Source: Acidovorax sp. sif1233
GTDB taxonomy: Bacteria; Pseudomonadota; Gammaproteobacteria; Burkholderiales; Burkholderiaceae_C
Assembly (NCBI RefSeq): GCF_019218755.1
Contig: NZ_JAHUWZ010000010.1
Location: forward strand, 1-64,000
Direction of reading: 5' to 3'
DNA: 64,000 bases
Below, piece by piece: positions 1-64,000 of the stretch (the first letter of the stretch is position 1; each line of letters opens with the position of its first letter). Position numbers and translations under genes: made by a program. The notes beneath the pieces were generated by a model that saw only the letters and a list, made by a program, of their open reading frames with translations, did not search any database and was not told the DNA's origin.

Positions 1-1306
1 GTTCCACGCGCTCCACGCTGGTGCCGATCAGGGCCTTGATTTCCTTGGCGGCCTGCGCCGAGCGCCCGGCCAGGCTGCGCACCTCGCCGGCCACCACGGC
101 GAAGCCCCGGCCCTGCTCGCCCGCGCGTGCCGCCTCCACCGCCGCGTTGAGCGCCAGGATGTTGGTCTGGAACGCGATGCCGTCGATCACGCTGATGATG
201 TCGGCGATCTTGCGGCTGCTGTCGTTGATGCCCTTCATGGTGTCCACCACCTCGGCCACCACGTCGCCGCCCTGCTGGGCGACGGTGGAGGCGCTCATCG
301 CCAGCTGGTTGGCCTGGCGCGCGTTGTCCGCGTTCTGGCGCACCGTGGAGCCCAGCTCTTCCATCGAGGCGGCCGTCTGCTGCAGCGCCGAGGCCTGCTG
401 CTCGGTGCGGGCCGACAGGTCGTTGTTGCCCGAGGCGATCTGCGAGCTGGCCGAGGCCACGCCTTCGGCGTTGCCGCGCACGCCCGAGACCACGCGCGCC
501 AGACTGTGGCGCATCTCGCCCAGGGCGGTGAGCAGCTGGCCCATTTCATCCTTGCCGCCGGGCGGCACCTCGGAGGTGAGGTCGCCCCCGGCGATCGCGC
601 GGGCGGCCTGCACGGCATGGCGCGCAGGGCCCGTCACGGCGCGGGTGATGCCGATGCCCAGCACCGCCGCCAGCGCCACGCACACCGCCAGCGTGCCCAG
701 CACCCAGATACGCGCCAGCGAGAAGACCTGGTAGGCATCCTCCTTGGCCTGCTGCGCGGCCTCGGTGTTGATCTTCTGCAGCTCGCCCAGTGTCTCGGCG
801 GTGGCCACGAACGCGGCCTCGGACTCGCCCGCATAGAGCATGCCCAGCGCGTCGCTCGTGAGCTCCAGGGTTTCGGTGGTGCTGAAGTCCACGTTCCGGG
901 CGATGTCCATCAGCTTGGCCTGCAGCTCCACATAGGCGGCCTTGCGCTTCTTGTAGGCGCCGTAGACCTCGCGCTCCCTGGGGATGTCGATCAGGGCTTC
1001 GTACGTGGTTTCGACGCGGTCCAGGTCCTTGTGGCGCGCGGCCACCTGTTCGGAGAACGCCTTGACCTCGGCCGCGTTGCGCGCGGTGACCACCCCCGCC
1101 TCCGAGCGGCGCATGCGGTTGAGCAGCACCCGAAGTTCGCCGGTCTGGGACACGCTGGGCAGCAGGTTGGTGGCGATCTCGTCGGCATTGGCATGGATGC
1201 GCGACATCTGCACCAGCGCGATGGCGCCCAGCAAGGCCGTGAACAGCACCAGCGACAGGAATCCCACGCCCAGTTTGACGCCGATGCGCAGATCGGAAAT
1301 TTTCAT
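1..1306 (-). CDS. Methyl-accepting chemotaxis protein, 3' end cut by the window edge
   Basis: This gene encodes an inner-membrane chemoreceptor that passes ligand signals to CheA/CheW. The reading frame opens with MKISDLRIG at 1306 and runs without a stop to base 1, giving 435 visible codons. A first membrane segment lies at about residues 11-32, a periplasmic helical domain follows, a second membrane segment lies near 192-215, then a HAMP region and the start of the MA signalling domain with glutamine- and alanine-rich heptads ([10 protein letters not shown]-like region near residues 300-320). The visible end is in the conserved hairpin-tip region, so roughly the last 100 residues are missing. 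The ligand cannot be read from sequence. It stands alone, with a short gap to the next gene. Confidence 0.93.
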
Positions 1307-1543
1307 GAATCACCCTTCCGGAGGGCGCCGCCACGGCCGCCCCCATTTGTAACAAAATGCTGAGCCAGTCTATCAGTCCGGCGCGGCATCTTCTCTCAGG
1401 TGTTTCACGGTTTCGGCGTCCACGCCGGGCGCGGCCTGCGGCCGCAGCGGCCTCCAGACGCTTCCAATTCGATAGCTGCCCACGCCATGCCGGCGGGCAC
1501 CGGGCGGCCGCCAGGCGCCTCCGCCGGGCGCCGCTCCCAGGCG
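1307..1543. other. Intergenic gap with possible worn family A repeat
   Basis: This gap is upstream of the chemoreceptor gene and downstream of the phytase-like gene. It holds a stretch at about 1448-1486 (GGCCTCCAGACGCTTCC followed by AATTCGATAGCTGCC) that resembles the outer parts of the family A palindrome but lacks its intact core. I see no gene here and no clear promoter. Confidence 0.35.
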
Positions 1544-2701
1544 CTACTGCGGCAGCACCTCGAACACGATGAACTGGCTGGCCTGGGTGTCGGCCGTGAA
1601 GTTGTTGTCGGCCGCCAGCACGAGCGTGCGGTGGCCGTTGGGCAGCGTGTGGCCCCAGGTGATGGCCTCGATGTTGTCCAGATTCACGCCCTGGTAGGCC
1701 AGCGGCATCTCCAGCAGCACCCGCCGCGTCATGGGCGCATAGGTGGCGCCCGCCAGGCGCGGGGTGCCGATCACATCGGTGGTGGCGCCGGTGATCTCGG
1801 TCCACACCAGGCGGATGGTGTTACCCACGCCCGAGGCAAAGGCACGCTCCACCGCGATGAACTGGCCGTTGCCCACGGCCAGCAGGTCCGACAGGCCGTT
1901 GTCGGGCCCGAACGGCGCGCCCGGCGCCGCGTCTACCGGAATCGGGGGCAAGACGTACGCGTACTGGCCCCGGGGCCGGCCGGTGCCTGGGTCGAAGGCC
2001 GTCACGCGCACCACGCTGCCGGCCTGCAGCGTGGTGAGGGGCCCGTCCTGGACCAGCGCGTCCTCGTTGGCCGCGTACACCGTGCCGTCGGGCGCCACCG
2101 CCAGCGCCTCGAAGGCCTTGTTGCTGCGCGCGCCTTCCGTGGCGTTGTCCACGTAGCGGTACATGGCGGGCATCGCCAGTTCGCGCACGAAGGCTCCCTG
2201 GGCCGTCATCTGCCGCACGAACGGCTGGAAGCGGCTGGCGGCGGTGGGGCTCCAGTTGCCTTCCGAGGCCCAGTACAGGCTGCCGTCCGGTGCGGTGCGG
2301 ATGGCTTCGGGGTCCACCGTGCGGGCCGTGGCGGGGAACGGCGTGCCGTCCTCGCGCAGCATGTTCGCCTGGCGGTTGATCTTGACCGTGACGTTGCCGC
2401 TGGCACCGTAGTCGATGCCCAGGTTGTAAAAGCGCGGCGTGCCCCGCTCGCCGCCCCGGTCGTCCGAGATCGCCCAGTAGCTGCCGTCCGCCGCCCGGTC
2501 CAGACCCGAGATGCCGCCGAACTCGACCCCTTCGAACACCGTGCCCGTGGGCAGTGACGCACTGCCCAGCAGCCGCAGCGAGGCAATGGGCTGTGCGCGG
2601 CCATCGTCACCATTGCCGCCGCAGCCCGCCAATGCAGCCGCCATCGCCACGGCGGTTGCCACGCCCACGGCCATGCGCCGCCATGAATGCACCAGTGCCA
2701 T
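1544..2701 (-). CDS. Phytase-like (esterase-like activity of phytase) lipoprotein
   Basis: The protein has 385 residues and a lipoprotein signal: two arginines at 8-9, a hydrophobic stretch and the lipobox LAGC ending at Cys27, so it should be exported and lipid-anchored. The body fits the phytase-like beta-propeller family (PF13449), with stretches such as EFGGISGLDRAADGSYWAISDDRG, LYWASEGN-type and VDNATEGARSNKAFEALAVAPDG-type motifs, the latter typical for this family. Substrate is unknown; many members are annotated only as esterase-like. It is transcribed alone. A tetranucleotide repeat lies about 40-57 bases upstream of the ATG. Confidence 0.85.
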   Translation of the reverse strand: MALVHSWRRMAVGVATAVAMAAALAGCGGNGDDGRAQPIASLRLLGSASLPTGTVFEGVEFGGISGLDRAADGSYWAISDDRGGERGTPRFYNLGIDYGASGNVTVKINRQANMLREDGTPFPATARTVDPEAIRTAPDGSLYWASEGNWSPTAASRFQPFVRQMTAQGAFVRELAMPAMYRYVDNATEGARSNKAFEALAVAPDGTVYAANEDALVQDGPLTTLQAGSVVRVTAFDPGTGRPRGQYAYVLPPIPVDAAPGAPFGPDNGLSDLLAVGNGQFIAVERAFASGVGNTIRLVWTEITGATTDVIGTPRLAGATYAPMTRRVLLEMPLAYQGVNLDNIEAITWGHTLPNGHRTLVLAADNNFTADTQASQFIVFEVLPQ

Positions 2702-2739
2702 CGCCGCCGCTCCCGCCCTGCCGGGCCGTTGATTGAATG

Positions 2740-2758
2740 GAATGAATGAATGAATGAA
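2740..2758. repeat. Tetranucleotide tandem repeat (GAAT)4GAA
   Basis: Four full GAAT units plus GAA lie in the 5' region of the phytase-like lipoprotein gene (TTCA units on its coding strand). Simple repeats of this kind can change length by slippage. Here the tract is outside the coding region, where promoter spacing could be affected. Confidence 0.8.
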
Positions 2759-2862
2759 CCAGGAAAGCGCCAGAGCCTAGGGCGGCCGTGTTGCGGGACC
2801 ATGACAGACGGGACCGGGCGCGGCAGACCGGCACCGCGCGGGCGTGCCGCCCCCCGGCCATG

Positions 2863-2893
2863 AAAAAAGCGCACAGGCCAGGAACCTGTGCGC
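2863..2893 (-). terminator. Rho-independent terminator of ppa
   Basis: On the minus strand a perfect nine-base stem (GCGCACAGG pairing with CCTGTGCGC) with a seven-base loop is followed by six T residues. It lies about 115 bases past the ppa stop, beyond the family A copy. Confidence 0.9.
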
Positions 2894-2904
2894 TTTCACC
2901 AATT

Positions 2905-2965
2905 GCTTCCATTTTGATAGCTTCCAGCGCTTTACCATCAATCGCTGGCGGCCTCCACGGCCTCC
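2905..2965. repeat. Family A palindromic repeat, copy 1
   Basis: It contains TTTTGATAGCTTCCAGCGCT, a short linker, then ATCGCTGG and a GGCCTCC-rich flank. It matches the other family A copies (intact core CCAGCGCTT n7 AAGCGCTGG at 48101-48125). It lies between the ppa stop and the ppa terminator, so it would be transcribed into the ppa mRNA tail. Confidence 0.75.
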
Positions 2966-3006
2966 AATCCGGCACGAACGGCCGGTGCGGAGGCCGGGTG
3001 CGGGAA

Positions 3007-3546
3007 TCAGGCGTTGCCGGACTTCTTGTAGGCCTCGATGCCGTCCGTGATTTCCTTCTTGGCGGCGTCCAGGCCTTCCCAGCCCAGCACCTTGACCCAC
3101 TTGCCCTTTTCCAGGTCCTTGTAGTGCTCGAAGAAGTGGGCGATGGCGTTGCGGCGCATGGCGTTCACGTCGTCGATGGTCTTCCAGTGGTCATACATGG
3201 GCAGCACCTTGGAGGTGGGCACGGCGATGACCTTGCCGTCCACGCCGGCCTCGTCTTCCATCATCAGGATGCCCAACGGGCGGCAGGGCACGACAACACC
3301 GGGGAACAGGGGGTAAGGCGTGATCACCAGCACATCCACCGGGTCGCCGTCGCCCGACAGCGTCTGCGGCACGTAGCCGTAGTTCGTGGGGTAGTGCATG
3401 GCCGTGGTCATGAAACGGTCCACGAAAATAGCGCCCGATTCCTTGTCCACTTCGTACTTGATCGGGTCGGCGTTCATCGGGATTTCGATGACGACATTGA
3501 AGGCGTCGGGGACGTTCTTGCCTGGGGGGACGTTGTTGAGGGACAT
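3007..3546 (-). CDS. ppa: Inorganic pyrophosphatase (soluble, family I)
   Basis: This cytoplasmic enzyme hydrolyses pyrophosphate to phosphate, pulling biosynthetic reactions forward. The 179-residue product is the usual bacterial length and carries the metal-binding signature DGDPVD (residues 66-71), the following E98/D99 region and the DGKVIAVP segment. I place the start at [10 protein letters not shown]; the open frame extends further upstream but family N-termini begin here. It is divergent from hppA, so the cell has both a soluble and a membrane pyrophosphatase controlled from one 268-bp gap. A clear terminator follows the gene. Confidence 0.97.
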
Positions 3547-3814
3547 GTCTTTGGATAGTGGTTTGAAAACGATAACCCGCGAGGCATCCGGCGCTGACGC
3601 AGCGCAATGAAGCGTCGGGATTAACCCTGATTTTAGGCGCATGCCCCTTTCTGCCCGCTTGCAAACCGGCGTTTGCCTGTAAATTGGGCCCGTTGGCCAA
3701 TCGACTCCTGCCGCGAAATGCCCAGGGAGCACGAGGAAGCAACGCAACGGAAGCACCACCGTCCCGCGTTGTGATGTTTCCTTCCGTGCAACTGAATATT
3801 TCAAGGAGTGACGA
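3547..3814. promoter_or_regulatory. Divergent ppa/hppA promoter region with inverted repeat
   Basis: The 268-bp gap must carry promoters for both genes. I see an inverted repeat at 3661-3676 (GCAAAC, four bases, GTTTGC), a TAAAAT-like -10 on the minus strand near 3632-3637 for ppa, and AAGGAG at 3802-3807 ahead of the hppA ATG. No convincing -35/-10 pair could be fixed for hppA. Confidence 0.45.
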
Positions 3815-5896
<2,082 letters not shown>

Positions 5897-5950
5897 GTCG
5901 CCCGCGCCAGGCAGTCACCAGGCCTGACCCGCCTGGAATAGAGGGCAACC

Positions 5951-5970
5951 AGGGGCTTCGGCCCCTTTTT
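5951..5970 (+). terminator. Rho-independent terminator of hppA
   Basis: Six-base stem AGGGGC / GCCCCT with loop TTCG followed by five T residues, 55 bases after the hppA stop. Confidence 0.88.
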
Positions 5971-5980
5971 GCCGCGTACC

Positions 5981-8359
5981 ATGATGGCTACCGGTATCTC
6001 TTCAGAGAAGATGGCCTTGAAACACACCGCATCGTCCGCCCCTGCCCCCTCCGACAGCCACGCCACGCCGTACCAGCGCATCGTGCACGGCGTGGTGGCG
6101 GAGTCCAGGCACCTGATGGAGCGCGTCGCCGAGGCCGCGCGCATGTCCCTGCAGGCGCGCCTGGACACCGCCCGCACCCCCGGCGAGCACCATGCCATGC
6201 TGGAAGCACGGCAGCAGCTCTCGCGGCTGGCCTTCGTGATGAGCGAGCGCTATCCCGACGCGCTGCGCAAGGCGCTCGACCAGGAAACCACGCGCAAGGA
6301 CGAAAAATCCTCGCGCTCCCTGTTCACCGTCCATTTCGATGAACTCGAACTGATGGACGAGTCGCAGATCAGCGAAAGCGTCGAGCGTGCCCGTGCCCGC
6401 CAGATCCTGATCTCCGCCGTCGAGGGGCCGCTGGCCGACCTGGACGCCCTGGTGTGCGCGGCGCAGGGGCTGCCGAAAGTGCTGCCCGACCAGAACCCCC
6501 TGCGCCCCGAGGTCTTCCTGCAGGCGCTGCAGGCCGTGGTGTCGCAGATGCAGGTCACGGACCAGGTGCGGCACGACTGGATGGGGCACCTGGCGCAGGC
6601 GCTGGGTACAGAGCTGCGCGGGCTGTACCTCGCCCAGGCCGCGCAGCTGCGGCAAAGCGGCGTGCAGCCCGTGGGCTACGCCATGCGGCAGGCCGACGGC
6701 CAGGTCGTCTATGTCGCGCCGGCCGAGGGCGGCGCGTCCCCCGGCTTCGCCGCCGACACCGACCTGTCCGCCTCGGGGGGGGCTGCCGACCCGCTGCTCA
6801 CGCTCGACCGCCTGCGCCGGCTCCTGCTGGGCGAACTCAGCGACAAGCCCGCCCCGGTACCGGAGCACGGGCCTGCGCCCCAGGAGAACTTCGCCGAGCG
6901 GTTCGCGCGCGAGTTCGAGAACCCCGACCAGCTTCCGGCGCTCGATCCACCCCCCACGGATTTCGCCATCACCGTGCCCGCTGCCTTCGAGGCACTGCAG
7001 GAGATGAACCAAGTCGGCCACATGATGGAACGCCTGGGAAACCAGCGCCCTCCGGCGGGCGGCGGCGAGGGAGCGAGCTCCGCGGCCACGCCGCGCCGGC
7101 ACGCCAGCGGGCTCGGTCAGGCCCTGAGCATGGAGGTGGTCGCGCTGATGGTGGACAACATCGCGCGCGACAGCCGGCTGCTGTGGCCCGTGCAGCAGTT
7201 CGTGCGGGCGCTGGAGCCCGCGCTGATGCAGCTGGCGCTGGCCGACCCCCGTTTCTTCAGCCACAAGGAGCATTCCGCGCGCCGCCTGCTGCAGGACATC
7301 ACCGACCGCAGCCTCGCCTTCAACAGCACCGAGGCGCCCGGTTTCCAGAGCTTCATGCGGTCGCTCATGAACATTGCGGGCCCGCTGGCCACGGCCACCA
7401 TCGAGGGCCCCCACGATTTCGAGCAGGTGCTGCAGCAGCTGCACGCCAAATGGGAGCAGAAAGAGCAGGCGGGCAAGCAGGAGCGCTTGCGCGCCATCGA
7501 GGCGCTGCAGCACGCGGAGCAGCGCCACCTCCTGGCGGCCAAGATATCGCGCGACATCTGGCTGCTGCCCGACATCGGCAAGGTTCCCGACGCCATCTCC
7601 CGCTTCCTGCTCGGCCCCTGGGCCAAGGTCATGGCCGAGGCGCGCCTGGCCGACAAGACCGGCAGCACCGACCCGGGCCGCTACCAGGAAGTGGTGGACG
7701 CGCTCATCTGGAGCGCGCAGCCCGAGCTGACGCGCATGAACACGGGCCAGCTCGCGCGCCTGCTTCCCAAGCTGCTGGCCAAGCTGCGCGAGGGGCTGGC
7801 GTCCATCGACTACCCCCCGGACCGGACCGAGGCCGTCTTCGCGCTGCTGATGCAGCTGCACCAGCAGGCCTTCAAGCCCACGCCGAGGCCGGCCGCTGCG
7901 CCGCCCGCGCCCTGCGCACCGCCCGCCGAGGCGAAGGCGGCGGCGCCAGCGCAGCCCGCCCCCCTCGAGGACGAAGAGCCCTGGGTCGCGCCCTCCGAAG
8001 CCAGGGAGTCGGGCTTCATGGAATCCTCGCAGTCTCCCGAGTCCGAGAGGCCGGAGCCCGTGCCGGCGCCCGAGGCGGGCGAGGCGCCAGGCATCCCCCC
8101 GCTGGCCATCGGCAGCTGGGTGAACCTGCTGGTCGCAGGCAAGTGGGAGCGGACCCAGCTGTCGTGGATCGGCTCGAACGGAACCTTCTTCCTTTTCACC
8201 AGCGCCTCCGGCCACACCCAGTCGATGACCCTGCGGCTGGTGGACCGGCTCATCCAGCAAGGCGCCCTGCACGTGCTCTCCCAGCAGACCGTGGTGGACG
8301 GCGCACTGGATGCCGTGGCCCAGATCGCCATGCGCAACAGCGTGGAGAGCAGGCTCTGA
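5981..8359 (+). CDS. DUF1631 family protein, function unknown
   Basis: The product is about 792 residues, soluble, with no signal or membrane segment. It opens with a helical block (YQRIVHGVVAESRHLMERVAEAAR), contains a long helical middle and a proline/alanine-rich linker near residues 630-700. Its C-terminal domain of about 100 residues begins with the segment GSWVNLLVAGKWERTQLSWI and looks like a small beta-barrel, reminiscent of PilZ-like folds; that resemblance is my inference. The frame and length match DUF1631 proteins of Burkholderiales. The start is unsure: ATG codons occur at 5981, 5984 and 6011, none with a good ribosome site, and the first two lie just after the hppA terminator. 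Confidence 0.85.
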   Translation: MMATGISSEKMALKHTASSAPAPSDSHATPYQRIVHGVVAESRHLMERVAEAARMSLQARLDTARTPGEHHAMLEARQQLSRLAFVMSERYPDALRKALDQETTRKDEKSSRSLFTVHFDELELMDESQISESVERARARQILISAVEGPLADLDALVCAAQGLPKVLPDQNPLRPEVFLQALQAVVSQMQVTDQVRHDWMGHLAQALGTELRGLYLAQAAQLRQSGVQPVGYAMRQADGQVVYVAPAEGGASPGFAADTDLSASGGAADPLLTLDRLRRLLLGELSDKPAPVPEHGPAPQENFAERFAREFENPDQLPALDPPPTDFAITVPAAFEALQEMNQVGHMMERLGNQRPPAGGGEGASSAATPRRHASGLGQALSMEVVALMVDNIARDSRLLWPVQQFVRALEPALMQLALADPRFFSHKEHSARRLLQDITDRSLAFNSTEAPGFQSFMRSLMNIAGPLATATIEGPHDFEQVLQQLHAKWEQKEQAGKQERLRAIEALQHAEQRHLLAAKISRDIWLLPDIGKVPDAISRFLLGPWAKVMAEARLADKTGSTDPGRYQEVVDALIWSAQPELTRMNTGQLARLLPKLLAKLREGLASIDYPPDRTEAVFALLMQLHQQAFKPTPRPAAAPPAPCAPPAEAKAAAPAQPAPLEDEEPWVAPSEARESGFMESSQSPESERPEPVPAPEAGEAPGIPPLAIGSWVNLLVAGKWERTQLSWIGSNGTFFLFTSASGHTQSMTLRLVDRLIQQGALHVLSQQTVVDGALDAVAQIAMRNSVESRL

Positions 8360-8465
8360 TCTGCTCCTGAATCAAGAGCAGCCAAGACATATTTCACAAG
8401 CGCTGAGGGCTTTCTTGCCTGCCACCGCGCGGCGAGCCGCGCCGTCCGGCCGCCCAAGGTCCCAA

Positions 8466-8519
8466 ATATCGTGGCACGGCCTATCGTTCCCCTGATGGTC
8501 AAACGCCACGGCGGGTGAT
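8466..8519 (+). pseudogene. Remnant of an hppA 3' end (last 17 codons and stop)
   Basis: By eye alignment, 41 of 54 bases match the final 54 bases of hppA (5843-5896). In the same frame it reads NIVARPIVPLMVKRHGG then stop, against [17 protein letters not shown] then stop in hppA. No upstream part of the gene can be recognised with confidence, and no start is present. It is followed, as hppA is, by a terminator within about 70 bases. Confidence 0.7.
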
Positions 8520-8585
8520 AGGCTCTCCACGTCCAGTCCAAGGCTTTGCGACATTCGAGAGATCGAGGGGATTTGTCAGGGCCTT

Positions 8586-8609
8586 AGCCCGCTTCGGCGG
8601 GCTTTTTTA
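8586..8609 (+). terminator. Rho-independent terminator, plus strand
   Basis: Seven-base stem AGCCCGC / GCGGGCT with TTCG loop followed by a run of T residues. It ends the DUF1631 transcript or the former hppA duplicate; it has no T run in the minus direction and so does not serve the converging kinase operon. Confidence 0.88.
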
Positions 8610-8635
8610 CGCCGGTGCCGCTCCGGCAGGCCTTT

Positions 8636-10051
8636 TTACACAGCCTCCCGCGCGGCGGGCAACGCAAGCACCACCCGCAGGCCGCCCAGGTCGGCCGGCT
8701 CCAGGTCCAGCCGCCCGCCGTAGATGGCCGCCAGGTCCTGCACGATGGCAAGGCCCAGCCCCGTGCCCGGCACCGTCTCGTCCAGCCGCACGCCACGTTC
8801 CACAGCCTGCGCACGCTGCGCGGCACCGATGCCGGGGCCGTCATCCTCGACACTGACCACAACCTGTGGCTGCCGCCCGCCGAGGGCCTGCGCCTGCAGC
8901 CGCACGGTGGACTGCGCCCATTTGCAGGCGTTGTCCAACAGGTTGCCCAGCATTTCCTGCAGATCCTGCGCCTCGCCTGCAAAGAACAGCGGAGCATCGG
9001 GCAGCACTACCCTGATGTCCAGGCCCCTCCCGGCATGCACCTTGTTCATGACACGCACCAGTCCGCCCACCACCGGCTCCAGCGCCGTGCGCTGGCCGGG
9101 CAGGCGCGCCGATGCGGCCAAGCGTGACCGTGCCAGGTGCCAGTCGATGTGGCGCCGCGCGACCCGCACCTGGTCGTGCACCAGCGCCGCCAGCGCGCCC
9201 CCATCATCGGGTGGTGAAGCGCGCGCCGCGTTCTCCAGCACGGTCAGCGGTGTTTTCAAGGCGTGCGCCAGATTGCCCGCCTGGGTGCGCGCGCGTTCCA
9301 CCACCTCGGCATTGCGGCCCAGAACGGCGTTGAAGTCATCCACCAGCGGCTGCACCTCGACAGGGAATGCGCCCTGCAGCTGGGTGGCCCGCGCCTGCTG
9401 CACATCCAGCAAACCCCGCTGCAGCGCCCGCAAGGGCTTGAGCCCCACCGCCACCTGGGCCCAGGCGGCCGCTGCCAGCAGCACCAGCAGCGCAGCCAGC
9501 GACAGCGCCAGCACGCGCGTGAAGCGCGCGGTGGCCGCCTGCGTGGCCTGCAGATCGGCCGCCACGATCAGGCGCCAGCGCGCCGTTTCCGCGCCCTCGG
9601 CACGCACCGAGCGCTCCAGCACCAGCAACGGCGCGCCCTGCGGGCCAGCCACTTCATGCACATGCACGGCGCCATCGGTCAGCGCATCCACCTGCAAGGC
9701 CAGGCTGGTGTCCCACAACGAGCGCGAACGCAGCACCCCGGCACGGCCGTGTCCATCGGGGGCCATGGCGTCCACCTGCCAGTACAGGCCGGAATAGGGT
9801 TTGAGCCAGCGCGGGTCCGACAGCGCCTGCGCAGCGATCGCCGGCCGGCCCTGGGCATCAAACTCCAGGCGCGCCGTGACCTGGTCCAGCTGCTGCAGGA
9901 GGGCCGCCTCGAACTGGCGCTGCACATGCTCGCGGAACAGCCCGCTGAGCACCACGCCAGCCAGCACCACGGCCACCGCCACCCCCGCGACCGTCACGGC
10001 CAGCAGCCGAAACCGCAGGGAGCGCGACCAGTGCAGACCGCTCCAGCTCAT
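8636..10051 (-). CDS. Sensor histidine kinase of an OmpR-class two-component system
   Basis: This 471-residue inner-membrane kinase has an N-terminal membrane segment (about 15-37), a periplasmic domain of about 120 residues, a second membrane segment near 160-185, a HAMP-like linker, and the phosphoacceptor motif NLAHALKTPL with His near residue 262. The ATPase domain shows the N box NLLDNACKWA, the G1 box DDGPGIG and the G2 box GTGLGLAI. The layout resembles PhoQ/QseC-type kinases. Its start overlaps the stop of the regulator gene by four bases, so the two are translationally coupled. With the upstream PepSY gene it forms a three-gene operon facing the cytochrome operon. Confidence 0.95.
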   Translation of the reverse strand: MSWSGLHWSRSLRFRLLAVTVAGVAVAVVLAGVVLSGLFREHVQRQFEAALLQQLDQVTARLEFDAQGRPAIAAQALSDPRWLKPYSGLYWQVDAMAPDGHGRAGVLRSRSLWDTSLALQVDALTDGAVHVHEVAGPQGAPLLVLERSVRAEGAETARWRLIVAADLQATQAATARFTRVLALSLAALLVLLAAAAWAQVAVGLKPLRALQRGLLDVQQARATQLQGAFPVEVQPLVDDFNAVLGRNAEVVERARTQAGNLAHALKTPLTVLENAARASPPDDGGALAALVHDQVRVARRHIDWHLARSRLAASARLPGQRTALEPVVGGLVRVMNKVHAGRGLDIRVVLPDAPLFFAGEAQDLQEMLGNLLDNACKWAQSTVRLQAQALGGRQPQVVVSVEDDGPGIGAAQRAQAVERGVRLDETVPGTGLGLAIVQDLAAIYGGRLDLEPADLGGLRVVLALPAAREAV

Positions 10052-10722
10052 GGCGGCACCAGGCGGTAGCCCATGCCACGCACCGTCTCGATACGGGCAG
10101 CGTGGACCGACAGCGAATGCAGCTTTTTTCGCAAGCGCCCGACAAAGACTTCGATGGTGTTGGAGTCCCGGTCAAAGTCCTGTGCGTAGATGTGTTCGGT
10201 CAGCTCGGCGCGCGATACCAGCACGCCGGGCCGGTGCATGAGGTAGGCGAGCACCTTGTACTCATGCGCCGTCAGCGCCACGGGCTGGCCCGCGCAGGTC
10301 ACACGGCCACTGCGGGTGTCCAGCGACCAGTCGCCACACTGCAGCACCGCCGACGCCAGCCCGCTGGCGCGGCGGATGAGTGCGCGCAGGCGCGCCAGCA
10401 GTTCTTCCTGGTGAAATGGTTTGGTCAGGTAGTCATCGGCACCGGCGTCGATACCCGCCACCTTTTCGTGCCAGTTGTCCCGCGCGGTGAGGATCAGCAC
10501 CGGCATGTTGCGCCCCTCGGCCCGCCAGCGCTTGAGCACCGTGAGCCCGTCCACCACCGGCAGGCCCAGGTCCAGCACCACGGCATCCACCGCCTCGGTG
10601 TCGCCCAGAAACTGCGCGTCGCGCCCGTTGTCGGCTTCGTCCACGGTGTAGCCAGCGCCGTGCAGCGCCGTGCGCAGCTGGGCGCGCAGCAGCGTGTCGT
10701 CTTCTACCAGGAGGATGCGCAT
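10048..10722 (-). CDS. OmpR-family response regulator
   Basis: The 224-residue protein has a receiver domain with acidic pocket EDD (residues 7-9), phosphoacceptor Asp51 in VVLDLGLP, the switch Thr in LILTARD and Lys in LTKPF, followed by a winged-helix DNA-binding domain ending RTVRGMGYRLVPP. It is six bases downstream of the PepSY gene and overlaps the kinase start. Its most likely targets are its own operon and the divergent cytochrome operon; this is inference from position. Confidence 0.96.
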   Translation of the reverse strand: MRILLVEDDTLLRAQLRTALHGAGYTVDEADNGRDAQFLGDTEAVDAVVLDLGLPVVDGLTVLKRWRAEGRNMPVLILTARDNWHEKVAGIDAGADDYLTKPFHQEELLARLRALIRRASGLASAVLQCGDWSLDTRSGRVTCAGQPVALTAHEYKVLAYLMHRPGVLVSRAELTEHIYAQDFDRDSNTIEVFVGRLRKKLHSLSVHAARIETVRGMGYRLVPP

Positions 10723-10728
10723 GGATGG

Positions 10729-11124
10729 CTAATTGCGAGGCCGCTCTTGCCGATGCTCTCGGCCGGTGCGTTGATCGTCGCGCGATTTGATGCGCAATAC
10801 CTCGGTCGTGCGCGCATCCAGCTTGACCTTGGTCAACCGCCCCGCAGGGGTGAGCAGCTTGATCTCGTAAATCCAGCGATCCTGCTCCTGCTCCAGCTCC
10901 ACTTCCAGCACCTGGCCGGGCACTTCGCGCTGCAGACGCTCCAGCACCACGGGCAACGGCAGCACCTGGCCCGCCTGCACGGCCTGCCGGGCGCGGTCGT
11001 GGTCTTCCTTGCCGCTGGCCAGAGCGTGTGGCGTAGCCAGCGCAGCGGCCCACAGCACACACGCCGCCACGTCCAGGCGCGCAACCCGGCAGCTTGTGAA
11101 GGCGCGGTAGGGGATGGAAACCAT
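10729..11124 (-). CDS. PepSY-domain periplasmic protein
   Basis: The 131-residue product starts MVSIPYRAF and has a hydrophobic signal (VLWAAALATPHALA) before a mature domain of about 90 residues. The PepSY pattern is visible in the segments VVLERLQREVPGQVLEVELE and YEIKLLTPAGRLTKVKLD. PepSY proteins next to two-component systems are common and are thought to modulate the sensor in the periplasm; this role here is inference. I prefer the ATG at 11124 to the longer open frame because it puts the signal peptide at the N-terminus. It is the first gene of the operon with the regulator and kinase. Confidence 0.85.
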   Translation of the reverse strand: MVSIPYRAFTSCRVARLDVAACVLWAAALATPHALASGKEDHDRARQAVQAGQVLPLPVVLERLQREVPGQVLEVELEQEQDRWIYEIKLLTPAGRLTKVKLDARTTEVLRIKSRDDQRTGREHRQERPRN

Positions 11125-11237
11125 GGGTGCATTGTCCTGTGCGGTGTCTGAACGGCCGATGAACAGCCCTTTCACGCCCCGTTCAGGCAGCCATTTCAAC
11201 AATGGCTGCACACGAAACAACCCACAAGGACAACACA
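11125..11237. promoter_or_regulatory. Divergent promoter between PepSY/two-component and cytochrome operons
   Basis: Two inverted repeats fill this gap: CTGAACGG at 11148-11155 with CCGTTCAG at 11179-11186, and GCAGCCATT at 11187-11195 with AATGGCTGC at 11201-11209. The second could form a hairpin close to the cytochrome start, whose ribosome site AAGGA lies at 11226-11230. These are candidate sites for the neighbouring response regulator. Confidence 0.5.
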
Positions 11238-11642
11238 ATGCCCGCCCTCCGCACCCTGGCACTGACTGCGCTCTGCGCAATGGCGGCCACCAACATCAGC
11301 CACGCCGCAGACACCACCGCCGCCCGGCAGCTCGCGCACTGGAGCGCACAGGCTGGCAGCCCGGGCCACGCCGACAAGGGCAAGGTGTTCTTCACCACCC
11401 GACATGGCGGCGAGTGGTCTTGCGCCTCGTGCCACGGCACGCCACCCACCACGCAGGGCAAACATGCCAGCACCGGCAAGTCGATCGCACCCCTGGCCCC
11501 CGCCTTCAACCCCAGGGCCTTCACCGACACGGCCAAGATCGACAAGTGGTTTCGCCGCAACTGCAACGACGTGCTGAGCCGCGAATGCACAGCGATCGAG
11601 AAGGCCGATGTGCTGGCCTACCTCAACGCTCTCAAGCCCTGA
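11238..11642 (+). CDS. SHP-type cytochrome c (DUF1924 family)
   Basis: The 134-residue periplasmic protein has a signal peptide ending SHA-AD near residue 23, a single haem site CASCH (62-66), and the C-terminal block RRNCNDVLSREC (107-117) typical of sphaeroides haem protein. In that family the haem iron of the oxidised form is ligated by an asparagine flanked by a disulfide; the matching residues here are Asn110 with Cys109 and Cys117. SHP proteins bind oxygen or NO when reduced and take electrons from a diheme cytochrome, which is the next gene here, 12 bases downstream. The start at 11238 has AAGGA upstream; a longer frame from 11202 lacks a signal-like start. Confidence 0.9.
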   Translation: MPALRTLALTALCAMAATNISHAADTTAARQLAHWSAQAGSPGHADKGKVFFTTRHGGEWSCASCHGTPPTTQGKHASTGKSIAPLAPAFNPRAFTDTAKIDKWFRRNCNDVLSRECTAIEKADVLAYLNALKP

Positions 11643-11654
11643 GGCCATCGCATC

Positions 11655-12179
11655 ATGAAAAAATCTGTTCCCCTCCGCCCGGCGGCCAGGGCCGCCGCCG
11701 TGTGCGCGCTGACGCTGCTGTCGCTCTCCAGCGCCCGTGCGGAAGGCGGGAGAGCCATGCCCCGCAACGTGCCCGCCGCCTACACGCAGGAATGCGCGGC
11801 CTGCCACACCGCCTACCCACCCGGTCTGCTGCCCGCCGCATCGTGGAACCGCGTGATGACGGGCCTCGACAAACACTACGGCACCGACGCATCGCTGGAC
11901 GCGGCCGCCGTGCGCCAGCTCAACCAGTGGCTGCAGGCCCACGCAGGTACCTACAAGCGCGTGAACGAGGAGCCCACGGAGGACCGCATCACCCGCTCGA
12001 CGTGGTTTGAACGCAAGCACCGAAGGATTGCCTCCGCCACCTGGAAGCTCGCCAGCGTGAAAAGCGCCGCCAACTGCGCGGCCTGCCACACGGGCGCGGA
12101 CCAGGGGCGGTTTGATGAACACAACCTGCGCATGCCGGCGGGGCTCGATCCCCGATCGCGCCGCGCATGGAACGACTGA
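11655..12179 (+). CDS. Diheme cytochrome c (DHC), redox partner of SHP
   Basis: The product has 174 residues with a signal peptide (cleavage near ARA-EG, residue 29) and two haem c motifs, CAACH at 47-51 and CAACH at 141-145, in the spacing expected for the DHC family (PF09626). DHC is the known electron donor to SHP. The gene lies between the SHP and b-type cytochrome genes, as in other species with this set. Tryptophan- and arginine-rich segments between the haems (TRSTWFERKHRR) are visible. Confidence 0.92.
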   Translation: MKKSVPLRPAARAAAVCALTLLSLSSARAEGGRAMPRNVPAAYTQECAACHTAYPPGLLPAASWNRVMTGLDKHYGTDASLDAAAVRQLNQWLQAHAGTYKRVNEEPTEDRITRSTWFERKHRRIASATWKLASVKSAANCAACHTGADQGRFDEHNLRMPAGLDPRSRRAWND

Positions 12180-12223
12180 CCGCCACGGACAGAAACCTTC
12201 GGCGTCCCCACCAGGAGAACACG

Positions 12224-12979
12224 ATGAACAACACCCCGTCCCTTCACCCTGCCAGCACCACGGCGCAGCCAGCCCCTGCCAAGGCCTCCGGCCGCCGGGT
12301 GACCGATGCGCCCACGCGCATGTTCCACTGGCTGTTCGCACTGTGCTTTGCGGGGGCCTACGCCACGGCCGACGGTGAACACTGGCGGCTGCTGCACGTC
12401 ACGCTGGGCTACACCATGGCGGGCCTGCTGGGCTTTCGCTTGCTGTACGGCATCTTCGGGCCACGCACATCGGGCCTGGGCCTGCTGTGGCGCAAGCTGG
12501 CGGGGGCCCCGGCATGGCTGCGCACCCTGCCCCAGGCCACGTCGATCGCAGGGATCAACTGGCGCCAGGGCCAGAACCTGCTGATGGCGCTGGCCATCGT
12601 CTTGCTGCTGGCGCTGGTCGTGCCCCTCACGCTCAGCGGCTATGCCACGTACAACGACTGGGGCGAAGCGCTGGGTGGCGACTGGATGGAAGAAGTGCAT
12701 GAGTTTGTTGGAAACGCCTTGCTCTTGGTGGTGCTGGCTCACATCGCACTGATTGCAGGCTTGAGCGTCCTGCGGCGCAAGAACCAGGCAATGCCCATGC
12801 TGACCGGTCGGGTGGAGGGCAAGGGGCCAGACCTGGTCCCCAAGAACCGTGCCTGGCTGGCCGCCCTGCTGCTGATCGCAGCCCTGGCCTTCGGCGCCTG
12901 GCAATGGCAGCAGTCACCCAGCGGCTGGACCGCCGGCAGCACATCGGCCCAGCGCCAGCAGCACCACGAGGACGACTGA
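12224..12979 (+). CDS. Cytochrome b (b561/Ni-hydrogenase type), membrane electron donor
   Basis: This 251-residue inner-membrane protein has about four to five hydrophobic helices in the b561 fold, with candidate haem histidines in FHWLF (about 34), LLHVTLGY (about 56), VHEFVGN and LAHIAL. By family knowledge it would move electrons from the quinone pool to the periplasmic cytochromes DHC and SHP. The chosen start MNNTPSL at 12224 has AGGAG eight bases upstream; the longer frame overlapping the DHC gene is not needed. The polar tail ends in a glutamine- and histidine-rich stretch. It is the third gene of the operon. Confidence 0.9.
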   Translation: MNNTPSLHPASTTAQPAPAKASGRRVTDAPTRMFHWLFALCFAGAYATADGEHWRLLHVTLGYTMAGLLGFRLLYGIFGPRTSGLGLLWRKLAGAPAWLRTLPQATSIAGINWRQGQNLLMALAIVLLLALVVPLTLSGYATYNDWGEALGGDWMEEVHEFVGNALLLVVLAHIALIAGLSVLRRKNQAMPMLTGRVEGKGPDLVPKNRAWLAALLLIAALAFGAWQWQQSPSGWTAGSTSAQRQQHHEDD

Positions 12980-13012
12980 GCCACGGCAACCATCACTGAA
13001 GGAAACCATCCC

Positions 13013-13177
13013 ATGAAAATCTACATGTGCGTCGTCTGCGGGTGGATCCATGACGAAGCCGCTGGCAGGCCCGAAGACGGGTTGGCGCCCGGCACCTGCT
13101 GGGCCGACGTGCCTGAGGACTGGCGCTGCCCCGAGTGCCATGTCGGCAAAGCGGACTTTGTGATGTGCGAGGTGTGA
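13013..13177 (+). CDS. Rubredoxin
   Basis: This 54-residue iron protein has two metal knuckles, CVVCG (Cys6, Cys9) and CPECH (Cys39, Cys42), and the usual aromatic and acidic core (Tyr4, Trp11, Trp30, Trp37; PEDW at 34-37). The length is standard. One oddity is histidine after the second CPxC, where rubredoxins normally have glycine. It lies 33 bases after the cytochrome b gene with GAAGGAAA upstream, so it is likely the last gene of the cytochrome operon, adding a soluble cytoplasmic carrier to an otherwise membrane and periplasmic chain. Confidence 0.93.
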   Translation: MKIYMCVVCGWIHDEAAGRPEDGLAPGTCWADVPEDWRCPECHVGKADFVMCEV

Positions 13178-13288
13178 TGAAGGCAGATCGGGTGCGGCGC
13201 ACTGCGCTGCGTCAGGGACGCAGACACCTGCGCGCGGTATAACAGTTGCACCGTTGCAGCCCTCTGTACAACGCTGCCCCACGCCCCC

Positions 13289-15832
13289 ATGCCCACCCCA
13301 GACTCCCCCACCGGCCTCGACCCGGCCCTGGCCGCCCAACGCCTGCGTGAAGAAGGCCCCAACGAACTGGGCATCAGCCAGCGCCGCACGCTGCGCGACA
13401 TGGCCCGGGAGGTGGTCACCGAGCCCATGTTCCTGCTGCTGCTGGGCGCAGGCGCCATCTACCTCGCCATGGGCGACGCGCACGAGGCGATGATCCTGCT
13501 GGGCTTTGTGGTCATCATCATGGCGATCACGGTGCTGCAGGAGCGCCGCACCGACAACGCGCTGAGCGCCCTGCGCGACCTCTCCAGCCCCCGCGCGCAG
13601 GCGCTGCGCGGCGGCACCCTGGTGCGCATTGCGGGCCGCGACGTGGTGCGCGAAGACCTGTTGATGATTGCCGAGGGCGACCGCATCCCCGCCGACGGCA
13701 CGCTGCTGCAGGCCCACGAGCTGGCCACCAACGAATCGATGCTGACCGGTGAATCCGAGCCCGTGGCCAAGCAAACTGCCGACAAGGTGTTTGCAGGCAC
13801 GCTGGTGGTCGGCGGCCAGGGCCTGGTTCGGGTCACGGCCGTGGGGCGCCACACCGAGCTGGGGCGCATTGGCCAGTCGCTCGACACCATTGCGCTGCAG
13901 GCCTCGCCGCTGCGCGAGGAAATGGCGCAACTCACGCACAAGCTGGTGCTCATCGGGCTGTCGCTGTGCGCGCTGCTGGTGGCCCTGTTCTGGGCGCTGC
14001 GCGGCGACGCGCTGCAGGCCGTGCTGGCGGGTATCACGCTGGCCATGGGCATCCTGCCGCAAGAGCTGCCCGTGATCATGATCGTCTTCCTCGCCCTGGC
14101 CGCGCGGCGGCTGGCGGCACAGCAGGTGCTGACGCGGCGGCTCAACGCCATCGAAACGCTGGGGCAGACCACCGTGCTGTGCGTGGACAAGACCGGCACC
14201 CTCACGCAAAACCGCATGGCCGTGGCGGCGCTGTGCATCGCCGGCCAAGAGCTGGATGTACAGAACCTGCGCGCAGCAGCAGGCGGCACGGCGCTGCCGG
14301 AGGTTTTCCACGAACTGCTGGAATACGCCGTGCTGGCCAGCGAGATCGAACCGCACGACCCGATGGAGCAGGCCTTTCACCGCATGGCGGGCGACCATCT
14401 GCTGGGCACTGATCATTTGCACCCCACATGGTCGCTGGCGCGCGAATACGAGCTGTCGCCCCGGCTGCTGGCCATGAGCCACCTGTGGCGCGACGGCACC
14501 TCGGCGCACGACACCGTGGCCACCAAGGGCGCGCCCGAAGCCGTGGCGGACCTCTGCCACCTGCCCGACGCCGAACGCGCCGCCGTCAGCGCCCAGGCCG
14601 CCCGCCTGGCCGACCGGGGCCTGCGGGTACTGGGCGTGGCCAAGGCCCGGCACCGCGCACAGGACACCTGGCCTGACATTCAGCACGACTTTGACTTTGA
14701 GTGGCTGGGCCTGGTGGCCCTGGCCGACCCGCTGCGCCCCGAGGTGCCCCAGGCCGTCACGCAATGCCGCCAGGCGGGTATCCGCGTGGTGATGATCACC
14801 GGCGACCACCCTCGCACCGCCCGCGCCATTGCGGCCCAGGCGGGCATTGCCCATGAGAGCGTGGTCACCGGCGATGAGCTGGCCCAGATGCCGCCACAGG
14901 TACTGGCCGACAAGGTACGGCAGGTCAGTGTGTTTGCCCGCATCAAGCCGCACCAGAAACTGGCGCTGGTCGAAGCCCTCAAGGCCCAGGGCGAGGTGGT
15001 GGCCATGACGGGCGACGGTGTGAACGACGCCCCGGCCCTCAAGGCCGCCCACATCGGCATCGCCATGGGACAGCGCGGCACCGACGTGGCGCGCGAGGCC
15101 GCAGCCCTGGTGCTGCTGCACGACGATTTCGCAGCCATCGTGTTGGCGATTCATCGGGGGCGGCAGACCTTTGCCAACCTGCGCCAGGCCATGGTCTACA
15201 CGCTGGCGGTGCACGTGCCCATCATTGGCCTGGCGCTGCTGCCGGTGCTGCTCGGGCTGCCGCTGGTGCTGGCGCCGCTGCACATCGCGTTTCTGGAACT
15301 GGTCATCGACCCGGCCTGCTCGATCGTGTTCGAGGCCGAGGAAGGCGCTGCCGATCTCATGCAGCAGCCGCCGCGCGGGGCTGGCGAGCCCCTGCTCTCG
15401 GCACGCCACTTCCTGCTGAGCATGTTGCAAGGCAGCGTGGTGACCGCCGCCGTGGTGGGCCTGTATGCCTGGCTCCTGGGCCAGCCGGCACATGCCGCCA
15501 CTGCCAGCACGGCCGCATTCGTGGTGCTGGTGGCTGCGAACGCAGCGCTCATCCTGCCCAGCCGCGGCAGCGACACCCCCGGCATCTTGAACTGGCGCAG
15601 CCTGTGGGCGGGCCTCACCCCCGTCAGCCTGTGGGTGTCGGGGGGCACGCTGGCGGCGCTGACCGCGATCACCACCGTGCCGGGGCTGGCCAGCGCTTTC
15701 AAGTTTGCGCCGCTATCGCCCCCGCACTGGTTCATGGCGCTGCTGGCCGGGCTGGCGCTGACGGCAGTGTTTGCGGCCAACAAGCGGTGGCTGCAGCCCG
15801 CGACACTGGAGCACAATCACCCGCCTGCTTGA
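13289..15832 (+). CDS. Cation-translocating P-type ATPase
   Basis: The 847-residue membrane pump has an N-terminal cation-ATPase domain (EEGPNELG), the actuator TGES motif near residue 152, the phosphorylated aspartate Asp300 in CVDKTGTLT, the hinge MTGDGVNDAP near 572 and a C-terminal helical bundle. No cysteine-rich metal-binding domain is present, so it is not a copper or zinc type. The membrane-4 motif reads PQELPV rather than the PEGLP of classical P2 calcium pumps, so the transported ion cannot be assigned. The start is 16 bases past a pyrimidine-rich stretch without a clear ribosome site; GTG/ATG alternatives are not evident. It is followed after 16 bases by the VOC gene. Confidence 0.93.
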   Translation: MPTPDSPTGLDPALAAQRLREEGPNELGISQRRTLRDMAREVVTEPMFLLLLGAGAIYLAMGDAHEAMILLGFVVIIMAITVLQERRTDNALSALRDLSSPRAQALRGGTLVRIAGRDVVREDLLMIAEGDRIPADGTLLQAHELATNESMLTGESEPVAKQTADKVFAGTLVVGGQGLVRVTAVGRHTELGRIGQSLDTIALQASPLREEMAQLTHKLVLIGLSLCALLVALFWALRGDALQAVLAGITLAMGILPQELPVIMIVFLALAARRLAAQQVLTRRLNAIETLGQTTVLCVDKTGTLTQNRMAVAALCIAGQELDVQNLRAAAGGTALPEVFHELLEYAVLASEIEPHDPMEQAFHRMAGDHLLGTDHLHPTWSLAREYELSPRLLAMSHLWRDGTSAHDTVATKGAPEAVADLCHLPDAERAAVSAQAARLADRGLRVLGVAKARHRAQDTWPDIQHDFDFEWLGLVALADPLRPEVPQAVTQCRQAGIRVVMITGDHPRTARAIAAQAGIAHESVVTGDELAQMPPQVLADKVRQVSVFARIKPHQKLALVEALKAQGEVVAMTGDGVNDAPALKAAHIGIAMGQRGTDVAREAAALVLLHDDFAAIVLAIHRGRQTFANLRQAMVYTLAVHVPIIGLALLPVLLGLPLVLAPLHIAFLELVIDPACSIVFEAEEGAADLMQQPPRGAGEPLLSARHFLLSMLQGSVVTAAVVGLYAWLLGQPAHAATASTAAFVVLVAANAALILPSRGSDTPGILNWRSLWAGLTPVSLWVSGGTLAALTAITTVPGLASAFKFAPLSPPHWFMALLAGLALTAVFAANKRWLQPATLEHNHPPA

Positions 15833-15848
15833 CACACCGCCGCACGCC

Positions 15849-16235
15849 ATGCCCATCGCTCTGGAATCAATCGACCACGTCGTCCTCACCGTTGCCAGCA
15901 TCGACAAGACCATTGCGTTTTATGAGCGCGTGCTGGGCATGATCGCGCGGGAGTTCAAGCCCCGTCGGTACGCGCTGCACTTCGGCGCGCAAAAGATCAA
16001 CCTGCACGAAGTGGGCACGGTGGTGGACCCCAATGTGCGCCATGCCACTGCGGGCTCGGGCGACCTGTGTTTTCTCACCAGGATGCCGCTTGACGATGTC
16101 ATCGCGCACCTGCAGGCCGAAGGCGTCGCCATCGTGCAAGGCCCGGTGGGTGCAACGGGCGCACGCCACAGGCTGCGCTCGGTCTATATCTACGACCCGG
16201 ACGAAAACCTGATCGAGATTGCCAACGAGGTGTGA
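15849..16235 (+). CDS. VOC-family (glyoxalase/dioxygenase fold) protein
   Basis: The 128-residue cytoplasmic protein has the paired beta-alpha-beta modules of the vicinal oxygen chelate fold. Candidate metal ligands are His in SIDHVVL near residue 10, a histidine in the LHFGAQKINLH segment and Glu in DENLIEIAN near the C-terminus. The substrate is unknown; such single-domain proteins are often labelled glyoxalase or virulence protein. It follows the P-type ATPase by 16 bases and may be cotranscribed. Confidence 0.88.
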   Translation: MPIALESIDHVVLTVASIDKTIAFYERVLGMIAREFKPRRYALHFGAQKINLHEVGTVVDPNVRHATAGSGDLCFLTRMPLDDVIAHLQAEGVAIVQGPVGATGARHRLRSVYIYDPDENLIEIANEV

Positions 16236-16278
16236 CCGGCTCGCGGCGCGGGCTGCGGCACCCGTGCCGGCAACACGC

Positions 16279-16887
16279 TCAGAATTCCGCCGAAATCGCG
16301 GCCCGCAGCAATGCTGCGGCGGGCTCCACCAGCTCCTGCAACTGGCCCGCCCGCTCCTGCTCGATCGCCTGCAGGACCATCTCGTTGATGCCGCCCACGA
16401 CCGCCATGGCCATGGTGGGCTGCAGCGGCGTCTTGCGCAGGCGCTCGCCCGGGCGGTTGTTCACCACGTCCAGCATCAGGTCGGCCAGTTGCTGGTTGGC
16501 GCGCCGCCGCGCTCCCAGGCCCGGAGCGCCCAGGCCCAGGATCTCGATGAACAGCGTGCGCAGCAGCACCGGGTTGCGCGTGAGCACGCCGAAGTACGCA
16601 CCCATCGCCTGCTCCACCTGCGCCTGCCAGTCGCTGTGCGGGTCGATCGCCGCGCGCAGCACCGCGATCGCATTGCCGCTGGCCACCTCGTACAAAGCGA
16701 TCAGGCACTCGGCCTTGTCGGCGAAGTTCTCGTAGAACGTGCGGCGCGACACGCTGGCCTCGCGCACGATGTCGGCGATGGTGGTGTCGGCATAGCCTTT
16801 GGAGGCCACCGCGCGGGCCATGCCCTCGAGCAGGCGGGCGCGGGGCTCGGGGGCCGGGGCGGAGGGGGCGGCGTCAGGGGTCGGCAT
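16279..16887 (-). CDS. TetR/AcrR-family transcriptional regulator
   Basis: The 202-residue protein has an N-terminal helix-turn-helix at about residues 20-65 (YADTTIADIVREASVSRRTF then YENFADKAECL), typical of TetR repressors, and an all-helical ligand domain. The start MPTPDAAPSAP is the only ATG ahead of the DNA-binding domain. Two copies of a palindrome lie between its start and the divergent PF10118 hydrolase gene, so it most likely represses both itself and the hydrolase. The ligand is unknown. Confidence 0.93.
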   Translation of the reverse strand: MPTPDAAPSAPAPEPRARLLEGMARAVASKGYADTTIADIVREASVSRRTFYENFADKAECLIALYEVASGNAIAVLRAAIDPHSDWQAQVEQAMGAYFGVLTRNPVLLRTLFIEILGLGAPGLGARRRANQQLADLMLDVVNNRPGERLRKTPLQPTMAMAVVGGINEMVLQAIEQERAGQLQELVEPAAALLRAAISAEF

Positions 16888-16912
16888 GCGGATGGGGGCA
16901 GGAATCACAGCG

Positions 16913-16928
16913 GGTACTTGACAGTACC
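16913..16928. promoter_or_regulatory. TetR operator 1
   Basis: Palindrome GGTACT, four bases (TGAC), AGTACC, 26 bases upstream of the TetR ATG. It is the same as operator 2 apart from the spacer. Confidence 0.75.
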
Positions 16929-16954
16929 ACACCCGGCAGGCATGATCCAGGTCA

Positions 16955-16974
16955 TTGGTACTTACCAGTACCAA
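16955..16974. promoter_or_regulatory. TetR operator 2
   Basis: Palindrome with eight-base arms, TTGGTACT and AGTACCAA, around a four-base spacer (TACC), 35 bases upstream of the hydrolase ATG. The centres of the two operators are 44 bases apart. Confidence 0.78.
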
Positions 16975-17008
16975 CCCTGTTCCCCGGCCTTCCCAAGGAG
17001 TGTTTTCC

Positions 17009-17830
17009 ATGACCGAACTTGTTGTCCGCCGCCTGCTGATCGACCTTGAAACCCCGTTCGAGCGCCACTGGTGCGGGGGGGATGCGTTTCGCTCGGCGTT
17101 CTTCAATGCGCTGTCGATGAGCTTTCCGGTGGGCGAGCAGTTCTTCATCGACGCCGTGAAGGACGGCCACAAGGCCCTGCCGCCCGAACAGCATGCGCGG
17201 TTCGCGGACGAAGTGCGCGGCTTCATCGGCCAGGAGGCCACGCACCGCCGCATCCACGCGCTGTTCAACGGCCACCTGGAAAAGCAGGGCCTGGTCAACG
17301 AATGGGCTCCCCGCGCGCAGGAGCGCATGAAGCTTTTCGCCCACGCCGATCCGCGCCACCCGCTGGCCGTGACCGCCGCCAACGAGCACTTCACCGCCCT
17401 GCTGGCCGAATGGCTGCTGGCGCACCCCGAAACGCTCGCCGGCGCCGAGCCGCGCCTGGCCACGATGTGGCAATGGCACTGCGCCGAAGAATCGGAGCAC
17501 CGGAACACGGCCTTCGACCTGTACCAGGCCCTGGGCGGCAACCACGAATGGCGCATCACCTGGTTTCGCCGCATCACCCTGGTGTTCCTGGGCGATGTGC
17601 TGCGCCAGACCCTGGGCAACCTGCGCCGCGACGGCACGCTGTGGAAGTGGAGCACCTGGGCCAGCGCCGCCCGCACGCTGCTTGGCAAGGGCGGCCTCGT
17701 GCGCGAGACGTGGCGGCCCTGGCGCGAATACCTGCGGCGCGACTTCCATCCCGGCCAGCACGGCAGCGACCTGTCCGCGCGCTGGCTGGCCGAACACAGC
17801 GACGCCTTCACCCCCGTGGGCGCGCGCTGA
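17009..17830 (+). CDS. Predicted metal-dependent hydrolase (PF10118)
   Basis: The 273-residue soluble protein belongs to the PF10118 group. It carries acidic and histidine pairs spaced like a di-metal site: IGQEATHRRIH near residues 72-82, NEHFTALL near 128, and WHCAEESEHRNTAFD near 157-170. Resemblance to di-iron ferritin-like enzymes is known for this family, but the reaction is not. AAGGAG precedes the ATG by eight bases. Control by the divergent TetR protein is strongly suggested by the two operators. Downstream it is followed by a hairpin and the TolC-led efflux set. Confidence 0.88.
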   Translation: MTELVVRRLLIDLETPFERHWCGGDAFRSAFFNALSMSFPVGEQFFIDAVKDGHKALPPEQHARFADEVRGFIGQEATHRRIHALFNGHLEKQGLVNEWAPRAQERMKLFAHADPRHPLAVTAANEHFTALLAEWLLAHPETLAGAEPRLATMWQWHCAEESEHRNTAFDLYQALGGNHEWRITWFRRITLVFLGDVLRQTLGNLRRDGTLWKWSTWASAARTLLGKGGLVRETWRPWREYLRRDFHPGQHGSDLSARWLAEHSDAFTPVGAR

Positions 17831-17915
17831 TGCCGGCAACGGACCACCGCGCACCGCCCCTTTGACCCGCAAGCCCCGTGCTGCTACAAACCAACCACCT
17901 GCCCTGCACCGCGCG

Positions 17916-17941
17916 GCCTGCCCCCGGCCACCGGGGCAGGC
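17916..17941 (+). other. Hairpin ahead of the TolC-family gene
   Basis: Perfect nine-base stem GCCTGCCCC / GGGGCAGGC with an eight-base loop, 22 bases upstream of the TolC ATG. There is no T run, so it is either a terminator of the Rho-dependent type for the hydrolase gene or a leader structure. Confidence 0.5.
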
Positions 17942-17963
17942 GCTGACCACGACGAGCTGAAAC

Positions 17964-19397
17964 ATGACATCCAACAGAACGCACCGGCGCAAGAGCCGGG
18001 CAGGCGAAGCTTTGCTGTGCCTGATCGCCACCGTCCCCCTCGCGCTTGCCGCCGGGGCCGCACATGCGCAACCCATGGCGTTCGACGCCGCGCTGCAGCA
18101 GCTCGGCCAGCGCTCCGACCAGCTTGCCGCCTCGAAAAGCGCCATCGAGAGCGCACGGCTGCGCCGCGATGCGATGCAGCGCCTGGGCGGCCCGGTGGTC
18201 AACCTCACCGGCGCGGCCTATGCCTACAACGCCAACCTGGATGTGGACCTGAACCCGCTCAACCGCGTGCTGCCCGGCGTGCTGTCGCAGCTGCCGCCAC
18301 AGCTGGCGGCCCCGCTGGCGCAGCTGCCACACCTGCCGTCGAGCTACACGCTCAACCGCCACAAGAGCGACACCACCAGCTCCGTCTCGGCCGTCTGGCC
18401 GATCTACATGGGGGGCGCCAGCCAGGCGGCGCGCGGCCTGCTCGATGCGCAGACCCACGAGGCCGAGGCCGACGCCGCCAGGACGGGCCATGAAGCGACC
18501 ACGCTGCTGGTGCAGCGCTACTTCGGCACCCAGCTGGCCGAGCGGGCGGCCGCGCTGCGCGAGGCGGCCCTGGCCACCATCGAGCAGCACGACGCGGCCG
18601 CGCAGAAGATGCTGGACGCTGGCGTGATCGCCCGCGTGGAGCGCCTGCAGGCCCGCTCCGCCCTGGAAGAGGCCCGCCGCAACGCCCGCAAGGCGCGCGA
18701 CGATGCCGAGCTGGCCGCCACCGCCCTCACCCGCACGCTCAAGGCCAGCGAGCGCGTGACGCCCACCAGCCCGCTGTTCGTGCTGAACGGGCCGCTCGAG
18801 CCCCTGCCGCAGTTCATCGACACCGCGCTCGCGCGCCACCCGGGCCTGTCCAAGGTGGCCGCCAAGAAGGAGCAGGCCACGCAGCTGCACGCCGCGCAGG
18901 AGGCACTGCGCAAGCCCCAGGTGTTCGCCTTCGGCCAGCGCCAGCTCAAGACCGGCAAGGAGGCCGACTGGGTGGCGGGCGTGGGCGTGCGCTGGACGCT
19001 GTGGGATTCGATCGACCGCAATGCGCTGGCCGAGTCGTCCAACCGCCAGATCGAGCAGGCCGAGCGCACCGGCGCGCAGGCGCAGAACGACATCGCCCTG
19101 CTGGTGGAAAAGCGCTGGCTGGGCGTGGAGCAGGCCCGCCGCCAGTTCCTGGCCATGGCCCCCAGCCTGGAACTGGCCGACGAGGTGCTGCGCCTGCGCG
19201 CTGCGGGCCTGAAGGCCGGCACCAGCACCACGCTGGACCTGATCGACGCGCAGGTGAACCAGGCCAAGGCCCAGACCGAACGCGCCCAGGCGGCGCACGA
19301 CTACGTGAAGGCCCTGGCCGACCTGCTGGAGAGCTGCGGCCTGTCGGAAGACTTTGGCAACTACATGGCGCGCGCCGATGCGGTGCGCCTGGAATGA
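17964..19397 (+). CDS. TolC-family outer-membrane efflux protein
   Basis: The 477-residue precursor has a signal peptide ending near AHA-QPM (residue 37) and the two long coiled-coil hairpin repeats of TolC-like proteins, for example TGHEATTLLVQRYFGTQLAE and the segment RLQARSALEEARRNARKARD. It would form the outer-membrane exit duct for the next three gene products. The start has only a weak ribosome site (GAGCTGAAAC). It is the first gene of the apparent efflux operon TolC, HlyD, permease, permease. Confidence 0.92.
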   Translation: MTSNRTHRRKSRAGEALLCLIATVPLALAAGAAHAQPMAFDAALQQLGQRSDQLAASKSAIESARLRRDAMQRLGGPVVNLTGAAYAYNANLDVDLNPLNRVLPGVLSQLPPQLAAPLAQLPHLPSSYTLNRHKSDTTSSVSAVWPIYMGGASQAARGLLDAQTHEAEADAARTGHEATTLLVQRYFGTQLAERAAALREAALATIEQHDAAAQKMLDAGVIARVERLQARSALEEARRNARKARDDAELAATALTRTLKASERVTPTSPLFVLNGPLEPLPQFIDTALARHPGLSKVAAKKEQATQLHAAQEALRKPQVFAFGQRQLKTGKEADWVAGVGVRWTLWDSIDRNALAESSNRQIEQAERTGAQAQNDIALLVEKRWLGVEQARRQFLAMAPSLELADEVLRLRAAGLKAGTSTTLDLIDAQVNQAKAQTERAQAAHDYVKALADLLESCGLSEDFGNYMARADAVRLE

Positions 19398-19427
19398 ACG
19401 AAGGCGAAACGAACGAAGGCGAATGAC

Positions 19428-20420
19428 ATGAGCAACAGCAAGAACAACAGCAAGAAGGCCGCCGTGATCGGCACCGTGGCCGTCGTGGCCGTGGCCGGTT
19501 TCGTGGGCTTTGGCCTGTGGAAGGCCTCGCAGCCCGCACCCGAGCTTTTCCAGGGCCAGATGGAGGCCCAGGAGGCCGACATCGCTCCCAAGGTGACCGC
19601 GCGCATCGCGCAGATCCTGGTGAAGGAAGGCGACCAGATCGCCGTGGGCGCGCCGCTGATCCGCATGGACAGCCCCGAAGTCAAGGCCAAGCTGGCCCAG
19701 GCCACCGCCGCGCAGGAGGCCGCCCAGGCCGTGGCCGACAAGGCCCAGCACGGCGCCCGCCCGCAGGAAATCGAAATGGCCCGGCTGAACTGGCAGCGCG
19801 CCGTGGCCGCCGCCGACCTGGCCGAGTCCTCCTTCAAGCGCGTGGACGGCCTGGCCCGCGAGGGCCTGGTGGCCGCGCAAAAGCGTGACGAGGCCGAGGC
19901 CAACTTCAAGGCATCGCGCGACCAGGCGCTGGCCGCCAGGGCCCAGTACGACCTGGCCCGCGCCGGCGCCCGCCCCGAAGACCGCTCGGCCGCCAGCGCC
20001 CAGGCGCGCCAGGTCGCGGGCGTGGTGGCCGAGGTCGAGGCCGCCCAGGCCGAGACCGAGCTCAAGAGCCCCGTGGCGGGCGAAGTGGCCAAGGTGCTGG
20101 CCCGCACCGGCGAACTCTCTCCCCAGGGCGTGGCCGTGGTCACCGTGGTGGACCTCAAGGACCAGTGGGTGGTGCTGAACGTGCGCGAGGACCGCCTGCA
20201 GCGCTTTGCCATCGGCAGCGAGTTCGACGCCACGCTGCCGGCCCTGGGCAACAAGGCGGTGAAGTTCAAGGTCTACCACACCGGCGCCCTGCCCGACTTC
20301 GCCACCTGGCGCGCCACGCGCGCGGGCCAGGGCTTCGACGCCCGCACCTTCGAGGTGCGCGCCCGCCCCGCCGCGCCCATCGAGGGCGCGCGCCCCGGCA
20401 TGACGGTGCTGGTGCAGTGA
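19428..20420 (+). CDS. HlyD-family periplasmic adaptor (membrane fusion) protein
   Basis: The 330-residue protein has an N-terminal membrane anchor (residues about 9-28), a biotinyl-lipoyl half-domain (ADIAPKVTARIAQILVKEGD), a coiled-coil hairpin near residues 85-200 and the second half (LKSPVAGEVAKVLARTGE) followed by a beta-barrel. It links an inner-membrane transporter to TolC. The C-terminus ends in the GARPGMTVLVQ motif typical of YhiI/YbhG-type adaptors, which work with ABC-2 permeases. It begins 31 bases after TolC, and is followed by a 218-bp gap carrying repeats. Confidence 0.93.
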   Translation: MSNSKNNSKKAAVIGTVAVVAVAGFVGFGLWKASQPAPELFQGQMEAQEADIAPKVTARIAQILVKEGDQIAVGAPLIRMDSPEVKAKLAQATAAQEAAQAVADKAQHGARPQEIEMARLNWQRAVAAADLAESSFKRVDGLAREGLVAAQKRDEAEANFKASRDQALAARAQYDLARAGARPEDRSAASAQARQVAGVVAEVEAAQAETELKSPVAGEVAKVLARTGELSPQGVAVVTVVDLKDQWVVLNVREDRLQRFAIGSEFDATLPALGNKAVKFKVYHTGALPDFATWRATRAGQGFDARTFEVRARPAAPIEGARPGMTVLVQ

Positions 20421-20638
20421 AATGTACCGACACCCCCTGAGCGCCTGCGGCGCTTCCCCCCGGCTCTCGCAACGCTGTGCGTTGCGGGCAGGGGAACGCA
20501 GCCCTCGCCGCGGGGCGGCCCTTGTCCGGCTGCCCTGGCTGGGCCGCGCGTCTTTCACGCCCTGCGATGGCCGTGAAGCGCAATGGATCATCGATGTAAA
20601 ATTTGCCTTCAGCGCTTGATAGATAAGCGCTAGCAGCT
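20421..20638. other. Gap inside the efflux operon: family B and family A repeats
   Basis: The gap between adaptor and first permease holds a family B copy (about 20432-20560) and then a family A copy that runs into the permease start codon. No gene is present. These structures could partly uncouple the permeases from the upstream genes. Confidence 0.65.
20432..20560 (+). repeat. Family B post-stop repeat, copy 1 (subtype with GGGGCGGCCCTTG)
   Basis: It starts 12 bases after the adaptor stop with CACCCCCTGAGCGCCTGCGG, then CTTCCCCC, an internal CGCAACGC/GCGTTGCG hairpin, AGGGGAACGC and GGGGCGGCCCTTG. It shares the last part with the copy at 57888-57992. Confidence 0.7.
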
Positions 20639-20655
20639 ATGAATTCAATAGTAAA
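20604..20655. repeat. Family A palindromic repeat, copy 2
   Basis: Core AGCGCTT (20611-20617), seven bases, AAGCGCT (20625-20631), then AGCAGCTAT running into the start codon of the permease gene, so the repeat supplies the ATG and the first few codons. Confidence 0.85.
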
Positions 20656-21811
20656 CAGCTTTCGCCGCGAGGCCCGCCGCCTGGCGGCCGACCCCTGGGA
20701 CCTGGCCATGGTCACCTGGGTGCCGCTGCTGGCCGTGGCGCTGCTGTGGTGGATTTTCTCGGCCGGCCTGCCGCGCCACCTGCCCGTGGGGGTGGTCGAT
20801 GAGGACCACTCCAGCCTGTCGCGCCAGCTGGTGCGCATGCTCGACGCCACGCCGGGCGTGCGCATCGCGCAGAACCACGCCAACACGGCCGAGGCGGAGC
20901 GCGCGCTGCGCGCCCTCGAGGTCTATGCCGTCGTCACCATCCCGCGCGACTTCGCGCGCACCGTGAAGGAAGGCCGCGCAGCCCAGGTCACGCTGCTGCA
21001 CAACGCGCAGATGGGCACGCATTCGGGCCTGCTGCAGCGCGACGTGCGCGCCGCCGTGGGCACACTGTCGGCGGGCATCGAGATGGCCGCGCGCAACAAG
21101 CGCGGCGAAAGCGCGCAAGCCGTGCGCGTGAGCATGGAGCCCATCCACACGCAGCTGGTGGCGCTGTTCAACGTGTCGAGCAACTACGAGCAGTTCCTGG
21201 GCGCGGCGCTGATCCCCGCGCTGCTGCACATCCTGGCCATGACGGCCGGTGCCTGGACGGTGGGCCGCGAGCTGCGCGACCGCAGCCTGGGCGAGTGGCT
21301 GGGCACGGGCCGTTTCGTCCCTGTCGCAGGCGCCTTGCTGGGCAAGCTCGTGCTGCCCTGGGCCACGCTCACGCTGGTGGGCCTGCTGGCGCTGGCGGGC
21401 ATCACCTGGGGCCGGGGCTGGCACCCGCCGGGCAGCCTGCCCTGGGTGGCCGCCGCGCTGGCGCTGCTGATGGCCGTGTCGGTGGCGGCGGGCGCGGCCC
21501 TGGCGGCCCTCACGCGCTCGCTGCGCACCGCGCTGTCGGGCGCGGGGTTCTTCGCGGCGCCGGCGTTCGCGTTCAGCGGCGTGGCGTTTCCCCTGGCGGG
21601 CATGCCCGCCAGCGCGCGCGCCTGGGCCGAGGCCATGCCGTTCACGCACTACATCCGGCTGCAGATCGAGCAGTTGCAGATGGGCGCGCCGCTGGCCGCC
21701 AGCGTGTCCACCATGGCGGCGCTGCTCATCGCCACCGGCGTGCTCTGGCTCGTGGCCGCCATGGGGCTGAGCCTTGCCGCGGGCCAGCCCGCCAGCTGGG
21801 GAGGCCGCTGA
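20639..21811 (+). CDS. ABC-2-type transporter permease, first of a pair
   Basis: The 390-residue inner-membrane protein has one N-terminal membrane helix (WVPLLAVALLWWIFSAGL), a periplasmic domain of about 150 residues (PVGVVDEDHSSLSRQLVRML) and five or so helices in the C-terminal half, the YhhJ/YbhR architecture. The conserved N-terminal RREARRLAADP lies just after the start. MNSIVN at the N-terminus is encoded by the end of a family A repeat. No nucleotide-binding subunit is encoded next to it. It ends one base before the ATG of its partner permease. Confidence 0.9.
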   Translation: MNSIVNSFRREARRLAADPWDLAMVTWVPLLAVALLWWIFSAGLPRHLPVGVVDEDHSSLSRQLVRMLDATPGVRIAQNHANTAEAERALRALEVYAVVTIPRDFARTVKEGRAAQVTLLHNAQMGTHSGLLQRDVRAAVGTLSAGIEMAARNKRGESAQAVRVSMEPIHTQLVALFNVSSNYEQFLGAALIPALLHILAMTAGAWTVGRELRDRSLGEWLGTGRFVPVAGALLGKLVLPWATLTLVGLLALAGITWGRGWHPPGSLPWVAAALALLMAVSVAAGAALAALTRSLRTALSGAGFFAAPAFAFSGVAFPLAGMPASARAWAEAMPFTHYIRLQIEQLQMGAPLAASVSTMAALLIATGVLWLVAAMGLSLAAGQPASWGGR

Positions 21812-21812
21812 C

Positions 21813-22967
21813 ATGCACGTCCACACGAACCCCGCCCCCCGGGGCCTGCTGCACGCCTGGCTGCTGGCGCTGGCCACCATGGCGCGCGACAAGGGCGTGC
21901 TGCTGCTGCTGATCGGCGCGCCCGTGCTCTACGGTTTCTTCTACCCCTGGTTCTATGCCGACGAGGTGCTCACCCGCGTGCCCGTGGCGGTGGTGGACAT
22001 GGACCACAGCAGCCTGTCGCGCCAGATCACGCGCTTTGCCGACGCCGACCCGCGCATCGAGGTGCGCTTGGTCACGGGCAGCGAGCGCGAGGCGCAGGAG
22101 GCCCTGTGGCGCGGCGAGATCGAAGGCTATGCGCTGATCCCCGCCAACCTCAAGCGCAGCGTGGTGCGCGGGGAGAACGCGGTGGTCAGCATCGAGGCCA
22201 ACGGTGCCTATGCGCTGCTCAACAAGGCCGTGCAGTACGGCTTCGCCGAGGCGGTGGGCACGGTGTCCGCCGGGGTCGAGATCCGCAAGCTGCAGGCCGG
22301 CGGCCAGAGCGCGCAGCAGGCCGCGGCCAGCCGCGCGCCGGTGCAGCTGCAGATGGTGGCGCTCTTCAATCCCATCGAGGGCTATGGCAGCTTCGTGGTG
22401 CCCGCCGTGGCGCTGCTGATCCTGCAGCAGACCCTGCTCATGGGCGCCGCCCTGCTCACCGGCACCTGGGTGGAGGCCGGCGAGCACCGCGCCAGCGCCA
22501 CCACCTGGCTGGGCCGCCTGCTGGCGCTGAACACGCTGGGCTGGGCCAGCGGGCTGTTCTACTTTGGCTGGATCTTCGTGCTGCACGGCTACCCGCGCGG
22601 CGGCAACCCGCTGGGCGCGCTGGCGCTCCTGGCCTGCTACGTACCCGCCATCGCCGCGCTGGGGTCGCTGCTGGGGCTGTGGTTCGGCAACCGCGAGCGC
22701 GCGCTGCAGGTACTGCTGTTCACCACGCTGCCCATCGCGTTCGTGGCCGGTTTCTCGTGGCCCGTGGAGGCCCTGCCCGAGCCGCTGCAGTGGCTGCGCT
22801 GGCTGCTGCCCAGCACCTCGGGCGTGCAGGCCTCGCTGCGGCTCAACCAGCTGGGCGCGCCGCTGTCGGCCGCCCTGCCCCACCTGTGCGCGCTGGTGGC
22901 GCTGTGCGCGGTGGCCACGGCGGCGCTGCTGTACAAGACCCGCCCCCGGCTCCTGCCAGCCGTCTGA
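21813..22967 (+). CDS. ABC-2-type transporter permease, second of a pair
   Basis: The 384-residue protein has the same build as the preceding permease: N-terminal helix (GVLLLLIGAPVLYGFFYPWF), a periplasmic domain beginning VPVAVVDMDHSSLSRQITRF, and a C-terminal membrane bundle. The pair would form a heterodimeric channel working with the HlyD and TolC proteins. It starts one base after the partner's stop, so the two are coupled. The longer frame opening at 21774 only reflects overlap. Confidence 0.9.
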   Translation: MHVHTNPAPRGLLHAWLLALATMARDKGVLLLLIGAPVLYGFFYPWFYADEVLTRVPVAVVDMDHSSLSRQITRFADADPRIEVRLVTGSEREAQEALWRGEIEGYALIPANLKRSVVRGENAVVSIEANGAYALLNKAVQYGFAEAVGTVSAGVEIRKLQAGGQSAQQAAASRAPVQLQMVALFNPIEGYGSFVVPAVALLILQQTLLMGAALLTGTWVEAGEHRASATTWLGRLLALNTLGWASGLFYFGWIFVLHGYPRGGNPLGALALLACYVPAIAALGSLLGLWFGNRERALQVLLFTTLPIAFVAGFSWPVEALPEPLQWLRWLLPSTSGVQASLRLNQLGAPLSAALPHLCALVALCAVATAALLYKTRPRLLPAV

Positions 22968-23016
22968 GCACCACGCCGCGCCGGGCCCGCCGCCCTGCCC
23001 CCTCACCCCTCACCGC

Positions 23017-24045
23017 TCAACGGCGCGCGGGCAGCCCGGCCCACACGTCCATCGCCTGCCACTCCAGCGGCAGACGGACATCCACGCCGTCGCGCGCGCC
23101 CCGCTCGCGCAGGTAGGCCATGGACACATCGAAGGCATCGAGCGGCGGGGGCATGGGCTGCATGGGCCGGCCCGGAGGCTGCCAGAAGTCGTCCCAGTGG
23201 ATGGGAATGACGCGCCGGGCGCCCACGGCGGCGATCACCTCGGTCCACAGCGCATCGCGGTAGCTCTCGGGCCGGGGCCCCAGCGCGCCGATGCCCTGCA
23301 GCACCACGTCGGCCTGCACGCCGCGCAGCGCACCAGGCTCGAAGCCCGCGCTGCCCACGATGAGCAGCGTCCTGCCGCCATGCTCCACATGCAGGGCATA
23401 ACTTTGCCCCTCCTTGTAGTCGCTGGCACGCACCGGCGGGTGCAGCGGGGCGGTGACCTCGCCCCCCGTGAAGCCGGTGGGCGCATGGCGGCTGGCGAAC
23501 AGCGTCGCCGTGAAGCGGCCAAAGCGCTGCGGCTCGCCCAGCTTCGCCACGCGGATCTGCGCCTCGGCCAGGCCCCAGCCGCGCCCCACGTTGGCCGTGG
23601 ACTCGGAGCCCAGCAGCAGCGCACCCATGCGCCGCGCGACCTCGGGCGCATCCATGGCGTGGTCGTAGTGCGAATGCACGGGGATCACCGCCGCCAGCCT
23701 GCCCGTTTCGCCCGGCAGGCCGGCACGCCGCAGGCCCTGCGTGATGGCCTGCATGTCGGGCTCCACCTTGCCCAGGAAGGTCTGCAGCTTGCCGGGGCGC
23801 GAGAAAAATCCGTCCGTCATCAGCGCCGTCTCGCCGTCGTCCAGCAGCACGGTGGAAACGCCCAGGAAGGTCACCTTGACGGGTGGCGGCGCCTCGCCGC
23901 CAGCGGGCACCTTCCAGCGCAGATCCGCGTACGGCTGCAGTGAGGGGTGCTGCTGCAGCGCCCAGGCCAGCGCGCCCAGCGCGAACACCGCCAGCAGCCC
24001 CAGGGCCAGCAGCGCCTTCGTCAGCAGCGGCCGCATCGCGCTCAC
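23017..24045 (-). CDS. MBL-fold metallo-hydrolase, membrane anchored
   Basis: The 342-residue product has an N-terminal hydrophobic helix (residues about 9-29) and a metallo-beta-lactamase domain with HSHYDH (an HxHxDH site) near residue 125, a later SAGFEPG segment and IPIHWDD near 290. It resembles UlaG-like or PE-hydrolase-like MBL proteins located at the membrane; the substrate is unknown. Its start overlaps the stop of the symporter gene by four bases, so both belong to one operon. Confidence 0.9.
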   Translation of the reverse strand: MSAMRPLLTKALLALGLLAVFALGALAWALQQHPSLQPYADLRWKVPAGGEAPPPVKVTFLGVSTVLLDDGETALMTDGFFSRPGKLQTFLGKVEPDMQAITQGLRRAGLPGETGRLAAVIPVHSHYDHAMDAPEVARRMGALLLGSESTANVGRGWGLAEAQIRVAKLGEPQRFGRFTATLFASRHAPTGFTGGEVTAPLHPPVRASDYKEGQSYALHVEHGGRTLLIVGSAGFEPGALRGVQADVVLQGIGALGPRPESYRDALWTEVIAAVGARRVIPIHWDDFWQPPGRPMQPMPPPLDAFDVSMAYLRERGARDGVDVRLPLEWQAMDVWAGLPARR

Positions 24046-24923
24046 GCCACCTTGGCCGCGGCCGCCGTGTCAGGGCGGCGCAGCACCAGCATGCCGAACA
24101 GCGTGGCCAGGAGGTACATGCTGACCGAGTAGATGGCGGCGGGCAGCGCGAGCTGGAAGTTGCCGAGCACCGACAGCGCGATGAAGATCGCGAGCGTGGA
24201 ATTGTGGATGCCGATCTCGAAGCTGATCGCCGTGGCCATGGACTTGTCCAGCCCCGCCGCGCGTGCGAGGTAGTAGCCCGATGCGAGGCTGATGGCGTTG
24301 AACAGCAGCACGGCCGGGCCGATGCCCGCGAAGGACTCCACGAGCGCCGTCCACTCCTTGGCGATGGCGATGAGCGCGAACGCCGCCAGCACCACGGCGC
24401 TGAAGATCTTCATGGGCTTTTCCATGCGTGCGCTGAACGCCGGCGCGCGCCGGTGCACCGCCATGCCCAGCACCACGGGCACCAGCACGATGACGATCAC
24501 CTCCACCACCTTGCCGAACTGCAGCGGCACCACCTGGCCCGTGCGGGCAAAGGTGTCGATGGCCCAGTTGGTGATGAGCGGCAGGCTCGCGATGGACAGC
24601 ACGGTGTTGATGGCGGTGAGCGAGATGTTCATCGCCACGTTGCCGCCGAACAGATGGCTGAACAGGTTGGCCGACACGCCGCCGGGCGATGCCGCCAGCA
24701 GCATCAGCCCCACCGCGTAGACGGGGGCCACGCCCAGCAGCACGATGAGGGCGTAGCACGCCGCCGGCAGCACCAGCACCTGCAGCACCAGGGCCAGCAG
24801 CACCGCGCGCGGATGCTGCAGCAGGCGCCTGAAGTCGCCCACCGTGAGCGACAGGCCCAGGCCGAACATGACCAGCCCGAGCGCAATGAACAGCAGGGTG
24901 GGAAGGATGGAAACAAAGCTCAT
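24042..24923 (-). CDS. Bile acid:sodium symporter (BASS) family transporter
   Basis: The 293-residue protein has nine to ten membrane helices. Family marks include GLGLSLTVGDFRRLLQHP near residues 21-38, the segment AASPGGVSANLFSHLFGGN near 78 and EIGIHNSTLAIF near 233, which forms the sodium and substrate site in BASS proteins. Bacterial members carry organic anions rather than bile acids; the substrate here is unknown. I use the ATG at 24923. No good ribosome site is visible, and an eight-base hairpin lies directly upstream. Confidence 0.92.
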   Translation of the reverse strand: MSFVSILPTLLFIALGLVMFGLGLSLTVGDFRRLLQHPRAVLLALVLQVLVLPAACYALIVLLGVAPVYAVGLMLLAASPGGVSANLFSHLFGGNVAMNISLTAINTVLSIASLPLITNWAIDTFARTGQVVPLQFGKVVEVIVIVLVPVVLGMAVHRRAPAFSARMEKPMKIFSAVVLAAFALIAIAKEWTALVESFAGIGPAVLLFNAISLASGYYLARAAGLDKSMATAISFEIGIHNSTLAIFIALSVLGNFQLALPAAIYSVSMYLLATLFGMLVLRRPDTAAAAKVA

Positions 24924-24928
24924 GTGCA

Positions 24929-25009
24929 CACACGGCCCGCAGAGGGCCGTGCTCCGTTCAAAGCGGGTGGAAACGGCGATGCCCACGGCGCCACGAGGGC
25001 GCCGTGGGC
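24929..25009 (-). other. Two strong hairpins upstream of the BASS gene
   Basis: Hairpin 1 (24929-24949) has stem CACGGCCC / GGGCCGTG and lies six bases from the symporter ATG. Hairpin 2 (24981-25009) has a perfect twelve-base stem GCCCACGGCGCC / GGCGCCGTGGGC with a five-base loop. Neither has a T run. A purine-rich tract on the plus strand follows at about 25029-25062. Confidence 0.65.
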
Positions 25010-25092
25010 GGAGTGCCGCGACCGGACGACAAGGAGAGAGAGAAAGAAAAGGAAAAAGGGACAGCGAGGCGGGCGGAAAAAGCGGCGTGCCC

Positions 25093-25617
25093 CTAGGCCG
25101 CCGCCTGGCCCGTGCGCAGGCGCACCGGTCCGCTGCGCAGTTCGATGGCGGCCTGCACTTCCTTGCGCAGGCCCAGCGCGAAGGCCCACTCGGCCACCAC
25201 GAACAGCGGGCCCACGATCAGGCCCACGAGGTCGTCCACGAACGCGGGCTTGCGGCCTTCGTAATGGTGTCCCACGAACTGGATCACCCAGCCCACGGCG
25301 AACAGGCCGATGCCCGTGGCCAGCCACACGGCCATGGACTGCAGCGCCACCCACTGCGCCACCACCAGCATCGCGGCCAGCAGCGCCGCCATGGCCAGGC
25401 CAAAACGCAGGTCGAGCCGCAGGTAGAAGACGCTGCTGGCCAGCGCGCAGAACAGCGCCGGGGTCAAGGGCAGGCCGCCCACCGCCCACGCGGGGCGCGA
25501 GAGCAGCACCACCACCGCGAACATGATCATCGGCACGCCCACGAAGTGGGTGTGGATGTTGCGCGGGTCGCGGTGGTAGTCGGCGTACTGGGCCAGGTGG
25601 TCGATCAGGGTTTTCAT
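25093..25617 (-). CDS. Mpo1-like (DUF962) membrane protein
   Basis: The 174-residue protein has about four membrane helices and the family's histidine signatures: YHRDPRNIHTHFVGVP near residues 14-29 and FVGHHYEGRKPAFVDD near 114-129. The yeast relative Mpo1 is an iron-dependent dioxygenase in the alpha-oxidation of 2-hydroxy fatty acids; the bacterial role is inferred. It is divergent from the Crp/Fnr regulator gene, with an Fnr-like site in between. Confidence 0.9.
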   Translation of the reverse strand: MKTLIDHLAQYADYHRDPRNIHTHFVGVPMIMFAVVVLLSRPAWAVGGLPLTPALFCALASSVFYLRLDLRFGLAMAALLAAMLVVAQWVALQSMAVWLATGIGLFAVGWVIQFVGHHYEGRKPAFVDDLVGLIVGPLFVVAEWAFALGLRKEVQAAIELRSGPVRLRTGQAAA

Positions 25618-25637
25618 GGGTGTCTCCTGGTATTGTT

Positions 25638-25651
25638 TTGAGCAGGATCAA
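25638..25651. promoter_or_regulatory. Fnr/Crp-type binding site
   Basis: TTGAG, four bases, ATCAA: one mismatch from the Fnr consensus TTGAT-N4-ATCAA. It lies 21 bases upstream of the Mpo1-like ATG and in the shared promoter with the Crp/Fnr gene. Confidence 0.55.
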
Positions 25652-25678
25652 TGGTCGCCCCGCAGGGGCCGCAACGTC

Positions 25679-25694
25679 TGTCGTACACACGACA
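25679..25694. promoter_or_regulatory. Inverted repeat TGTCGT-N4-ACGACA
   Basis: A perfect six-base-arm palindrome in the Mpo1/Crp-Fnr divergent region, a second candidate operator, possibly for the Crp/Fnr protein encoded downstream. Confidence 0.5.
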
Positions 25695-25767
25695 AAAAGC
25701 CCCCTTCCCTTCAGCCCTTCCCCTTCAGCCCCTTCCTTCCGCCCCGCGCGCGCCCCGCCCTCCCCAC

Positions 25768-26472
25768 ATGACCGACCCCGCCGCCTACCTGCCCGTTCTC
25801 CAGTCCGGCCGCTGGTTTGCCCACCTGCCGCCCGACTTTGCCCAGCCGCTGATCGCCATGGCCCACCTGCGCCAGCTGCAGCCGGGCGAGGTGCTGTTCC
25901 TGCGCGGCGACGCGCCCTGCGGGCTGTACGCGGTGGTGCGCGGGGCCATCAGCATCTCGGGCACGGGCGGGCGGGCGCACGAGGCGCGCGCTGCGCTGCT
26001 CACGCGGCTGGAGCCGCCGCACTGGTTTGGCGAGATCTCGGTGTTCGACGGCTCGGCGCGCACCCACGACGCCCATTCCGCCGAGGCCAGCACGCTGCTG
26101 CAGGTGCCGCACGAACGGCTGCAGGCCTGGCTGCAGGCCCACCCGCAACACTGGCATGCGCTGGCCCTGCTGCTCACCGACAAGCTGCGCACCGCCTTCG
26201 TGGCCATGGAGGAGCTGGCGCTGCTGCCCGCCCCGCAGCGCCTGGCACGCCGCCTGGTGATGATGGCCGAGGGCTACGGCCAGTGGACGGCCGAGGGCCA
26301 GTCGCGCCGCGTGATCGGCATCTCGCAGGAGCAGCTGTCGCTGATGCTGGCCATCTCGCGCCAGACCACCAACCAGATCCTCAAGGACCTGGAGTCGCGC
26401 CACCTGGTGCGCGTGCAGCGTGGCGAGGTGGAGATTTTGGACCTGGCGGCGCTACGGGCCACCTGCTATTGA
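25768..26472 (+). CDS. Crp/Fnr-family transcriptional regulator
   Basis: The 234-residue protein has an N-terminal cyclic-nucleotide-binding-like barrel (QLQPGEVLFLRGDAPCGLYA near residues 36-55, WFGEISVFDG near 91) and a C-terminal winged helix with GISQEQLSLMLAISRQTTNQ near 190-210. It lacks the N-terminal cysteine cluster of Fnr, so direct oxygen sensing by an iron-sulfur cluster is unlikely. The start at 25768 is the ATG nearest the domain start; the open frame upstream is low-complexity. Its stop codon is at the edge of a family A repeat. Confidence 0.92.
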   Translation: MTDPAAYLPVLQSGRWFAHLPPDFAQPLIAMAHLRQLQPGEVLFLRGDAPCGLYAVVRGAISISGTGGRAHEARAALLTRLEPPHWFGEISVFDGSARTHDAHSAEASTLLQVPHERLQAWLQAHPQHWHALALLLTDKLRTAFVAMEELALLPAPQRLARRLVMMAEGYGQWTAEGQSRRVIGISQEQLSLMLAISRQTTNQILKDLESRHLVRVQRGEVEILDLAALRATCY

Positions 26473-26530
26473 ATTACTATTAAATATATAGCAACCAGCG
26501 CTTTACCATCAAGCGCCATAGCCATTTTTC
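26468..26530. repeat. Family A palindromic repeat, copy 3
   Basis: It follows the Crp/Fnr stop directly with ATATAGCAACCAGCGCTTTA, then CATCAAGCGCCATAGCCATT. The core palindrome has decayed on one side. Confidence 0.75.
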
Positions 26531-26576
26531 ATACAAATAGTAAGCACACATTCCATTTCCGGGCAAAATGGTGGCC

Positions 26577-28010
26577 ATGCAACTGAACTACATCGCCAAC
26601 GCCTCGGTTCCGTCCGCCTCGGGCCGCACGATCCCCGTGATCGACCCGTCCGACGGCCAGACCTTCGACGAAATCCAGCGCAGCAACGCCGACGACATCG
26701 ATGCGGCGGTGCATGCGGCGCGCCAGTGCTACCACGCGGTGTGGCAGAAGATGGCGCCCGTGGAGCGCGGCCGCCTGCTGCAAAAGCTCTCGGCCAAGAT
26801 CCTGGAGCATGCCGACGAACTCACGGCCCTGGAGCAGCGCGACTGTGGCAAGCCCACCAAGCAGGCACGCGCCGATGCGATTGCGCTGGCGCGCTACTTC
26901 GAGTTCTACGCCGGTGCGTGCGACAAGTTCCACGGCGAGACGATTCCCTACCCCGACGGCTACAGCGTGCTCACCTGGCGCGAGCCGCATGGCGTCACGG
27001 GCCATGTGATCCCCTGGAACTACCCCATGCAGATCTTCGGCCGCAGCGTGGGCGGCGCCCTGGCGGCGGGCAACGTGTGTGTGGTCAAGCCCGCCGAGGA
27101 CGCCTGCCTGTCGCTGATCCGCGTGGCGCAGCTGGCGGCCGAGGTGGGCTTCCCCTCCGGCGCGCTGAACATCGTCACCGGCTACGGCCACGAGGTGGGC
27201 GATGCACTGGCGCGCCACCCGGGCATCGACCACATCAGCTTCACCGGCAGCCCCAAGATCGGCACGCTGATCCAGCAGGTGGCCGCCGAGCGCCACTGCC
27301 CCGTCACGCTGGAGCTGGGCGGCAAGAGCCCGCAGATCATCTTTGCCGATGCCGACCTGGACGCCGCCATTCCCGTGGTCATCAACGCCATCGTGCAGAA
27401 CGCCGGGCAGACCTGCTCGGCGGGCTCGCGCGTGCTGATCGACTCGCTGATCTATGAACCCCTGCTCGAACGCCTGGGCAAGGCGTTTGAAAAGCTGCGC
27501 GTGGGCCCCGCCGCCATGGACCTGGACGTGGGCCCGCTGATCCGCCAGACGCAGCAGCAGCGCGTGTGGGACTTCCTGTCCGACGCGCAGGTGGCCGGCA
27601 TTCCCATGGTGGCCCAGGGCGTGGTGGTGGACGAAGCCCCCGAGACCGGCTACTACCAGGCCCCCACGCTGCTGCGCGATGTGCCTGTGCAGCACCGCCT
27701 GGCGCAGGAAGAAGTCTTCGGCCCCGTGCTGTCGGCCATGGCCTTCCAGGACGAGGACCATGCGGTGGAACTCGCCAACGCCACGCAGTTCGGCCTGGTG
27801 GCCGGGATCTGGACGCGCGACGGTGCGCGCCAGTTCCGCATGGCCAAGCGCGTGCACAGCGGCCAGGTGTTCATCAACAACTACGGCGCTGCGGGCGGTG
27901 TGGAGCTGCCGTTTGGCGGCGTCAAATCCAGCGGCTACGGGCGCGAAAAGGGCTTTGAGGCGCTGTACGGCTTCACCACCTTGAAGACCGTCGCCATCAA
28001 GTACGGTTGA
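26577..28010 (+). CDS. Aldehyde dehydrogenase, betaine-aldehyde dehydrogenase-like
   Basis: The 477-residue enzyme oxidises an aldehyde with NAD(P)+. Visible marks are PWNYPM near residue 145, the coenzyme-binding FTGSPKIG, the general-base glutamate in LELGGKSP near 245 and the catalytic cysteine in NAGQTCSAGSR near 278. A C-terminal PFGGVKSSGYGREKG matches the family. The exact aldehyde is not readable; betaine or gamma-aminobutyraldehyde are typical of this subgroup. An in-frame ATG three codons upstream (26568) is an alternative start. It follows the Crp/Fnr gene and a family A repeat. Confidence 0.92.
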   Translation: MQLNYIANASVPSASGRTIPVIDPSDGQTFDEIQRSNADDIDAAVHAARQCYHAVWQKMAPVERGRLLQKLSAKILEHADELTALEQRDCGKPTKQARADAIALARYFEFYAGACDKFHGETIPYPDGYSVLTWREPHGVTGHVIPWNYPMQIFGRSVGGALAAGNVCVVKPAEDACLSLIRVAQLAAEVGFPSGALNIVTGYGHEVGDALARHPGIDHISFTGSPKIGTLIQQVAAERHCPVTLELGGKSPQIIFADADLDAAIPVVINAIVQNAGQTCSAGSRVLIDSLIYEPLLERLGKAFEKLRVGPAAMDLDVGPLIRQTQQQRVWDFLSDAQVAGIPMVAQGVVVDEAPETGYYQAPTLLRDVPVQHRLAQEEVFGPVLSAMAFQDEDHAVELANATQFGLVAGIWTRDGARQFRMAKRVHSGQVFINNYGAAGGVELPFGGVKSSGYGREKGFEALYGFTTLKTVAIKYG

Positions 28011-28366
28011 AGGCCTTAGAACGTGTTCACGATCTCCCAGGGGTCGCGCAGTGGTTTTTGCGGGATGGGATGCAAGGCGCGGTGGGCAGCCAATAGCTCG
28101 GCTATTGGCAAGCGCCGCAACGCCGCAGACCGCCCGCAAAGACCACTGCCCGAAGGGTTGGAGCGAAATCGGGCGATTGGGCGCCTCGGCTGCTTGCATG
28201 GGCATGAGCCCATGCGGCGCATCCGAAGCATCCACTCATCCCGATTGCGCTCCAACGCGATCCCCTGCGAGATCGTGAACACGTTCTCAGTGTCCCGCCC
28301 GCGCACGACGGCACGGGCAGGCCCCGCTAACCTCGGCTGCTTCTGTACGACGATTTTTCTTCCTCC
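28011..28366. other. 356-bp gap filled by the MITE-like element
   Basis: Apart from the 270-bp element, the remaining 79 bases up to the DUF2889 start contain no recognisable feature; GAGG-like ribosome sites are absent and the start is preceded by a T/C-rich stretch. Confidence 0.6.
28018..28287. mobile_element. 270-bp non-coding element with terminal inverted repeats and two internal hairpins (MITE-like)
   Basis: Both ends read AGAACGTGTTCACGATCTC inward, and similarity continues for about 31 bases with one mismatch and one gap. Inside lie two long stem-loops. The left has GCAGTGGTTTTTGCGGG at 28048-28064 pairing with 28133-28149 (one mismatch), with a CCAATAGC/GCTATTGG hairpin inside it. 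The right has TTGGAGCGAAATCGGG at 28158-28173 pairing with 28240-28255 (one mismatch), with a GCATGGGC/GCCCATGC hairpin inside it. No open frame of credible length is present. It lies seven bases after the aldehyde dehydrogenase stop. Confidence 0.75.
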
Positions 28367-28984
28367 ATGCCCCTGAGCCCCCCCGCCCCCCGCACCCTGA
28401 AGCATGTCCGCCGGGTGAACTACCAGGGCTTTGAACGCGACGATGGCCTGTGGGACATCGAGGGCGAGCTGCACGACAGCAAGGCCTACGACGCCCCCTC
28501 GCACCGCGACCCGACGCGCACGCGCCTGGCGGGTGAGGCCATCCACCACATGTGGCTGCGCGTGACCGTGAACCGCCAGCTGGTGGTGCAGGCGGTGGAC
28601 GTGTCCATGGACTCGCATCCGCTCAAAGGCTGCACCGAGGCCCAGGCGGCGCTGCAGCGCATGGTGGGCTGCAGCATGGCGCGCGGCTGGCGCCAGGCCA
28701 TCCAGAAGCACCTGGGCGGCGTGGAAAGCTGCACACACCTGCGCGAACTGCTGTTCAACCTGGCCACGGCGGCCTTCCAGTCGGTGCCCGCGGTGTTTGC
28801 CGCCAGCCACCCCGACGAGCCGCCGCGCCACCTGGGCCAATGCACGGGGTGGGACTTCAACGGCAGCGGCGTGAAGGAATTTTTCCCCCAGTTCCATGGC
28901 CGGGAATCCAAGGCAACCGCCTCGGCCGCCCCGACGGCCCCTGCCACTGAAGTTTCAGCCCCATCGGGCTCTAGCGCTGGTTGA
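28367..28984 (+). CDS. DUF2889 family protein, function unknown
   Basis: The 205-residue cytoplasmic protein matches the DUF2889 family by its N-terminal block (RVNYQGFERDDGLWDIEGEL), the central CTEAQAALQRMVGCSMARGW-like segment with two cysteines and the segment GGVESCTHLRELL. No catalytic role is known. The last residues (SAPSGSSAG) and the stop codon come from a family A repeat, so the tail after about residue 190 is probably not part of the ancestral protein. Confidence 0.85.
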   Translation: MPLSPPAPRTLKHVRRVNYQGFERDDGLWDIEGELHDSKAYDAPSHRDPTRTRLAGEAIHHMWLRVTVNRQLVVQAVDVSMDSHPLKGCTEAQAALQRMVGCSMARGWRQAIQKHLGGVESCTHLRELLFNLATAAFQSVPAVFAASHPDEPPRHLGQCTGWDFNGSGVKEFFPQFHGRESKATASAAPTAPATEVSAPSGSSAG

Positions 28985-29012
28985 ATAAGCGCTGGCAGCT
29001 ATCAATTTTGAT
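28950..29012. repeat. Family A palindromic repeat, copy 4
   Basis: GTTTCAGCCCCATCGGGCTC, then AGCGCTGGTTGAATAAGCGC and TGGCAGCTATCAATTTTGAT. It spans the end of the DUF2889 gene and supplies its stop codon, then runs to within 30 bases of the SDR start. Confidence 0.85.
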
Positions 29013-29042
29013 ATATCTCACCACAACCCATCGGAGACACCC

Positions 29043-29804
29043 ATGCGTGTGCAGAACAAATCCATCATCGTCACCGGCGCCGGCAACGGCATTGGCGAAG
29101 GCATCGCCAAGCGCCTGGCCGCAGAGGGCGGCAAGGTCATCGTCAATGACATCAACGAGGCAGGAGGCCAGCGCGTGGTGGCCGAGATCACGGCGGCAGG
29201 CGGCACGGCCGCTTTCTTCAAGGCCGACGTGACGAAGTCCGCCGAAGTGAAGGCCATGGTGGACGAGGCCGTGCGCCTGTACGGCCGCCTGGACGTGGTG
29301 GTGAACAACGCGGGCTGGACGCACCGCAACCGCCCCATGCTCGAAGTGAGCGAGGACGAGTTCGACAAGGTCTATGCCATCAACATGAAGAGCATCTACC
29401 TGTCGGCCATCCACGCCGTGCCCGCATTGCGCCAGGCCGGTGGCGGCAGCATCATCAACATCGCCTCCACCGCCGGCCTGCGCCCCCGCCCGGGCCTGAC
29501 CTGGTACAACGGCTCCAAGGGCGCCGTCATCATCACCAGCAAGTCCATGGCCGCCGAGCTGGGCCCCGACAACATCCGCGTGAACTGCATCAACCCCGTG
29601 TTCAACCCCGACACCGGCCTGGCCGCCGAGTTCGCGGGCGGCCCGGTGGACGAGGCGCGCCGCGCCAAGTTCCTGGCCACCATTCCGCTGGGCCGCTTCT
29701 CCACCGCGCTAGACGTGGCCAACGCCGCGCTGTACCTGGCGAGCGACGAGGCGTCCTTCGTCAGCGGCGTGTGCATTGAGGTGGACGGCGGGCGCTGCGT
29801 GTAG
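29043..29804 (+). CDS. Short-chain dehydrogenase/reductase (SDR, classical)
   Basis: The 253-residue oxidoreductase has the coenzyme motif TGAGNGIGEG (residues 11-20), NNAG near 89, catalytic Ser in NIASTAG near 142, and Tyr/Lys in WYNGSKGA near 155-162. Asp at position 37 (VNDINEAG) after the second strand suggests NAD preference by family knowledge. The C-terminal GRFSTALDVANAALYLASDE and VSGVCIEVDGG are typical of FabG-like members. The substrate is not readable. ATCGGAGACACCC before the ATG provides a ribosome site. Confidence 0.94.
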   Translation: MRVQNKSIIVTGAGNGIGEGIAKRLAAEGGKVIVNDINEAGGQRVVAEITAAGGTAAFFKADVTKSAEVKAMVDEAVRLYGRLDVVVNNAGWTHRNRPMLEVSEDEFDKVYAINMKSIYLSAIHAVPALRQAGGGSIINIASTAGLRPRPGLTWYNGSKGAVIITSKSMAAELGPDNIRVNCINPVFNPDTGLAAEFAGGPVDEARRAKFLATIPLGRFSTALDVANAALYLASDEASFVSGVCIEVDGGRCV

Positions 29805-30193
29805 GCACCTGCTGGCGGTCTCGCAAGGGATCGCGCCCGGGCGCCCGCCACCTGCAAGGCCGCCGGAGGCCGCCCCGCGCAGGCACAAGCCGCACCAGGG
29901 AGGTGCGGATTGATTGACGGTTGCAGGGCAGCTGCCTATAGTGCCGCCCATCCATGTTTGCAAGCGCCTCTCCCGTCACGACCCCCAGCGGCACCGCGCC
30001 GCTGCGCCGTGCCGCGCGCTCGCAAGCCACCCTCCAGGCCGGCGACCGCCGGGTCTGCACGCTTGCTGCAGACTCCTGAGCCCGGCGACACCCTCTCCCC
30101 CACGTTCTTTCGCGCACCTCCTGTCGCCGGGCCCATCCCCCAGGCGCTTGCTTGCGCCCAGGCCACGGCCCGGGGCAGCCTTGAGGAGTGTTG
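29805..30193 (+). promoter_or_regulatory. Promoter and 245-base leader of the beta-helix protein gene
   Basis: This 389-bp gap carries a sigma-70 promoter, TTGACG at 29914-29919 and TATAGT at 29937-29942, with a 17-base spacer. Transcription would begin near 29949. The leader then contains a 41-codon open frame (29954-30079), an 11-base perfect inverted repeat directly after it (GCCCGGCGACA at 30080-30090, TGTCGCCGGGC at 30122-30132), a smaller GGCGC/GCGCC hairpin near 30149-30164, and the ribosome site GAGGAG at 30183-30188. Confidence 0.65.
29954..30079 (+). CDS. Possible 41-residue leader ORF
   Basis: The frame begins with the first ATG after the predicted promoter, only about five bases past the likely transcription start, and ends one base before an 11-bp inverted repeat. 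It reads MFASASPVTTPSGTAP at the N-terminus and ends CTLAADS. It lacks a ribosome site, so a leaderless start would be needed. I do not recognise the peptide. Its position suggests a leader peptide with attenuation, but chance is possible because GC-rich DNA gives many open frames. Confidence 0.3.
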   Translation: MFASASPVTTPSGTAPLRRAARSQATLQAGDRRVCTLAADS

Positions 30194-31168
30194 ATGCCCC
30201 CGTTCCCTTCCGGCGAGATATCGCTCGCCCCGTGCCCCCCCGCGCGCCACGACCCCGCCGACGGAGCCGCTGCCAGCCTGACGGCCGCCACCGACATCAC
30301 CCGCCACTTCATCCGCGCCAAACGGCCCTGCGCCGACGGCTACCGCTGGTACCTGCGCCGCCAGGAGGGCGCCAGCAACTACCAGGCCTTGCTGGACGAC
30401 CTGGTGCGCGAAGGCCGGGTGGAAGACGCCTGCTGGATGCTCGACCAGTTCGGCCCCACCAACGACGTGCTGGAGGTGGACCATCTGGAGGCCGACGCGC
30501 TGGTGTTCGCCGGCAGCGTGCGGTGCCAGGGCAGCGCCGACGTGGACGGTGTGCTGCGCACCGGCCGCAGCCTCAGCGTGCTGGGTGGCCTGCGGGTGGG
30601 CGGTGCGCTGCGGGTGGGAGAAGACCTGCGCGTCGCGGGCGCGCTGCGCTGTGAGGGCAGCGTGCGGCTGCACGGCGACGCGCGCGTGGGCGGCTCCCTG
30701 GTGGTGGCGCAGCGGCTGCAGTGCACGGGCGGCCTGCGCGTGGGCGGTGAGCTGGACGCTGGCGCCTCGGCCCACATCGGCGGCCACTGCACGGTGGGCC
30801 AGGACCTGCGCGTGGCAGGCGCCCTGGACGGCGGCGGAGGCATCAAGGTGGGCGGCCACCTTCACGGCGACGCGGCCGTGCAGGCCACGCACGGCCTGCA
30901 GGTGGCGGGCGACGTGGACTGCCGGGGCCACCTGCAGGTGGGCTCGGGCGTGCGCGCGGGCGGGCGCATCCACGCAGGAGGGGCCATCCGCGCGGGCGAA
31001 AGCCTGTCGGCGGGGGAAACCATCGCGGCGGGTGAAGCCTATGGCGTGTACGCCGGCCTGGTGGTGCCGCTGCCCGACTGGCCCCACAGCGCCCGGGTGT
31101 GCGCCCGTGAGCAGCCCGCGCGCCTGCTGAGCGGCTGCTGGACCGATGGCCAGGGGCACACGCCATGA
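30194..31168 (+). CDS. Bactofilin-like polymer-forming protein with long beta-helix
   Basis: The 324-residue cytoplasmic protein has an N-terminal region with FIRAKRPCADGYRWYLRRQE and a block ALLDDLVREGRVEDACWMLD (about residues 58-77), then about 190 residues of short repeats in which Val, Leu or Ile alternates with Gly every five to six residues (GGLRVGGALRVGEDLRVAG). This is the pattern of a right-handed beta-helix as in bactofilins, which self-assemble into filaments. It is longer than typical bactofilins (100-150 residues). GAGGAG lies five bases before the ATG. Its stop overlaps the next start (ATGA), so the acetyltransferase-like gene is coupled. Confidence 0.75.
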   Translation: MPPFPSGEISLAPCPPARHDPADGAAASLTAATDITRHFIRAKRPCADGYRWYLRRQEGASNYQALLDDLVREGRVEDACWMLDQFGPTNDVLEVDHLEADALVFAGSVRCQGSADVDGVLRTGRSLSVLGGLRVGGALRVGEDLRVAGALRCEGSVRLHGDARVGGSLVVAQRLQCTGGLRVGGELDAGASAHIGGHCTVGQDLRVAGALDGGGGIKVGGHLHGDAAVQATHGLQVAGDVDCRGHLQVGSGVRAGGRIHAGGAIRAGESLSAGETIAAGEAYGVYAGLVVPLPDWPHSARVCAREQPARLLSGCWTDGQGHTP

Positions 31169-31839
31169 TGCCCGGAGCCTGCGCCTTGCACCTCGCGCCC
31201 CGCATCGCCCCCGGTGCCCCGGCCGGCCGGGGCTGGCTGGGTGCGCTGGGCCACCTGCTGACCGAACTGCGCATCGACGTGGACCTGTCGGGCCGCGACA
31301 TCCAGCGCGAGTTCGACGCACTGCACGAACGCATCCGCACCAACCACCGCACCCGCGACGCGATGCGCGCGCTGCCCCTGCGCCTGCACGGGCTGGAGTT
31401 GCGCCTGCGCGAAGCCGACGGCGAGTATTTTGTCTACGCCATCGACCCGCAGCGCAACCGCATCGTGGCCTACACCGTGTTCAACCGGCTGGTCGAGGTG
31501 GACCGCCGCACCGACCGCCACCTGCGCGCGCCCCACACCAAGGTGGTGGACGGCTACCGCCGCATGGGCATTGCCTCCGCCATCTACCGCTGGTGGCTGG
31601 ACTCGGGCCGCAGCCTCATGACCGGGGCACGCCAGTCCGCCGGGGCCCACGGCCTGTGGATGGCCCTGGCGCGCGACTATGAGCTGGCGGCGGTGCGCAT
31701 CGACGCGCACAAACGCGTGCAGCGCCTGCCCCTGCCACCACCCCCGGGATTCTTCGACGCGCTGGACACCCGGCTGGTGCTGGTGGGGCGCGATTGCCGC
31801 CTGGCGGACTTCACGCAGCACGCGGCCTGCAGGGGCTGA
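31165..31839 (+). CDS. Acetyltransferase-like (GNAT) protein coupled to the beta-helix gene
   Basis: The 224-residue protein contains a candidate acetyl-CoA loop, GYRRMGIASAIYRWW near residues 132-146 (R-x-x-G-x-A), after strands such as FVYAIDPQRNRIVAYTVFN, fitting the GNAT fold. The N-terminal 40 residues and the end (DTRLVLVGRDCRLADF) are not recognised. Because the start overlaps the beta-helix gene stop, the two products probably act together; a role in modifying or assembling the filament is speculation. Adjacent second ATG at 31168 is an equal start choice. Confidence 0.55.
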   Translation: MMPGACALHLAPRIAPGAPAGRGWLGALGHLLTELRIDVDLSGRDIQREFDALHERIRTNHRTRDAMRALPLRLHGLELRLREADGEYFVYAIDPQRNRIVAYTVFNRLVEVDRRTDRHLRAPHTKVVDGYRRMGIASAIYRWWLDSGRSLMTGARQSAGAHGLWMALARDYELAAVRIDAHKRVQRLPLPPPPGFFDALDTRLVLVGRDCRLADFTQHAACRG

Positions 31840-31864
31840 CGGGGGGCCGGATGCCCCCGGACGC

Positions 31865-32707
31865 TCAGCCCAGCACCTCGCGCAGGGCTGCCTCGTACAG
31901 GTTGGTGAGCTTGTCCATCACGCCCAGCAGGCGCTCGCTGGTGGTGGCCACGGCGTTGAGCCCCACGTCATCGGCCGGGCGGCGCAGGGCCGATTCAAAG
32001 AACAGCCACTGCGAGTCGGCCAGCTCCAGCTCGTTGCGGATGGCGGGGGTGGACACCGGCGCCGCCTTCAACGTCTGCAGTGCCTGGCGGAAGTCGGCGG
32101 CGTCGGAGGCCAGTTGCGCCTGCACCACCTTGGACTCCACCTTGGCCGCGTGCAGAAAGTAGTTCTTGGCCAGGCGCTGCGACAGCATGCGCTGGCGGCC
32201 CGCCAGGTTCACCAGCCGCGCGCTGGGGGCCTGCGCCAGCCTCTCGATCGACTCGGTCACGGCCTGGGAAACCAGCAGCGTGCGGTCGGCCTGATCGGAC
32301 GCCGCCACCACCAGCGCCGTCTGGGTGGCTGGCACGGTGGTCAACTGGTTGAGCAGGGCAAACTGCTTTTGCACTTCTTCCAGCTGGCGCCCCACGTCGG
32401 CCGGCCAGCGCCCCGACTGCAGGCCCCGCGCCAGTTCGCTGCTGCCCGACTGCACCATCTTGCGCGCCAGCCCCATCACATCCACCGCCGCCCCCGGCAG
32501 CACCTGCAGGTACTGCTGGCAATAGGCCTTGGCCATCCGCTGCGACAGGGCGCGGAACCAGCCCGCATAGTTGATGGCCCCCGACAGCCCTATCTGCGCC
32601 TGGGCACTGTGGCCCCAGGTGGGCAGCAGGATGCCCGCCGCCACCCATTGAACCGCCACGCGGCGCTGGCATGGCAGGGCGTCGGCGAAGAACTCACGAA
32701 CTGGCAT
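31865..32707 (-). CDS. Exported protein with PilJ/NarX-type N-terminal sensor domains
   Basis: The 280-residue product has a hydrophobic N-terminal signal (VAVQWVAAGILLPTWGHSAQA, cleavage near residue 37) and two copies of the type IV pili MCP N-terminal domain (PF13675): INYAGWFRALSQRMAKAYCQ and LVNLAGRQRMLSQRLAKNYF. In NarX and PilJ such helical domains sense ligands such as nitrate in the periplasm. Here no kinase or MCP output domain follows, so it is a free sensor or binding protein. I start at 32707 because a -24/-12 promoter ends just upstream and AGGGGA lies at proper spacing; the frame extends to 32770, but that would precede transcription. Confidence 0.85.
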   Translation of the reverse strand: MPVREFFADALPCQRRVAVQWVAAGILLPTWGHSAQAQIGLSGAINYAGWFRALSQRMAKAYCQQYLQVLPGAAVDVMGLARKMVQSGSSELARGLQSGRWPADVGRQLEEVQKQFALLNQLTTVPATQTALVVAASDQADRTLLVSQAVTESIERLAQAPSARLVNLAGRQRMLSQRLAKNYFLHAAKVESKVVQAQLASDAADFRQALQTLKAAPVSTPAIRNELELADSQWLFFESALRRPADDVGLNAVATTSERLLGVMDKLTNLYEAALREVLG

Positions 32708-32739
32708 GGGAATCCCCTGAAATCGGATGCCGTATTGTT

Positions 32740-32753
32740 GCAATGCAACATCC
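32740..32753 (-). promoter_or_regulatory. Sigma-54-like promoter of the PilJ-N gene
   Basis: Minus strand TGGATGTTGCATTGCA (32754 down to 32739): GG at 32753-32752 and GC at 32741-32740 with the required ten-base spacing, and TTGCA at -12. Predicted start of transcription is near 32728, about 21 bases before the ATG. It is imperfect at the -24 flank (ATG for CAC). The same bases form the palindrome TGTTGCATTGCAACA. Confidence 0.5.
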
Positions 32754-32873
32754 AGAGTGCCCTGCGCCATGTCAAAGGCGGGCCACGCCGCCGCCGGGGC
32801 AGAACTTGACCGCGATCAACTCCGCGCGCAGGGGCTTGCCCCTCTGCGGGGCCCCTTGCGGCAAAATCACCCC

Positions 32874-34013
32874 ATGGCCGAACGTGTGATTCCCCTGGTG
32901 GACCAACGCATCGCCGCACTGGCGGCGCGGGTGCCCACGCACCCGGTGGCCCCCACGGGCCAACTCACCGACACCCGGGGCCGCCCGCTGCGCGACCTGC
33001 GCATCAGCGTGACGGACCGCTGCAACTTCCGCTGCAACTACTGCATGCCCAAGGAAGTGTTCGACAAGGACTACCCCTACCTGCCGCACGGTGCCTTGCT
33101 GAGCTTCGAGGAGATCACCCGGCTGGCGCGGCTGTTCCTGGCGCACGGCGTGCGCAAGATCCGCCTGACCGGCGGCGAGCCCCTGCTGCGCAAGAACCTG
33201 GAAGCGCTGGTGGCCCAGCTGGCCCAGCTGCGCACGGTGGACGGCCTGGCGCCCGACCTCACCCTCACCACCAACGGGTCGCTGCTGGCGCGCAAGGCCC
33301 AGGCCTTGAAGGATGCGGGCCTGAACCGCGTGACCGTGAGCCTGGACGGACTGGACGACACGATCTTTCGCCGCATGAACGATGTGGACTTTCCGGTGGC
33401 CGACGTGCTGGCGGGCATCGAAGCCGCGCACGCGGCGGGCCTGTCGCACATCAAGGTCAACATGGTGGTCAAGCGCGGCACCAACGACCATGAAATCTTG
33501 CCCATGGCGCGCCACTTTCGCGGCACGGGCACCACGCTGCGTTTCATCGAGTACATGGACGTGGGCGCCACCAACGGCTGGCGCATGGACGAGGTGCTGC
33601 CCTCGGCCGAGCTGATCGAACGCCTGCGCGCCGAGCTGCCGCTGGTGCAGCTCGACCCCAGCAGCCCCGGCGAGACCGCCGAGCGCTGGGGCTACACCAA
33701 CGCACAAGGCCAGTACGACCCCGCCCTGGGCGAGGTGGGCGTGATCAGCAGCGTGACCCAGGCCTTCTGCCACGACTGCAACCGCGCGCGCCTGTCCACC
33801 GAAGGCAAGCTCTACCTGTGCCTGTTTGCCTCGGAGGGTTACGACCTGCGCACCCTGCTGCGCGGCGGCGCCAGCGACGAAGCGATCGCCTCGGCCATCG
33901 CCCCCATCTGGCAACAGCGCGGCGACCGCTATTCGGAGCTGCGCAGCAGCCTGCCGGCGGACACCACACAGGGTGGCGCGCGGCGGGTGGAGATGAGCTA
34001 TATCGGCGGCTAG
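32874..34013 (+). CDS. moaA: GTP 3',8-cyclase (molybdenum cofactor biosynthesis protein A)
   Basis: This radical-SAM enzyme starts molybdopterin synthesis by converting GTP to the 3',8-cyclo compound. The 379-residue product has the SAM cluster motif CNFRCNYC (Cys50, Cys54, Cys57), GGEP near 104, and the C-terminal cluster segment [20 protein letters not shown] with three cysteines, and ends in the family's GG dipeptide. The start at 32874 fits the family; the longer frame upstream covers the promoter. It heads a run of genes, moaA, a small membrane protein, mobA, an acetyltransferase and moeA, and is divergent from the PilJ-N sensor gene. Confidence 0.97.
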
Positions 34014-34137
34014 CGGTGGGGCCGGCCCCGTGCATCTCGGCCCTGCGGAGCCCCCGCCCCGCGCCATGGTCCGGGCGCCGACGGTTTTCAGGCACCATGG
34101 GTGGCCGCGGCCTTCACCTCTTGCCCACACCCACCCC

Positions 34138-34521
34138 ATGCCCCTTCAATCCACGCACCGCGCACTGTTCCTGGCCAATGCCACCGTCCTGGTCACGCAC
34201 CAGATCGACGCCGCGTACTGGCATGAGTGGGAGCTGTTCCACATTCCCGGCGGCAACCAGGTCAACCTGCTGCTCAACCTGCCCATCATTGCGCTGGTGC
34301 TGTATGCCCAGGCGCAGGTCGCCCGGGGCGACGGCCGTTCGGCCCTGGCCTTCTACAAGCTCATGCCCTGCCTGGGAGCCTTGACCGTGGCGATCCACGG
34401 CCTGTTCTTTGCGCTGGGGCACGGGGCGTTCGCGCAACCCGTGTCCCTGGGCCTGCTGGCCTGCACGGCCGTCCTTTCGTGCCTGCAACTGACCGCGCTG
34501 CGTGCCCGGCAGCCGCTGTAG
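34138..34521 (+). CDS. Small four-helix membrane protein, conserved type but unnamed
   Basis: The 127-residue protein has about four membrane segments and a charged N-terminal patch [19 protein letters not shown] at residues 21-39, a recognisable signature of a small bacterial membrane family (I believe a DUF6713-type group, not certain). Function is unknown. It lies between moaA and mobA, with a 124-bp gap upstream and 31 bases before mobA. Start chosen at the ATG before [11 protein letters not shown]; the frame is open further upstream without a better start. Confidence 0.75.
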
Positions 34522-34552
34522 CACCCTGCTTTTCACCCCATCGCCCACCCCC

Positions 34553-35209
34553 ATGATCGAAACCCAAGACATCACCGGCCTCGTGCTCGCAGGCGGACGC
34601 GGCAGCCGCATGGGCGGCGTCGACAAAGGCCTGCAGAACTTTCGCGGCCTGCCGCTGGCGCTGCACACGCTGATGCGGCTGCAGATGCAGACCGGCGCCA
34701 CCATGGTCAATGCCAACCGCAACCTCGCGGCCTACGAGGCGTTTGGCGCCCCCGTGTGGCCCGATGTGCTGGCCGACTATGCCGGCCCGCTGGCGGGCTT
34801 TCTGACCGGGCTGGAGCGTTGCGAAACACCCTGGTTGCTGACGGTGCCCTGCGACACCCCGCTGTTCCCGCTGGACCTGGCCCAGCGCCTGGCGGCCGCG
34901 GCGGACGCCCAGGACGCCGACATCGCCATGGCCGCGGCGCCCGAGGACGATGGCACGGGCCGCACCAGCGTGCGCACCCAGCCGGTGTTCTGCCTGCTGC
35001 GCGTGGACCTGCTCGAAAGCCTGGTCGCCTTCACCCAGGCCGGCGGCCGCAAGATCGACGCCTGGACGGGCCAGCACCACTGCGCCATCGTGCCCTTCGA
35101 CCAGCCGGGCGATGACCCCAAGGCCTTCTTCAACGCCAATACGCTGGCCGAGCTGCACGCGCTGGAGAGCACCAGCACACCGCAGGCCCCACAGGCCTCA
35201 CAGGCTTGA
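34553..35209 (+). CDS. mobA: Molybdenum cofactor guanylyltransferase
   Basis: MobA links GMP to molybdopterin to make the bis-MGD cofactor used by enzymes such as nitrate reductase. The 218-residue protein has the nucleotide-binding signature [16 protein letters not shown] (about residues 11-26), [16 protein letters not shown] near 66-81, and VPCDTPLFP near 97. The alanine- and glutamine-rich C-terminal tail ([11 protein letters not shown]) is an addition. The start follows from domain position. Confidence 0.95.
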
Positions 35210-35226
35210 CGCGCCCCCCAACCGCC

Positions 35227-35772
35227 ATGAACACGCGCCCGTTTCCGGCCACCAGCTCCGTACAGATCCGCCCCTTGGCCGCCGCGGATGCCGTGGCCTA
35301 CAAGGCCCTGCGCGACGAGGCGCTGCGCACGGCGCCGGATGCGTTCACCTCCGACTACGAATCCTCGGTGGGCCGCGATGCCAGCGAGTACGTGGCGCGC
35401 TTTGGCCCCCTGGAATCCGGCCAGTTCTTCCTGGGGGCCTTCGATGCCACGGGCCAGCTGCTCGGCTGCCTGGGCTGTGAACGCGAGCAGCGCGCCAAGC
35501 AGCGCCACTGCGCCGTGGTGGTGGGCATGATGGTGGCACCCCGTGCGCAGCGCCAGGGCATCGGCCAGCAGCTGGTGGCCGCCTGTGTGGAGGCCGCCAG
35601 CCGCGTGCCCGGGCTGACCCAGCTGGTGCTGACCGTCACCGCCTCCAACACCCACGTCGTGCGCCTGTACGAGCAGGCCGGGTTCCGCGCCTGGGGCCTG
35701 CTGCCCCACGCCATCGTGGTGGACGGCGTGGGCTTCGACAAGCTGCACATGGTGCGCGTGCTGCACGACTGA
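35227..35772 (+). CDS. GNAT-family N-acetyltransferase
   Basis: The 181-residue protein is a standard GNAT enzyme: substrate strand block IRPLAAADAVAYKALRDEAL, central strands VVVGMMVAPRAQRQGIGQQL with the acetyl-CoA loop (Q-R-Q-G-I-G at about 104-109), and C-terminal VRLYEQAGFRAWG. The substrate is unknown. It sits between mobA and moeA with gaps of 17 and 19 bases, so it is likely cotranscribed with the cofactor genes. Confidence 0.93.
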   Translation: MNTRPFPATSSVQIRPLAAADAVAYKALRDEALRTAPDAFTSDYESSVGRDASEYVARFGPLESGQFFLGAFDATGQLLGCLGCEREQRAKQRHCAVVVGMMVAPRAQRQGIGQQLVAACVEAASRVPGLTQLVLTVTASNTHVVRLYEQAGFRAWGLLPHAIVVDGVGFDKLHMVRVLHD

Positions 35773-35791
35773 TTGAAAGCTATTGAGACCC

Positions 35792-37150
35792 ATGAAAACC
35801 ATTGCCCAGATTGCCGCCGAACTGCAAGGCTACGACCCGCAGGCCCTGAGCGCCGCCGATGTGAACGCGTTTCTGCAGCGGCTGGTCGAGCCCGTGACCG
35901 CCACCGAAGAGCTCCCCCTCTTCGACGCCCTGGGCCGCGTGCTGGCGCGGGACGTCGTCTCGCCCCTCAGCGTGCCCCCGCACGACAACTCGGCGATGGA
36001 CGGTTATGCGTTCGCCGGCGCACAACTCACCCCAGGGCAGCCCCTCACGCTGCGGGTGGTGGGCACGGCGCTGGCGGGCAAGGCCTGGGTGGGCACCGTG
36101 GCGGCGGGCGATTGCGTGAAGATCATGACCGGCGCCATCATGCCCCCGGGCCTGGACACCGTGGTGCCGCAGGAGTTCACCACGGCCGCAGCCGATGATG
36201 GCCACATCACCATCGCGGCCGACGTGCTCAAGACCGGCGACAACCGCCGCTTCAAGGGCGAAGACCTCCTGGAAGGCGGCGTTGCGCTGGCCCAGGGCAC
36301 GCTGCTGGCACCCGCCGCGCTGGGCCTGGTGGCCAGCCTGGGCCTGCCCACGGTGACGGTGTTCCGCCGCCTGCGCGTGGCGTATTTCTCGACCGGCGAC
36401 GAGATCCTGAGCCTGGGCGAAGCCCCACGCGAAGGCGCGGTGTACGACAGCAACCGCTACACCGTCTTCGGCCTGCTCACCCGCCTGGGCGTGGAGGTGA
36501 TCGACCTGGGCGTGGTGCGCGACGAGCCCGCGCTGCTGGAGGCGGCCTTTCGCAACGCGGCACAGCGCGCCGACGCCATCATCACCAGCGGCGGCGTGAG
36601 CGTGGGCGAGGCCGACCACACGCGCACCATGATGAAAAAGCTGGGCGACGTGGCCTTCTGGCGCATCGCCATGCGGCCCGGCCGCCCCATGGCCGCAGGG
36701 AGCATCGCCGCCACGGAATTTGAGGAAAAAACAGCCTCTGGCGCTGATCCAGCAAGCGCCAATAGCTACCAAAATAATAGCAAACAATCCCACAACGGCG
36801 CGGTGCTGTTCGGCTTGCCCGGCAACCCGGTGGCCGTGATGGTGACGTTTCTGGCCTTCGTGCGCCCCGCCCTGCTGCGCATGATGGGCAGCACACACAC
36901 CGCCCCGCCCCTGGTGCGCGCCACCAGCACCGAAGCCCTGCGCAAGAAACCCGGCCGCACCGAGTACCAGCGCGGCACCGTCACCACCGCCGCCGACGGC
37001 ACGCTGCAGGTGCGCACCACGGGCAACCAGGGCTCGGGCGTGCTCAGCTCCATGGTGCAGGCCAACGGGCTCATCGTGCTGCACCACGGCCAGGGCAATG
37101 TGGCGGTGGGCGACACGGTGGATGTGATGCTCTTTGACGGCGTGATCTGA
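35792..37150 (+). CDS. moeA: Molybdopterin molybdotransferase, with repeat-encoded insertion
   Basis: MoeA inserts molybdate into adenylated molybdopterin. The 452-residue product shows PHDNSAMDGYAF near residue 65, GDCVKIMTGAIMPPGLDTVV near 107, STGDEI near 198, the segment SGGVSVGEADHTRTMM near 267, and GLPGNPVAVMVTF near 341. Between MRPGRPMAAGS and the GLPGNP loop there is an extra stretch of about 26 residues (F310 to N335, EEKTASGADPASANSY then QNNSKQSH). It is encoded by a family A repeat in frame. The E. coli enzyme goes almost directly between the two segments. The stretch is polar and probably a surface loop. Confidence 0.95.
   Translation: MKTIAQIAAELQGYDPQALSAADVNAFLQRLVEPVTATEELPLFDALGRVLARDVVSPLSVPPHDNSAMDGYAFAGAQLTPGQPLTLRVVGTALAGKAWVGTVAAGDCVKIMTGAIMPPGLDTVVPQEFTTAAADDGHITIAADVLKTGDNRRFKGEDLLEGGVALAQGTLLAPAALGLVASLGLPTVTVFRRLRVAYFSTGDEILSLGEAPREGAVYDSNRYTVFGLLTRLGVEVIDLGVVRDEPALLEAAFRNAAQRADAIITSGGVSVGEADHTRTMMKKLGDVAFWRIAMRPGRPMAAGSIAATEFEEKTASGADPASANSYQNNSKQSHNGAVLFGLPGNPVAVMVTFLAFVRPALLRMMGSTHTAPPLVRATSTEALRKKPGRTEYQRGTVTTAADGTLQVRTTGNQGSGVLSSMVQANGLIVLHHGQGNVAVGDTVDVMLFDGVI
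36722..36788. repeat. Family A palindromic repeat, copy 5, inside moeA
   Basis: ACAGCCTCTGGCGCTGATCC then AGCAAGCGCCAATAGCTACC and AAAATAATAGC. It corresponds to copy 4 (GGGCTCTAGCGCTGGTTG, AATAAGCGCTGGCAGCTATC) and keeps the reading frame open. Confidence 0.75.
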
Positions 37151-37251
37151 CACGGCCACGGGTACCGGGCCGGTACCCGTCCACCCCTGTCCCGCTAATC
37201 TGGAACCCACTGCCTTCCATTTATTTTTATTTCCCTCCGTGGACTCTGCCC

Positions 37252-37584
37252 ATGACCTACGCCGCCCAGCACCTTGCCACGCCCCCCTCCCGCGACGACG
37301 TGGACCGCCTGCCGGGCGCGGCCGTCGTCGAGTTCGGCACGCCCTGGTGCGGCCACTGCCAGCGGGCCCAGCCCCTCATCGAGCAGGCGCTGAAGGGCCG
37401 CGCGGACGTGGCGCACATCAAGGTGGAAGACGGCCCCGGCCAGCGCCTGGGCCGCACTTTTGGGGTCAAGCTGTGGCCGACGCTGGTGTTCCTGAAGAAC
37501 GGGCAGGAAGTGGCGCGCCTCGTGCGGCCACAGGCCCTGCAGGAGGTGCTGGATGCGTTGCAGGCGAACGCGGCGCCGGCCTGA
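37252..37584 (+). CDS. Thioredoxin-family protein with CGHC active site
   Basis: The 110-residue cytoplasmic protein has the thioredoxin fold with PWCGHC (Cys33, Cys36). The CGHC pair is of the disulfide-isomerase type rather than the CGPC of thioredoxin, which suggests a higher redox potential. A cis-proline lies in LWPTLVFL. No signal peptide is present. It is separate from the Moco genes (101-bp gap) and followed by a terminator hairpin shared with the converging efflux gene. Confidence 0.92.
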   Translation: MTYAAQHLATPPSRDDVDRLPGAAVVEFGTPWCGHCQRAQPLIEQALKGRADVAHIKVEDGPGQRLGRTFGVKLWPTLVFLKNGQEVARLVRPQALQEVLDALQANAAPA

Positions 37585-37611
37585 CCACGCCCCGGCGCCC
37601 TGAACGAAAAG

Positions 37612-37629
37612 AAGCCCCGAGGGGGCTTT
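37612..37629. terminator. Terminator hairpin between convergent genes
   Basis: Stem AAGCCCC / GGGGCTT with a three-base loop. On the plus strand it is followed by TTCCTTTC and on the minus strand by CTTTTCG, so it can serve the thioredoxin gene and, less well, the efflux operon. Confidence 0.7.
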
Positions 37630-37681
37630 CCTTTCATCCGTTCCTCATGCACGCGCCCGGCGCCCCGGACTGGGAGGGGCG

Positions 37682-40600
37682 CTACTTGGCCACGTAGTCA
37701 TGCGGGTGCAGCGGATGCGCGGGCTCCTCGGCCGCCACCGCCGTGTTCGCGCCCGGCACGGCCCGGCGCGCGAACAGCGTGTACATGGTGGGCACCACGA
37801 AGATGGTGAGCAATGTGCCCAGCGACATGCCGCCCACGATCACCCAGCCGATCTGCGTGCGCGTCTCGGCCCCCGCGCCCGAGGCCAGCGCCAGCGGGAT
37901 GGCGCCGAGCACCATCGCGCCCGTGGTCATCAGGATGGGGCGCAGGCGCTGCGCCGAGGCCTTGACCAGCGCGTCCACCATCTCCATGCCCTGCTCGCGC
38001 AGCTGGTTGGTGAACTCGACGATCAGGATCCCGTGCTTGGTGATCAGCCCCACGAGCGTGATCAGCCCGATCTGCGAATACACGTTGAGCGACCCCCCGC
38101 TCCACTTGAGGGCCAGCAGTGCCCCGATCATCGACAGCGGCACCGAGACCATGATCACCAGCGGGTCGATGAAGCTCTCGAACTGCGCCGCCAGCACCAG
38201 GAAGATGAACACCAGCGCCAGCACGAACACGATGCCCAAAGCGCCCTGTGAGCTCTTGAACTCGCGCGACGTGCCGTTCAGATCCGTGGTGTAGCCCGGC
38301 CGGATGACCTTGGCGGCGGTGTCATCCATGAACTTGAGCGCCTCGCCCAGCGAGTAGTCGGGCGACAGGTTGGCCGTGATGGTGGCCGAGCGGCGCTGCC
38401 CGAAGTGGTTGAGCTCGCGCGGGCTCACGCTCTCGCGCACCTTGACCAGGCTGGACAGCGGGATCATCGAATCGTTGCGTCCCCGCACGTAGATGGTGTC
38501 GATGTTCTCGGGCGTGGTGCGGCCCCGGGCCGCCGTCTGCACGATCACGTCGTACTGCTCGGCATCGCGCTTGTAGCGCGTCACCGTGCGCCCGCCCAGC
38601 ATGGTCTCGATGGCCTTGGCCACCACGTCCACGCTCACGCCCAGGTCGGCCGCGCGCTCGCGGTTCACCTCGATGCGCAGCTCGGGCTTGTTCAGGCGCA
38701 GGTCGATGTCGGGCCCGATGATGCCGGGGTTCCGGGCGATCTCGGCCATGAACGCGGTGGTCACCTGGTTGAGGTTCTCGTAGCTGTCCGAGGTCTGGAT
38801 CACATAGGTGAGCGGGCGCGCCCGGAACCCCTGGCCCAGCGACGGCGGGGTGATGAGGAACGAGCTGACGCCCGGCAGGTTGCCCACCTTGGGCTGGAGC
38901 TCGCGCGCAAGCTCCAGCGTGGTGCGCTTGCGGTTTTCCCAGTCCACCGTGCGGTAGATCACGCTGCCCTGCGCCACGGTGGGGTTGCCGATGTTGGCGA
39001 AGATGCGGTCGAACTCGGGGTACTCGCGGCCAACCTTCTCCAGCTCCAGCGCGTAGCGGTTGGTGTAGTCCAGCGTGGCGCCGTCGGGGGCGGTGACGTT
39101 GACGAGCACCGTGCCCCGGTCTTCCAGCGGCGAGAGCTCCTGCCGCATGCTCGGGTACACCACCACCAGCGCGGCGCCGCTGACCGCCATGACCGCGATC
39201 ACGATCCAGCGCGCCTGGAAGACCGCGCCACGAATGCCGCCGCGCCCCGCGCCCTGACCGCCCCAGCGCGCCGTCACGATCCAGCGCAGCAGGCGGCCGT
39301 AGGCGTCCGACAGTGCCGTGAGCCAGCGCTCCATGGAGCGGTCGAACCAGTTGGGCTTGGGGTTGTGCTTGAGCAGGAGCGAACACATCATGGGCGACAG
39401 CGTGAGCGCCACGAAGCCCGACACCACCACCGCGCCGGCCAGCGCCAGCGCGAACTCCACGAACAGGCGCCCGGTGCGGCCGGGCGTGAAGGCCAGCGGC
39501 GCATACACGGCCACCAGCGTGAGCGTCATGGCCACGATGGCAAAGCCGATCTCGCGCGCGCCCTTGATGGCGGCGGAGAACGGGTCCAGGCCTTCCTCGA
39601 TGTGCCGGTAGATGTTCTCCAGCATCACGATGGCGTCGTCCACCACCAGGCCGATGGCCAGCACCAGCGCCAGCAGCGTGAGCGTGTTGATGGAAAAGCC
39701 CGCCAGCGACATGAGCGCGAAGCTGCCCACCAGGCTCACCGGGATGGTGATGATGGGGATGATGGACGCGCGCAGCGTGCGCAGGAACACGAAGATCACC
39801 AGCGCCACGAGCACCACGGCTTCGGCGATGGTGGAGTACACGCTCTTGATGGACCGGTCGATGAACAGCGAGTTGTCGTTGGCCACGTCGATCACGATGT
39901 CCGAGGGCAGGTCGTCCTTGAGCACGGGCATCATCGCGCGCACGCCCTGCGACAGCTCCAGCGGGTTGGCCGTGGCCTGCCGGATCACGCCGACCGAGAT
40001 GGCCTCGCGCCCGTTCAGGCGCACGCGGCTGCGGTCGCTGGCCGCGCCCTCCTCCACGCGCGCCACGTCGCGGATGCGCACCGGAAAGCCGTTGACGGTG
40101 CGGATCACCACCTCGGCGAACTGCCCGGGCGTGGCCAGGTCGGTCTGCGATGTCACGCTGAACTCGCGCTGCTGCGACTCGATGCGCCCCGCGGGCAGCT
40201 CCAGGTTGTTGCGCCGGATGGCGTCTTCCACATCCTGCGTGGTCAGGCGGTAGCCGGCCATGCGCTCGGGGTCGAGCCACACGCGCATGGCGTACTTGCG
40301 CTCGCCATAGATGGGCACGTCGGCCACGCCGGTCACCGTCTGCAGGCGCGGCTTGACGATGCGGTTGACGAGGTCGTTGATCTCCAGCGGCGTGCGGGTG
40401 TCGCTGCTGAAGGCCAGCCACATCACGGGCGAGGCGTCGGCCTCCACCTTGGCGATCACGGGCTCGTCCACCGCGTCGGGCAGGCGGTTGCGCACGCGGG
40501 CCGTGCGGTCGCGCACTTCGGCGGCCGCGTTGTCCGCGTCCTTCTCCAGGCGGAAGCGCACGCTGATCTGGCTCTGCTCGGGGCGGCTGATGGAGGTGAT

Positions 40601-40837
40601 CACATCCACGGCGTCGATGCCGGCGATGGAATCCTCCAGCGGCTTGGTGACCTGCGACTCGATCACCTCCGCCGAGGCGCCCGCATAGCGCACGCTCACC
40701 GTCACGACGGGCTCGTCGATCTTGGGGTACTCGCGCACCGACAGGCGCGTGAAGCTCACGGCGCCGATCAGCAGCACCAGCAGGGACAGCACGGTCGCAA
40801 AGACCGGCCGGCGTATCGATATTTCAGCGAGTTGCAT
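37682..40837 (-). CDS. RND efflux transporter permease (HAE1/AcrB-type)
   Basis: The 1051-residue inner-membrane pump exports hydrophobic compounds with the proton gradient. It shows the N-terminal FATVLSLLVLLIGAVSFTRL helix, twelve membrane segments in two halves, two large periplasmic loops, the acidic proton-relay pair in GLVVDDAIVMLEN near residue 400 and a C-terminal set of helices. Its substrate class cannot be read. The start is 15 bases after the adaptor stop, so both form an operon. No outer-membrane partner is adjacent; a TolC elsewhere, perhaps the one at 17964, would be needed. Confidence 0.96.
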   Translation of the reverse strand: MQLAEISIRRPVFATVLSLLVLLIGAVSFTRLSVREYPKIDEPVVTVSVRYAGASAEVIESQVTKPLEDSIAGIDAVDVITSISRPEQSQISVRFRLEKDADNAAAEVRDRTARVRNRLPDAVDEPVIAKVEADASPVMWLAFSSDTRTPLEINDLVNRIVKPRLQTVTGVADVPIYGERKYAMRVWLDPERMAGYRLTTQDVEDAIRRNNLELPAGRIESQQREFSVTSQTDLATPGQFAEVVIRTVNGFPVRIRDVARVEEGAASDRSRVRLNGREAISVGVIRQATANPLELSQGVRAMMPVLKDDLPSDIVIDVANDNSLFIDRSIKSVYSTIAEAVVLVALVIFVFLRTLRASIIPIITIPVSLVGSFALMSLAGFSINTLTLLALVLAIGLVVDDAIVMLENIYRHIEEGLDPFSAAIKGAREIGFAIVAMTLTLVAVYAPLAFTPGRTGRLFVEFALALAGAVVVSGFVALTLSPMMCSLLLKHNPKPNWFDRSMERWLTALSDAYGRLLRWIVTARWGGQGAGRGGIRGAVFQARWIVIAVMAVSGAALVVVYPSMRQELSPLEDRGTVLVNVTAPDGATLDYTNRYALELEKVGREYPEFDRIFANIGNPTVAQGSVIYRTVDWENRKRTTLELARELQPKVGNLPGVSSFLITPPSLGQGFRARPLTYVIQTSDSYENLNQVTTAFMAEIARNPGIIGPDIDLRLNKPELRIEVNRERAADLGVSVDVVAKAIETMLGGRTVTRYKRDAEQYDVIVQTAARGRTTPENIDTIYVRGRNDSMIPLSSLVKVRESVSPRELNHFGQRRSATITANLSPDYSLGEALKFMDDTAAKVIRPGYTTDLNGTSREFKSSQGALGIVFVLALVFIFLVLAAQFESFIDPLVIMVSVPLSMIGALLALKWSGGSLNVYSQIGLITLVGLITKHGILIVEFTNQLREQGMEMVDALVKASAQRLRPILMTTGAMVLGAIPLALASGAGAETRTQIGWVIVGGMSLGTLLTIFVVPTMYTLFARRAVPGANTAVAAEEPAHPLHPHDYVAK

Positions 40838-40852
40838 GGCAGTCCTGGTGCT

Positions 40853-42247
40853 TCATCGATCGCGCGCGGGGCGCGGGCCGGATGGCACCGCCTTGCCGGA
40901 TGCGCCCGCAAGCTGGCAGGGGCTGGCCCCGGGCAGCGGGGCCACCAGGGCCGGCGAAAGCGCCGCGGCCACAGGCACGGGGGCGGGAACGGCGGCCGGC
41001 GGCTGCTGCGCGGCGGGCATGCCCGCCGCGGAGCCGGCCGCGCCCGGTGCCGGGGCATCGGCCAGCGCCGCGGGCGCCGCCGAAGCGGGCTGCGCCGCGC
41101 CGGTGGCCGGCTTGCCCAGTTCCACCACGCGCACCACGGTGCCGTCCTTCTGGATGCGCTGCTGCCCTGCGGTCACCACCAGGTCACCCGTGGCAAGGCC
41201 GTCCACCACTTCCACAAACCCCGGCGTGCGCACGCCCAGCTTGACCGGCGTGCGCCGCGTGACCCGGCTGCCGGGCTCCTTGCCCTCGACGATCCTGAGC
41301 ACGTAGGGGCTGGTGCCGTCCGGCACGACAGCCTCTTCCGGGATGACCCGGGCGTCGGCGCGCTCCGAAAACACCGCCGTCACCCGAGCAAACATGCCAG
41401 GGCGCAGCTGCAGGCGGCGGTTGTCGATGCATCCGCGCACCGCCACGGCACGGCCGTCGGCATCGATCTGGGGGTTGATGGCCTGCACCACGGCGGCATA
41501 GCGCACGCCCGGCAGCGCGTCGAACGCCACCTGGGCGGTCTGGCCCGTGCGGATCTTGCCTTGCAGGCGCTCGGGCAGGCGGAAGTCCACGTACACGGCA
41601 TCCAGGTCTTCCACGTTGACGATGTCGGCGCCATCCTTGAGGTAGTCGCCCACGTTCACGCCCCGGATGCCCGCAATGCCGTCGAACGGCGCCACGATCT
41701 TCAGGCGCGAGGCCGTGGCCTGCGCCAGGGAGAGCTTGGCCTGGGCCACCTCCAGGTTCGCGGCGCTTTCGTCCACGGACCGCTGGCTGATGAAGCCCTG
41801 GGCCACGAGCTCCTGGTTGCGCTTGTGGTTGGCCCGGGCAATCGACAGTTCGGCCTGGCCCTGCTGGACCTGGGCACGCGGCAACTGGTCGTCGAACTGC
41901 ACCAGCACCTGCCCGCGCCGCACGCGCTCGCCGTCCCGGAAATTGAGCTGGGTGATGCGCCCGCTCACCTCGGGGCGCAGCACCACGCTCTGGCGCGAAC
42001 GCAGGCTGCCCACGGCCTCGGCGTCATCGCGCATGGCCATCTGCCGGACGGCCACCGCCTCGACCGCCACCGGCCGGCCGGCCCCACCCGGGGCGCCGCC
42101 CCGGGCGGGTGCGCCATTGCCACCGCCGGCCAGGGCCGCCTCGGTGCGCGGGGCCTGCACGGATTTCTTCTGCAGCCACCATGCGGCACCGGAGGCTGCA
42201 GCGATGCCGATGACGGCGAAAACGATGTATCTGTGCTTGGACGCCAT
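40853..42247 (-). CDS. RND efflux periplasmic adaptor subunit
   Basis: The 464-residue adaptor has an N-terminal membrane anchor (residues about 8-26), a lipoyl half motif (SGRITQLNFRDGERVRRGQV), a coiled-coil hairpin near 120-180 (HKRNQELVAQGFISQRSVDE), the second lipoyl half (IVAPFDGIAGIRGVNVGDYL) and a beta-barrel. It is longer than usual because of a C-terminal tail of about 80 residues rich in Ala and Pro. There is no lipobox, so it is anchored by the helix. Candidate operator repeats lie upstream. Confidence 0.95.
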   Translation of the reverse strand: MASKHRYIVFAVIGIAAASGAAWWLQKKSVQAPRTEAALAGGGNGAPARGGAPGGAGRPVAVEAVAVRQMAMRDDAEAVGSLRSRQSVVLRPEVSGRITQLNFRDGERVRRGQVLVQFDDQLPRAQVQQGQAELSIARANHKRNQELVAQGFISQRSVDESAANLEVAQAKLSLAQATASRLKIVAPFDGIAGIRGVNVGDYLKDGADIVNVEDLDAVYVDFRLPERLQGKIRTGQTAQVAFDALPGVRYAAVVQAINPQIDADGRAVAVRGCIDNRRLQLRPGMFARVTAVFSERADARVIPEEAVVPDGTSPYVLRIVEGKEPGSRVTRRTPVKLGVRTPGFVEVVDGLATGDLVVTAGQQRIQKDGTVVRVVELGKPATGAAQPASAAPAALADAPAPGAAGSAAGMPAAQQPPAAVPAPVPVAAALSPALVAPLPGASPCQLAGASGKAVPSGPRPARDR

Positions 42248-42306
42248 GGATCAATGAAACCGGGTGAAGTGGGAAAGCGCAACCAAAGAATGTATCAGTG
42301 CGTGTC

Positions 42307-42344
42307 TTGACCTGCAGCAACTCGCGGCTTGACCCCAAGGTCAA
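42307..42344. promoter_or_regulatory. Candidate operator of the RND efflux operon
   Basis: TTGACC occurs at 42307-42312 and again 22 bases further at 42329-42334, where it is paired with GGTCAA at 42339-42344 (palindrome TTGACC-N4-GGTCAA). It lies 60-97 bases upstream of the adaptor ATG. No regulator gene is adjacent. Confidence 0.45.
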
Positions 42345-42383
42345 TTGCGGCAGTTTTACGCAGGCTTTACACAAGGCGCGCAC

Positions 42384-42405
42384 AAAAAAGGCTCCCGAAG
42401 GAGCC
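42384..42405 (-). terminator. Rho-independent terminator of rnhA
   Basis: Minus-strand stem GGCTCC / GGAGCC with a four-base loop followed by six T residues, 21 bases beyond the rnhA stop. Confidence 0.9.
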
Positions 42406-42425
42406 TTGGCTGGCGAAGAGCGCCG

Positions 42426-42875
42426 TCACGCGCGGCCCAGGGCCTTGTCCACGCCGCGGTTGGCCAGCGCGTCCGCGCGCTCGTTGCCCGGATCGCCAGA
42501 ATGCCCCTTCACCCATCGCCACTCGATGCGATGCCCGCCTGTGCTCACCAGCGCATCCAGGCGCTGCCACAGCTCGACGTTCTTGACGGGCTGCTTGGAG
42601 GCGGTGCGCCAGCCCCGGGCCTTCCAGCCATGAATCCATTCGGTGATGCCCTTGCGCACATATTCGCTGTCCAGGTACAGCGTCACGGCGCAGGGCCGCT
42701 TCAAGGCGGAGAGCGCCTCGATCACGGCCAACAGCTCCATGCGGTTGTTGGTGGTGCCCAGCTCGCCGCCAAAAATCTCCTTCTCCGTCGGGCCGGAACG
42801 GAGCACGGCGCCCCATCCCCCCGGACCCGGGTTGCCCTTGCAGGCGCCATCTGTGTATATCTCTACCTGGTTCAA
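42426..42875 (-). CDS. rnhA: Ribonuclease HI
   Basis: RNase HI cuts the RNA strand of RNA-DNA hybrids. The 149-residue protein has catalytic residues in [12 protein letters not shown] (Asp near 8), [13 protein letters not shown] (Glu), LYLDSEYV (Asp) and NERADALAN (Asp). The only sensible start is the TTG at 42875, which has AGGA eight bases upstream and overlaps the methyltransferase stop as TTGA. There is no ATG or GTG before the first catalytic residue within the family's normal length. It ends with a good terminator. Confidence 0.95.
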
Positions 42876-43741
42876 ACTGTGTTCCTGTCTCTTTCGGCGG
42901 CCGTGATGGCCCGGGAGGTGCGCGCGGGCGTACCCGCCGCGTGTGCGCGGTTGGCGATGGGCACCGTGGCGGCGGACCGCTGGCGGCTGGTGCGCCAGGC
43001 GGGCTCCAGCAAGCGCATGCCATGCACCCGCTTGACCGCCACGATGAAATAGGCGGCGCCAAAAATGGGCCACCATTTCTCACCCAGCCCATCCATGAAG
43101 CCAAAGCGCTCCAGCCACCGGGTGGTGCGCACCGCTGGACGATAACAGCCAAAACGGGCGGATTCGACCTCGAAACTCAAAAGCCTGAGCCAGTCGCGCA
43201 ACCGCCGGTAGCCAATGAACTCGCCCACGTCGGGCAGGTACAGCGTGCCATTGCCCATGCGCTGGTACATGCGTGCGCGCCACTGGCGCAGCCCCCACAG
43301 GCTCGTGGGGTTCAGCCCGCTGATGACCACGCGGCCCTCGGGCACCAGCACCCGCTCCACCTCGCGCAGGGCGGCGTGGGGGTCGACACTCAGCTCCAGC
43401 GTATGGGGCAGGACCAGCAGGTCCAGGCTGGCCTGCGCGAACGGCAGGGCCACGGGCTCGGCGAGCAGGTTGACCATGCGGCACTGCAGGGGTGCGTCCA
43501 CGCCACTGCCCGCCTCCAGAAAGCCCAGGGAGCCCTGGACGCCCTCCTGGCCCAGGGCCAGCCACTGGTGCGGCATGCGGTTGGCGCGCAGGCCGTCAAG
43601 CAGGGGCATGCCAAGCTGCAGGCTGTGGTATCCAAAAATATCCGCCACCGCCTCGTCGAAGCGCGCCTGCTCCCACGCCAGCAGGTACCGGCCCGGCGGG
43701 GAATCGAACCAGTGGTGCAAACCTATAATTTGATCGCTCAT
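42872..43741 (-). CDS. Class I SAM-dependent methyltransferase-like protein
   Basis: The 289-residue protein has the later motifs of Methyltransf_11 enzymes ([40 protein letters not shown] and [15 protein letters not shown]), but the glycine-rich SAM loop is poor ([11 protein letters not shown]), so activity is uncertain. The C-terminal 45 residues are arginine- and alanine-rich. The ATG at 43741 overlaps the ATG of the divergent gloB by two bases. The gene overlaps rnhA at its other end. This order (gloB, methyltransferase, rnhA) is, to my knowledge, common in related bacteria. Confidence 0.88.
43724..43729 (+). promoter_or_regulatory. TATAAT -10 element of gloB
   Basis: A perfect TATAAT ends ten bases before the gloB ATG. 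Transcription would start at about 43736, leaving a leader of about four bases. No good -35 is visible 17 bases upstream (GAATCG), and no ribosome site exists. Confidence 0.5.
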
Positions 43742-44516
43742 GAACTTGCTGCCGCTGCCCGCCTTTACCGACAACTACATCTGGATGCTGCACAACGGCC
43801 GCCAGGCGCTCGTCGTCGACCCGGGGGATTCCGCGCCCGTGCTGCAGGCACTGCAGCAACTGGACCTGCAGTTGCAGGCCATTCTAGTCACGCACCACCA
43901 CGCCGATCATGTCGGTGGCGTCGATGCCGTGCGCGACGCCACCGGCGCCACGGTGTATGGCCCCGCGCGGGAGCAGATCCCCGGGCCCCTGCACCGCCTC
44001 GCGCAGGGCGATACGGTGGACGCGCTGGGGCTGCGCTTCGAGGTCATCGACGTTCCGGGCCACACCGCCGGCCACATCGCCTACTACTGCCCCCGCATCA
44101 ACGGTGAGCCCCTGCTGTTCTGCGGCGACACGCTTTTTTCCGGCGGCTGCGGCCGGCTGTTCGAGGGCACGCCGGCCCAGATGCTGGACTCCCTGGACCA
44201 GCTGGCGGCCTTGCCCGGCAACACCCGCGTGTGCTGCACGCACGAGTACACCCTGTCCAACCTGAAATTCGCACGGGCCGTGGAACCCGGCAACGATGCG
44301 CTGCTCCACTACAGCAGCCAGTGCGAGGCGCTGCGGGCACGCCACCAGCCCACGCTGCCTTCGCGCATGGCCCTGGAGCGAGACATCAACCCCTTCCTGC
44401 GTGTGCGCCAGCCCGCGGTGGCCCAGGCCGCCCGAGGCTACGACGCGCAGGTGAATCAAGACGATGCAGTGGCGGTACTGGCCGCGCTGCGCCAATGGAA
44501 AAACGAGTTTCGATGA
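43740..44516 (+). CDS. gloB: Hydroxyacylglutathione hydrolase (glyoxalase II)
   Basis: Glyoxalase II hydrolyses S-lactoylglutathione, completing methylglyoxal detoxification. The 258-residue enzyme starts [15 protein letters not shown] as expected and carries the di-metal site THHHADHVGG (residues 51-60), the later VPGHTAGHI, FCGDTLFSGGCGRLFEG and CTHEYTLSNLKFA. Its start codon overlaps that of the divergent methyltransferase (CATG), and its stop overlaps the mltD start (ATGA). Confidence 0.97.
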   Translation: MNLLPLPAFTDNYIWMLHNGRQALVVDPGDSAPVLQALQQLDLQLQAILVTHHHADHVGGVDAVRDATGATVYGPAREQIPGPLHRLAQGDTVDALGLRFEVIDVPGHTAGHIAYYCPRINGEPLLFCGDTLFSGGCGRLFEGTPAQMLDSLDQLAALPGNTRVCCTHEYTLSNLKFARAVEPGNDALLHYSSQCEALRARHQPTLPSRMALERDINPFLRVRQPAVAQAARGYDAQVNQDDAVAVLAALRQWKNEFR

Positions 44517-46039
44517 AAATTTTGCACATCGCCTGCCTGGCCTGCGCGCTCTGGCTCACGGGCTGCGCCACCACCGCGCCATCGCAGGACAGCGCAGCCG
44601 GCACCGCCCCTTCATCCTCCACCGGCGCTGCGCCCCGCACCGCCTCCCACACCCCCGTCATTCCCAACGGACCGCTGCGCCCCATCACGGCGGCGCAGGC
44701 GGCCAGCGGCGAGGTCGCATCGCTCTCCACCCCCGCCGACCTGTGGGACCGCATCCGCCGGGGCTTCGCGATGCCCGACCTGCAGCACGAACTGGTGCAG
44801 GACCGCGAGCAGTGGTACGCCACGCGCCCCGACTACATGCAGCGCATGACCGAGCGTTCGAGCAAGTACCTGTTCCACATCGTCGAGGAGCTGGAGCGGC
44901 GCGGCATGCCCACCGAGCTGGCCCTGCTGCCCTACATCGAGAGCGCGTTCAACCCCCAGGCCGTCTCCAGCGCCAAGGCGGCTGGCATGTGGCAGTTCAT
45001 GCCCGCCACGGGCAACTACTTCGATCTCAAGCAGAACGCGTTCCGCGATGACCGCCGCGATGTGCTCGCCTCCACGCGCGCCGCGCTCGACTACCTGCAA
45101 AAGCTCCATGGCATGTTTGGCGACTGGCACCTGGCCCTGGCCGCCTACAACTGGGGCGAAGGCAGCGTGGGCCGGGCCATCGCCCGCAACCAGAAGCAGG
45201 GGCTGGGCACCACGTACACCGACCTCAACATGCCGGCCGAAACCCGCATGTACGTGCCCAAGCTGCAGGCCGTCAAGAACATCGTTGCCCACCCCGAGGC
45301 CTTCCGCACCGAGTTGCCGCTCATCGAGAACCACCCCTACTTCCAGACGGTGGACATCACGCACGACATCGACGTGGCCCTGGTGGCCACGCTGGCGGGC
45401 GTGCGCGAGGAGGACTTCCGGGCGCTGAACCCCTCCTTCAACAAGCCGGTGATCCTGGCGGCCGGCACGCCGCAGATCCTGCTGCCCTGGGACAACGCCA
45501 AGGTGTTCCAGCGCAACCTCGAAGCCCGCCGCGAAGGGCAGTACGCGAGCTGGACCGTGTGGTCCGTGCCCTCCACCATGACGGTGGCCGAAGCGGCGCA
45601 GCGCGCGGGCATGAGCGAGAACGACCTGCGCAGCGTCAACAACATACCGCCCCGCATGCTGATCAAGGCGGGCTCGGCCCTCATGGTTCCGCGCTCGTCG
45701 GCCATCCGCCAGGACGTGTCGTCCCACCTGGCGGACAACGGGCAGGTCGCTTTCTCTCCGGAGATCGTCACCCGCCGCACCACCGTGCGGGCGGGCAAGG
45801 GCGAAACCGTGGCGAGCATCGCCCGCCGCTACAAGCTCGCGGCGGCCAGTGTCGCGGACTGGAACGATGTGCGCGCGACGGCCGCCTTCAAGGCAGGCCA
45901 GCAGGTCGTGGTGTATCTGCCGGTGCGGCAGGCCAGCCAGGCACGGGGCACGGTGGCGCGGGCGGGCACCGCCGCCAAGCGGCCGGCGGCCGCGCCGTCG
46001 CGCCGGGGCGGCACGCCCTCCAAGGTCAAGCGCCGCTGA
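44513..46039 (+). CDS. mltD: Membrane-bound lytic murein transglycosylase D-like lipoprotein
   Basis: The enzyme cleaves glycan strands of peptidoglycan in the periplasm. The 508-residue precursor has a lipoprotein signal with LTGC at 15-18, a serine/threonine-rich linker, an SLT domain with catalytic Glu in YIESAFNPQAVSSAKAAGMW (near residue 143), and AAYNWGEGSVGRAI near 215. Two LysM-like peptidoglycan-binding segments follow (about residues 345-405 and 425-475), then a basic alanine-rich tail. It is translationally coupled to gloB by an ATGA overlap. Confidence 0.93.
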   Translation: MKILHIACLACALWLTGCATTAPSQDSAAGTAPSSSTGAAPRTASHTPVIPNGPLRPITAAQAASGEVASLSTPADLWDRIRRGFAMPDLQHELVQDREQWYATRPDYMQRMTERSSKYLFHIVEELERRGMPTELALLPYIESAFNPQAVSSAKAAGMWQFMPATGNYFDLKQNAFRDDRRDVLASTRAALDYLQKLHGMFGDWHLALAAYNWGEGSVGRAIARNQKQGLGTTYTDLNMPAETRMYVPKLQAVKNIVAHPEAFRTELPLIENHPYFQTVDITHDIDVALVATLAGVREEDFRALNPSFNKPVILAAGTPQILLPWDNAKVFQRNLEARREGQYASWTVWSVPSTMTVAEAAQRAGMSENDLRSVNNIPPRMLIKAGSALMVPRSSAIRQDVSSHLADNGQVAFSPEIVTRRTTVRAGKGETVASIARRYKLAAASVADWNDVRATAAFKAGQQVVVYLPVRQASQARGTVARAGTAAKRPAAAPSRRGGTPSKVKRR

Positions 46040-46078
46040 AAAGCCCCTGAAAGGGCAGCGCGGACAGAGGCACCCGCC

Positions 46079-46231
46079 TCAGAACTTCAGCGTGTGCATG
46101 CCCAGCAGCCCCAGGATGCCCATGATGATGAGGTACAGCGCCACGATGGTGCTGAGCAGGCGGGGCATGACCAGGATGAGGATGCCCGCGATCAGGGAGA
46201 CAAGCGGGCCGATGCTGAGGGTGAACGTCAT
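46079..46231 (-). CDS. DUF3096 small membrane protein
   Basis: This 50-residue protein (MTFTLSIGPLVSLIAGILIL at the N-terminus, ending GMHTLKF) has two short membrane helices around a proline (VMPRLLSTIVALYL). It matches the DUF3096 family in length and sequence style. AAGGA lies nine bases before the ATG. The function is unknown. It is convergent with mltD (39 bases between stops). Confidence 0.88.
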   Translation of the reverse strand: MTFTLSIGPLVSLIAGILILVMPRLLSTIVALYLIIMGILGLLGMHTLKF

Positions 46232-46430
46232 GGAGCGATCCTTGGTGGAGGGGTGAGTGGTATGCCGAGGCTACGGCCAACCGAACGCCGACGAATGTAA
46301 GCCATCTTCCCGACCCGGATGCCGCAGGCGCCACACGGAATGGGCGGCCTCACTTCATGTCTCCAGCGCCCTGCCCCCGCCCCACGGCAACGGCCGCCGC
46401 AAAGCGCCCCCGAGAGGCGCCGCCGCACGT

Positions 46431-47483
46431 TCAGACGCTGAATTTCTGGCGCGCCTTGCGCACGAAGTCGTTGGTGTAGGTGCGCGCCAGCTCCACCTTG
46501 AAATCCCCCAGCTCGGGGTGCACGCGCGCCAGCACGCGCAGCGCCGTGGCCGCGCCGTCGTCGGGCATCACCCCGTTGGGCGAGTAGGTTTCCCGCACGC
46601 GGCTGAAGGCGGCCAGGTACAGCCCCCGGTCGCCCATCAGGTAGCCCGCGGGCACGGCCTTGACAAGGTCGGCAGGGGCCGCGGTCTGCAGCCATTTGAG
46701 GGCGTGCACGATGCCGTTGGCCAGCGCCTGGGCCTGGGCGGCGTTCTTTTGCAGGAAGGCCTGCGGCGCATAGAGGCAGCTGGCGGGCATCGCGCCGCCG
46801 AACATCTCCTGCGCGGCCTTGAGCGAGCGCATGTCGGCCGTGATGCGGGTGTCCGCCTTCTGCTCCAGCAGCGTCATGATCGGGTCGGCATGGCACAGCG
46901 CATGCACCTGGCCGGAGCGCAGCGCATTCATCGCGGCCGTGCCGGAGCCCACGCCGACAAAGGCCACATCGCGCGGGCCCAGGCCCGCGCGCGCCAGCAC
47001 CAGGCTGGCCGCCAGGTGCGTGGACGACCCCGCGGACGACACCCCGATGCGCCGCCCCTGCAGGTCGCCGAGATCCTTGTAGGCCGGCAGCGACCGCAGC
47101 GAGACCCCCAGTGCCAGCTGGGGCGCGCGCCCCTGCACCACCAGCGACCGGAACGCCTGGCCCCGCACCTGCTGGCGGATGGTGTGCTCGAAGGCGCCGG
47201 CACAGACATCGGCCGCGCCCTCCTGCACCGCCTGCAGCGCCAGCGCGCCGGCCGAGAAATCGCGCACCGTCACGTCCAGCCCCTCGGCGCGGAAATAGCC
47301 CAGCTGGACAGCGAGCGCCAGCGGCAGGTGGTAGAGCACGCCCTGCCCGCCCACGGCGATCGTGACATTGCCCAGTGCCGCGCCTTCAGCCTGTGCCCGC
47401 ACGGCGGCCGGCGCGAACACCGCGGCCGCCGACAGGGCGGACACGGCACCAAAGGCGCGGCGGGTGAGCAAGGGGCGGGTCAT
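46431..47483 (-). CDS. ABC transporter substrate-binding protein, NitT/TauT type
   Basis: The 350-residue periplasmic protein begins with a twin-arginine signal (LLTRRAFGAVSALSAAAVFA), cleaved near VRA-QAEG, and has the NMT1/NrtA-like fold: VTIAVGGQGVLYHLPLALAV near 41-60, GYFRAEGLDVTVRDF near 64-78, and SSAGSSTHLAASLVLARAG near 149-167. Relatives bind nitrate, sulfonates, or pyrimidine precursors. No permease or ATPase gene is next to it, so it may be an orphan or work with a distant set. A strong -24/-12 promoter lies 31 bases upstream of the ATG. Confidence 0.92.
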   Translation of the reverse strand: MTRPLLTRRAFGAVSALSAAAVFAPAAVRAQAEGAALGNVTIAVGGQGVLYHLPLALAVQLGYFRAEGLDVTVRDFSAGALALQAVQEGAADVCAGAFEHTIRQQVRGQAFRSLVVQGRAPQLALGVSLRSLPAYKDLGDLQGRRIGVSSAGSSTHLAASLVLARAGLGPRDVAFVGVGSGTAAMNALRSGQVHALCHADPIMTLLEQKADTRITADMRSLKAAQEMFGGAMPASCLYAPQAFLQKNAAQAQALANGIVHALKWLQTAAPADLVKAVPAGYLMGDRGLYLAAFSRVRETYSPNGVMPDDGAATALRVLARVHPELGDFKVELARTYTNDFVRKARQKFSV

Positions 47484-47513
47484 GGCAATCCGGAAAAATA
47501 TCGATGCTGCATT

Positions 47514-47527
47514 GCAACAATCGTGCC
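47514..47527 (-). promoter_or_regulatory. Sigma-54 promoter of the NitT/TauT-type binding protein
   Basis: Minus strand CGGCACGATTGTTGCA (47528 down to 47513): GG at -24, GC at -12, ten bases between them; only the first base differs from the consensus TGGCACG-N4-TTGCA. Predicted start near 47502, 19 bases before the ATG. Confidence 0.7.
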
Positions 47528-47655
47528 GCAGAGCGGGCCAGCCCGCATCAGGGGGATTCCCAGCGGGTTTCTACGTACAAGGGTCGAAAAACAGGGGCGG
47601 CGGCCCCGGGGCGACCCGGCCGTCCTGGCCCTTTGCAAGCCAGGCGCGGCGCGGG

Positions 47656-48081
47656 TCAGCGGTAGCCGACGAACAGGATGGCGATGTTGACCAGAAACGC
47701 CCCGGCCCAGATCGCGCTGCGCACGGTGGGCATGTCGGAAACGTACATCATGATGTAGAAGATGCGCAACATGACATACAAAAATGCCAGGATGTCCAGC
47801 AATGTCTGCCCCGCCCCCAGCAGGTGCGCAATGATCACGGCGCCGATGAAGAACGGCAGTGCCTCGAAGCTGTTGGCCTGCGCCGCATTGGCGCGGGCCC
47901 GCCAGTCGGTCTGACGGGCCATCCAGGCGCGGGGGTCCCGGTTGTCGAAACCCCCGTCCTTGCGCGGCTTGCCGAAGCTGCCGCTCTTGGCCAGCCAGGC
48001 ACAGGCGATGGGAAGCAGTGCCGCGATCAGCACGCACCAGTAGGCCACTGTGAACCGTGCAACATGCATGGTGGTATTCAT
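47656..48081 (-). CDS. MAPEG-family membrane protein
   Basis: The 141-residue protein has four membrane helices in the MAPEG pattern (eicosanoid and glutathione metabolism family): a first helix VAYWCVLIAALLPIACAWLA, a loop with RDPRAWMARQTDWRARANAAQ, then NSFEALPFFIGAVIIAHLLG. The arginine/asparagine pattern RANAAQANSFE is the family signature. The bacterial function is unknown. The ATG at 48081 has AAAAGG just upstream, supplied by the flank of a family A repeat. Confidence 0.9.
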   Translation of the reverse strand: MNTTMHVARFTVAYWCVLIAALLPIACAWLAKSGSFGKPRKDGGFDNRDPRAWMARQTDWRARANAAQANSFEALPFFIGAVIIAHLLGAGQTLLDILAFLYVMLRIFYIMMYVSDMPTVRSAIWAGAFLVNIAILFVGYR

Positions 48082-48087
48082 TTTCAA

Positions 48088-48140
48088 GCCTTTTCGGGCT
48101 CCAGCGCTTTATAGATAAGCGCTGGCAGCTATTAAATTGT
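48088..48140. repeat. Family A palindromic repeat, copy 6 (best preserved)
   Basis: Perfect nine-base arms CCAGCGCTT at 48101-48109 and AAGCGCTGG at 48117-48125, seven bases between, flanked by CCTTTTCGGGCT on one side and CAGCTATTAAATT on the other. It lies between recR and the MAPEG gene. Confidence 0.9.
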
Positions 48141-48181
48141 GAGTATTCTAGCCGCCGTGGCGCCCTTTTTCCACGCAGGGC

Positions 48182-48772
48182 CTAGCGGCGGTCCACCAGC
48201 GCATGCGCAATCGTGCCCAGGTCCACATATTCCAGTTCGCTGCCCACGGGCACGCCGCGCGCCAGCCGCGTCACGTGCAGCCCCCGGCTCTTGAGCGCCT
48301 CGCTGATCACATGGGCCGTGGCCTCGCCTTCGGCATTGAAATTGGTCGCCAGGATGACCTCCTGCACCGTGCCATCGGTGGCGCGGCCCATGAGTTTCTG
48401 CAGGCCGATCTCCTTGGGGCCGATGCCGTCGAGCGGGCTCAGGCGCCCCATGAGCACGAAGTACAGCCCCTTGAATGCCCCCGTGCGCTCCAGCGCCGCC
48501 TGGTCGGCCGGCGTCTCCACCACGCACAGCCGCGTGGCGTCGCGCGCAGGGTCCAGGCAGGTGCCGCACACCTCGGCCTCGGTGAACGTATGGCAGCGCG
48601 CGCAATGGTGCACGGTGCCCACCGCCTCGCCCAGCGCCCGCGCCAGCGCCAGCGCCCCCTCCCGGTCATGCTGCAGCAGATGGAACGCCATGCGCTGCGC
48701 AGACTTCACCCCCACCCCCGGCAACCGGCGCAGCGCCTGGATCAAGACATCAAGGGAATCGGAAGCAGACAT
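48182..48772 (-). CDS. recR: Recombination mediator protein RecR
   Basis: RecR works with RecO (and RecF) to load RecA at gaps. The 196-residue protein has the helix-hairpin-helix [18 protein letters not shown] (residues 16-33), a four-cysteine zinc site CARC and CGTC (Cys57, Cys60, Cys69, Cys72), the Toprim domain beginning [10 protein letters not shown], and the C-terminal [20 protein letters not shown]. The start is MSASDSLD at 48772; the upstream open frame covers a repeat. It is in the typical dnaX-ybaB-recR order. Confidence 0.97.
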
Positions 48773-48925
48773 GCAGGTATTGGTTTTCAAAAACTCCGCC
48801 CTCAAGGGCGTAGCGAGCGGGATCAGCTGCCAGGCGGCCGGAGCGCAGGAACCGCAGCGTACTTCCTGTACGTGAGGATTGCGAGCACCGCCCAACGACG
48901 CAGATGGCCCGCTCGGCAGCCAGCC
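48773..48925 (-). repeat. Hairpin-rich spacer between ybaB and recR
   Basis: The 153-bp spacer within the operon contains CGTAC (48858-48862), five bases, GTACG (48868-48872), flanked by AACCGCAG and GATTGCGAG, and a CGCCCTCAAGGGCG hairpin near 48799. It resembles a REP-type structure; it occurs once in this window. Confidence 0.5.
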
Positions 48926-49258
48926 TCAGAAGGGGAATTTCATGCCGCCGGGGAGGCCTGGCATGCCTTGCGTCAGCTTGCCCATCTTCTCCGCCGAAGT
49001 CTCCTCCGCCTTGCGCACCGCCGCATTGAACGCCGCAGCCACGAGGTCTTCCAGCATGTCCTTGTCTTCGGCCAGCAGGCTCGGGTCGATGGTGATGCGC
49101 TTGACGTCGTGCTTGCAGGTCATCAGCACCTTCACCAGGCCGGCACCCGATTCACCTTCCACCTCGATGAAGGCCAGCTCGTCCTGCGCCTTCTTGAGGT
49201 TGTCCTGCATCGCCTGGGCTTGCTTCATGAGACCGGCGAGTTGTCCTTTGTTGAACAT
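48926..49258 (-). CDS. YbaB/EbfC-family nucleoid-associated protein
   Basis: The 110-residue DNA-binding protein has the family pattern [21 protein letters not shown] at the N-terminus, [20 protein letters not shown] in the central sheet and a C-terminal helix with [15 protein letters not shown]. YbaB dimers bind and bend DNA. It lies between dnaX and recR in the normal order. The ATG at 49258 follows AAGGAAACACACC. Confidence 0.95.
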
Positions 49259-49387
49259 GGTGTGTTTCCTTTGCTTCTTTCTGGTTGATCGATTCCCACG
49301 AAGGGACAGAGATTCGGTATCCGAGATGCACGGTATTGTGCTGTGCAATGTCAGCGGCCGTCGAAACTGGCACACCCCAATCCAGTG

Positions 49388-49486
49388 CACTCGTGGAGCT
49401 GGCCGTGCCAGGCCACCGAGTGCGTCCGCCTCCCGCGAAGCGAGAGAGGGGGAAGGCGCCGAAGGCGACTCAGGGGGAGCTTCATC
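49388..49486 (-). repeat. Family B post-stop repeat, copy 2, after dnaX
   Basis: On the minus strand it starts ten bases after the dnaX stop: CCCCCTGAGTCGCCTTCGGC, GCCTTCCCCC, an internal CTCTCGCTTCGCGGGAG hairpin, GGCGGACGC, then GGTGGCCTGGCACGGCCAG. It lies between dnaX and ybaB. Confidence 0.8.
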
Positions 49487-51454
49487 TCACGCAGGCTTGA
49501 TGCTGCCCGGCACGATTCTCGCGCCGTAGTCGCGCATCAGCGATTGCACATAGGGGTCGTTGTTCACGATCTCTTCGGCGCGGCGCTGGCGCTCGGCAGC
49601 GGCGGCCGCATTGCGGCGGGCCGGGCTGTCGATGACATTGCCCACCTCCACACTGATCTGGGTGGCGTGCCCCGCGGCCTCCAGCGCGGCGCGCAGGCGC
49701 TCGCGGGCGGTGGGCTGATTGAGCGACTCGCGCTCCACGCGCAGCAGCCAGTGGCCACCGTCGCGCGCCACCAGCTGCGACTGCAGGGCCAGCTCACGCA
49801 CCAGAGCGGTGATCGATTCCGCAGCCACCATCTGCTGCACGGTGGCATGCCAGACATCGCCCTCCTCGGTGGGCGTGTAGCGCGCGGAAACAGGCGCGGG
49901 GGCCGAAAGCGGCAGCGGTTGCAGCCGCTCCCCGGGTTCGGGCGTCTCGCGCACCGGAATCGCTACGAATTCAGGAGCACCTTGCGCTTGCGGGGACTGC
50001 GCTGGGGGCCGATTTCGCTCAAACCGATCGGACGTGCGCACCGGCAGCGCGGTGGCGGCCGAGGGGGCAGGCGCCGCGGCGCCCGGCTCGTCCGAGCCCG
50101 GCCAGGGAGGTGGCTCGGAGGCATCGGCGGATTCTGGTGAAGGGGCGTCTTGCGCCAACGCCGGGGCCACGGCGGGCTCCGGCGAAGCCGCCGGCACCTG
50201 GGGAGGTGGCGCGGCGGCCAGGGCCGGGGCAACCACGGGTGCCGGCATGGCGGCATCCGCCGCCGCGGGCACCGCGGAAACCGCCGGTGGCGGGCCAGAA
50301 GACGCCGCTTCAGGCCGCGTCAGAGTTTTTTTTTCAGCCGTTTCGCCCGAAGGCTTGAACGCCAGCAAGCGCAGCAGCACCATGGTCAGCGCCGCATACT
50401 CATCGGGCGCCAGGCCCAGTTCGCCGCGCCCGTGCAGGCACAGGCTGTAAAGCAGCTGGGTTTCGTCGGCGGGCATCAGGCCGGCAAGCCGGGCCGTTTC
50501 CACCGCCTCGGGGTCGTCGGCATCCACGGCAGCCGCCATCTGCGGCACGGCCTGGAACACGGCCATGCGCTGCAGCACGGCGCTCATCTCTTCCAGCGTG
50601 GAAGCGGCAGACAGGCCATTGAGGCGCAGCGTGTCCGAGGTTTCCACCACCGTCTTGCCATCGCCCCGGGCCAGCGCGTCGATGAGGCGAAACACGTAGG
50701 AGCGGTCCACCGCGCCCAGCATCTGGCGCACGGCGGCCTCCTGCAGCTGGCCGCTGCCAAAGGCGATGGCCTGGTCGGTGAGCGACAGCGCATCGCGCAT
50801 GGAGCCACGCGCCGCGCGCGAGAGCAGGCGCAGCGCCGGGGGCTCGGCCGGCACGTTCTCCGACGCCAGCACCTGCGTGAGGTGCGACAGCACGGTCTCC
50901 GGCGCCATGGGGCGCAGGTTGAACTGCAGGCAGCGCGAAAGGACGGTGACCGGCACCTTCTGCGGGTCGGTCGTGGCGAGCACGAACTTGAGGTACTCGG
51001 GCGGCTCTTCCAGCGTCTTGAGCATGGCGTTGAACGCCGTGTTCGTGAGCATGTGCACTTCGTCGATCATGAAGACCTTGAAGCGGCCCTGCACCGGCTT
51101 GTAGACGGCCTGTTCCAGCAGGCTCTGCACCTCGTCCACGCCCCGGTTGGAGGCCGCGTCGAGCTCGGTGTAGTCCGGAAACCGGCCACTGTCGATATCG
51201 GTGCAGGCCGCGCACACGCCACACGGCGTGGCGGTGATGCCGCCCTGCCCATCGGGCCCCTGGCAGTTGAGCGACTTGGCCAGGATGCGCGACACCGTCG
51301 TCTTGCCCACGCCCCGCGTCCCGGTGAACAGGTAGGCATGGTGCAGCCGCTGCTGGGTGAGCGCGTTGGTCAGGGCCTGCACCACGTGCTCCTGCCCCAC
51401 CATTTCGGTGAAATTGCGGGGGCGGTACTTGCGGGCGAGCACGAGATAGGACAT
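49487..51454 (-). CDS. dnaX: DNA polymerase III subunits tau and gamma
   Basis: DnaX is the motor of the clamp loader; tau also ties polymerases and helicase together. The 655-residue frame starts MSYLVLARKYRP, has Walker A GTRGVGKTT (residues 45-53), a zinc site near CGVCAAC, Walker B and SRC (LSRCLQF), and domain III to about residue 370. At codons 374-376 the coding strand is GAA AAA AAA ACT, a nine-A run. A slip to the -1 frame gives about five more residues and then TGA, making a gamma-like 381-residue form. The rest of the full frame is a Pro/Ala linker and a tau C-terminal domain. Confidence 0.96.
   Translation of the reverse strand: MSYLVLARKYRPRNFTEMVGQEHVVQALTNALTQQRLHHAYLFTGTRGVGKTTVSRILAKSLNCQGPDGQGGITATPCGVCAACTDIDSGRFPDYTELDAASNRGVDEVQSLLEQAVYKPVQGRFKVFMIDEVHMLTNTAFNAMLKTLEEPPEYLKFVLATTDPQKVPVTVLSRCLQFNLRPMAPETVLSHLTQVLASENVPAEPPALRLLSRAARGSMRDALSLTDQAIAFGSGQLQEAAVRQMLGAVDRSYVFRLIDALARGDGKTVVETSDTLRLNGLSAASTLEEMSAVLQRMAVFQAVPQMAAAVDADDPEAVETARLAGLMPADETQLLYSLCLHGRGELGLAPDEYAALTMVLLRLLAFKPSGETAEKKTLTRPEAASSGPPPAVSAVPAAADAAMPAPVVAPALAAAPPPQVPAASPEPAVAPALAQDAPSPESADASEPPPWPGSDEPGAAAPAPSAATALPVRTSDRFERNRPPAQSPQAQGAPEFVAIPVRETPEPGERLQPLPLSAPAPVSARYTPTEEGDVWHATVQQMVAAESITALVRELALQSQLVARDGGHWLLRVERESLNQPTARERLRAALEAAGHATQISVEVGNVIDSPARRNAAAAAERQRRAEEIVNNDPYVQSLMRDYGARIVPGSIKPA
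50326..50334 (-). other. Slippery A9 run in dnaX (programmed frameshift or transcript slippage site)
   Basis: Nine A residues on the coding strand in the phase A AAA AAA, as at dnaX frameshift sites. After a -1 shift the frame reads N S D A A and stops at TGA. A GACGC/GCGTC inverted repeat lies a few bases downstream and could act as a weak stimulator. Confidence 0.7.
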
Positions 51455-51668
51455 GGGGGGTGATTCTAGGGCCCATGGCGTACCGGGTCTGGGTGCCGCG
51501 GCCCGCCATCCGCGAAAGCCCTGCGCCGCCCGGCACCGGCTCGCGCGCCCACGCCAGGGACGCCGCCCAGGGGCCGCCCCTGGCGTGGGCAACGCCGCGC
51601 TGGCGTCGTCGCCCTTTGCAATTGCAGGCCATTCGAGAGGAGTAAAAAATGGCGTCCTGTTCAGGAGG

Positions 51669-51674
51669 TAGAAT
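51669..51674 (+). promoter_or_regulatory. -10 element of ffs
   Basis: TAGAAT ends seven bases before the predicted 5' end of the SRP RNA, which fits a sigma-70 promoter; the -35 is not clear. Confidence 0.5.
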
Positions 51675-51681
51675 CCCATCC

Positions 51682-51777
51682 TGACGGGCCTCCCCGCATG
51701 GTGAAGCGGCCAACCGGGTCAGGTGGGGAACCAAGCAGCCCTAACTGTGGAGTCAGTGCCGGGGGTAAGGCTCGTCA
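51682..51777 (+). ncRNA. ffs: Signal recognition particle RNA (4.5S, small bacterial type)
   Basis: The 96-base gene has the universal SRP domain IV core GTCAGGTGGGGAACCAAGCA followed by GCC, in which the conserved internal loops that bind Ffh are visible. The ends pair (TGACGGGCCT with AGGCTCGTCA, one mismatch), closing a single long hairpin. It lies upstream of and divergent from dnaX, a common location in beta- and gammaproteobacteria. Confidence 0.92.
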
Positions 51778-52028
51778 ACTTCTCTTTTGTTGCCTGCGCG
51801 GCGTGCCCGCGAGCGGCATTCCTGGCGCGGTGTTGTCGCGCATCCCCTCCCCCACCCCGTTCGCCTTCGTGGCATGTGCTGGCTGCCTCCAGCGCGCACA
51901 GGCACGCGGCGCGAGCGCATGTCAGTCCTTTCCCACGCTGTTTTGCGGCTTTCGGGATTGCGCCGCCCCGGGCGGCAGGCGCACACTTTGTTGCATCGCT
52001 TCATCCTTTCTTTTCATCGGGTGCCGCC

Positions 52029-52784
52029 ATGTCACCCCCCCTGACTGCGCAAGTGATTTTTTCCTTCCGTTACCGGCGCGCCTTGCCGGCGCGTGCGCGC
52101 CGGCCGCAAGCCCTGGCCCGCATGCTGCCGGCGCGCCCGGTGGTAGGCTGGCTGTGCCTGGCCGTCGCGGGCGCGGCCTGGGGAGCCGACTCCCAGTTCG
52201 CCGACGAGGCGCGGGCCAGCCTGGAGCAGGAAACGGCCCGCCTTTCCGCCGTGTACGAGGTCCACAGCGTCGAGCTGCCCAGCATGGGCGAGACGGCCCC
52301 GCCATGGGCTACCTCGGGAGCGGCCCAGCCGGGCAGCAGCTTCAACAGCACGCAGCACATCGGCGTGACGCGCTGGCTTACGCCCGAAACGTCCGATAGC
52401 GGGGGCCGATTCGGGCTGTCGCTGGGCATGAGCGCGCCGGCGCCCTCGGCCGCTGGCGCCCCCCTGGCGGGCGGCGCCCTGCCCCCCGCCAGCCTGGACC
52501 TCGGGGTTCGCTGGCGGTCCCGCCTGGACAGCGGGCGCCATCTGGACATTTCCGCCTGGACACGGCCTCTCCCGGCAGGCCAGCCCCAGGACGCGATGGG
52601 CATGATCTGGCAGTCGCAGCCGCCGACGTATGGAACCCGGGTGGAGGTGCAATGGGCCTCCTCCCGCACCCGGGGGCTGGTGCCCGAGTTTGGCGCCATC
52701 GGCGTGCAGCTGCAGGGCGGATCGCGCCTGGTGCTGCGGGCGCGCAAGGGCGGTCCGATGCTGTATTACCGCGCCAAGTTTTGA
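52029..52784 (+). CDS. Exported protein of unknown function
   Basis: The 251-residue product is not recognised. It has an arginine-rich N-terminus and a hydrophobic segment VVGWLCLAVAGAAWGADSQF typical of a signal peptide, cleaved near residue 53; a start at 52122 (MLPARPVVGW) would give a signal of normal length and is equally plausible. The mature part has no cysteine and is rich in short beta-like segments (LDLGVRWRSRLDSGRHLDIS, VEVQWASSRTRGLVPEFGAI, RLVLRARKGGPMLYYRAKF), ending in phenylalanine as outer-membrane proteins often do. It is downstream of ffs and followed by a family B repeat. Confidence 0.6.
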   Translation: MSPPLTAQVIFSFRYRRALPARARRPQALARMLPARPVVGWLCLAVAGAAWGADSQFADEARASLEQETARLSAVYEVHSVELPSMGETAPPWATSGAAQPGSSFNSTQHIGVTRWLTPETSDSGGRFGLSLGMSAPAPSAAGAPLAGGALPPASLDLGVRWRSRLDSGRHLDISAWTRPLPAGQPQDAMGMIWQSQPPTYGTRVEVQWASSRTRGLVPEFGAIGVQLQGGSRLVLRARKGGPMLYYRAKF

Positions 52785-52880
52785 GCCCTCCTGAGCCGCC
52801 TTCGGCGTCTTCCCCCCGGGGGGGACGCCTCCGGTGGACCGGCGCAGCCGGATCCACGGTGGCGGTGGCGGCGTGTCAGT
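52785..52880 (+). repeat. Family B post-stop repeat, copy 3
   Basis: It starts at the stop codon of the exported protein gene: CCCTCCTGAGCCGCCTTCGG, CGTCTTCCCCCC, GGGGGGGACGCC, then GGTGGACCGGCGCAGCCGG and ATCCACGGTGGCGG. Confidence 0.82.
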
Positions 52881-52928
52881 TTTGAACGCCGAAGGGAACT
52901 GCCATCTGGATGAAGGAGCCGCCGAAAG

Positions 52929-54284
52929 CTACACCCCGCGTTGGCGAATCCAGTCCAGCGCGCCGTGCCCGGCCACGCGACCACTCGCCAGACAAGCCGT
53001 GAGCAGGTAGCCGCCGGTGGGGGCTTCCCAGTCGAGCATCTCCCCCGCGCAGAACACGCCGGGCGCGGCGGTGGCCATGAGGCGGGCATCGAGCGCGTCA
53101 AAAGCCACGCCGCCCGCGGTGCTGATGGCCTCGTCCAGCGGCCGCGCGGCGACCACCGTGACGGGCAGCGCCTTGATCGCGTGGGCCAGCGCCACGGGGT
53201 CGTTCATCCCGTCCTTGCCCAGGTGCTCGTACAGGATGCCGGCCTTGATGCCGTCCAGCCCCAGGCGGCTCTTGAGATGGCTGGACAGCGAGCGCGACCC
53301 GCGTGGATGGCGCACCTCCACCAGCACGCGTTCGGGCGTGTGGTCGGGCAGCAGATCCAGGTGAAAAGTGGCATGGCCGTGGGCCTCGATCTCGTCGCGC
53401 AGCAGGTGCGATGCGGCATAGACCAGGCTGCCCTCCACGCCCGTGGCCGTGGCCACGAACTCGCCCCGGCGGCTGAAGGCGCGGCCCTGGCTGTCGGTGA
53501 ACGCCAATGCCACCGTCTTGAACGGCTGGCCCGCGAACCGTCCGGCGAAGTGGGGCGTCCAGCCCGTGGCGGGAGCAGGTGTGCGGCCGATGAGCTCCTG
53601 CAGGAACGCGCGGCGCGTCTCGCCCGCAGGCACATCGCCACGAAGCACGTCGAAACCGCAGTTGGCGGGGCGCAGCGGCGCCACGGCAAGCCCACGCCCG
53701 GCCAGCAGGGGCACCCAGGCGCCGTCCGAGCCGAGGCGCGCCCAGCTGCCGCCCCCGAGCGCCAGCACCACGGCGCGCGCCTGCACCCGCTCCTCGCCCG
53801 ACGGCGCGGCGAAGCGCAGCGCGCCATCGTCCGCCCAGCCCAGCCAGCGGCGGCGCATGTGGAACACCACGCCCTGCCCCCGCAGGCGCTGCAGCCAGGC
53901 GCGCAGCAGCGGGGCGGCCTTCATGTCGGCCGGAAAGACCCTGCCCGAGGTGCCCACGAAGGTCTCCACCCCCAGCCCCTGCGCCCAGGCGCGGATCTCG
54001 GGCCCGCCCCACGCGGTGAGCCAGGGCTCGACCTGCGGCTGGCGCTCCGCAAACCGGGCGGCGAACGGCGCATGGGGTTCGGAATGCGTGAGGTTCAGCC
54101 CCCCCTTGCCCGCCAGCAGGAACTTGCGCCCCACCGAGGGCATGGCGTCGAACAGATGCACCGCCACGCCCGCCTGCGCCAGCACTTCGGCGGCCATGAG
54201 CCCGGCGGGGCCTCCGCCCACGATGGCGACGTCGCAGTGCAGGCCGGCCACGTCGTCGGGGGCGGGAGGAAGGGAAACATTCAT
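52929..54284 (-). CDS. HI0933-like flavoprotein (NAD(P)/FAD-dependent oxidoreductase, TIGR03862 type)
   Basis: The 451-residue protein has a Rossmann FAD motif VAIVGGGPAGLMAAEVLA near residues 21-38, the family segment SVGRKFLLAGKGGLNLTHSE near 52-71, and a C-terminal GVFCAGEMLDWEAPTGGYLL that closes the FAD site. The enzyme group is sometimes called aminoacetone oxidase-like; the true substrate is unknown. The ATG at 54284 has AGGAAGGGAAACATTC before it. It lies 45 bases after addA and is probably cotranscribed. Confidence 0.93.
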   Translation of the reverse strand: MNVSLPPAPDDVAGLHCDVAIVGGGPAGLMAAEVLAQAGVAVHLFDAMPSVGRKFLLAGKGGLNLTHSEPHAPFAARFAERQPQVEPWLTAWGGPEIRAWAQGLGVETFVGTSGRVFPADMKAAPLLRAWLQRLRGQGVVFHMRRRWLGWADDGALRFAAPSGEERVQARAVVLALGGGSWARLGSDGAWVPLLAGRGLAVAPLRPANCGFDVLRGDVPAGETRRAFLQELIGRTPAPATGWTPHFAGRFAGQPFKTVALAFTDSQGRAFSRRGEFVATATGVEGSLVYAASHLLRDEIEAHGHATFHLDLLPDHTPERVLVEVRHPRGSRSLSSHLKSRLGLDGIKAGILYEHLGKDGMNDPVALAHAIKALPVTVVAARPLDEAISTAGGVAFDALDARLMATAAPGVFCAGEMLDWEAPTGGYLLTACLASGRVAGHGALDWIRQRGV

Positions 54285-54329
54285 GGGGAAAACCTTTGGA
54301 TGGGAGGCCGGCAATCGGGAAAAAAAGCG

Positions 54330-57300
54330 TCAGAACAGGGAACCCTGGGGCGAATCGTCGGGGCCGGGTCCCCGCGGCAGGGGCAGCGGCGGCGGCACGG
54401 CCCCGGGTTCCTGCGCGGCGGGGGCGAGAGTATGCCGCAGCGCGGCCTCTGCGCCCTGCACTGCATCGGGCCCGGCAGGCACGGCGTCGGGCACGGGCAC
54501 GAGGCGCCCGTCGCCCGTGAGGAAGGCCGCGCGCACGCGCTCGCCGGGCGTCTGCCCCTGCACGGCGCTGCGGTAGCGCTGCAGCTGGGCCAGCAGCGCG
54601 GGCTGGCGCTCGGGCTCGGCCGCGCTCTTGTAGTCCAGCACCCACCACCCGGCGCGTTCGGGCGGCTGGTGGCAATGCACCAGGCGGTCCAGCCGCAGGC
54701 TCAGGCCCTGGTAGCGCAAGGGCGCCTCGTTGATGGCGGTGTCCACGGCCGACGCCTCCCAGGCCCAGGCGCCTTCGCCCGCCAGGATGCGCTGCGCGGT
54801 CAGCGCGGCGTGCCGCGCGGCCGCGATGGTGATGTCGAAATCCCGCGCCAGCCGCGCCACCCGCGCGGGCGGCCAGCCCTGGGCGCGCAGCTCCACCAGC
54901 GGGGCCCCCGCCACGCCCGCCTGCTCCAGCAGCTGGTGCATGGCCTCGCCCAGCCGGGACTGCGGCGTGGAGGCAGCCGTGGCATCGCCGGGGTCGGCGG
55001 CCCGGTCGGCATCCACCGGCCCCGCGGCGGGTGCCGCGCGCAGGTGCTCCGGCAGCGGCGGCAGCTCCGCCAGCATGAAGTGATCGTGGCGGCCCGGCCC
55101 GGCCAGGGCTTCGCCCCCGGGCGCGCCAGGGCCCTCCTGCACGGCGATCTCGGCCGCCAGCGGCGCCAGGCGGTTCCACCAGCTGCCCGGCGCGGATGCG
55201 GCCGGCTGCACGCTGGACAGCGCCAGGCAGTGCTTGGCCCGCGTCATCGCCACGTAGAGCATGTTCAGCTCTTCGCGCTGGCGGGCCTGCTGCTCGGCGG
55301 CCAGCACTTCCACGGCGCTGGGCGGCGGGTTCGATTCGCTGGCCAGGAAGACGAAGGCCCTGGGCACGGCCTGCTCGCCGGGCCAGTCCACCAGCACGCC
55401 CATGGTCTCGGCCTTCTGGGGGCGGGTGTCGGTGTCCAGCAGCAGCACGCAGCGCGCCTCCAGCCCCTTGGCGCCGTGCACGGTGAGCAGGCGCACCGCC
55501 TGCGCATCCACCCGGCCCGGCGCGCGCACGCCGCCCTTTTTCATGGCACGCACAAAGGCATAGGGCGTGAGATAGCGGCCGCCGTCGTGCTGCAGCGCGG
55601 CCGACAGCAAGGCGCGCAGATTGGCCTGCACCGCGGTGCGCTGCGCGGCGGGGGCGGCCGCCGCGAAGCGCGCCAGCACATCGGCGTGCTGGTAGATGGC
55701 GTGCAGCGCGTCGTGCGGGGGCAGGCCATCCACCCAGGCTCTGTATTGAGCCAAAACGGGCCCCAGCGCTTTCATTTCAAGCGGTAGCAGCTCACTTTTC
55801 TGTAGCAAATCAAACCAGCTGCAGGCAGCGTGTTCCGGCTGGCGGCGCAGCAGCGCCAGGGTCACCAGGGCCTCGTCGCCGCAGCCAAACAGGGGCGAGC
55901 GGAGTGCCCGAGCCAGGGAAAGGTCGTGCCCGGTGGACACCAGCGCATCGAGCAGCGCCACGATGTCCTGCACCTCGGGTGCGTCGAACAGGTCGGCCTT
56001 CTCGGGCTGCACGCAGGGCAGGTGCAGGGCGCGCAGGGCTTCCTGCAGGGCGGCGAGCCGGTCGCGCTTGCGGGCCAGCACCAGCACTTCGTGGGGCGGC
56101 GTGCCCTGCGCGATCTGCGCCGCCACCCACGCGGCGGCCTGTGTGCATTCGCGCATGCGCTGGGTTTCCTCGGCCTCGTGGCGGGGCTCGGTCAGGCTGT
56201 CGCGCCAGGCGAAAGGGTCCGCGCCCGCGCCGCCGCTGCCGCCGGCATCCGGCGGCAGGATGGCGGGCAGGCGCAGCAGCACGCCGGGGTCCCTGGACTC
56301 GGTGGTGTGGTCGCGAAAGCCGCTGGTCTCGTGCTGCGCCTGGGCGGTGCCCATGACGTGGTTCACGGCGGCGATCACGCCCGTGGCGTTGCGGCGCGTG
56401 TGGTCGCAGCTGAGCAGGTCGCCCGCGAGCCCGTGGCGCACGAAGGCCTGCGCGGCGATGAACACCTGTGGCTCGGCGCGGCGAAAACGGTAGATGCTCT
56501 GCTTGGGGTCGCCCACGATGAATACGCTGGGCGGCGTCTGGCCGCTGGCGCCACCGCCCGAACCCGCATAGCCCGACAGCCAGGCGTGCAGCGCCTGCCA
56601 CTGCAGCGGGTTGGTGTCCTGGAACTCGTCGACCAGCAGGTGGCGCACGCGCGCATCGAGCCGCTCCTGCACCCACCCCGAGAGGATGGGATCGGACAGC
56701 ATGACCAGCGCCGTGCGCTCCACGTCGTTCATGTCCACCCAGCCGTGCCGGTTCTTCACGGCGGCAAATTCGCCGATCAGGCAGCGTGCCAGGCGGGCCA
56801 TGCGCTGCTGGTGCTGCCAGGCCTCGTGCTGGCGCCGCGCCAGCAGCAGGCGCTGCAGCTCGGGCTCGGCTTCCTGGGCGGCTGCGAACTTCTCGAGGTT
56901 CTTGGACAGCCGGTCTTCCTTGGCCACGAACATCGCCTTGCGCAGCAGGTCCAGGCGCAGGTTCGGGTCGCCGCAGGCCAATGCGTCCACGATGGCGTCC
57001 GCCGCCTTCTGGGGCGTCTTGTTGGTCTCGGCCCCCAGCGCCCTGGCGCGCGCCAGCCAGCGCTGGTGGCAGGCATCGCCCTGCAGCGCGCCGGCGGGCT
57101 CATCCAGTCCCGCCAGTTCCGGGCAGTGCGCCTGAAAGGAAGGCACCGAGGCATCGAGCACGCCCGCCGCGTCGGCCAGGTCGAATTCCACGCGCTTGGC
57201 CAGCGCCGCCGCCAGCGCCTTGTGGGTCTGCGAGCGGCCGTGGCGGGCCACCACGGCCTCGTAGTCGGCCCGCAGGCCGGCGCTGGTGGCCACGGTGTGC

Positions 57301-57827
57301 AGGAACGGGGCCCACACCTCGCGCACGGCTTCGGCATCGTCTTCGAGCAGTTCGAAGTTGGCCGGCAGGCCCTGCGCCTGCAGCAGCGCCAGCGGGGCCG
57401 TGCCCAGCAGCGCGGCAAACCAGCTGTGGAAGGTGCGGATCTGCACCGGGCGGCCGCTGGCCAGCATCTGGCGGTATAAATTTTGTAGCGCCTCGCGCTT
57501 GTCCAGAGCGCGCTCGGGGCTGATTCCTCTGGCAACCAGCTCGCGGGTGAGGTCCTCCAGGGGGGCCTGGGCAAAGGCTTCGAGCCATTCCTGCAGGCGC
57601 TGGCGCATTTCACCGGCCGCTTTCTTGGTGAAGGTGATGGCCAGGATCTCGTGCGGCGCGGCGCCATCGAGCAAGGCACGCAGCATGCGCGACACCAGCA
57701 TCCAGGTCTTGCCCGCGCCCGCGCAGGCCTCCACGGCCACGCTGCGCGCCGGGTCGCAGGCGATGGCGTAGAAGGCCTCGCGGGAGACGGGACGGCCGTT
57801 GTGTTCGTAGGCGGCTTGTTCAGTCAT
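54330..57827 (-). CDS. addA: UvrD-type helicase-nuclease, AddA-like
   Basis: AddA with AddB processes double-strand DNA ends for recombination. The 1165-residue protein has Walker A VEACAGAGKT near residue 33, AITFTKKAAGEMRQRL, RTFHSWF, the DEFQDTNPLQW Walker B near 400, GDPKQSIYRFRRAE, LTVHGAKGLE near 790 and MLYVAMTRAKHCL, then a C-terminal RecB-like nuclease with VLDYKSA. Residues about 672-694 (LLQKSELLPLEMKALGPVLA) are encoded by a family A repeat in frame. The start is the ATG at 57827. Confidence 0.9.
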   Translation of the reverse strand: MTEQAAYEHNGRPVSREAFYAIACDPARSVAVEACAGAGKTWMLVSRMLRALLDGAAPHEILAITFTKKAAGEMRQRLQEWLEAFAQAPLEDLTRELVARGISPERALDKREALQNLYRQMLASGRPVQIRTFHSWFAALLGTAPLALLQAQGLPANFELLEDDAEAVREVWAPFLHTVATSAGLRADYEAVVARHGRSQTHKALAAALAKRVEFDLADAAGVLDASVPSFQAHCPELAGLDEPAGALQGDACHQRWLARARALGAETNKTPQKAADAIVDALACGDPNLRLDLLRKAMFVAKEDRLSKNLEKFAAAQEAEPELQRLLLARRQHEAWQHQQRMARLARCLIGEFAAVKNRHGWVDMNDVERTALVMLSDPILSGWVQERLDARVRHLLVDEFQDTNPLQWQALHAWLSGYAGSGGGASGQTPPSVFIVGDPKQSIYRFRRAEPQVFIAAQAFVRHGLAGDLLSCDHTRRNATGVIAAVNHVMGTAQAQHETSGFRDHTTESRDPGVLLRLPAILPPDAGGSGGAGADPFAWRDSLTEPRHEAEETQRMRECTQAAAWVAAQIAQGTPPHEVLVLARKRDRLAALQEALRALHLPCVQPEKADLFDAPEVQDIVALLDALVSTGHDLSLARALRSPLFGCGDEALVTLALLRRQPEHAACSWFDLLQKSELLPLEMKALGPVLAQYRAWVDGLPPHDALHAIYQHADVLARFAAAAPAAQRTAVQANLRALLSAALQHDGGRYLTPYAFVRAMKKGGVRAPGRVDAQAVRLLTVHGAKGLEARCVLLLDTDTRPQKAETMGVLVDWPGEQAVPRAFVFLASESNPPPSAVEVLAAEQQARQREELNMLYVAMTRAKHCLALSSVQPAASAPGSWWNRLAPLAAEIAVQEGPGAPGGEALAGPGRHDHFMLAELPPLPEHLRAAPAAGPVDADRAADPGDATAASTPQSRLGEAMHQLLEQAGVAGAPLVELRAQGWPPARVARLARDFDITIAAARHAALTAQRILAGEGAWAWEASAVDTAINEAPLRYQGLSLRLDRLVHCHQPPERAGWWVLDYKSAAEPERQPALLAQLQRYRSAVQGQTPGERVRAAFLTGDGRLVPVPDAVPAGPDAVQGAEAALRHTLAPAAQEPGAVPPPLPLPRGPGPDDSPQGSLF
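55748..55812. repeat. Family A palindromic repeat, copy 7, inside addA
   Basis: Plus strand CAAAACGGGCCCCAGCGCTT, TCATTTCAAGCGGTAGCAGC and TCACTTTTCTGTAGC. It aligns with copy 6 (GGGCTCCAGCGCTT, AAGCGCTGGCAGCT) and leaves the addA frame open. Confidence 0.75.
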
Positions 57828-57887
57828 TCTCGTGATCCACCGCGCCCTGTCCGCCGGGGATCGGCAAAACCGGCGCGCGTCCAGGCG

Positions 57888-57992
57888 GGGGATGCCGCGC
57901 AAGGGCCGCCCCGCCGCGCTGGCATCGTTCCCCCTCCCGGCGCAGCCGGGAGAGGCAGGAAGCCGCGAAGCGGCTCGGGGGGGTGTTCCTCT
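57888..57992 (-). repeat. Family B post-stop repeat, copy 4, after addB
   Basis: On the minus strand it begins about 10 bases after the addB stop: ACACCCCCCCGAGCCGCTTC, GCGGCTTCCTGCC, a CTCCCGGCTGCGCCGGGAG hairpin, GGGGAACG, then GGCGGGGCGGCCCTTG as in copy 1. It lies between addB and addA. Confidence 0.72.
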
Positions 57993-60599
57993 TCATGTCC
58001 AGAAGTCTTTTCTGCACAGTCCGCGTGCGGCGCAGTAGTCGCACACGGCGCCCTCGCCTAGGGCGGGCATCGGCGCACCCGCGGCAATGCGCTCAAAGTC
58101 GTGCTGGATGCCCTCCACCAGCAGGTCGCGCAGGTGCACCACCTCTTCCTGTTCGTGCATCTGGGTCTCGCCCCGCTCGCCCACGTTCACATAGGCGGCG
58201 CGCAGCGTGTCGTGGCTCAGCAAGGCGGCGTAGAACGCGAGCTGGGTGTCTTCCGCGCCCGCGCCGATGCGCTTGCGCGTGACGGTGTCGTTCTCGGTCT
58301 TGTAGTCGATGACCAATGGCGTGGGCTCGCCGATGGAGGAGACGGCGTCGATGCGGTCGATGGTGCCCACCAGCTGCAGGTCACCCAGCGGCTGGCGGGT
58401 CTGCACCTCGGCCTGCCGGAAGTGCCCCCCGGCCTGTTCATGCTGCGCAAGCCAGCGCAGGTAGCCATCGCGCACCTGCGGCCAGCCCGCGGCGAACGGC
58501 AGGAAGTCGCCCTCCCCCAGGCCCTGCTCCAGCGTGACGGCCTGCGCGGCGCTGTCCATGCGCGCCGCGCGCGCGCCCGCGTCGTCCGTCGGCTCGGCCA
58601 GCAACGCCTCATGGAAGTGCTGCAGCACCGCGTGCAGCCAGTTGCCGAAGTCGCGCTTGTCCACCTCGGCGGCCAGCTCGTCGGCCTCCTGCAGGCCCAG
58701 CTGGCGCAGCGCAAAGAAGCGGTAGGGGCAATGCCGCAGGTCGGAATAGGCCGTGGACGACAGGCGCTGGACAGGCAGGGCACTCCCGTCGGGCCCGGGG
58801 CGCGGGGTGGGCGCGGTCGGCACGGTGCGCGCGCGGCGCCCATCGGTGCCAGGGCGGGCGGCGCCATCCAGGTGCAGCGCCAGCACCAGCGCGCTGGCCA
58901 GCAGGGGCTCGCCACCTTCGTCGCCCGTTCGCCACAGCACATCCACCTCGGGTGTCTGCAGGGCGTAGTGCCAGGCCGCGCGCTGGGCGGCCTCGAGCGA
59001 TCCGCGCGTGGGCAGGCCCCAGGCCTCGCGCTGGGCCGTGGTCCAGTCACCCGTGGGCTCCGGTGACGACTGGAGGCGTTTTTCGTCGCACCCGGGCAGC
59101 ACGAGCGCCGCAAACGGCCGTGCCAGCAGCTGCGGCAGGGGCAGGACGACCACGGGCGCATCGCCCGCGAGAGCCGGCACGTAGCGCGCGGCCTCGCACA
59201 CCTCGCTGGCCCAGCGCGTGAATTCGGCGAGCGCCATGGGCCGCCCCGCGCTGTCCCAGCCGTCGAGCTCGGCCTCCTGCCCCGCCTGCAGGCGCAGCGC
59301 GGCCAGCACGCGGGCGCCCGCGTCATCCGCCTCCAGTTGCGCCCACTGGCCGCTGGCTTGCAGCAGCAGGCGCAGGGCCTGCAGCCACTGCGCCAGCGGG
59401 CGGGGCGCGCGCAGGCCCTCACGCCAGCCCTGCGCGAGCGCCACGCACTGCGCCAGGGCCGGCTTGCCGGACCAGTCGCGCTGCGCCGCACCGGCCCAGT
59501 TCGCCACCGGGGCCTTGCGCAGCGCGCGCTCGAGCGCATCGAGCGCTGGCGCCGCCACGGCGGGGGCGTGCTTGAGCCAGTCGAGCGCTTCATCCGCACG
59601 GGCATCCCATGCGCAGGCCTTGAGTGCGGCCATCAGCTGCGCGGCGGCGCGGGTGGTGGACAGTGTCCAGCCGTTTTCGTCGCGCACCGCCACGCCCGAG
59701 CTTGCCAGGTGCGCGCCAATGCGGCGCGTGAGAGCCCGGTCGTTGGCCGCCAGCGCCACCGGTGTGCGGCCCGCCGCCACATGCGCCAGCACGCAGGCGG
59801 CGGCCCGCTGGGCTTCGTCCTCGGCATCCTGCGCGGCATGCAGCGCGACCCGCCCCATGGGACCTGGATCGCCAGGCCCGGGAGGCAGCGCCAGGGCCGT
59901 GGCCTTGTCGCCCCAGTGGTTCTGCAAGGCCTGCGCCAGGGGCTCTGCCTGGAACCCGTGCAGCACCACCAGCGCGTCCACGGACTCCCGCACGCCGGCC
60001 TCGAACAGCACATCGGTGGCATGGCGCGAGGCAAGCACCCATTCGAGCGCAATGCGCGCCACGACGGCCTCGAAGCGCAGCGCCGAGGCGCCGTCGGCCT
60101 CGGGCAGCAGGCCGCGCGCATGCGCGGCCCATGCTGGCCGCTGCGCGGGCGGCACCGCGGCCACCACGGTCGCCAGCTGCGCCGCGGCCTCCTGCAGCGG
60201 CGCGGCCAGCACGTCGCGCTGGGCCGAAAGGCCCGCGCGGTCCAGCAGCGCCCGCGCCGTCAAGGTGTCGCGCGCCACATCCCCGGCCAGGTCGTCGCCC
60301 ATGGGCACGAACGCCGCCAGCTGCCGTGCCCAGTTGCGCGTTGTTTCAAACCGGGGAGCAAAACCGTCCGCGTGGAACAGGGCCCAATAGCGCTGCGCCC
60401 ACGGCATGAGCTGGGCATAGGGGACCAGCACCACCGTGCGCGCGGGATGCGCGCCCTGCTGGCGCAGGTGCCCGGCCACCTGTCCCAGCACGCGCCGCCA
60501 CAGGGGCACCAGGGCTGCGCACTGATCGCTTTTCGCTATGACAGTCATAGCGTCGCAGGGCCCGGCCACACCGGTGAACGTGGGATTGGTTTCTGTCAC
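57993..60599 (-). CDS. addB: PD-(D/E)XK nuclease family protein, AddB-like
   Basis: This is the partner of AddA, with a helicase-like fold and a C-terminal nuclease. The 868-residue product shows a degenerate N-terminal region (ARTVVLVPYAQLMPWAQRYW), a LPGCDEKRLQSSPEP motif near 500, and the nuclease with LSSTAYSDLRHCPYRFFALR, the metal ligand in VIDYKTEN, and CDYCAARGLC at the C-terminus. The cysteines in RHCPY and CDYCAARGLC (four in all) match the iron-sulfur cluster ligands known in AddB. The start is uncertain: GTG at 60599 or ATG at 60548. Confidence 0.85.
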   Translation of the reverse strand: MTETNPTFTGVAGPCDAMTVIAKSDQCAALVPLWRRVLGQVAGHLRQQGAHPARTVVLVPYAQLMPWAQRYWALFHADGFAPRFETTRNWARQLAAFVPMGDDLAGDVARDTLTARALLDRAGLSAQRDVLAAPLQEAAAQLATVVAAVPPAQRPAWAAHARGLLPEADGASALRFEAVVARIALEWVLASRHATDVLFEAGVRESVDALVVLHGFQAEPLAQALQNHWGDKATALALPPGPGDPGPMGRVALHAAQDAEDEAQRAAACVLAHVAAGRTPVALAANDRALTRRIGAHLASSGVAVRDENGWTLSTTRAAAQLMAALKACAWDARADEALDWLKHAPAVAAPALDALERALRKAPVANWAGAAQRDWSGKPALAQCVALAQGWREGLRAPRPLAQWLQALRLLLQASGQWAQLEADDAGARVLAALRLQAGQEAELDGWDSAGRPMALAEFTRWASEVCEAARYVPALAGDAPVVVLPLPQLLARPFAALVLPGCDEKRLQSSPEPTGDWTTAQREAWGLPTRGSLEAAQRAAWHYALQTPEVDVLWRTGDEGGEPLLASALVLALHLDGAARPGTDGRRARTVPTAPTPRPGPDGSALPVQRLSSTAYSDLRHCPYRFFALRQLGLQEADELAAEVDKRDFGNWLHAVLQHFHEALLAEPTDDAGARAARMDSAAQAVTLEQGLGEGDFLPFAAGWPQVRDGYLRWLAQHEQAGGHFRQAEVQTRQPLGDLQLVGTIDRIDAVSSIGEPTPLVIDYKTENDTVTRKRIGAGAEDTQLAFYAALLSHDTLRAAYVNVGERGETQMHEQEEVVHLRDLLVEGIQHDFERIAAGAPMPALGEGAVCDYCAARGLCRKDFWT

Positions 60600-60657
60600 A
60601 ATGCCCAGACTTTAAACGTACACCGGTCACAACCCGCTCAAAAACAAGGAATCCGCC

Positions 60658-60990
60658 ATGGCCAGCGAACTCATCAAACATGTCTCTGACGCCAGCTTTG
60701 AAGCCGACGTGCTGAAACCCGGCACCGCCGTGCTGGTGGACTACTGGGCCGAATGGTGCGGCCCCTGCAAAATGATTGCCCCCATCCTGGACGAAGTCGC
60801 GGGCACCTACCAGGGCAAGCTGCAGATCGCCAAGATGAACGTGGACGAGAACCGCGAGATTCCCGCCAAGTTCGGCATCCGCGGCATCCCCACGCTGATG
60901 CTGTTCAAGGATGGCCAGCTGGCCGCCACGAAAGTGGGCGCCATGAGCAAGGCACAGCTGACCGCCTTCATCGACCAGCAACTGGCCTGA
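60658..60990 (+). CDS. trxA: Thioredoxin 1
   Basis: The 110-residue cytoplasmic disulfide reductase has the exact WCGPC site (Cys34, Cys37), [13 protein letters not shown], the buried Asp in VDYW and cis-proline in [11 protein letters not shown]. It serves ribonucleotide reductase and other partners. AAGGAATCCGCC precedes the ATG. It is divergent from addB and followed by a good terminator, then by rho, the trxA-rho order of many proteobacteria. Confidence 0.98.
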
Positions 60991-61007
60991 CCGACGGCCC
61001 AGCTCCG

Positions 61008-61045
61008 GCCCCGCACGCGATCACCCGGCATGCGGGGCTTTCTTG
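61008..61045 (+). terminator. Terminator of trxA
   Basis: Eight-base stem GCCCCGCA / TGCGGGGC with a fifteen-base loop, followed by TTTCTT. Confidence 0.75.
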
Positions 61046-61264
61046 ATGAAGGTGCATGGCCCGGGCCGCCAGCCCGGCGCCCACCGAATCCGGCCCGCGT
61101 GAATCCCCTGCTTTTTTTCCTGTCATAATTCCCCCAGATCACCGGCCTGCACGCATTGGCAGCCGGACCGAGATCCCCGGCAAGCCGGACCTGCAAACAG
61201 CAGCCCATCCGGCACCAGCCCTCCTCCCCCAAGATTCATACCAGCTCCGCCAAGGAGTCATTCC
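61046..61264 (+). promoter_or_regulatory. Promoter and leader of rho
   Basis: Within this 219-bp region a -10 like sequence CATAAT at 61124-61129 (preceded by TTTTTTTCCTGT) could start a leader of about 130 bases. The leader is C-rich and G-poor in parts, as expected for Rho autoregulation by binding its own mRNA. AAGGAG lies at 61252-61257 before the rho ATG. Confidence 0.45.
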
Positions 61265-62527
61265 ATGCACTTAAACGAACTCAAGGCACTGCACGTGTCT
61301 GAAGTCCTGAAGCAGGCCGAAGAACTCGAAATCGAAAACACGGGCCGGATGCGCAAGCAGGAGCTGATGTTTGCCATCATCAAGAAGCGCGCCAAGGCGG
61401 GAGAGCAGGTGTTCGCGGACGGGGTGCTGGAAATCCTGCCGGACGGCTTCGGCTTCCTGCGCAGCCCGGACACGAGCTTCACGGCGAGCACGGACGACAT
61501 CTACATCTCCCCCAGCCAGGTGCGCCGCTTCAACCTGCACACCGGCGACATGATCGAAGGCGAAGTGCGCACCCCGAAGGACGGCGAGCGCTACTTTGCC
61601 CTGACCAAGCTGGACAAGGTCAACGACGGCCCGCCCGAGCAGAACAAGCACAAGGTGATGTTCGAAAACCTGACGCCCCTGTTCCCCAAGGAGCAGATGC
61701 GCCTGGAGCGCGACGTCAAGAGCGAAGAGAACATCACCGGCCGCATCATCGACATCATCGCGCCCATCGGCCGCGGCCAGCGCGCGCTGATCGTCGCCCC
61801 GCCCAAGAGCGGCAAGACGGTGATGATGCAGCACATCGCCCACGCCATCACGGCCAACAACCCCGACGTGCACCTGATGGTGCTGCTGGTGGACGAGCGC
61901 CCTGAGGAAGTGACCGAAATGCAGCGCACGGTGAAGGGCGAGATCATCGCCTCCACCTTCGACGAGCCCGCCGCGCGCCACGTGCACGTGGCCGAGATGG
62001 TGATCGAGCGCGCCAAGCGCCTGGTCGAGCTCAAGAAGGACGTGGTGATCCTGCTCGACTCCATCACCCGCCTGGCCCGCGCCTACAACAACGTCGTGCC
62101 TTCCAGCGGCAAGGTGTTGTCCGGTGGTGTGGACGCCGCCGCGCTGCAGCGCCCCAAGCGCTTCTTCGGCGCCGCGCGCAAGGTCGAGGAAGGTGGCTCG
62201 CTCACCATCATCGCCACCGCGCTGGTCGACACCGGCAGCCGCATGGACGAAGTGATCTTTGAAGAATTCAAGGGCACCGGCAACTGCGAGATCCACCTGA
62301 ACCGCCGCCTGTACGAAAAGCGCGTGTTCCCGGCCATCGAGCTCAACAAGAGCGGCACCCGCCGCGAAGAGCTGCTGCTGGCGCCCGAGATCCTGCAAAA
62401 GACCCGCATCCTGCGCCAGTTCATGTACAACATGGACGAGATCGAGTCCATGGAGCTCATGATCAAGAACATGAAGGCCACCAAGACCAACGTGGACTTC
62501 TTCGACATGATGCGACGAGGCGGGTAA
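61265..62527 (+). CDS. rho: Transcription termination factor Rho
   Basis: Rho is a hexameric RNA helicase that ends transcription. The 420-residue protein has the N-terminal RNA-binding fold ([17 protein letters not shown] near residues 57-73), Walker A APPKSGKT near 179, Walker [17 protein letters not shown] near 261, the Q-loop and R-loop, and the C-terminal MRRGG. Length and spacing are standard with no insertion. It is followed directly by a family B repeat. Confidence 0.98.
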
Positions 62528-62630
62528 GCCCCCCCTGAGTCGCCTTCGCAGCCTTCCCCCGGAGGGGGACGCCACCCGTGGCCTGGCAGAGCCAGTTCCA
62601 CGGTGGCACTGGGCTTGGGCCGCGCCGGTT
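62528..62630 (+). repeat. Family B post-stop repeat, copy 5, after rho
   Basis: It begins at the rho stop codon: CCCCCCTGAGTCGCCTTCGC, AGCCTTCCCCCG, GAGGGGGACGCC, then CGTGGCCTGGCAGAGCCAG and TTCCACGGTGGC. Confidence 0.82.
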
Positions 62631-62787
62631 TCCATCGCTGTGACGGATGCGCAGCGACGTTGAAGAAGACACGTATTCGCCCTGTGCCATAATAGAGGGC
62701 TTTTTCTGCGGAAAGTACGCTGGATGTTCCACGGCGCAAAGGTTGCACCGGGTTCAGCACGGCTCCCGCACTTGACAAGGATTGATC
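62631..62787 (+). promoter_or_regulatory. Leader region of rpmE2
   Basis: A possible -10 CATAAT lies at 62688-62693; no -35 with correct spacing is obvious (TTGAAG at 62660-62665 is 22 bases away). ACAAGGATTGATC before the ATG supplies a ribosome site. Confidence 0.35.
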
Positions 62788-63042
62788 ATGAAAGAAGGCA
62801 TTCACCCCAACTACCGCGAAGTCCTGTTCTCGGACCTGTCCAACGGTTTCAAGTTCGTGACCCGCTCGTGCGTGAACACGAAGGAAATGGAAACCTTCGA
62901 AGGCAAGGAATACCCTCTGTTCAAGCTGGACACCTCCTCTGAATCGCACCCCTTCTACACCGGCACGCAAAAGTCCGTGGACAACATGGGTGGCCGCGTC
63001 GAGCGCTTCCGCAACCGTTTCGGCAAGACCGCAGCGAAGTAA
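62788..63042 (+). CDS. rpmE2: 50S ribosomal protein L31 type B
   Basis: The 84-residue protein is of the zinc-free type: it starts [17 protein letters not shown], lacks the CxxC pair of type A, and has the segment [20 protein letters not shown] near 50-69 with the basic end [11 protein letters not shown]. In genomes with both forms, type B is used under zinc limitation; a Zur-like site is not visible here, and it may be the only L31. A strong terminator follows. Confidence 0.97.
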
Positions 63043-63064
63043 TTCGCCTTCTGCGCTCCGCCAC

Positions 63065-63096
63065 AAAGGCAGCCCGGGCAACCGCGCTGCCTTTTT
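63065..63096 (+). terminator. Rho-independent terminator of rpmE2
   Basis: Nine-base stem AAAGGCAGC / GCTGCCTTT with a twelve-base loop and a following TT run. Confidence 0.88.
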
Positions 63097-63148
63097 CTAT
63101 GCTTTTGCCTTTATTCTCGGTGGCTCCGCTTTTGCCGCCCCCTGACGC

Positions 63149-64000
63149 GTGAATCCACCGACCCCCGCCATCGTCACCCAGAACGCCGTCAGCCCCCTTC
63201 CACGCTGGGCGCTGATGCTGCTGTGCATCGCCTACGTCGTGCCGGGCTTCATAGGGCGCGATCCTTGGAAGAGCGCGGATGTCACGGCATTTGGGTACAT
63301 GCTGGAGCTGGCACAGGGGCGCACTCCGTGGCTCAGCCCCTTGCTCGGGGGCATGCCTCCGGAAACCGAAGGGCTGCTTCCGTATTGGCTGGGTGCGTGG
63401 GCCATCCAGCTGGCGCCGCAGTGGGTGTCCGCCGAGATGGCCGTGCGCCTTCCGTTCGCGGCCCTGCTGGCGATCACCTTGACCGCCACCTGGTATGCCG
63501 TGTACTACCTCGCGCGCAGCCCGGGGGCCCAGCCCGTGGCCTTCGCCTTCGGCGGCGAAGCCAACCCGCCCGACTATGCCCGCGCCATCGCCGATGGCGG
63601 CCTGCTGGCCCTGATTGCCTGCCTGGGCCTGGCGCAGCTGTCGCATGAGGTGACGAGCTACCTGGCGCAGCTCAGTTGCACGGCGCTGCTCTTCTTCGCC
63701 GTGGCTGCCATGCCGCACCGCACGGTCGCGCCCGCCGTGGCGCTTGTCGCCGGCATGGCCGGCCTGACGCTGGCCGGGGCTCCCGCGCTCGCGGCCCTGC
63801 TCGGGCTCGGCAGCATGGCGGTGGTGGTGTATGCGCCCGGCAGCGGTTCCGACCGCCGCCTGCGGTGGGCGCTGGCCTTCGCGGCGGTCACGCTGGCGGC
63901 GGCGCTGCTGGCCTGGGGCCTGGACCTCTGGCGCTGGCGGATCGTGGGCTCCGGCTCCGGGGGCAAGGAGTGGCAGAGCCTGGCACGGCTGCTGCTGTGG
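63149..64000 (+). CDS. Multi-pass membrane protein, ArnT-like glycosyltransferase N-terminal part (truncated)
   Basis: From the GTG at 63149 the frame runs 284 codons without a stop to the window end. A first helix (WALMLLCIAYVVPGFIG) is followed by GRDPWKSADVTAFGYMLELA, which resembles the first periplasmic loop of GT39/ArnT-type lipid-linked sugar transferases, where an acidic residue after the first helix is catalytic. Further helices at about 97-120, 150-190 and 200-260 are visible. Substrate and the C-terminal domain are outside the window. No strong ribosome site precedes the GTG, and an ATG at 63215 is within the first helix. Confidence 0.6.
   Translation, partial: MNPPTPAIVTQNAVSPLPRWALMLLCIAYVVPGFIGRDPWKSADVTAFGYMLELAQGRTPWLSPLLGGMPPETEGLLPYWLGAWAIQLAPQWVSAEMAVRLPFAALLAITLTATWYAVYYLARSPGAQPVAFAFGGEANPPDYARAIADGGLLALIACLGLAQLSHEVTSYLAQLSCTALLFFAVAAMPHRTVAPAVALVAGMAGLTLAGAPALAALLGLGSMAVVVYAPGSGSDRRLRWALAFAAVTLAAALLAWGLDLWRWRIVGSGSGGKEWQSLARLLLW

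Follow-up and report, generated by a model that had tools for sequence, protein, structure and literature searches.

A repeated motif of about 70 bp, one copy of which lies in frame in the moeA gene of Acidovorax sp. sif1233, reads as a recognition motif of defined sequence whose copies evolve in concert, as those of the neisserial DUS do. We consider it moderately probable that the motif is a sequence-specific DNA-uptake signal of natural transformation, where uptake itself is what we infer. In this study, we analysed a stretch of 64,000 nucleotides (the window) of the host genome, which has 5.76 Mb and 69% GC. The features of the window are collected in Table 1. The Pfam domains MoeA_N, MoCF_biosynth and MoeA_C each scored above cut-off in the moeA reading frame, a PDB search matched the 452-aa protein to E. 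coli MoeA (E 1e-102), and its identity to named Acidovorax MoeA proteins was 82-90%. The peptide EFEEKTASGADPASANSYQNNSKQ lies between the segments MRPGRPMAAG and GLPGNP. The moeA repeat copy is real and far beyond chance: it matched the model with 70.8 bits and scored 89 bits with a matrix trained without coding copies, against about 25 bits for the best chance match. An earlier note had claimed that a copy sits in frame and stop-free within this working enzyme and that its repeat family also fills non-coding gaps. Both claims were confirmed.

Table 1. Features of the window and evidence for them (blocks 1-5 belong to the moeA copy)
Feature	Position	Strand	Evidence and remarks
moeA (molybdopterin molybdenumtransferase), host gene of motif copy	35792..37150	+	452 aa; ORF and Pfam
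Motif copy in moeA	36716..36787	+	In frame, stop-free; 72 of 74 model positions; encodes EFEEKTASGADPASANSYQNNSKQ
Conserved block 1	36734..36738	+	GCCTC; motif columns 20-24; column conservation, 124 non-coding copies
Conserved block 2	36741..36746	+	Consensus GCGCTT, here GCGCTG; last base is a dialect position
Conserved block 3	36754..36759	+	AAGCGC; ATGCGC or ATGCCT in the other dialect
Conserved block 4	36764..36769	+	Consensus AGCTAT, here AGCTAC; common to both dialects
Conserved block 5	36777..36781	+	ATAGC; column conservation, 124 non-coding copies
Motif copy, not in coding frame	2901..2954	-	37.3 bits and coding test
Motif copy just upstream of a gene	20596..20657	+	38.6 bits and coding test
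Motif copy at gene 3' end	26472..26532	-	35.4 bits and coding test
Motif copy between two genes	28961..29008	+	34.1 bits and coding test
Motif copy upstream of minus-strand gene	48082..48148	+	37 bits and coding test
Motif copy within minus-strand open frame	49963..50025	-	25.2 / 36.9 bits; upstream coding score only 0.04
Motif copy in frame in minus-strand UvrD-type helicase gene	55744..55792	+	ELLPLEMKALGPVLAQ; 25.6 bits (R1 model), 47.9 (trained matrix); coding on both sides; host gene with UvrD-helicase N-terminal domain
Weak candidate copy, in frame, same UvrD-type helicase gene	57474..57530	-	21 / 29.9 bits; near noise limit

The claim that the repeat adds a peptide to MoeA also held when motif-free relatives were compared. 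The hairpin loop was longer by about 25 residues, and the stretch from MRPGRPMA to GLPGNP measured 39 residues here and 10-18 in motif-free Comamonadaceae. E. coli MoeA has 2 residues at the place where the 452-aa protein has 31. We surveyed the loop in 81 sequences, namely this protein and 80 further MoeA genes. Contrary to the expectation that most relatives would lack the insert, 56 of the 81 sequences had long loops of 24-62 residues, in Acidovorax, Polaromonas and Rhodoferax. The other 25, with loops of 10-18 residues, came mainly from Curvibacter, Hydrogenophaga, Hylemonella and one Acidovorax subclade. With one clear exception, Hydrogenophaga L070, nearly all long loops contained a recognisable motif (up to 103 bits). 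When the loop was left out of the tree, the long and short states needed 9 changes, at least 4 of them forced by strong branches. The MoeA insert is old, and an early gain followed by losses fits as well as a few gains do. In an AlphaFold model of moderate quality (mean pLDDT 73.6), residues 311-333 had pLDDT below 50 and formed the tip of a hairpin between strands 299-306 and 336-341. In moeA, GC3 was 0.38 in the motif versus 0.87 outside it. The loop peptide is probably a tolerated, disordered by-product. As a separate observation, the loop of L070, a Hydrogenophaga MAG, lacks the motif but appears by eye to hold, in reverse orientation, the GC-rich palindrome of about 84 nt described below, so that the same hairpin tip would have received two unrelated repeats.

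The motif has about 26 strongly conserved positions arranged in several blocks. BLAST with the moeA repeat gave 40 matches in its own genome, and a profile search gave at least 150 copies, all of at least 43.9 bits. With a matrix trained on the 124 non-coding copies, 64 copies of at least 25 bits were found in 464 kb versus 2 in the reversed sequence, which implies roughly 700-800 copies in the genome. The exact motif GCGCTT-N7-AAGCGC-N4-AGCTAT was over-represented in both orientations (80 forward and 76 reverse, control 0). Its counts ranged from 0 to 360 per genome among 47 Acidovorax genomes, and it was present in 9 of 61 sampled Burkholderiaceae genera. A loose regular-expression scan of the window was rejected, since chance matches in it were far too numerous. 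The copies were biased to the core genome, as expected of DUS/USS. Density on Acidovorax chromosomes was about 10.5-13 per 100 kb, and an Acidovorax plasmid had 2 copies per 100 kb versus 12.5 on the chromosome. A low-GC stretch of 200 kb in genome G037 had 3 copies, and the 200 kb preceding it had 28. Motif matches occurred in 4 of 72,556 plasmid records and were few on viral contigs (74 stretches). Among the copies of one genome, the 7-nt loop in motif columns 33-39 was either ATCCATC or its reverse complement GATGGAT, which suggests loop inversion. The window also holds a bacterial small SRP RNA (RF00169) at 51683-51779 on the plus strand, with 61.8 bits.

Copies inside genes were common. 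Among the 130 strongest copies, 5 were genic and in frame, in MoeA, a MacB-type ABC protein, DnaE2, a sugar ABC ATPase and an HI0933-type flavoprotein (YhiN). In the unbiased 464-kb sample, 16 of 64 copies, about a quarter, were in frame and flanked on either side by coding signal, although the weakest few of the 16 could be chance because two are expected at the threshold. The in-frame hosts in this sample included an APH/SrkA-type kinase, MurD, DapF, CobS, the tRNA nucleotidyltransferase (Cca) and an RlmI-type methyltransferase. The genic copies used several reading frames and both orientations, and they were in frame and stop-free within unrelated proteins, as Rickettsia palindromic elements (RPE) are. 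MoeA is about 25 aa longer with the motif, but MurD and DapF showed no added length. In nearly every complete orthologue, the MurD stretch from SPGL to ITGTNGKTT was 43 residues long, both with the motif (up to 69 bits) and without it (10-15 bits). The DapF stretch was 44 residues in most motif-bearing genera versus about 38-46 in most motif-free ones, and the ancestral WPLAL...VAVxSMGNPHAV was still visible beneath the motif. An exception was the DapF of one genus (G062), which had a longer version at a different register. Copies can thus arise in place, within coding sequence that already exists and without lengthening of the protein.

The motif was conserved at the level of DNA, despite sitting in permissive places, as in DUS/USS. 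In DnaE2 from 30 genomes, GC3 was 0.28 in the motif versus 0.87 in the flanks, and A/T-ending codons conserved to at least 90% made up 10 of 20 motif columns versus 1 of 159 flank columns. In YhiN, whose GC3 outside the motif was 0.85, the motif contained the invariant codons TAT (29/29), CAA (27/27) and GAT (27/27), and AGC was also invariant. In non-coding copies compared between strains, 1.7% of positions in conserved columns and 6.0% of those in variable columns were changed, where the change in flanks, which include genes, was 1.7%. Between species, identity was 90% in conserved columns versus 54% in variable columns. No covariation of the inverted-repeat arms was found over the 124 non-coding copies. 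Because the arms do not covary, it is the sequence and not a hairpin structure that is kept. No Rfam model matched the motif either, and a structured RNA was rejected on these two grounds. A terminator was rejected as the main role because genic copies occur in both orientations.

The sites were stable between strains and species. In about 210 kb aligned with a same-species genome, 33 of 33 copies in alignable regions were common to both. Against G011 (85% identity), 10 of 10 mappable copies were kept, some of them partly deleted in one species. Against G005 (83% identity), 11 of 11 alignable copies were kept, 10 of them in the same orientation. No presence/absence polymorphism of copies was found at these 33, 10 and 11 sites. 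The motif family shows no recent transposition and is not mobile at present. The earlier note had likened the repeat to the mobile palindromes of Rickettsia. The part of this comparison that stands is the in-frame peptide added to MoeA. That it is a mobile palindrome of this kind is wrong or unsupported, given the shared sites (33/33 and 11/11), the scarcity of copies on a plasmid and in a low-GC island, the in-place gain in MurD and DapF, the lack of arm covariation and a G005 dialect that has lost the palindrome.

We compared the motif in depth in two dialects. G005 had only 16 exact motifs of the type found in the genome of moeA (G000), but a matrix retrained on G005 itself found 56 copies in 400 kb of G005 and 0 in the reversed control, a density equal to that in G000. 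These copies read AGCGCTAGT-NNN-ATATGC...; they keep the A/T-rich parts and TAGCTAT but are no longer palindromic. G005 has GCGCTAGT...ATATGC where G000 has GCGCTTAT...CAAGCGC. At 11 orthologous sites, all 11 G005 copies differed from G000 at the diagnostic positions, and 8 of the 11 had the full 'AGT' signature. The species dialect thus holds genome-wide (G000 versus G005), as in DUS/USS, and hundreds of unlinked sites, including protein-coding ones, have changed in step. The G005-type signature was also found in the DnaE2 and YhiN copies of G005, G018 and G034, and in the motif copy in MoeA of A. delafieldii. With few copies seen in each, the signature was of the G000 type in A. temperans and of the G005 type in A. 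delafieldii DSM 64. Dialects correlated between genes with a Spearman coefficient of 0.60, phylogeny not being corrected for. A possible third dialect, ACAGGCCTTTGCGCGC.ACAGATA, was seen in DnaE2 of G010, G023, G029, G032 and G035 (L291, L292, L294, L295 and L312).

Neisserial DUS are biased to the core genome, lie in permissive places, are highly conserved (PMC2397512) and have dialects (PMC3630211). We favour an uptake signal because the DNA-level conservation, core bias, permissive sites, in-place gain and dialects of the motif match those of neisserial DUS. Motif-bearing DNA would be preferentially taken up and then recombined, by which copies would spread to permissive places and stay close to the consensus. 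The copies would also follow any change in the specificity of the receptor, leading to a dialect switch. In MoeA, a tolerant beta hairpin would have gained about 66-75 nt of motif-carrying DNA at its tip, either once, ahead of the split of Acidovorax, Rhodoferax and Polaromonas, or a few times, with later losses in some lineages. Natural transformation has been reported for A. temperans and A. facilis, in A. temperans by DNA of its own species only. DNA of A. delafieldii was ineffective in transforming A. temperans and no signal was known, and sequence-specific uptake was suspected in the sister genus Verminephrobacter with no sequence named (PMC4212676). This species restriction, an independent result, fits the uptake reading. 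That reading is weakened by the length of the motif, far above the 9-12 bp of known uptake sequences, and by the MoeA copy, which came with extra length, unlike those in MurD and DapF. It is also weakened because another genome-wide DNA-binding factor or conversion between copies would give much of this picture. ComEC was detected in 9 of 9 sampled motif-bearing genera and also in most motif-free genera. We rejected it as a discriminator of motif genera, as it is present nearly everywhere. In G050, ComEC lies in three frames (C1:1836740-1837544; broken or sequencing errors), and its genus has 29 exact motifs. Motif decay after loss of competence may fit this case, or an assembly error.

The main rival is a binding site of another chromosome-wide factor (nucleoid, segregation, replication or repair), with site and protein evolving together, where selection on the site, not uptake, would keep the copies and drive the dialect switch. 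It would account for the DNA-level conservation, the stable sites, the chromosome bias, the lack of covariation and the dialects. However, about 700 long-lived sites, some of them in MurD, DapF, Cca and MoeA, are more than such a factor usually needs, no candidate protein came to light, and the species-specific transformation of the genus (PMC4212676) is left unexplained. We regard a binding factor as unlikely. An old, immobile and functionless repeat family homogenised by ectopic gene conversion is a still weaker candidate. A dialect could spread through conversion, which could also keep copies similar, and recombination is the presumed origin of DUS themselves (PMC2397512). However, conversion free of selection should homogenise loops and flanks too, and these vary while the blocks are fixed, as the rates of change given above for blocks and variable columns show between strains and between species. 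Conversion tracts would also disrupt essential enzymes.

A mobile palindromic element (RPE-like or MITE) that inserted in frame and was tolerated in surface loops ranks last and is largely refuted, so that we hold it to be very improbable. Several proteins with in-frame, stop-free copies, the net gain of about 25 residues in MoeA and the inverted-repeat consensus would suit such an element. These points are outweighed by the absence of presence/absence polymorphism, both in the 33 shared copies and against G011 and G005, by the in-place gain of the motif in MurD and DapF, and by the non-palindromic G005 dialect. The silent-site conservation and the sparse copies on plasmid, island and viral contigs also speak against it. 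A RAYT/Y1 transposase was rejected as the mobiliser, because Y1_Tnp, found in 48 of 61 genera, occurs with or without the motif and no motif copies flank the single Y1_Tnp gene of the moeA-bearing genome.

We also compared the motif with known systems. The motif resembles Neisseriaceae DUS in its hundreds to thousands of copies on both strands, in intergenic and intragenic positions, in its core bias and in its species dialects (PMC2397512, PMC3630211). DUS are 10-12-mers, whereas the motif is about 70 bp long, has its roughly 26 conserved positions spread over several blocks, belongs to Comamonadaceae and has a putative uptake role. As it is no short contiguous signal of 9-12 bp, it would be at most a variant of DUS/USS. 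Like Pasteurellaceae USS, it combines a short core with A/T-rich positions and can stand within reading frames in either orientation (PMC2346458), but it differs from USS in sequence and family, in the one palindromic core of the G000 dialect and in a role in uptake that is only presumed. It shares with RPE a palindromic repeat that lies in frame within unrelated proteins and adds a peptide (in MoeA). RPE are inserted elements of about 150 bp (PMC10969869), whereas the motif occupies the same sites across strains and species, showed in-place gain in MurD and DapF, and has a palindrome that is dispensable in another dialect. Neither recent presence/absence between relatives nor a conserved palindrome, both typical of RPE, was seen. 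REP/RAYT systems are likewise short palindromic repeats of high copy number, but the motif copies do not flank a Y1_Tnp gene.

A scan from 2017 listed the spaced motifs GCTTAT(N)5AAGCG in Acidovorax ebreus (114 copies, 5 in genes) and ATAGCT(N)22CAAAAG in Polaromonas naphthalenivorans (125 copies, 18 in genes), both often near gene ends and unexplained (PMC5217627). Both appear to be the same repeat as the moeA motif. The scan is silent on peptides in proteins, conservation of silent sites, gain in place, dialects and any tie to transformation. Among the open-access papers searched, we found none that ties the motif to proteins, dialects or transformation. A paper on GTAG/CGTC REP families does not mention the motif-bearing genera, and the genome paper of Rhodoferax ferrireducens was rejected as a source, since 'palindromic' there means CRISPR.

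We see about an even chance that the Comamonadaceae possess an uptake-signal system of their own. Neisseriaceae and Pasteurellaceae would then be joined by a third lineage, whose unusually long (about 70 bp), multi-block signal has species dialects, has entered perhaps 150-200 proteins in each genome in frame (such as MoeA, MurD, DapF and tRNA nucleotidyltransferase) and explains the species barrier to transformation of Acidovorax. If true, it would extend uptake signals to a family for which we found none described and would provide a concrete sequence for testing the own-species-only transformation of Acidovorax. Two dialects in sister species would then offer a route to the co-evolving receptor. 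A DNA-level signal would also be shown to remodel loops in hundreds of proteins, essential enzymes included, while mimicking a protein-invading palindrome of the RPE type. For RPE-like repeats, in-place gain, silent-site conservation and dialects should be checked before they are called mobile.

A GC-rich palindromic repeat of about 84 nt, distinct from the motif, was also observed (GGGCCGCCCCAAG...GGGGGGCAGCGA...GGGGAGCGTGGGGG). In G037 it occurs at L335:17420-17630 and L335:19560-19770, and it is absent from the corresponding places in G000 (C11, about 193.15 and 195.22 kb). In G037 the repeat lies in frame and lengthens two proteins by about 28 residues, one biotin-carboxylase-like and the other acyl-CoA-dehydrogenase-like (named by eye). 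G000 has a copy at about C11 339717-339788, where an alignment break ends and G037 is without one. Of the two repeats, this GC-rich one makes the stronger case for a true mobile palindrome like the RPE.
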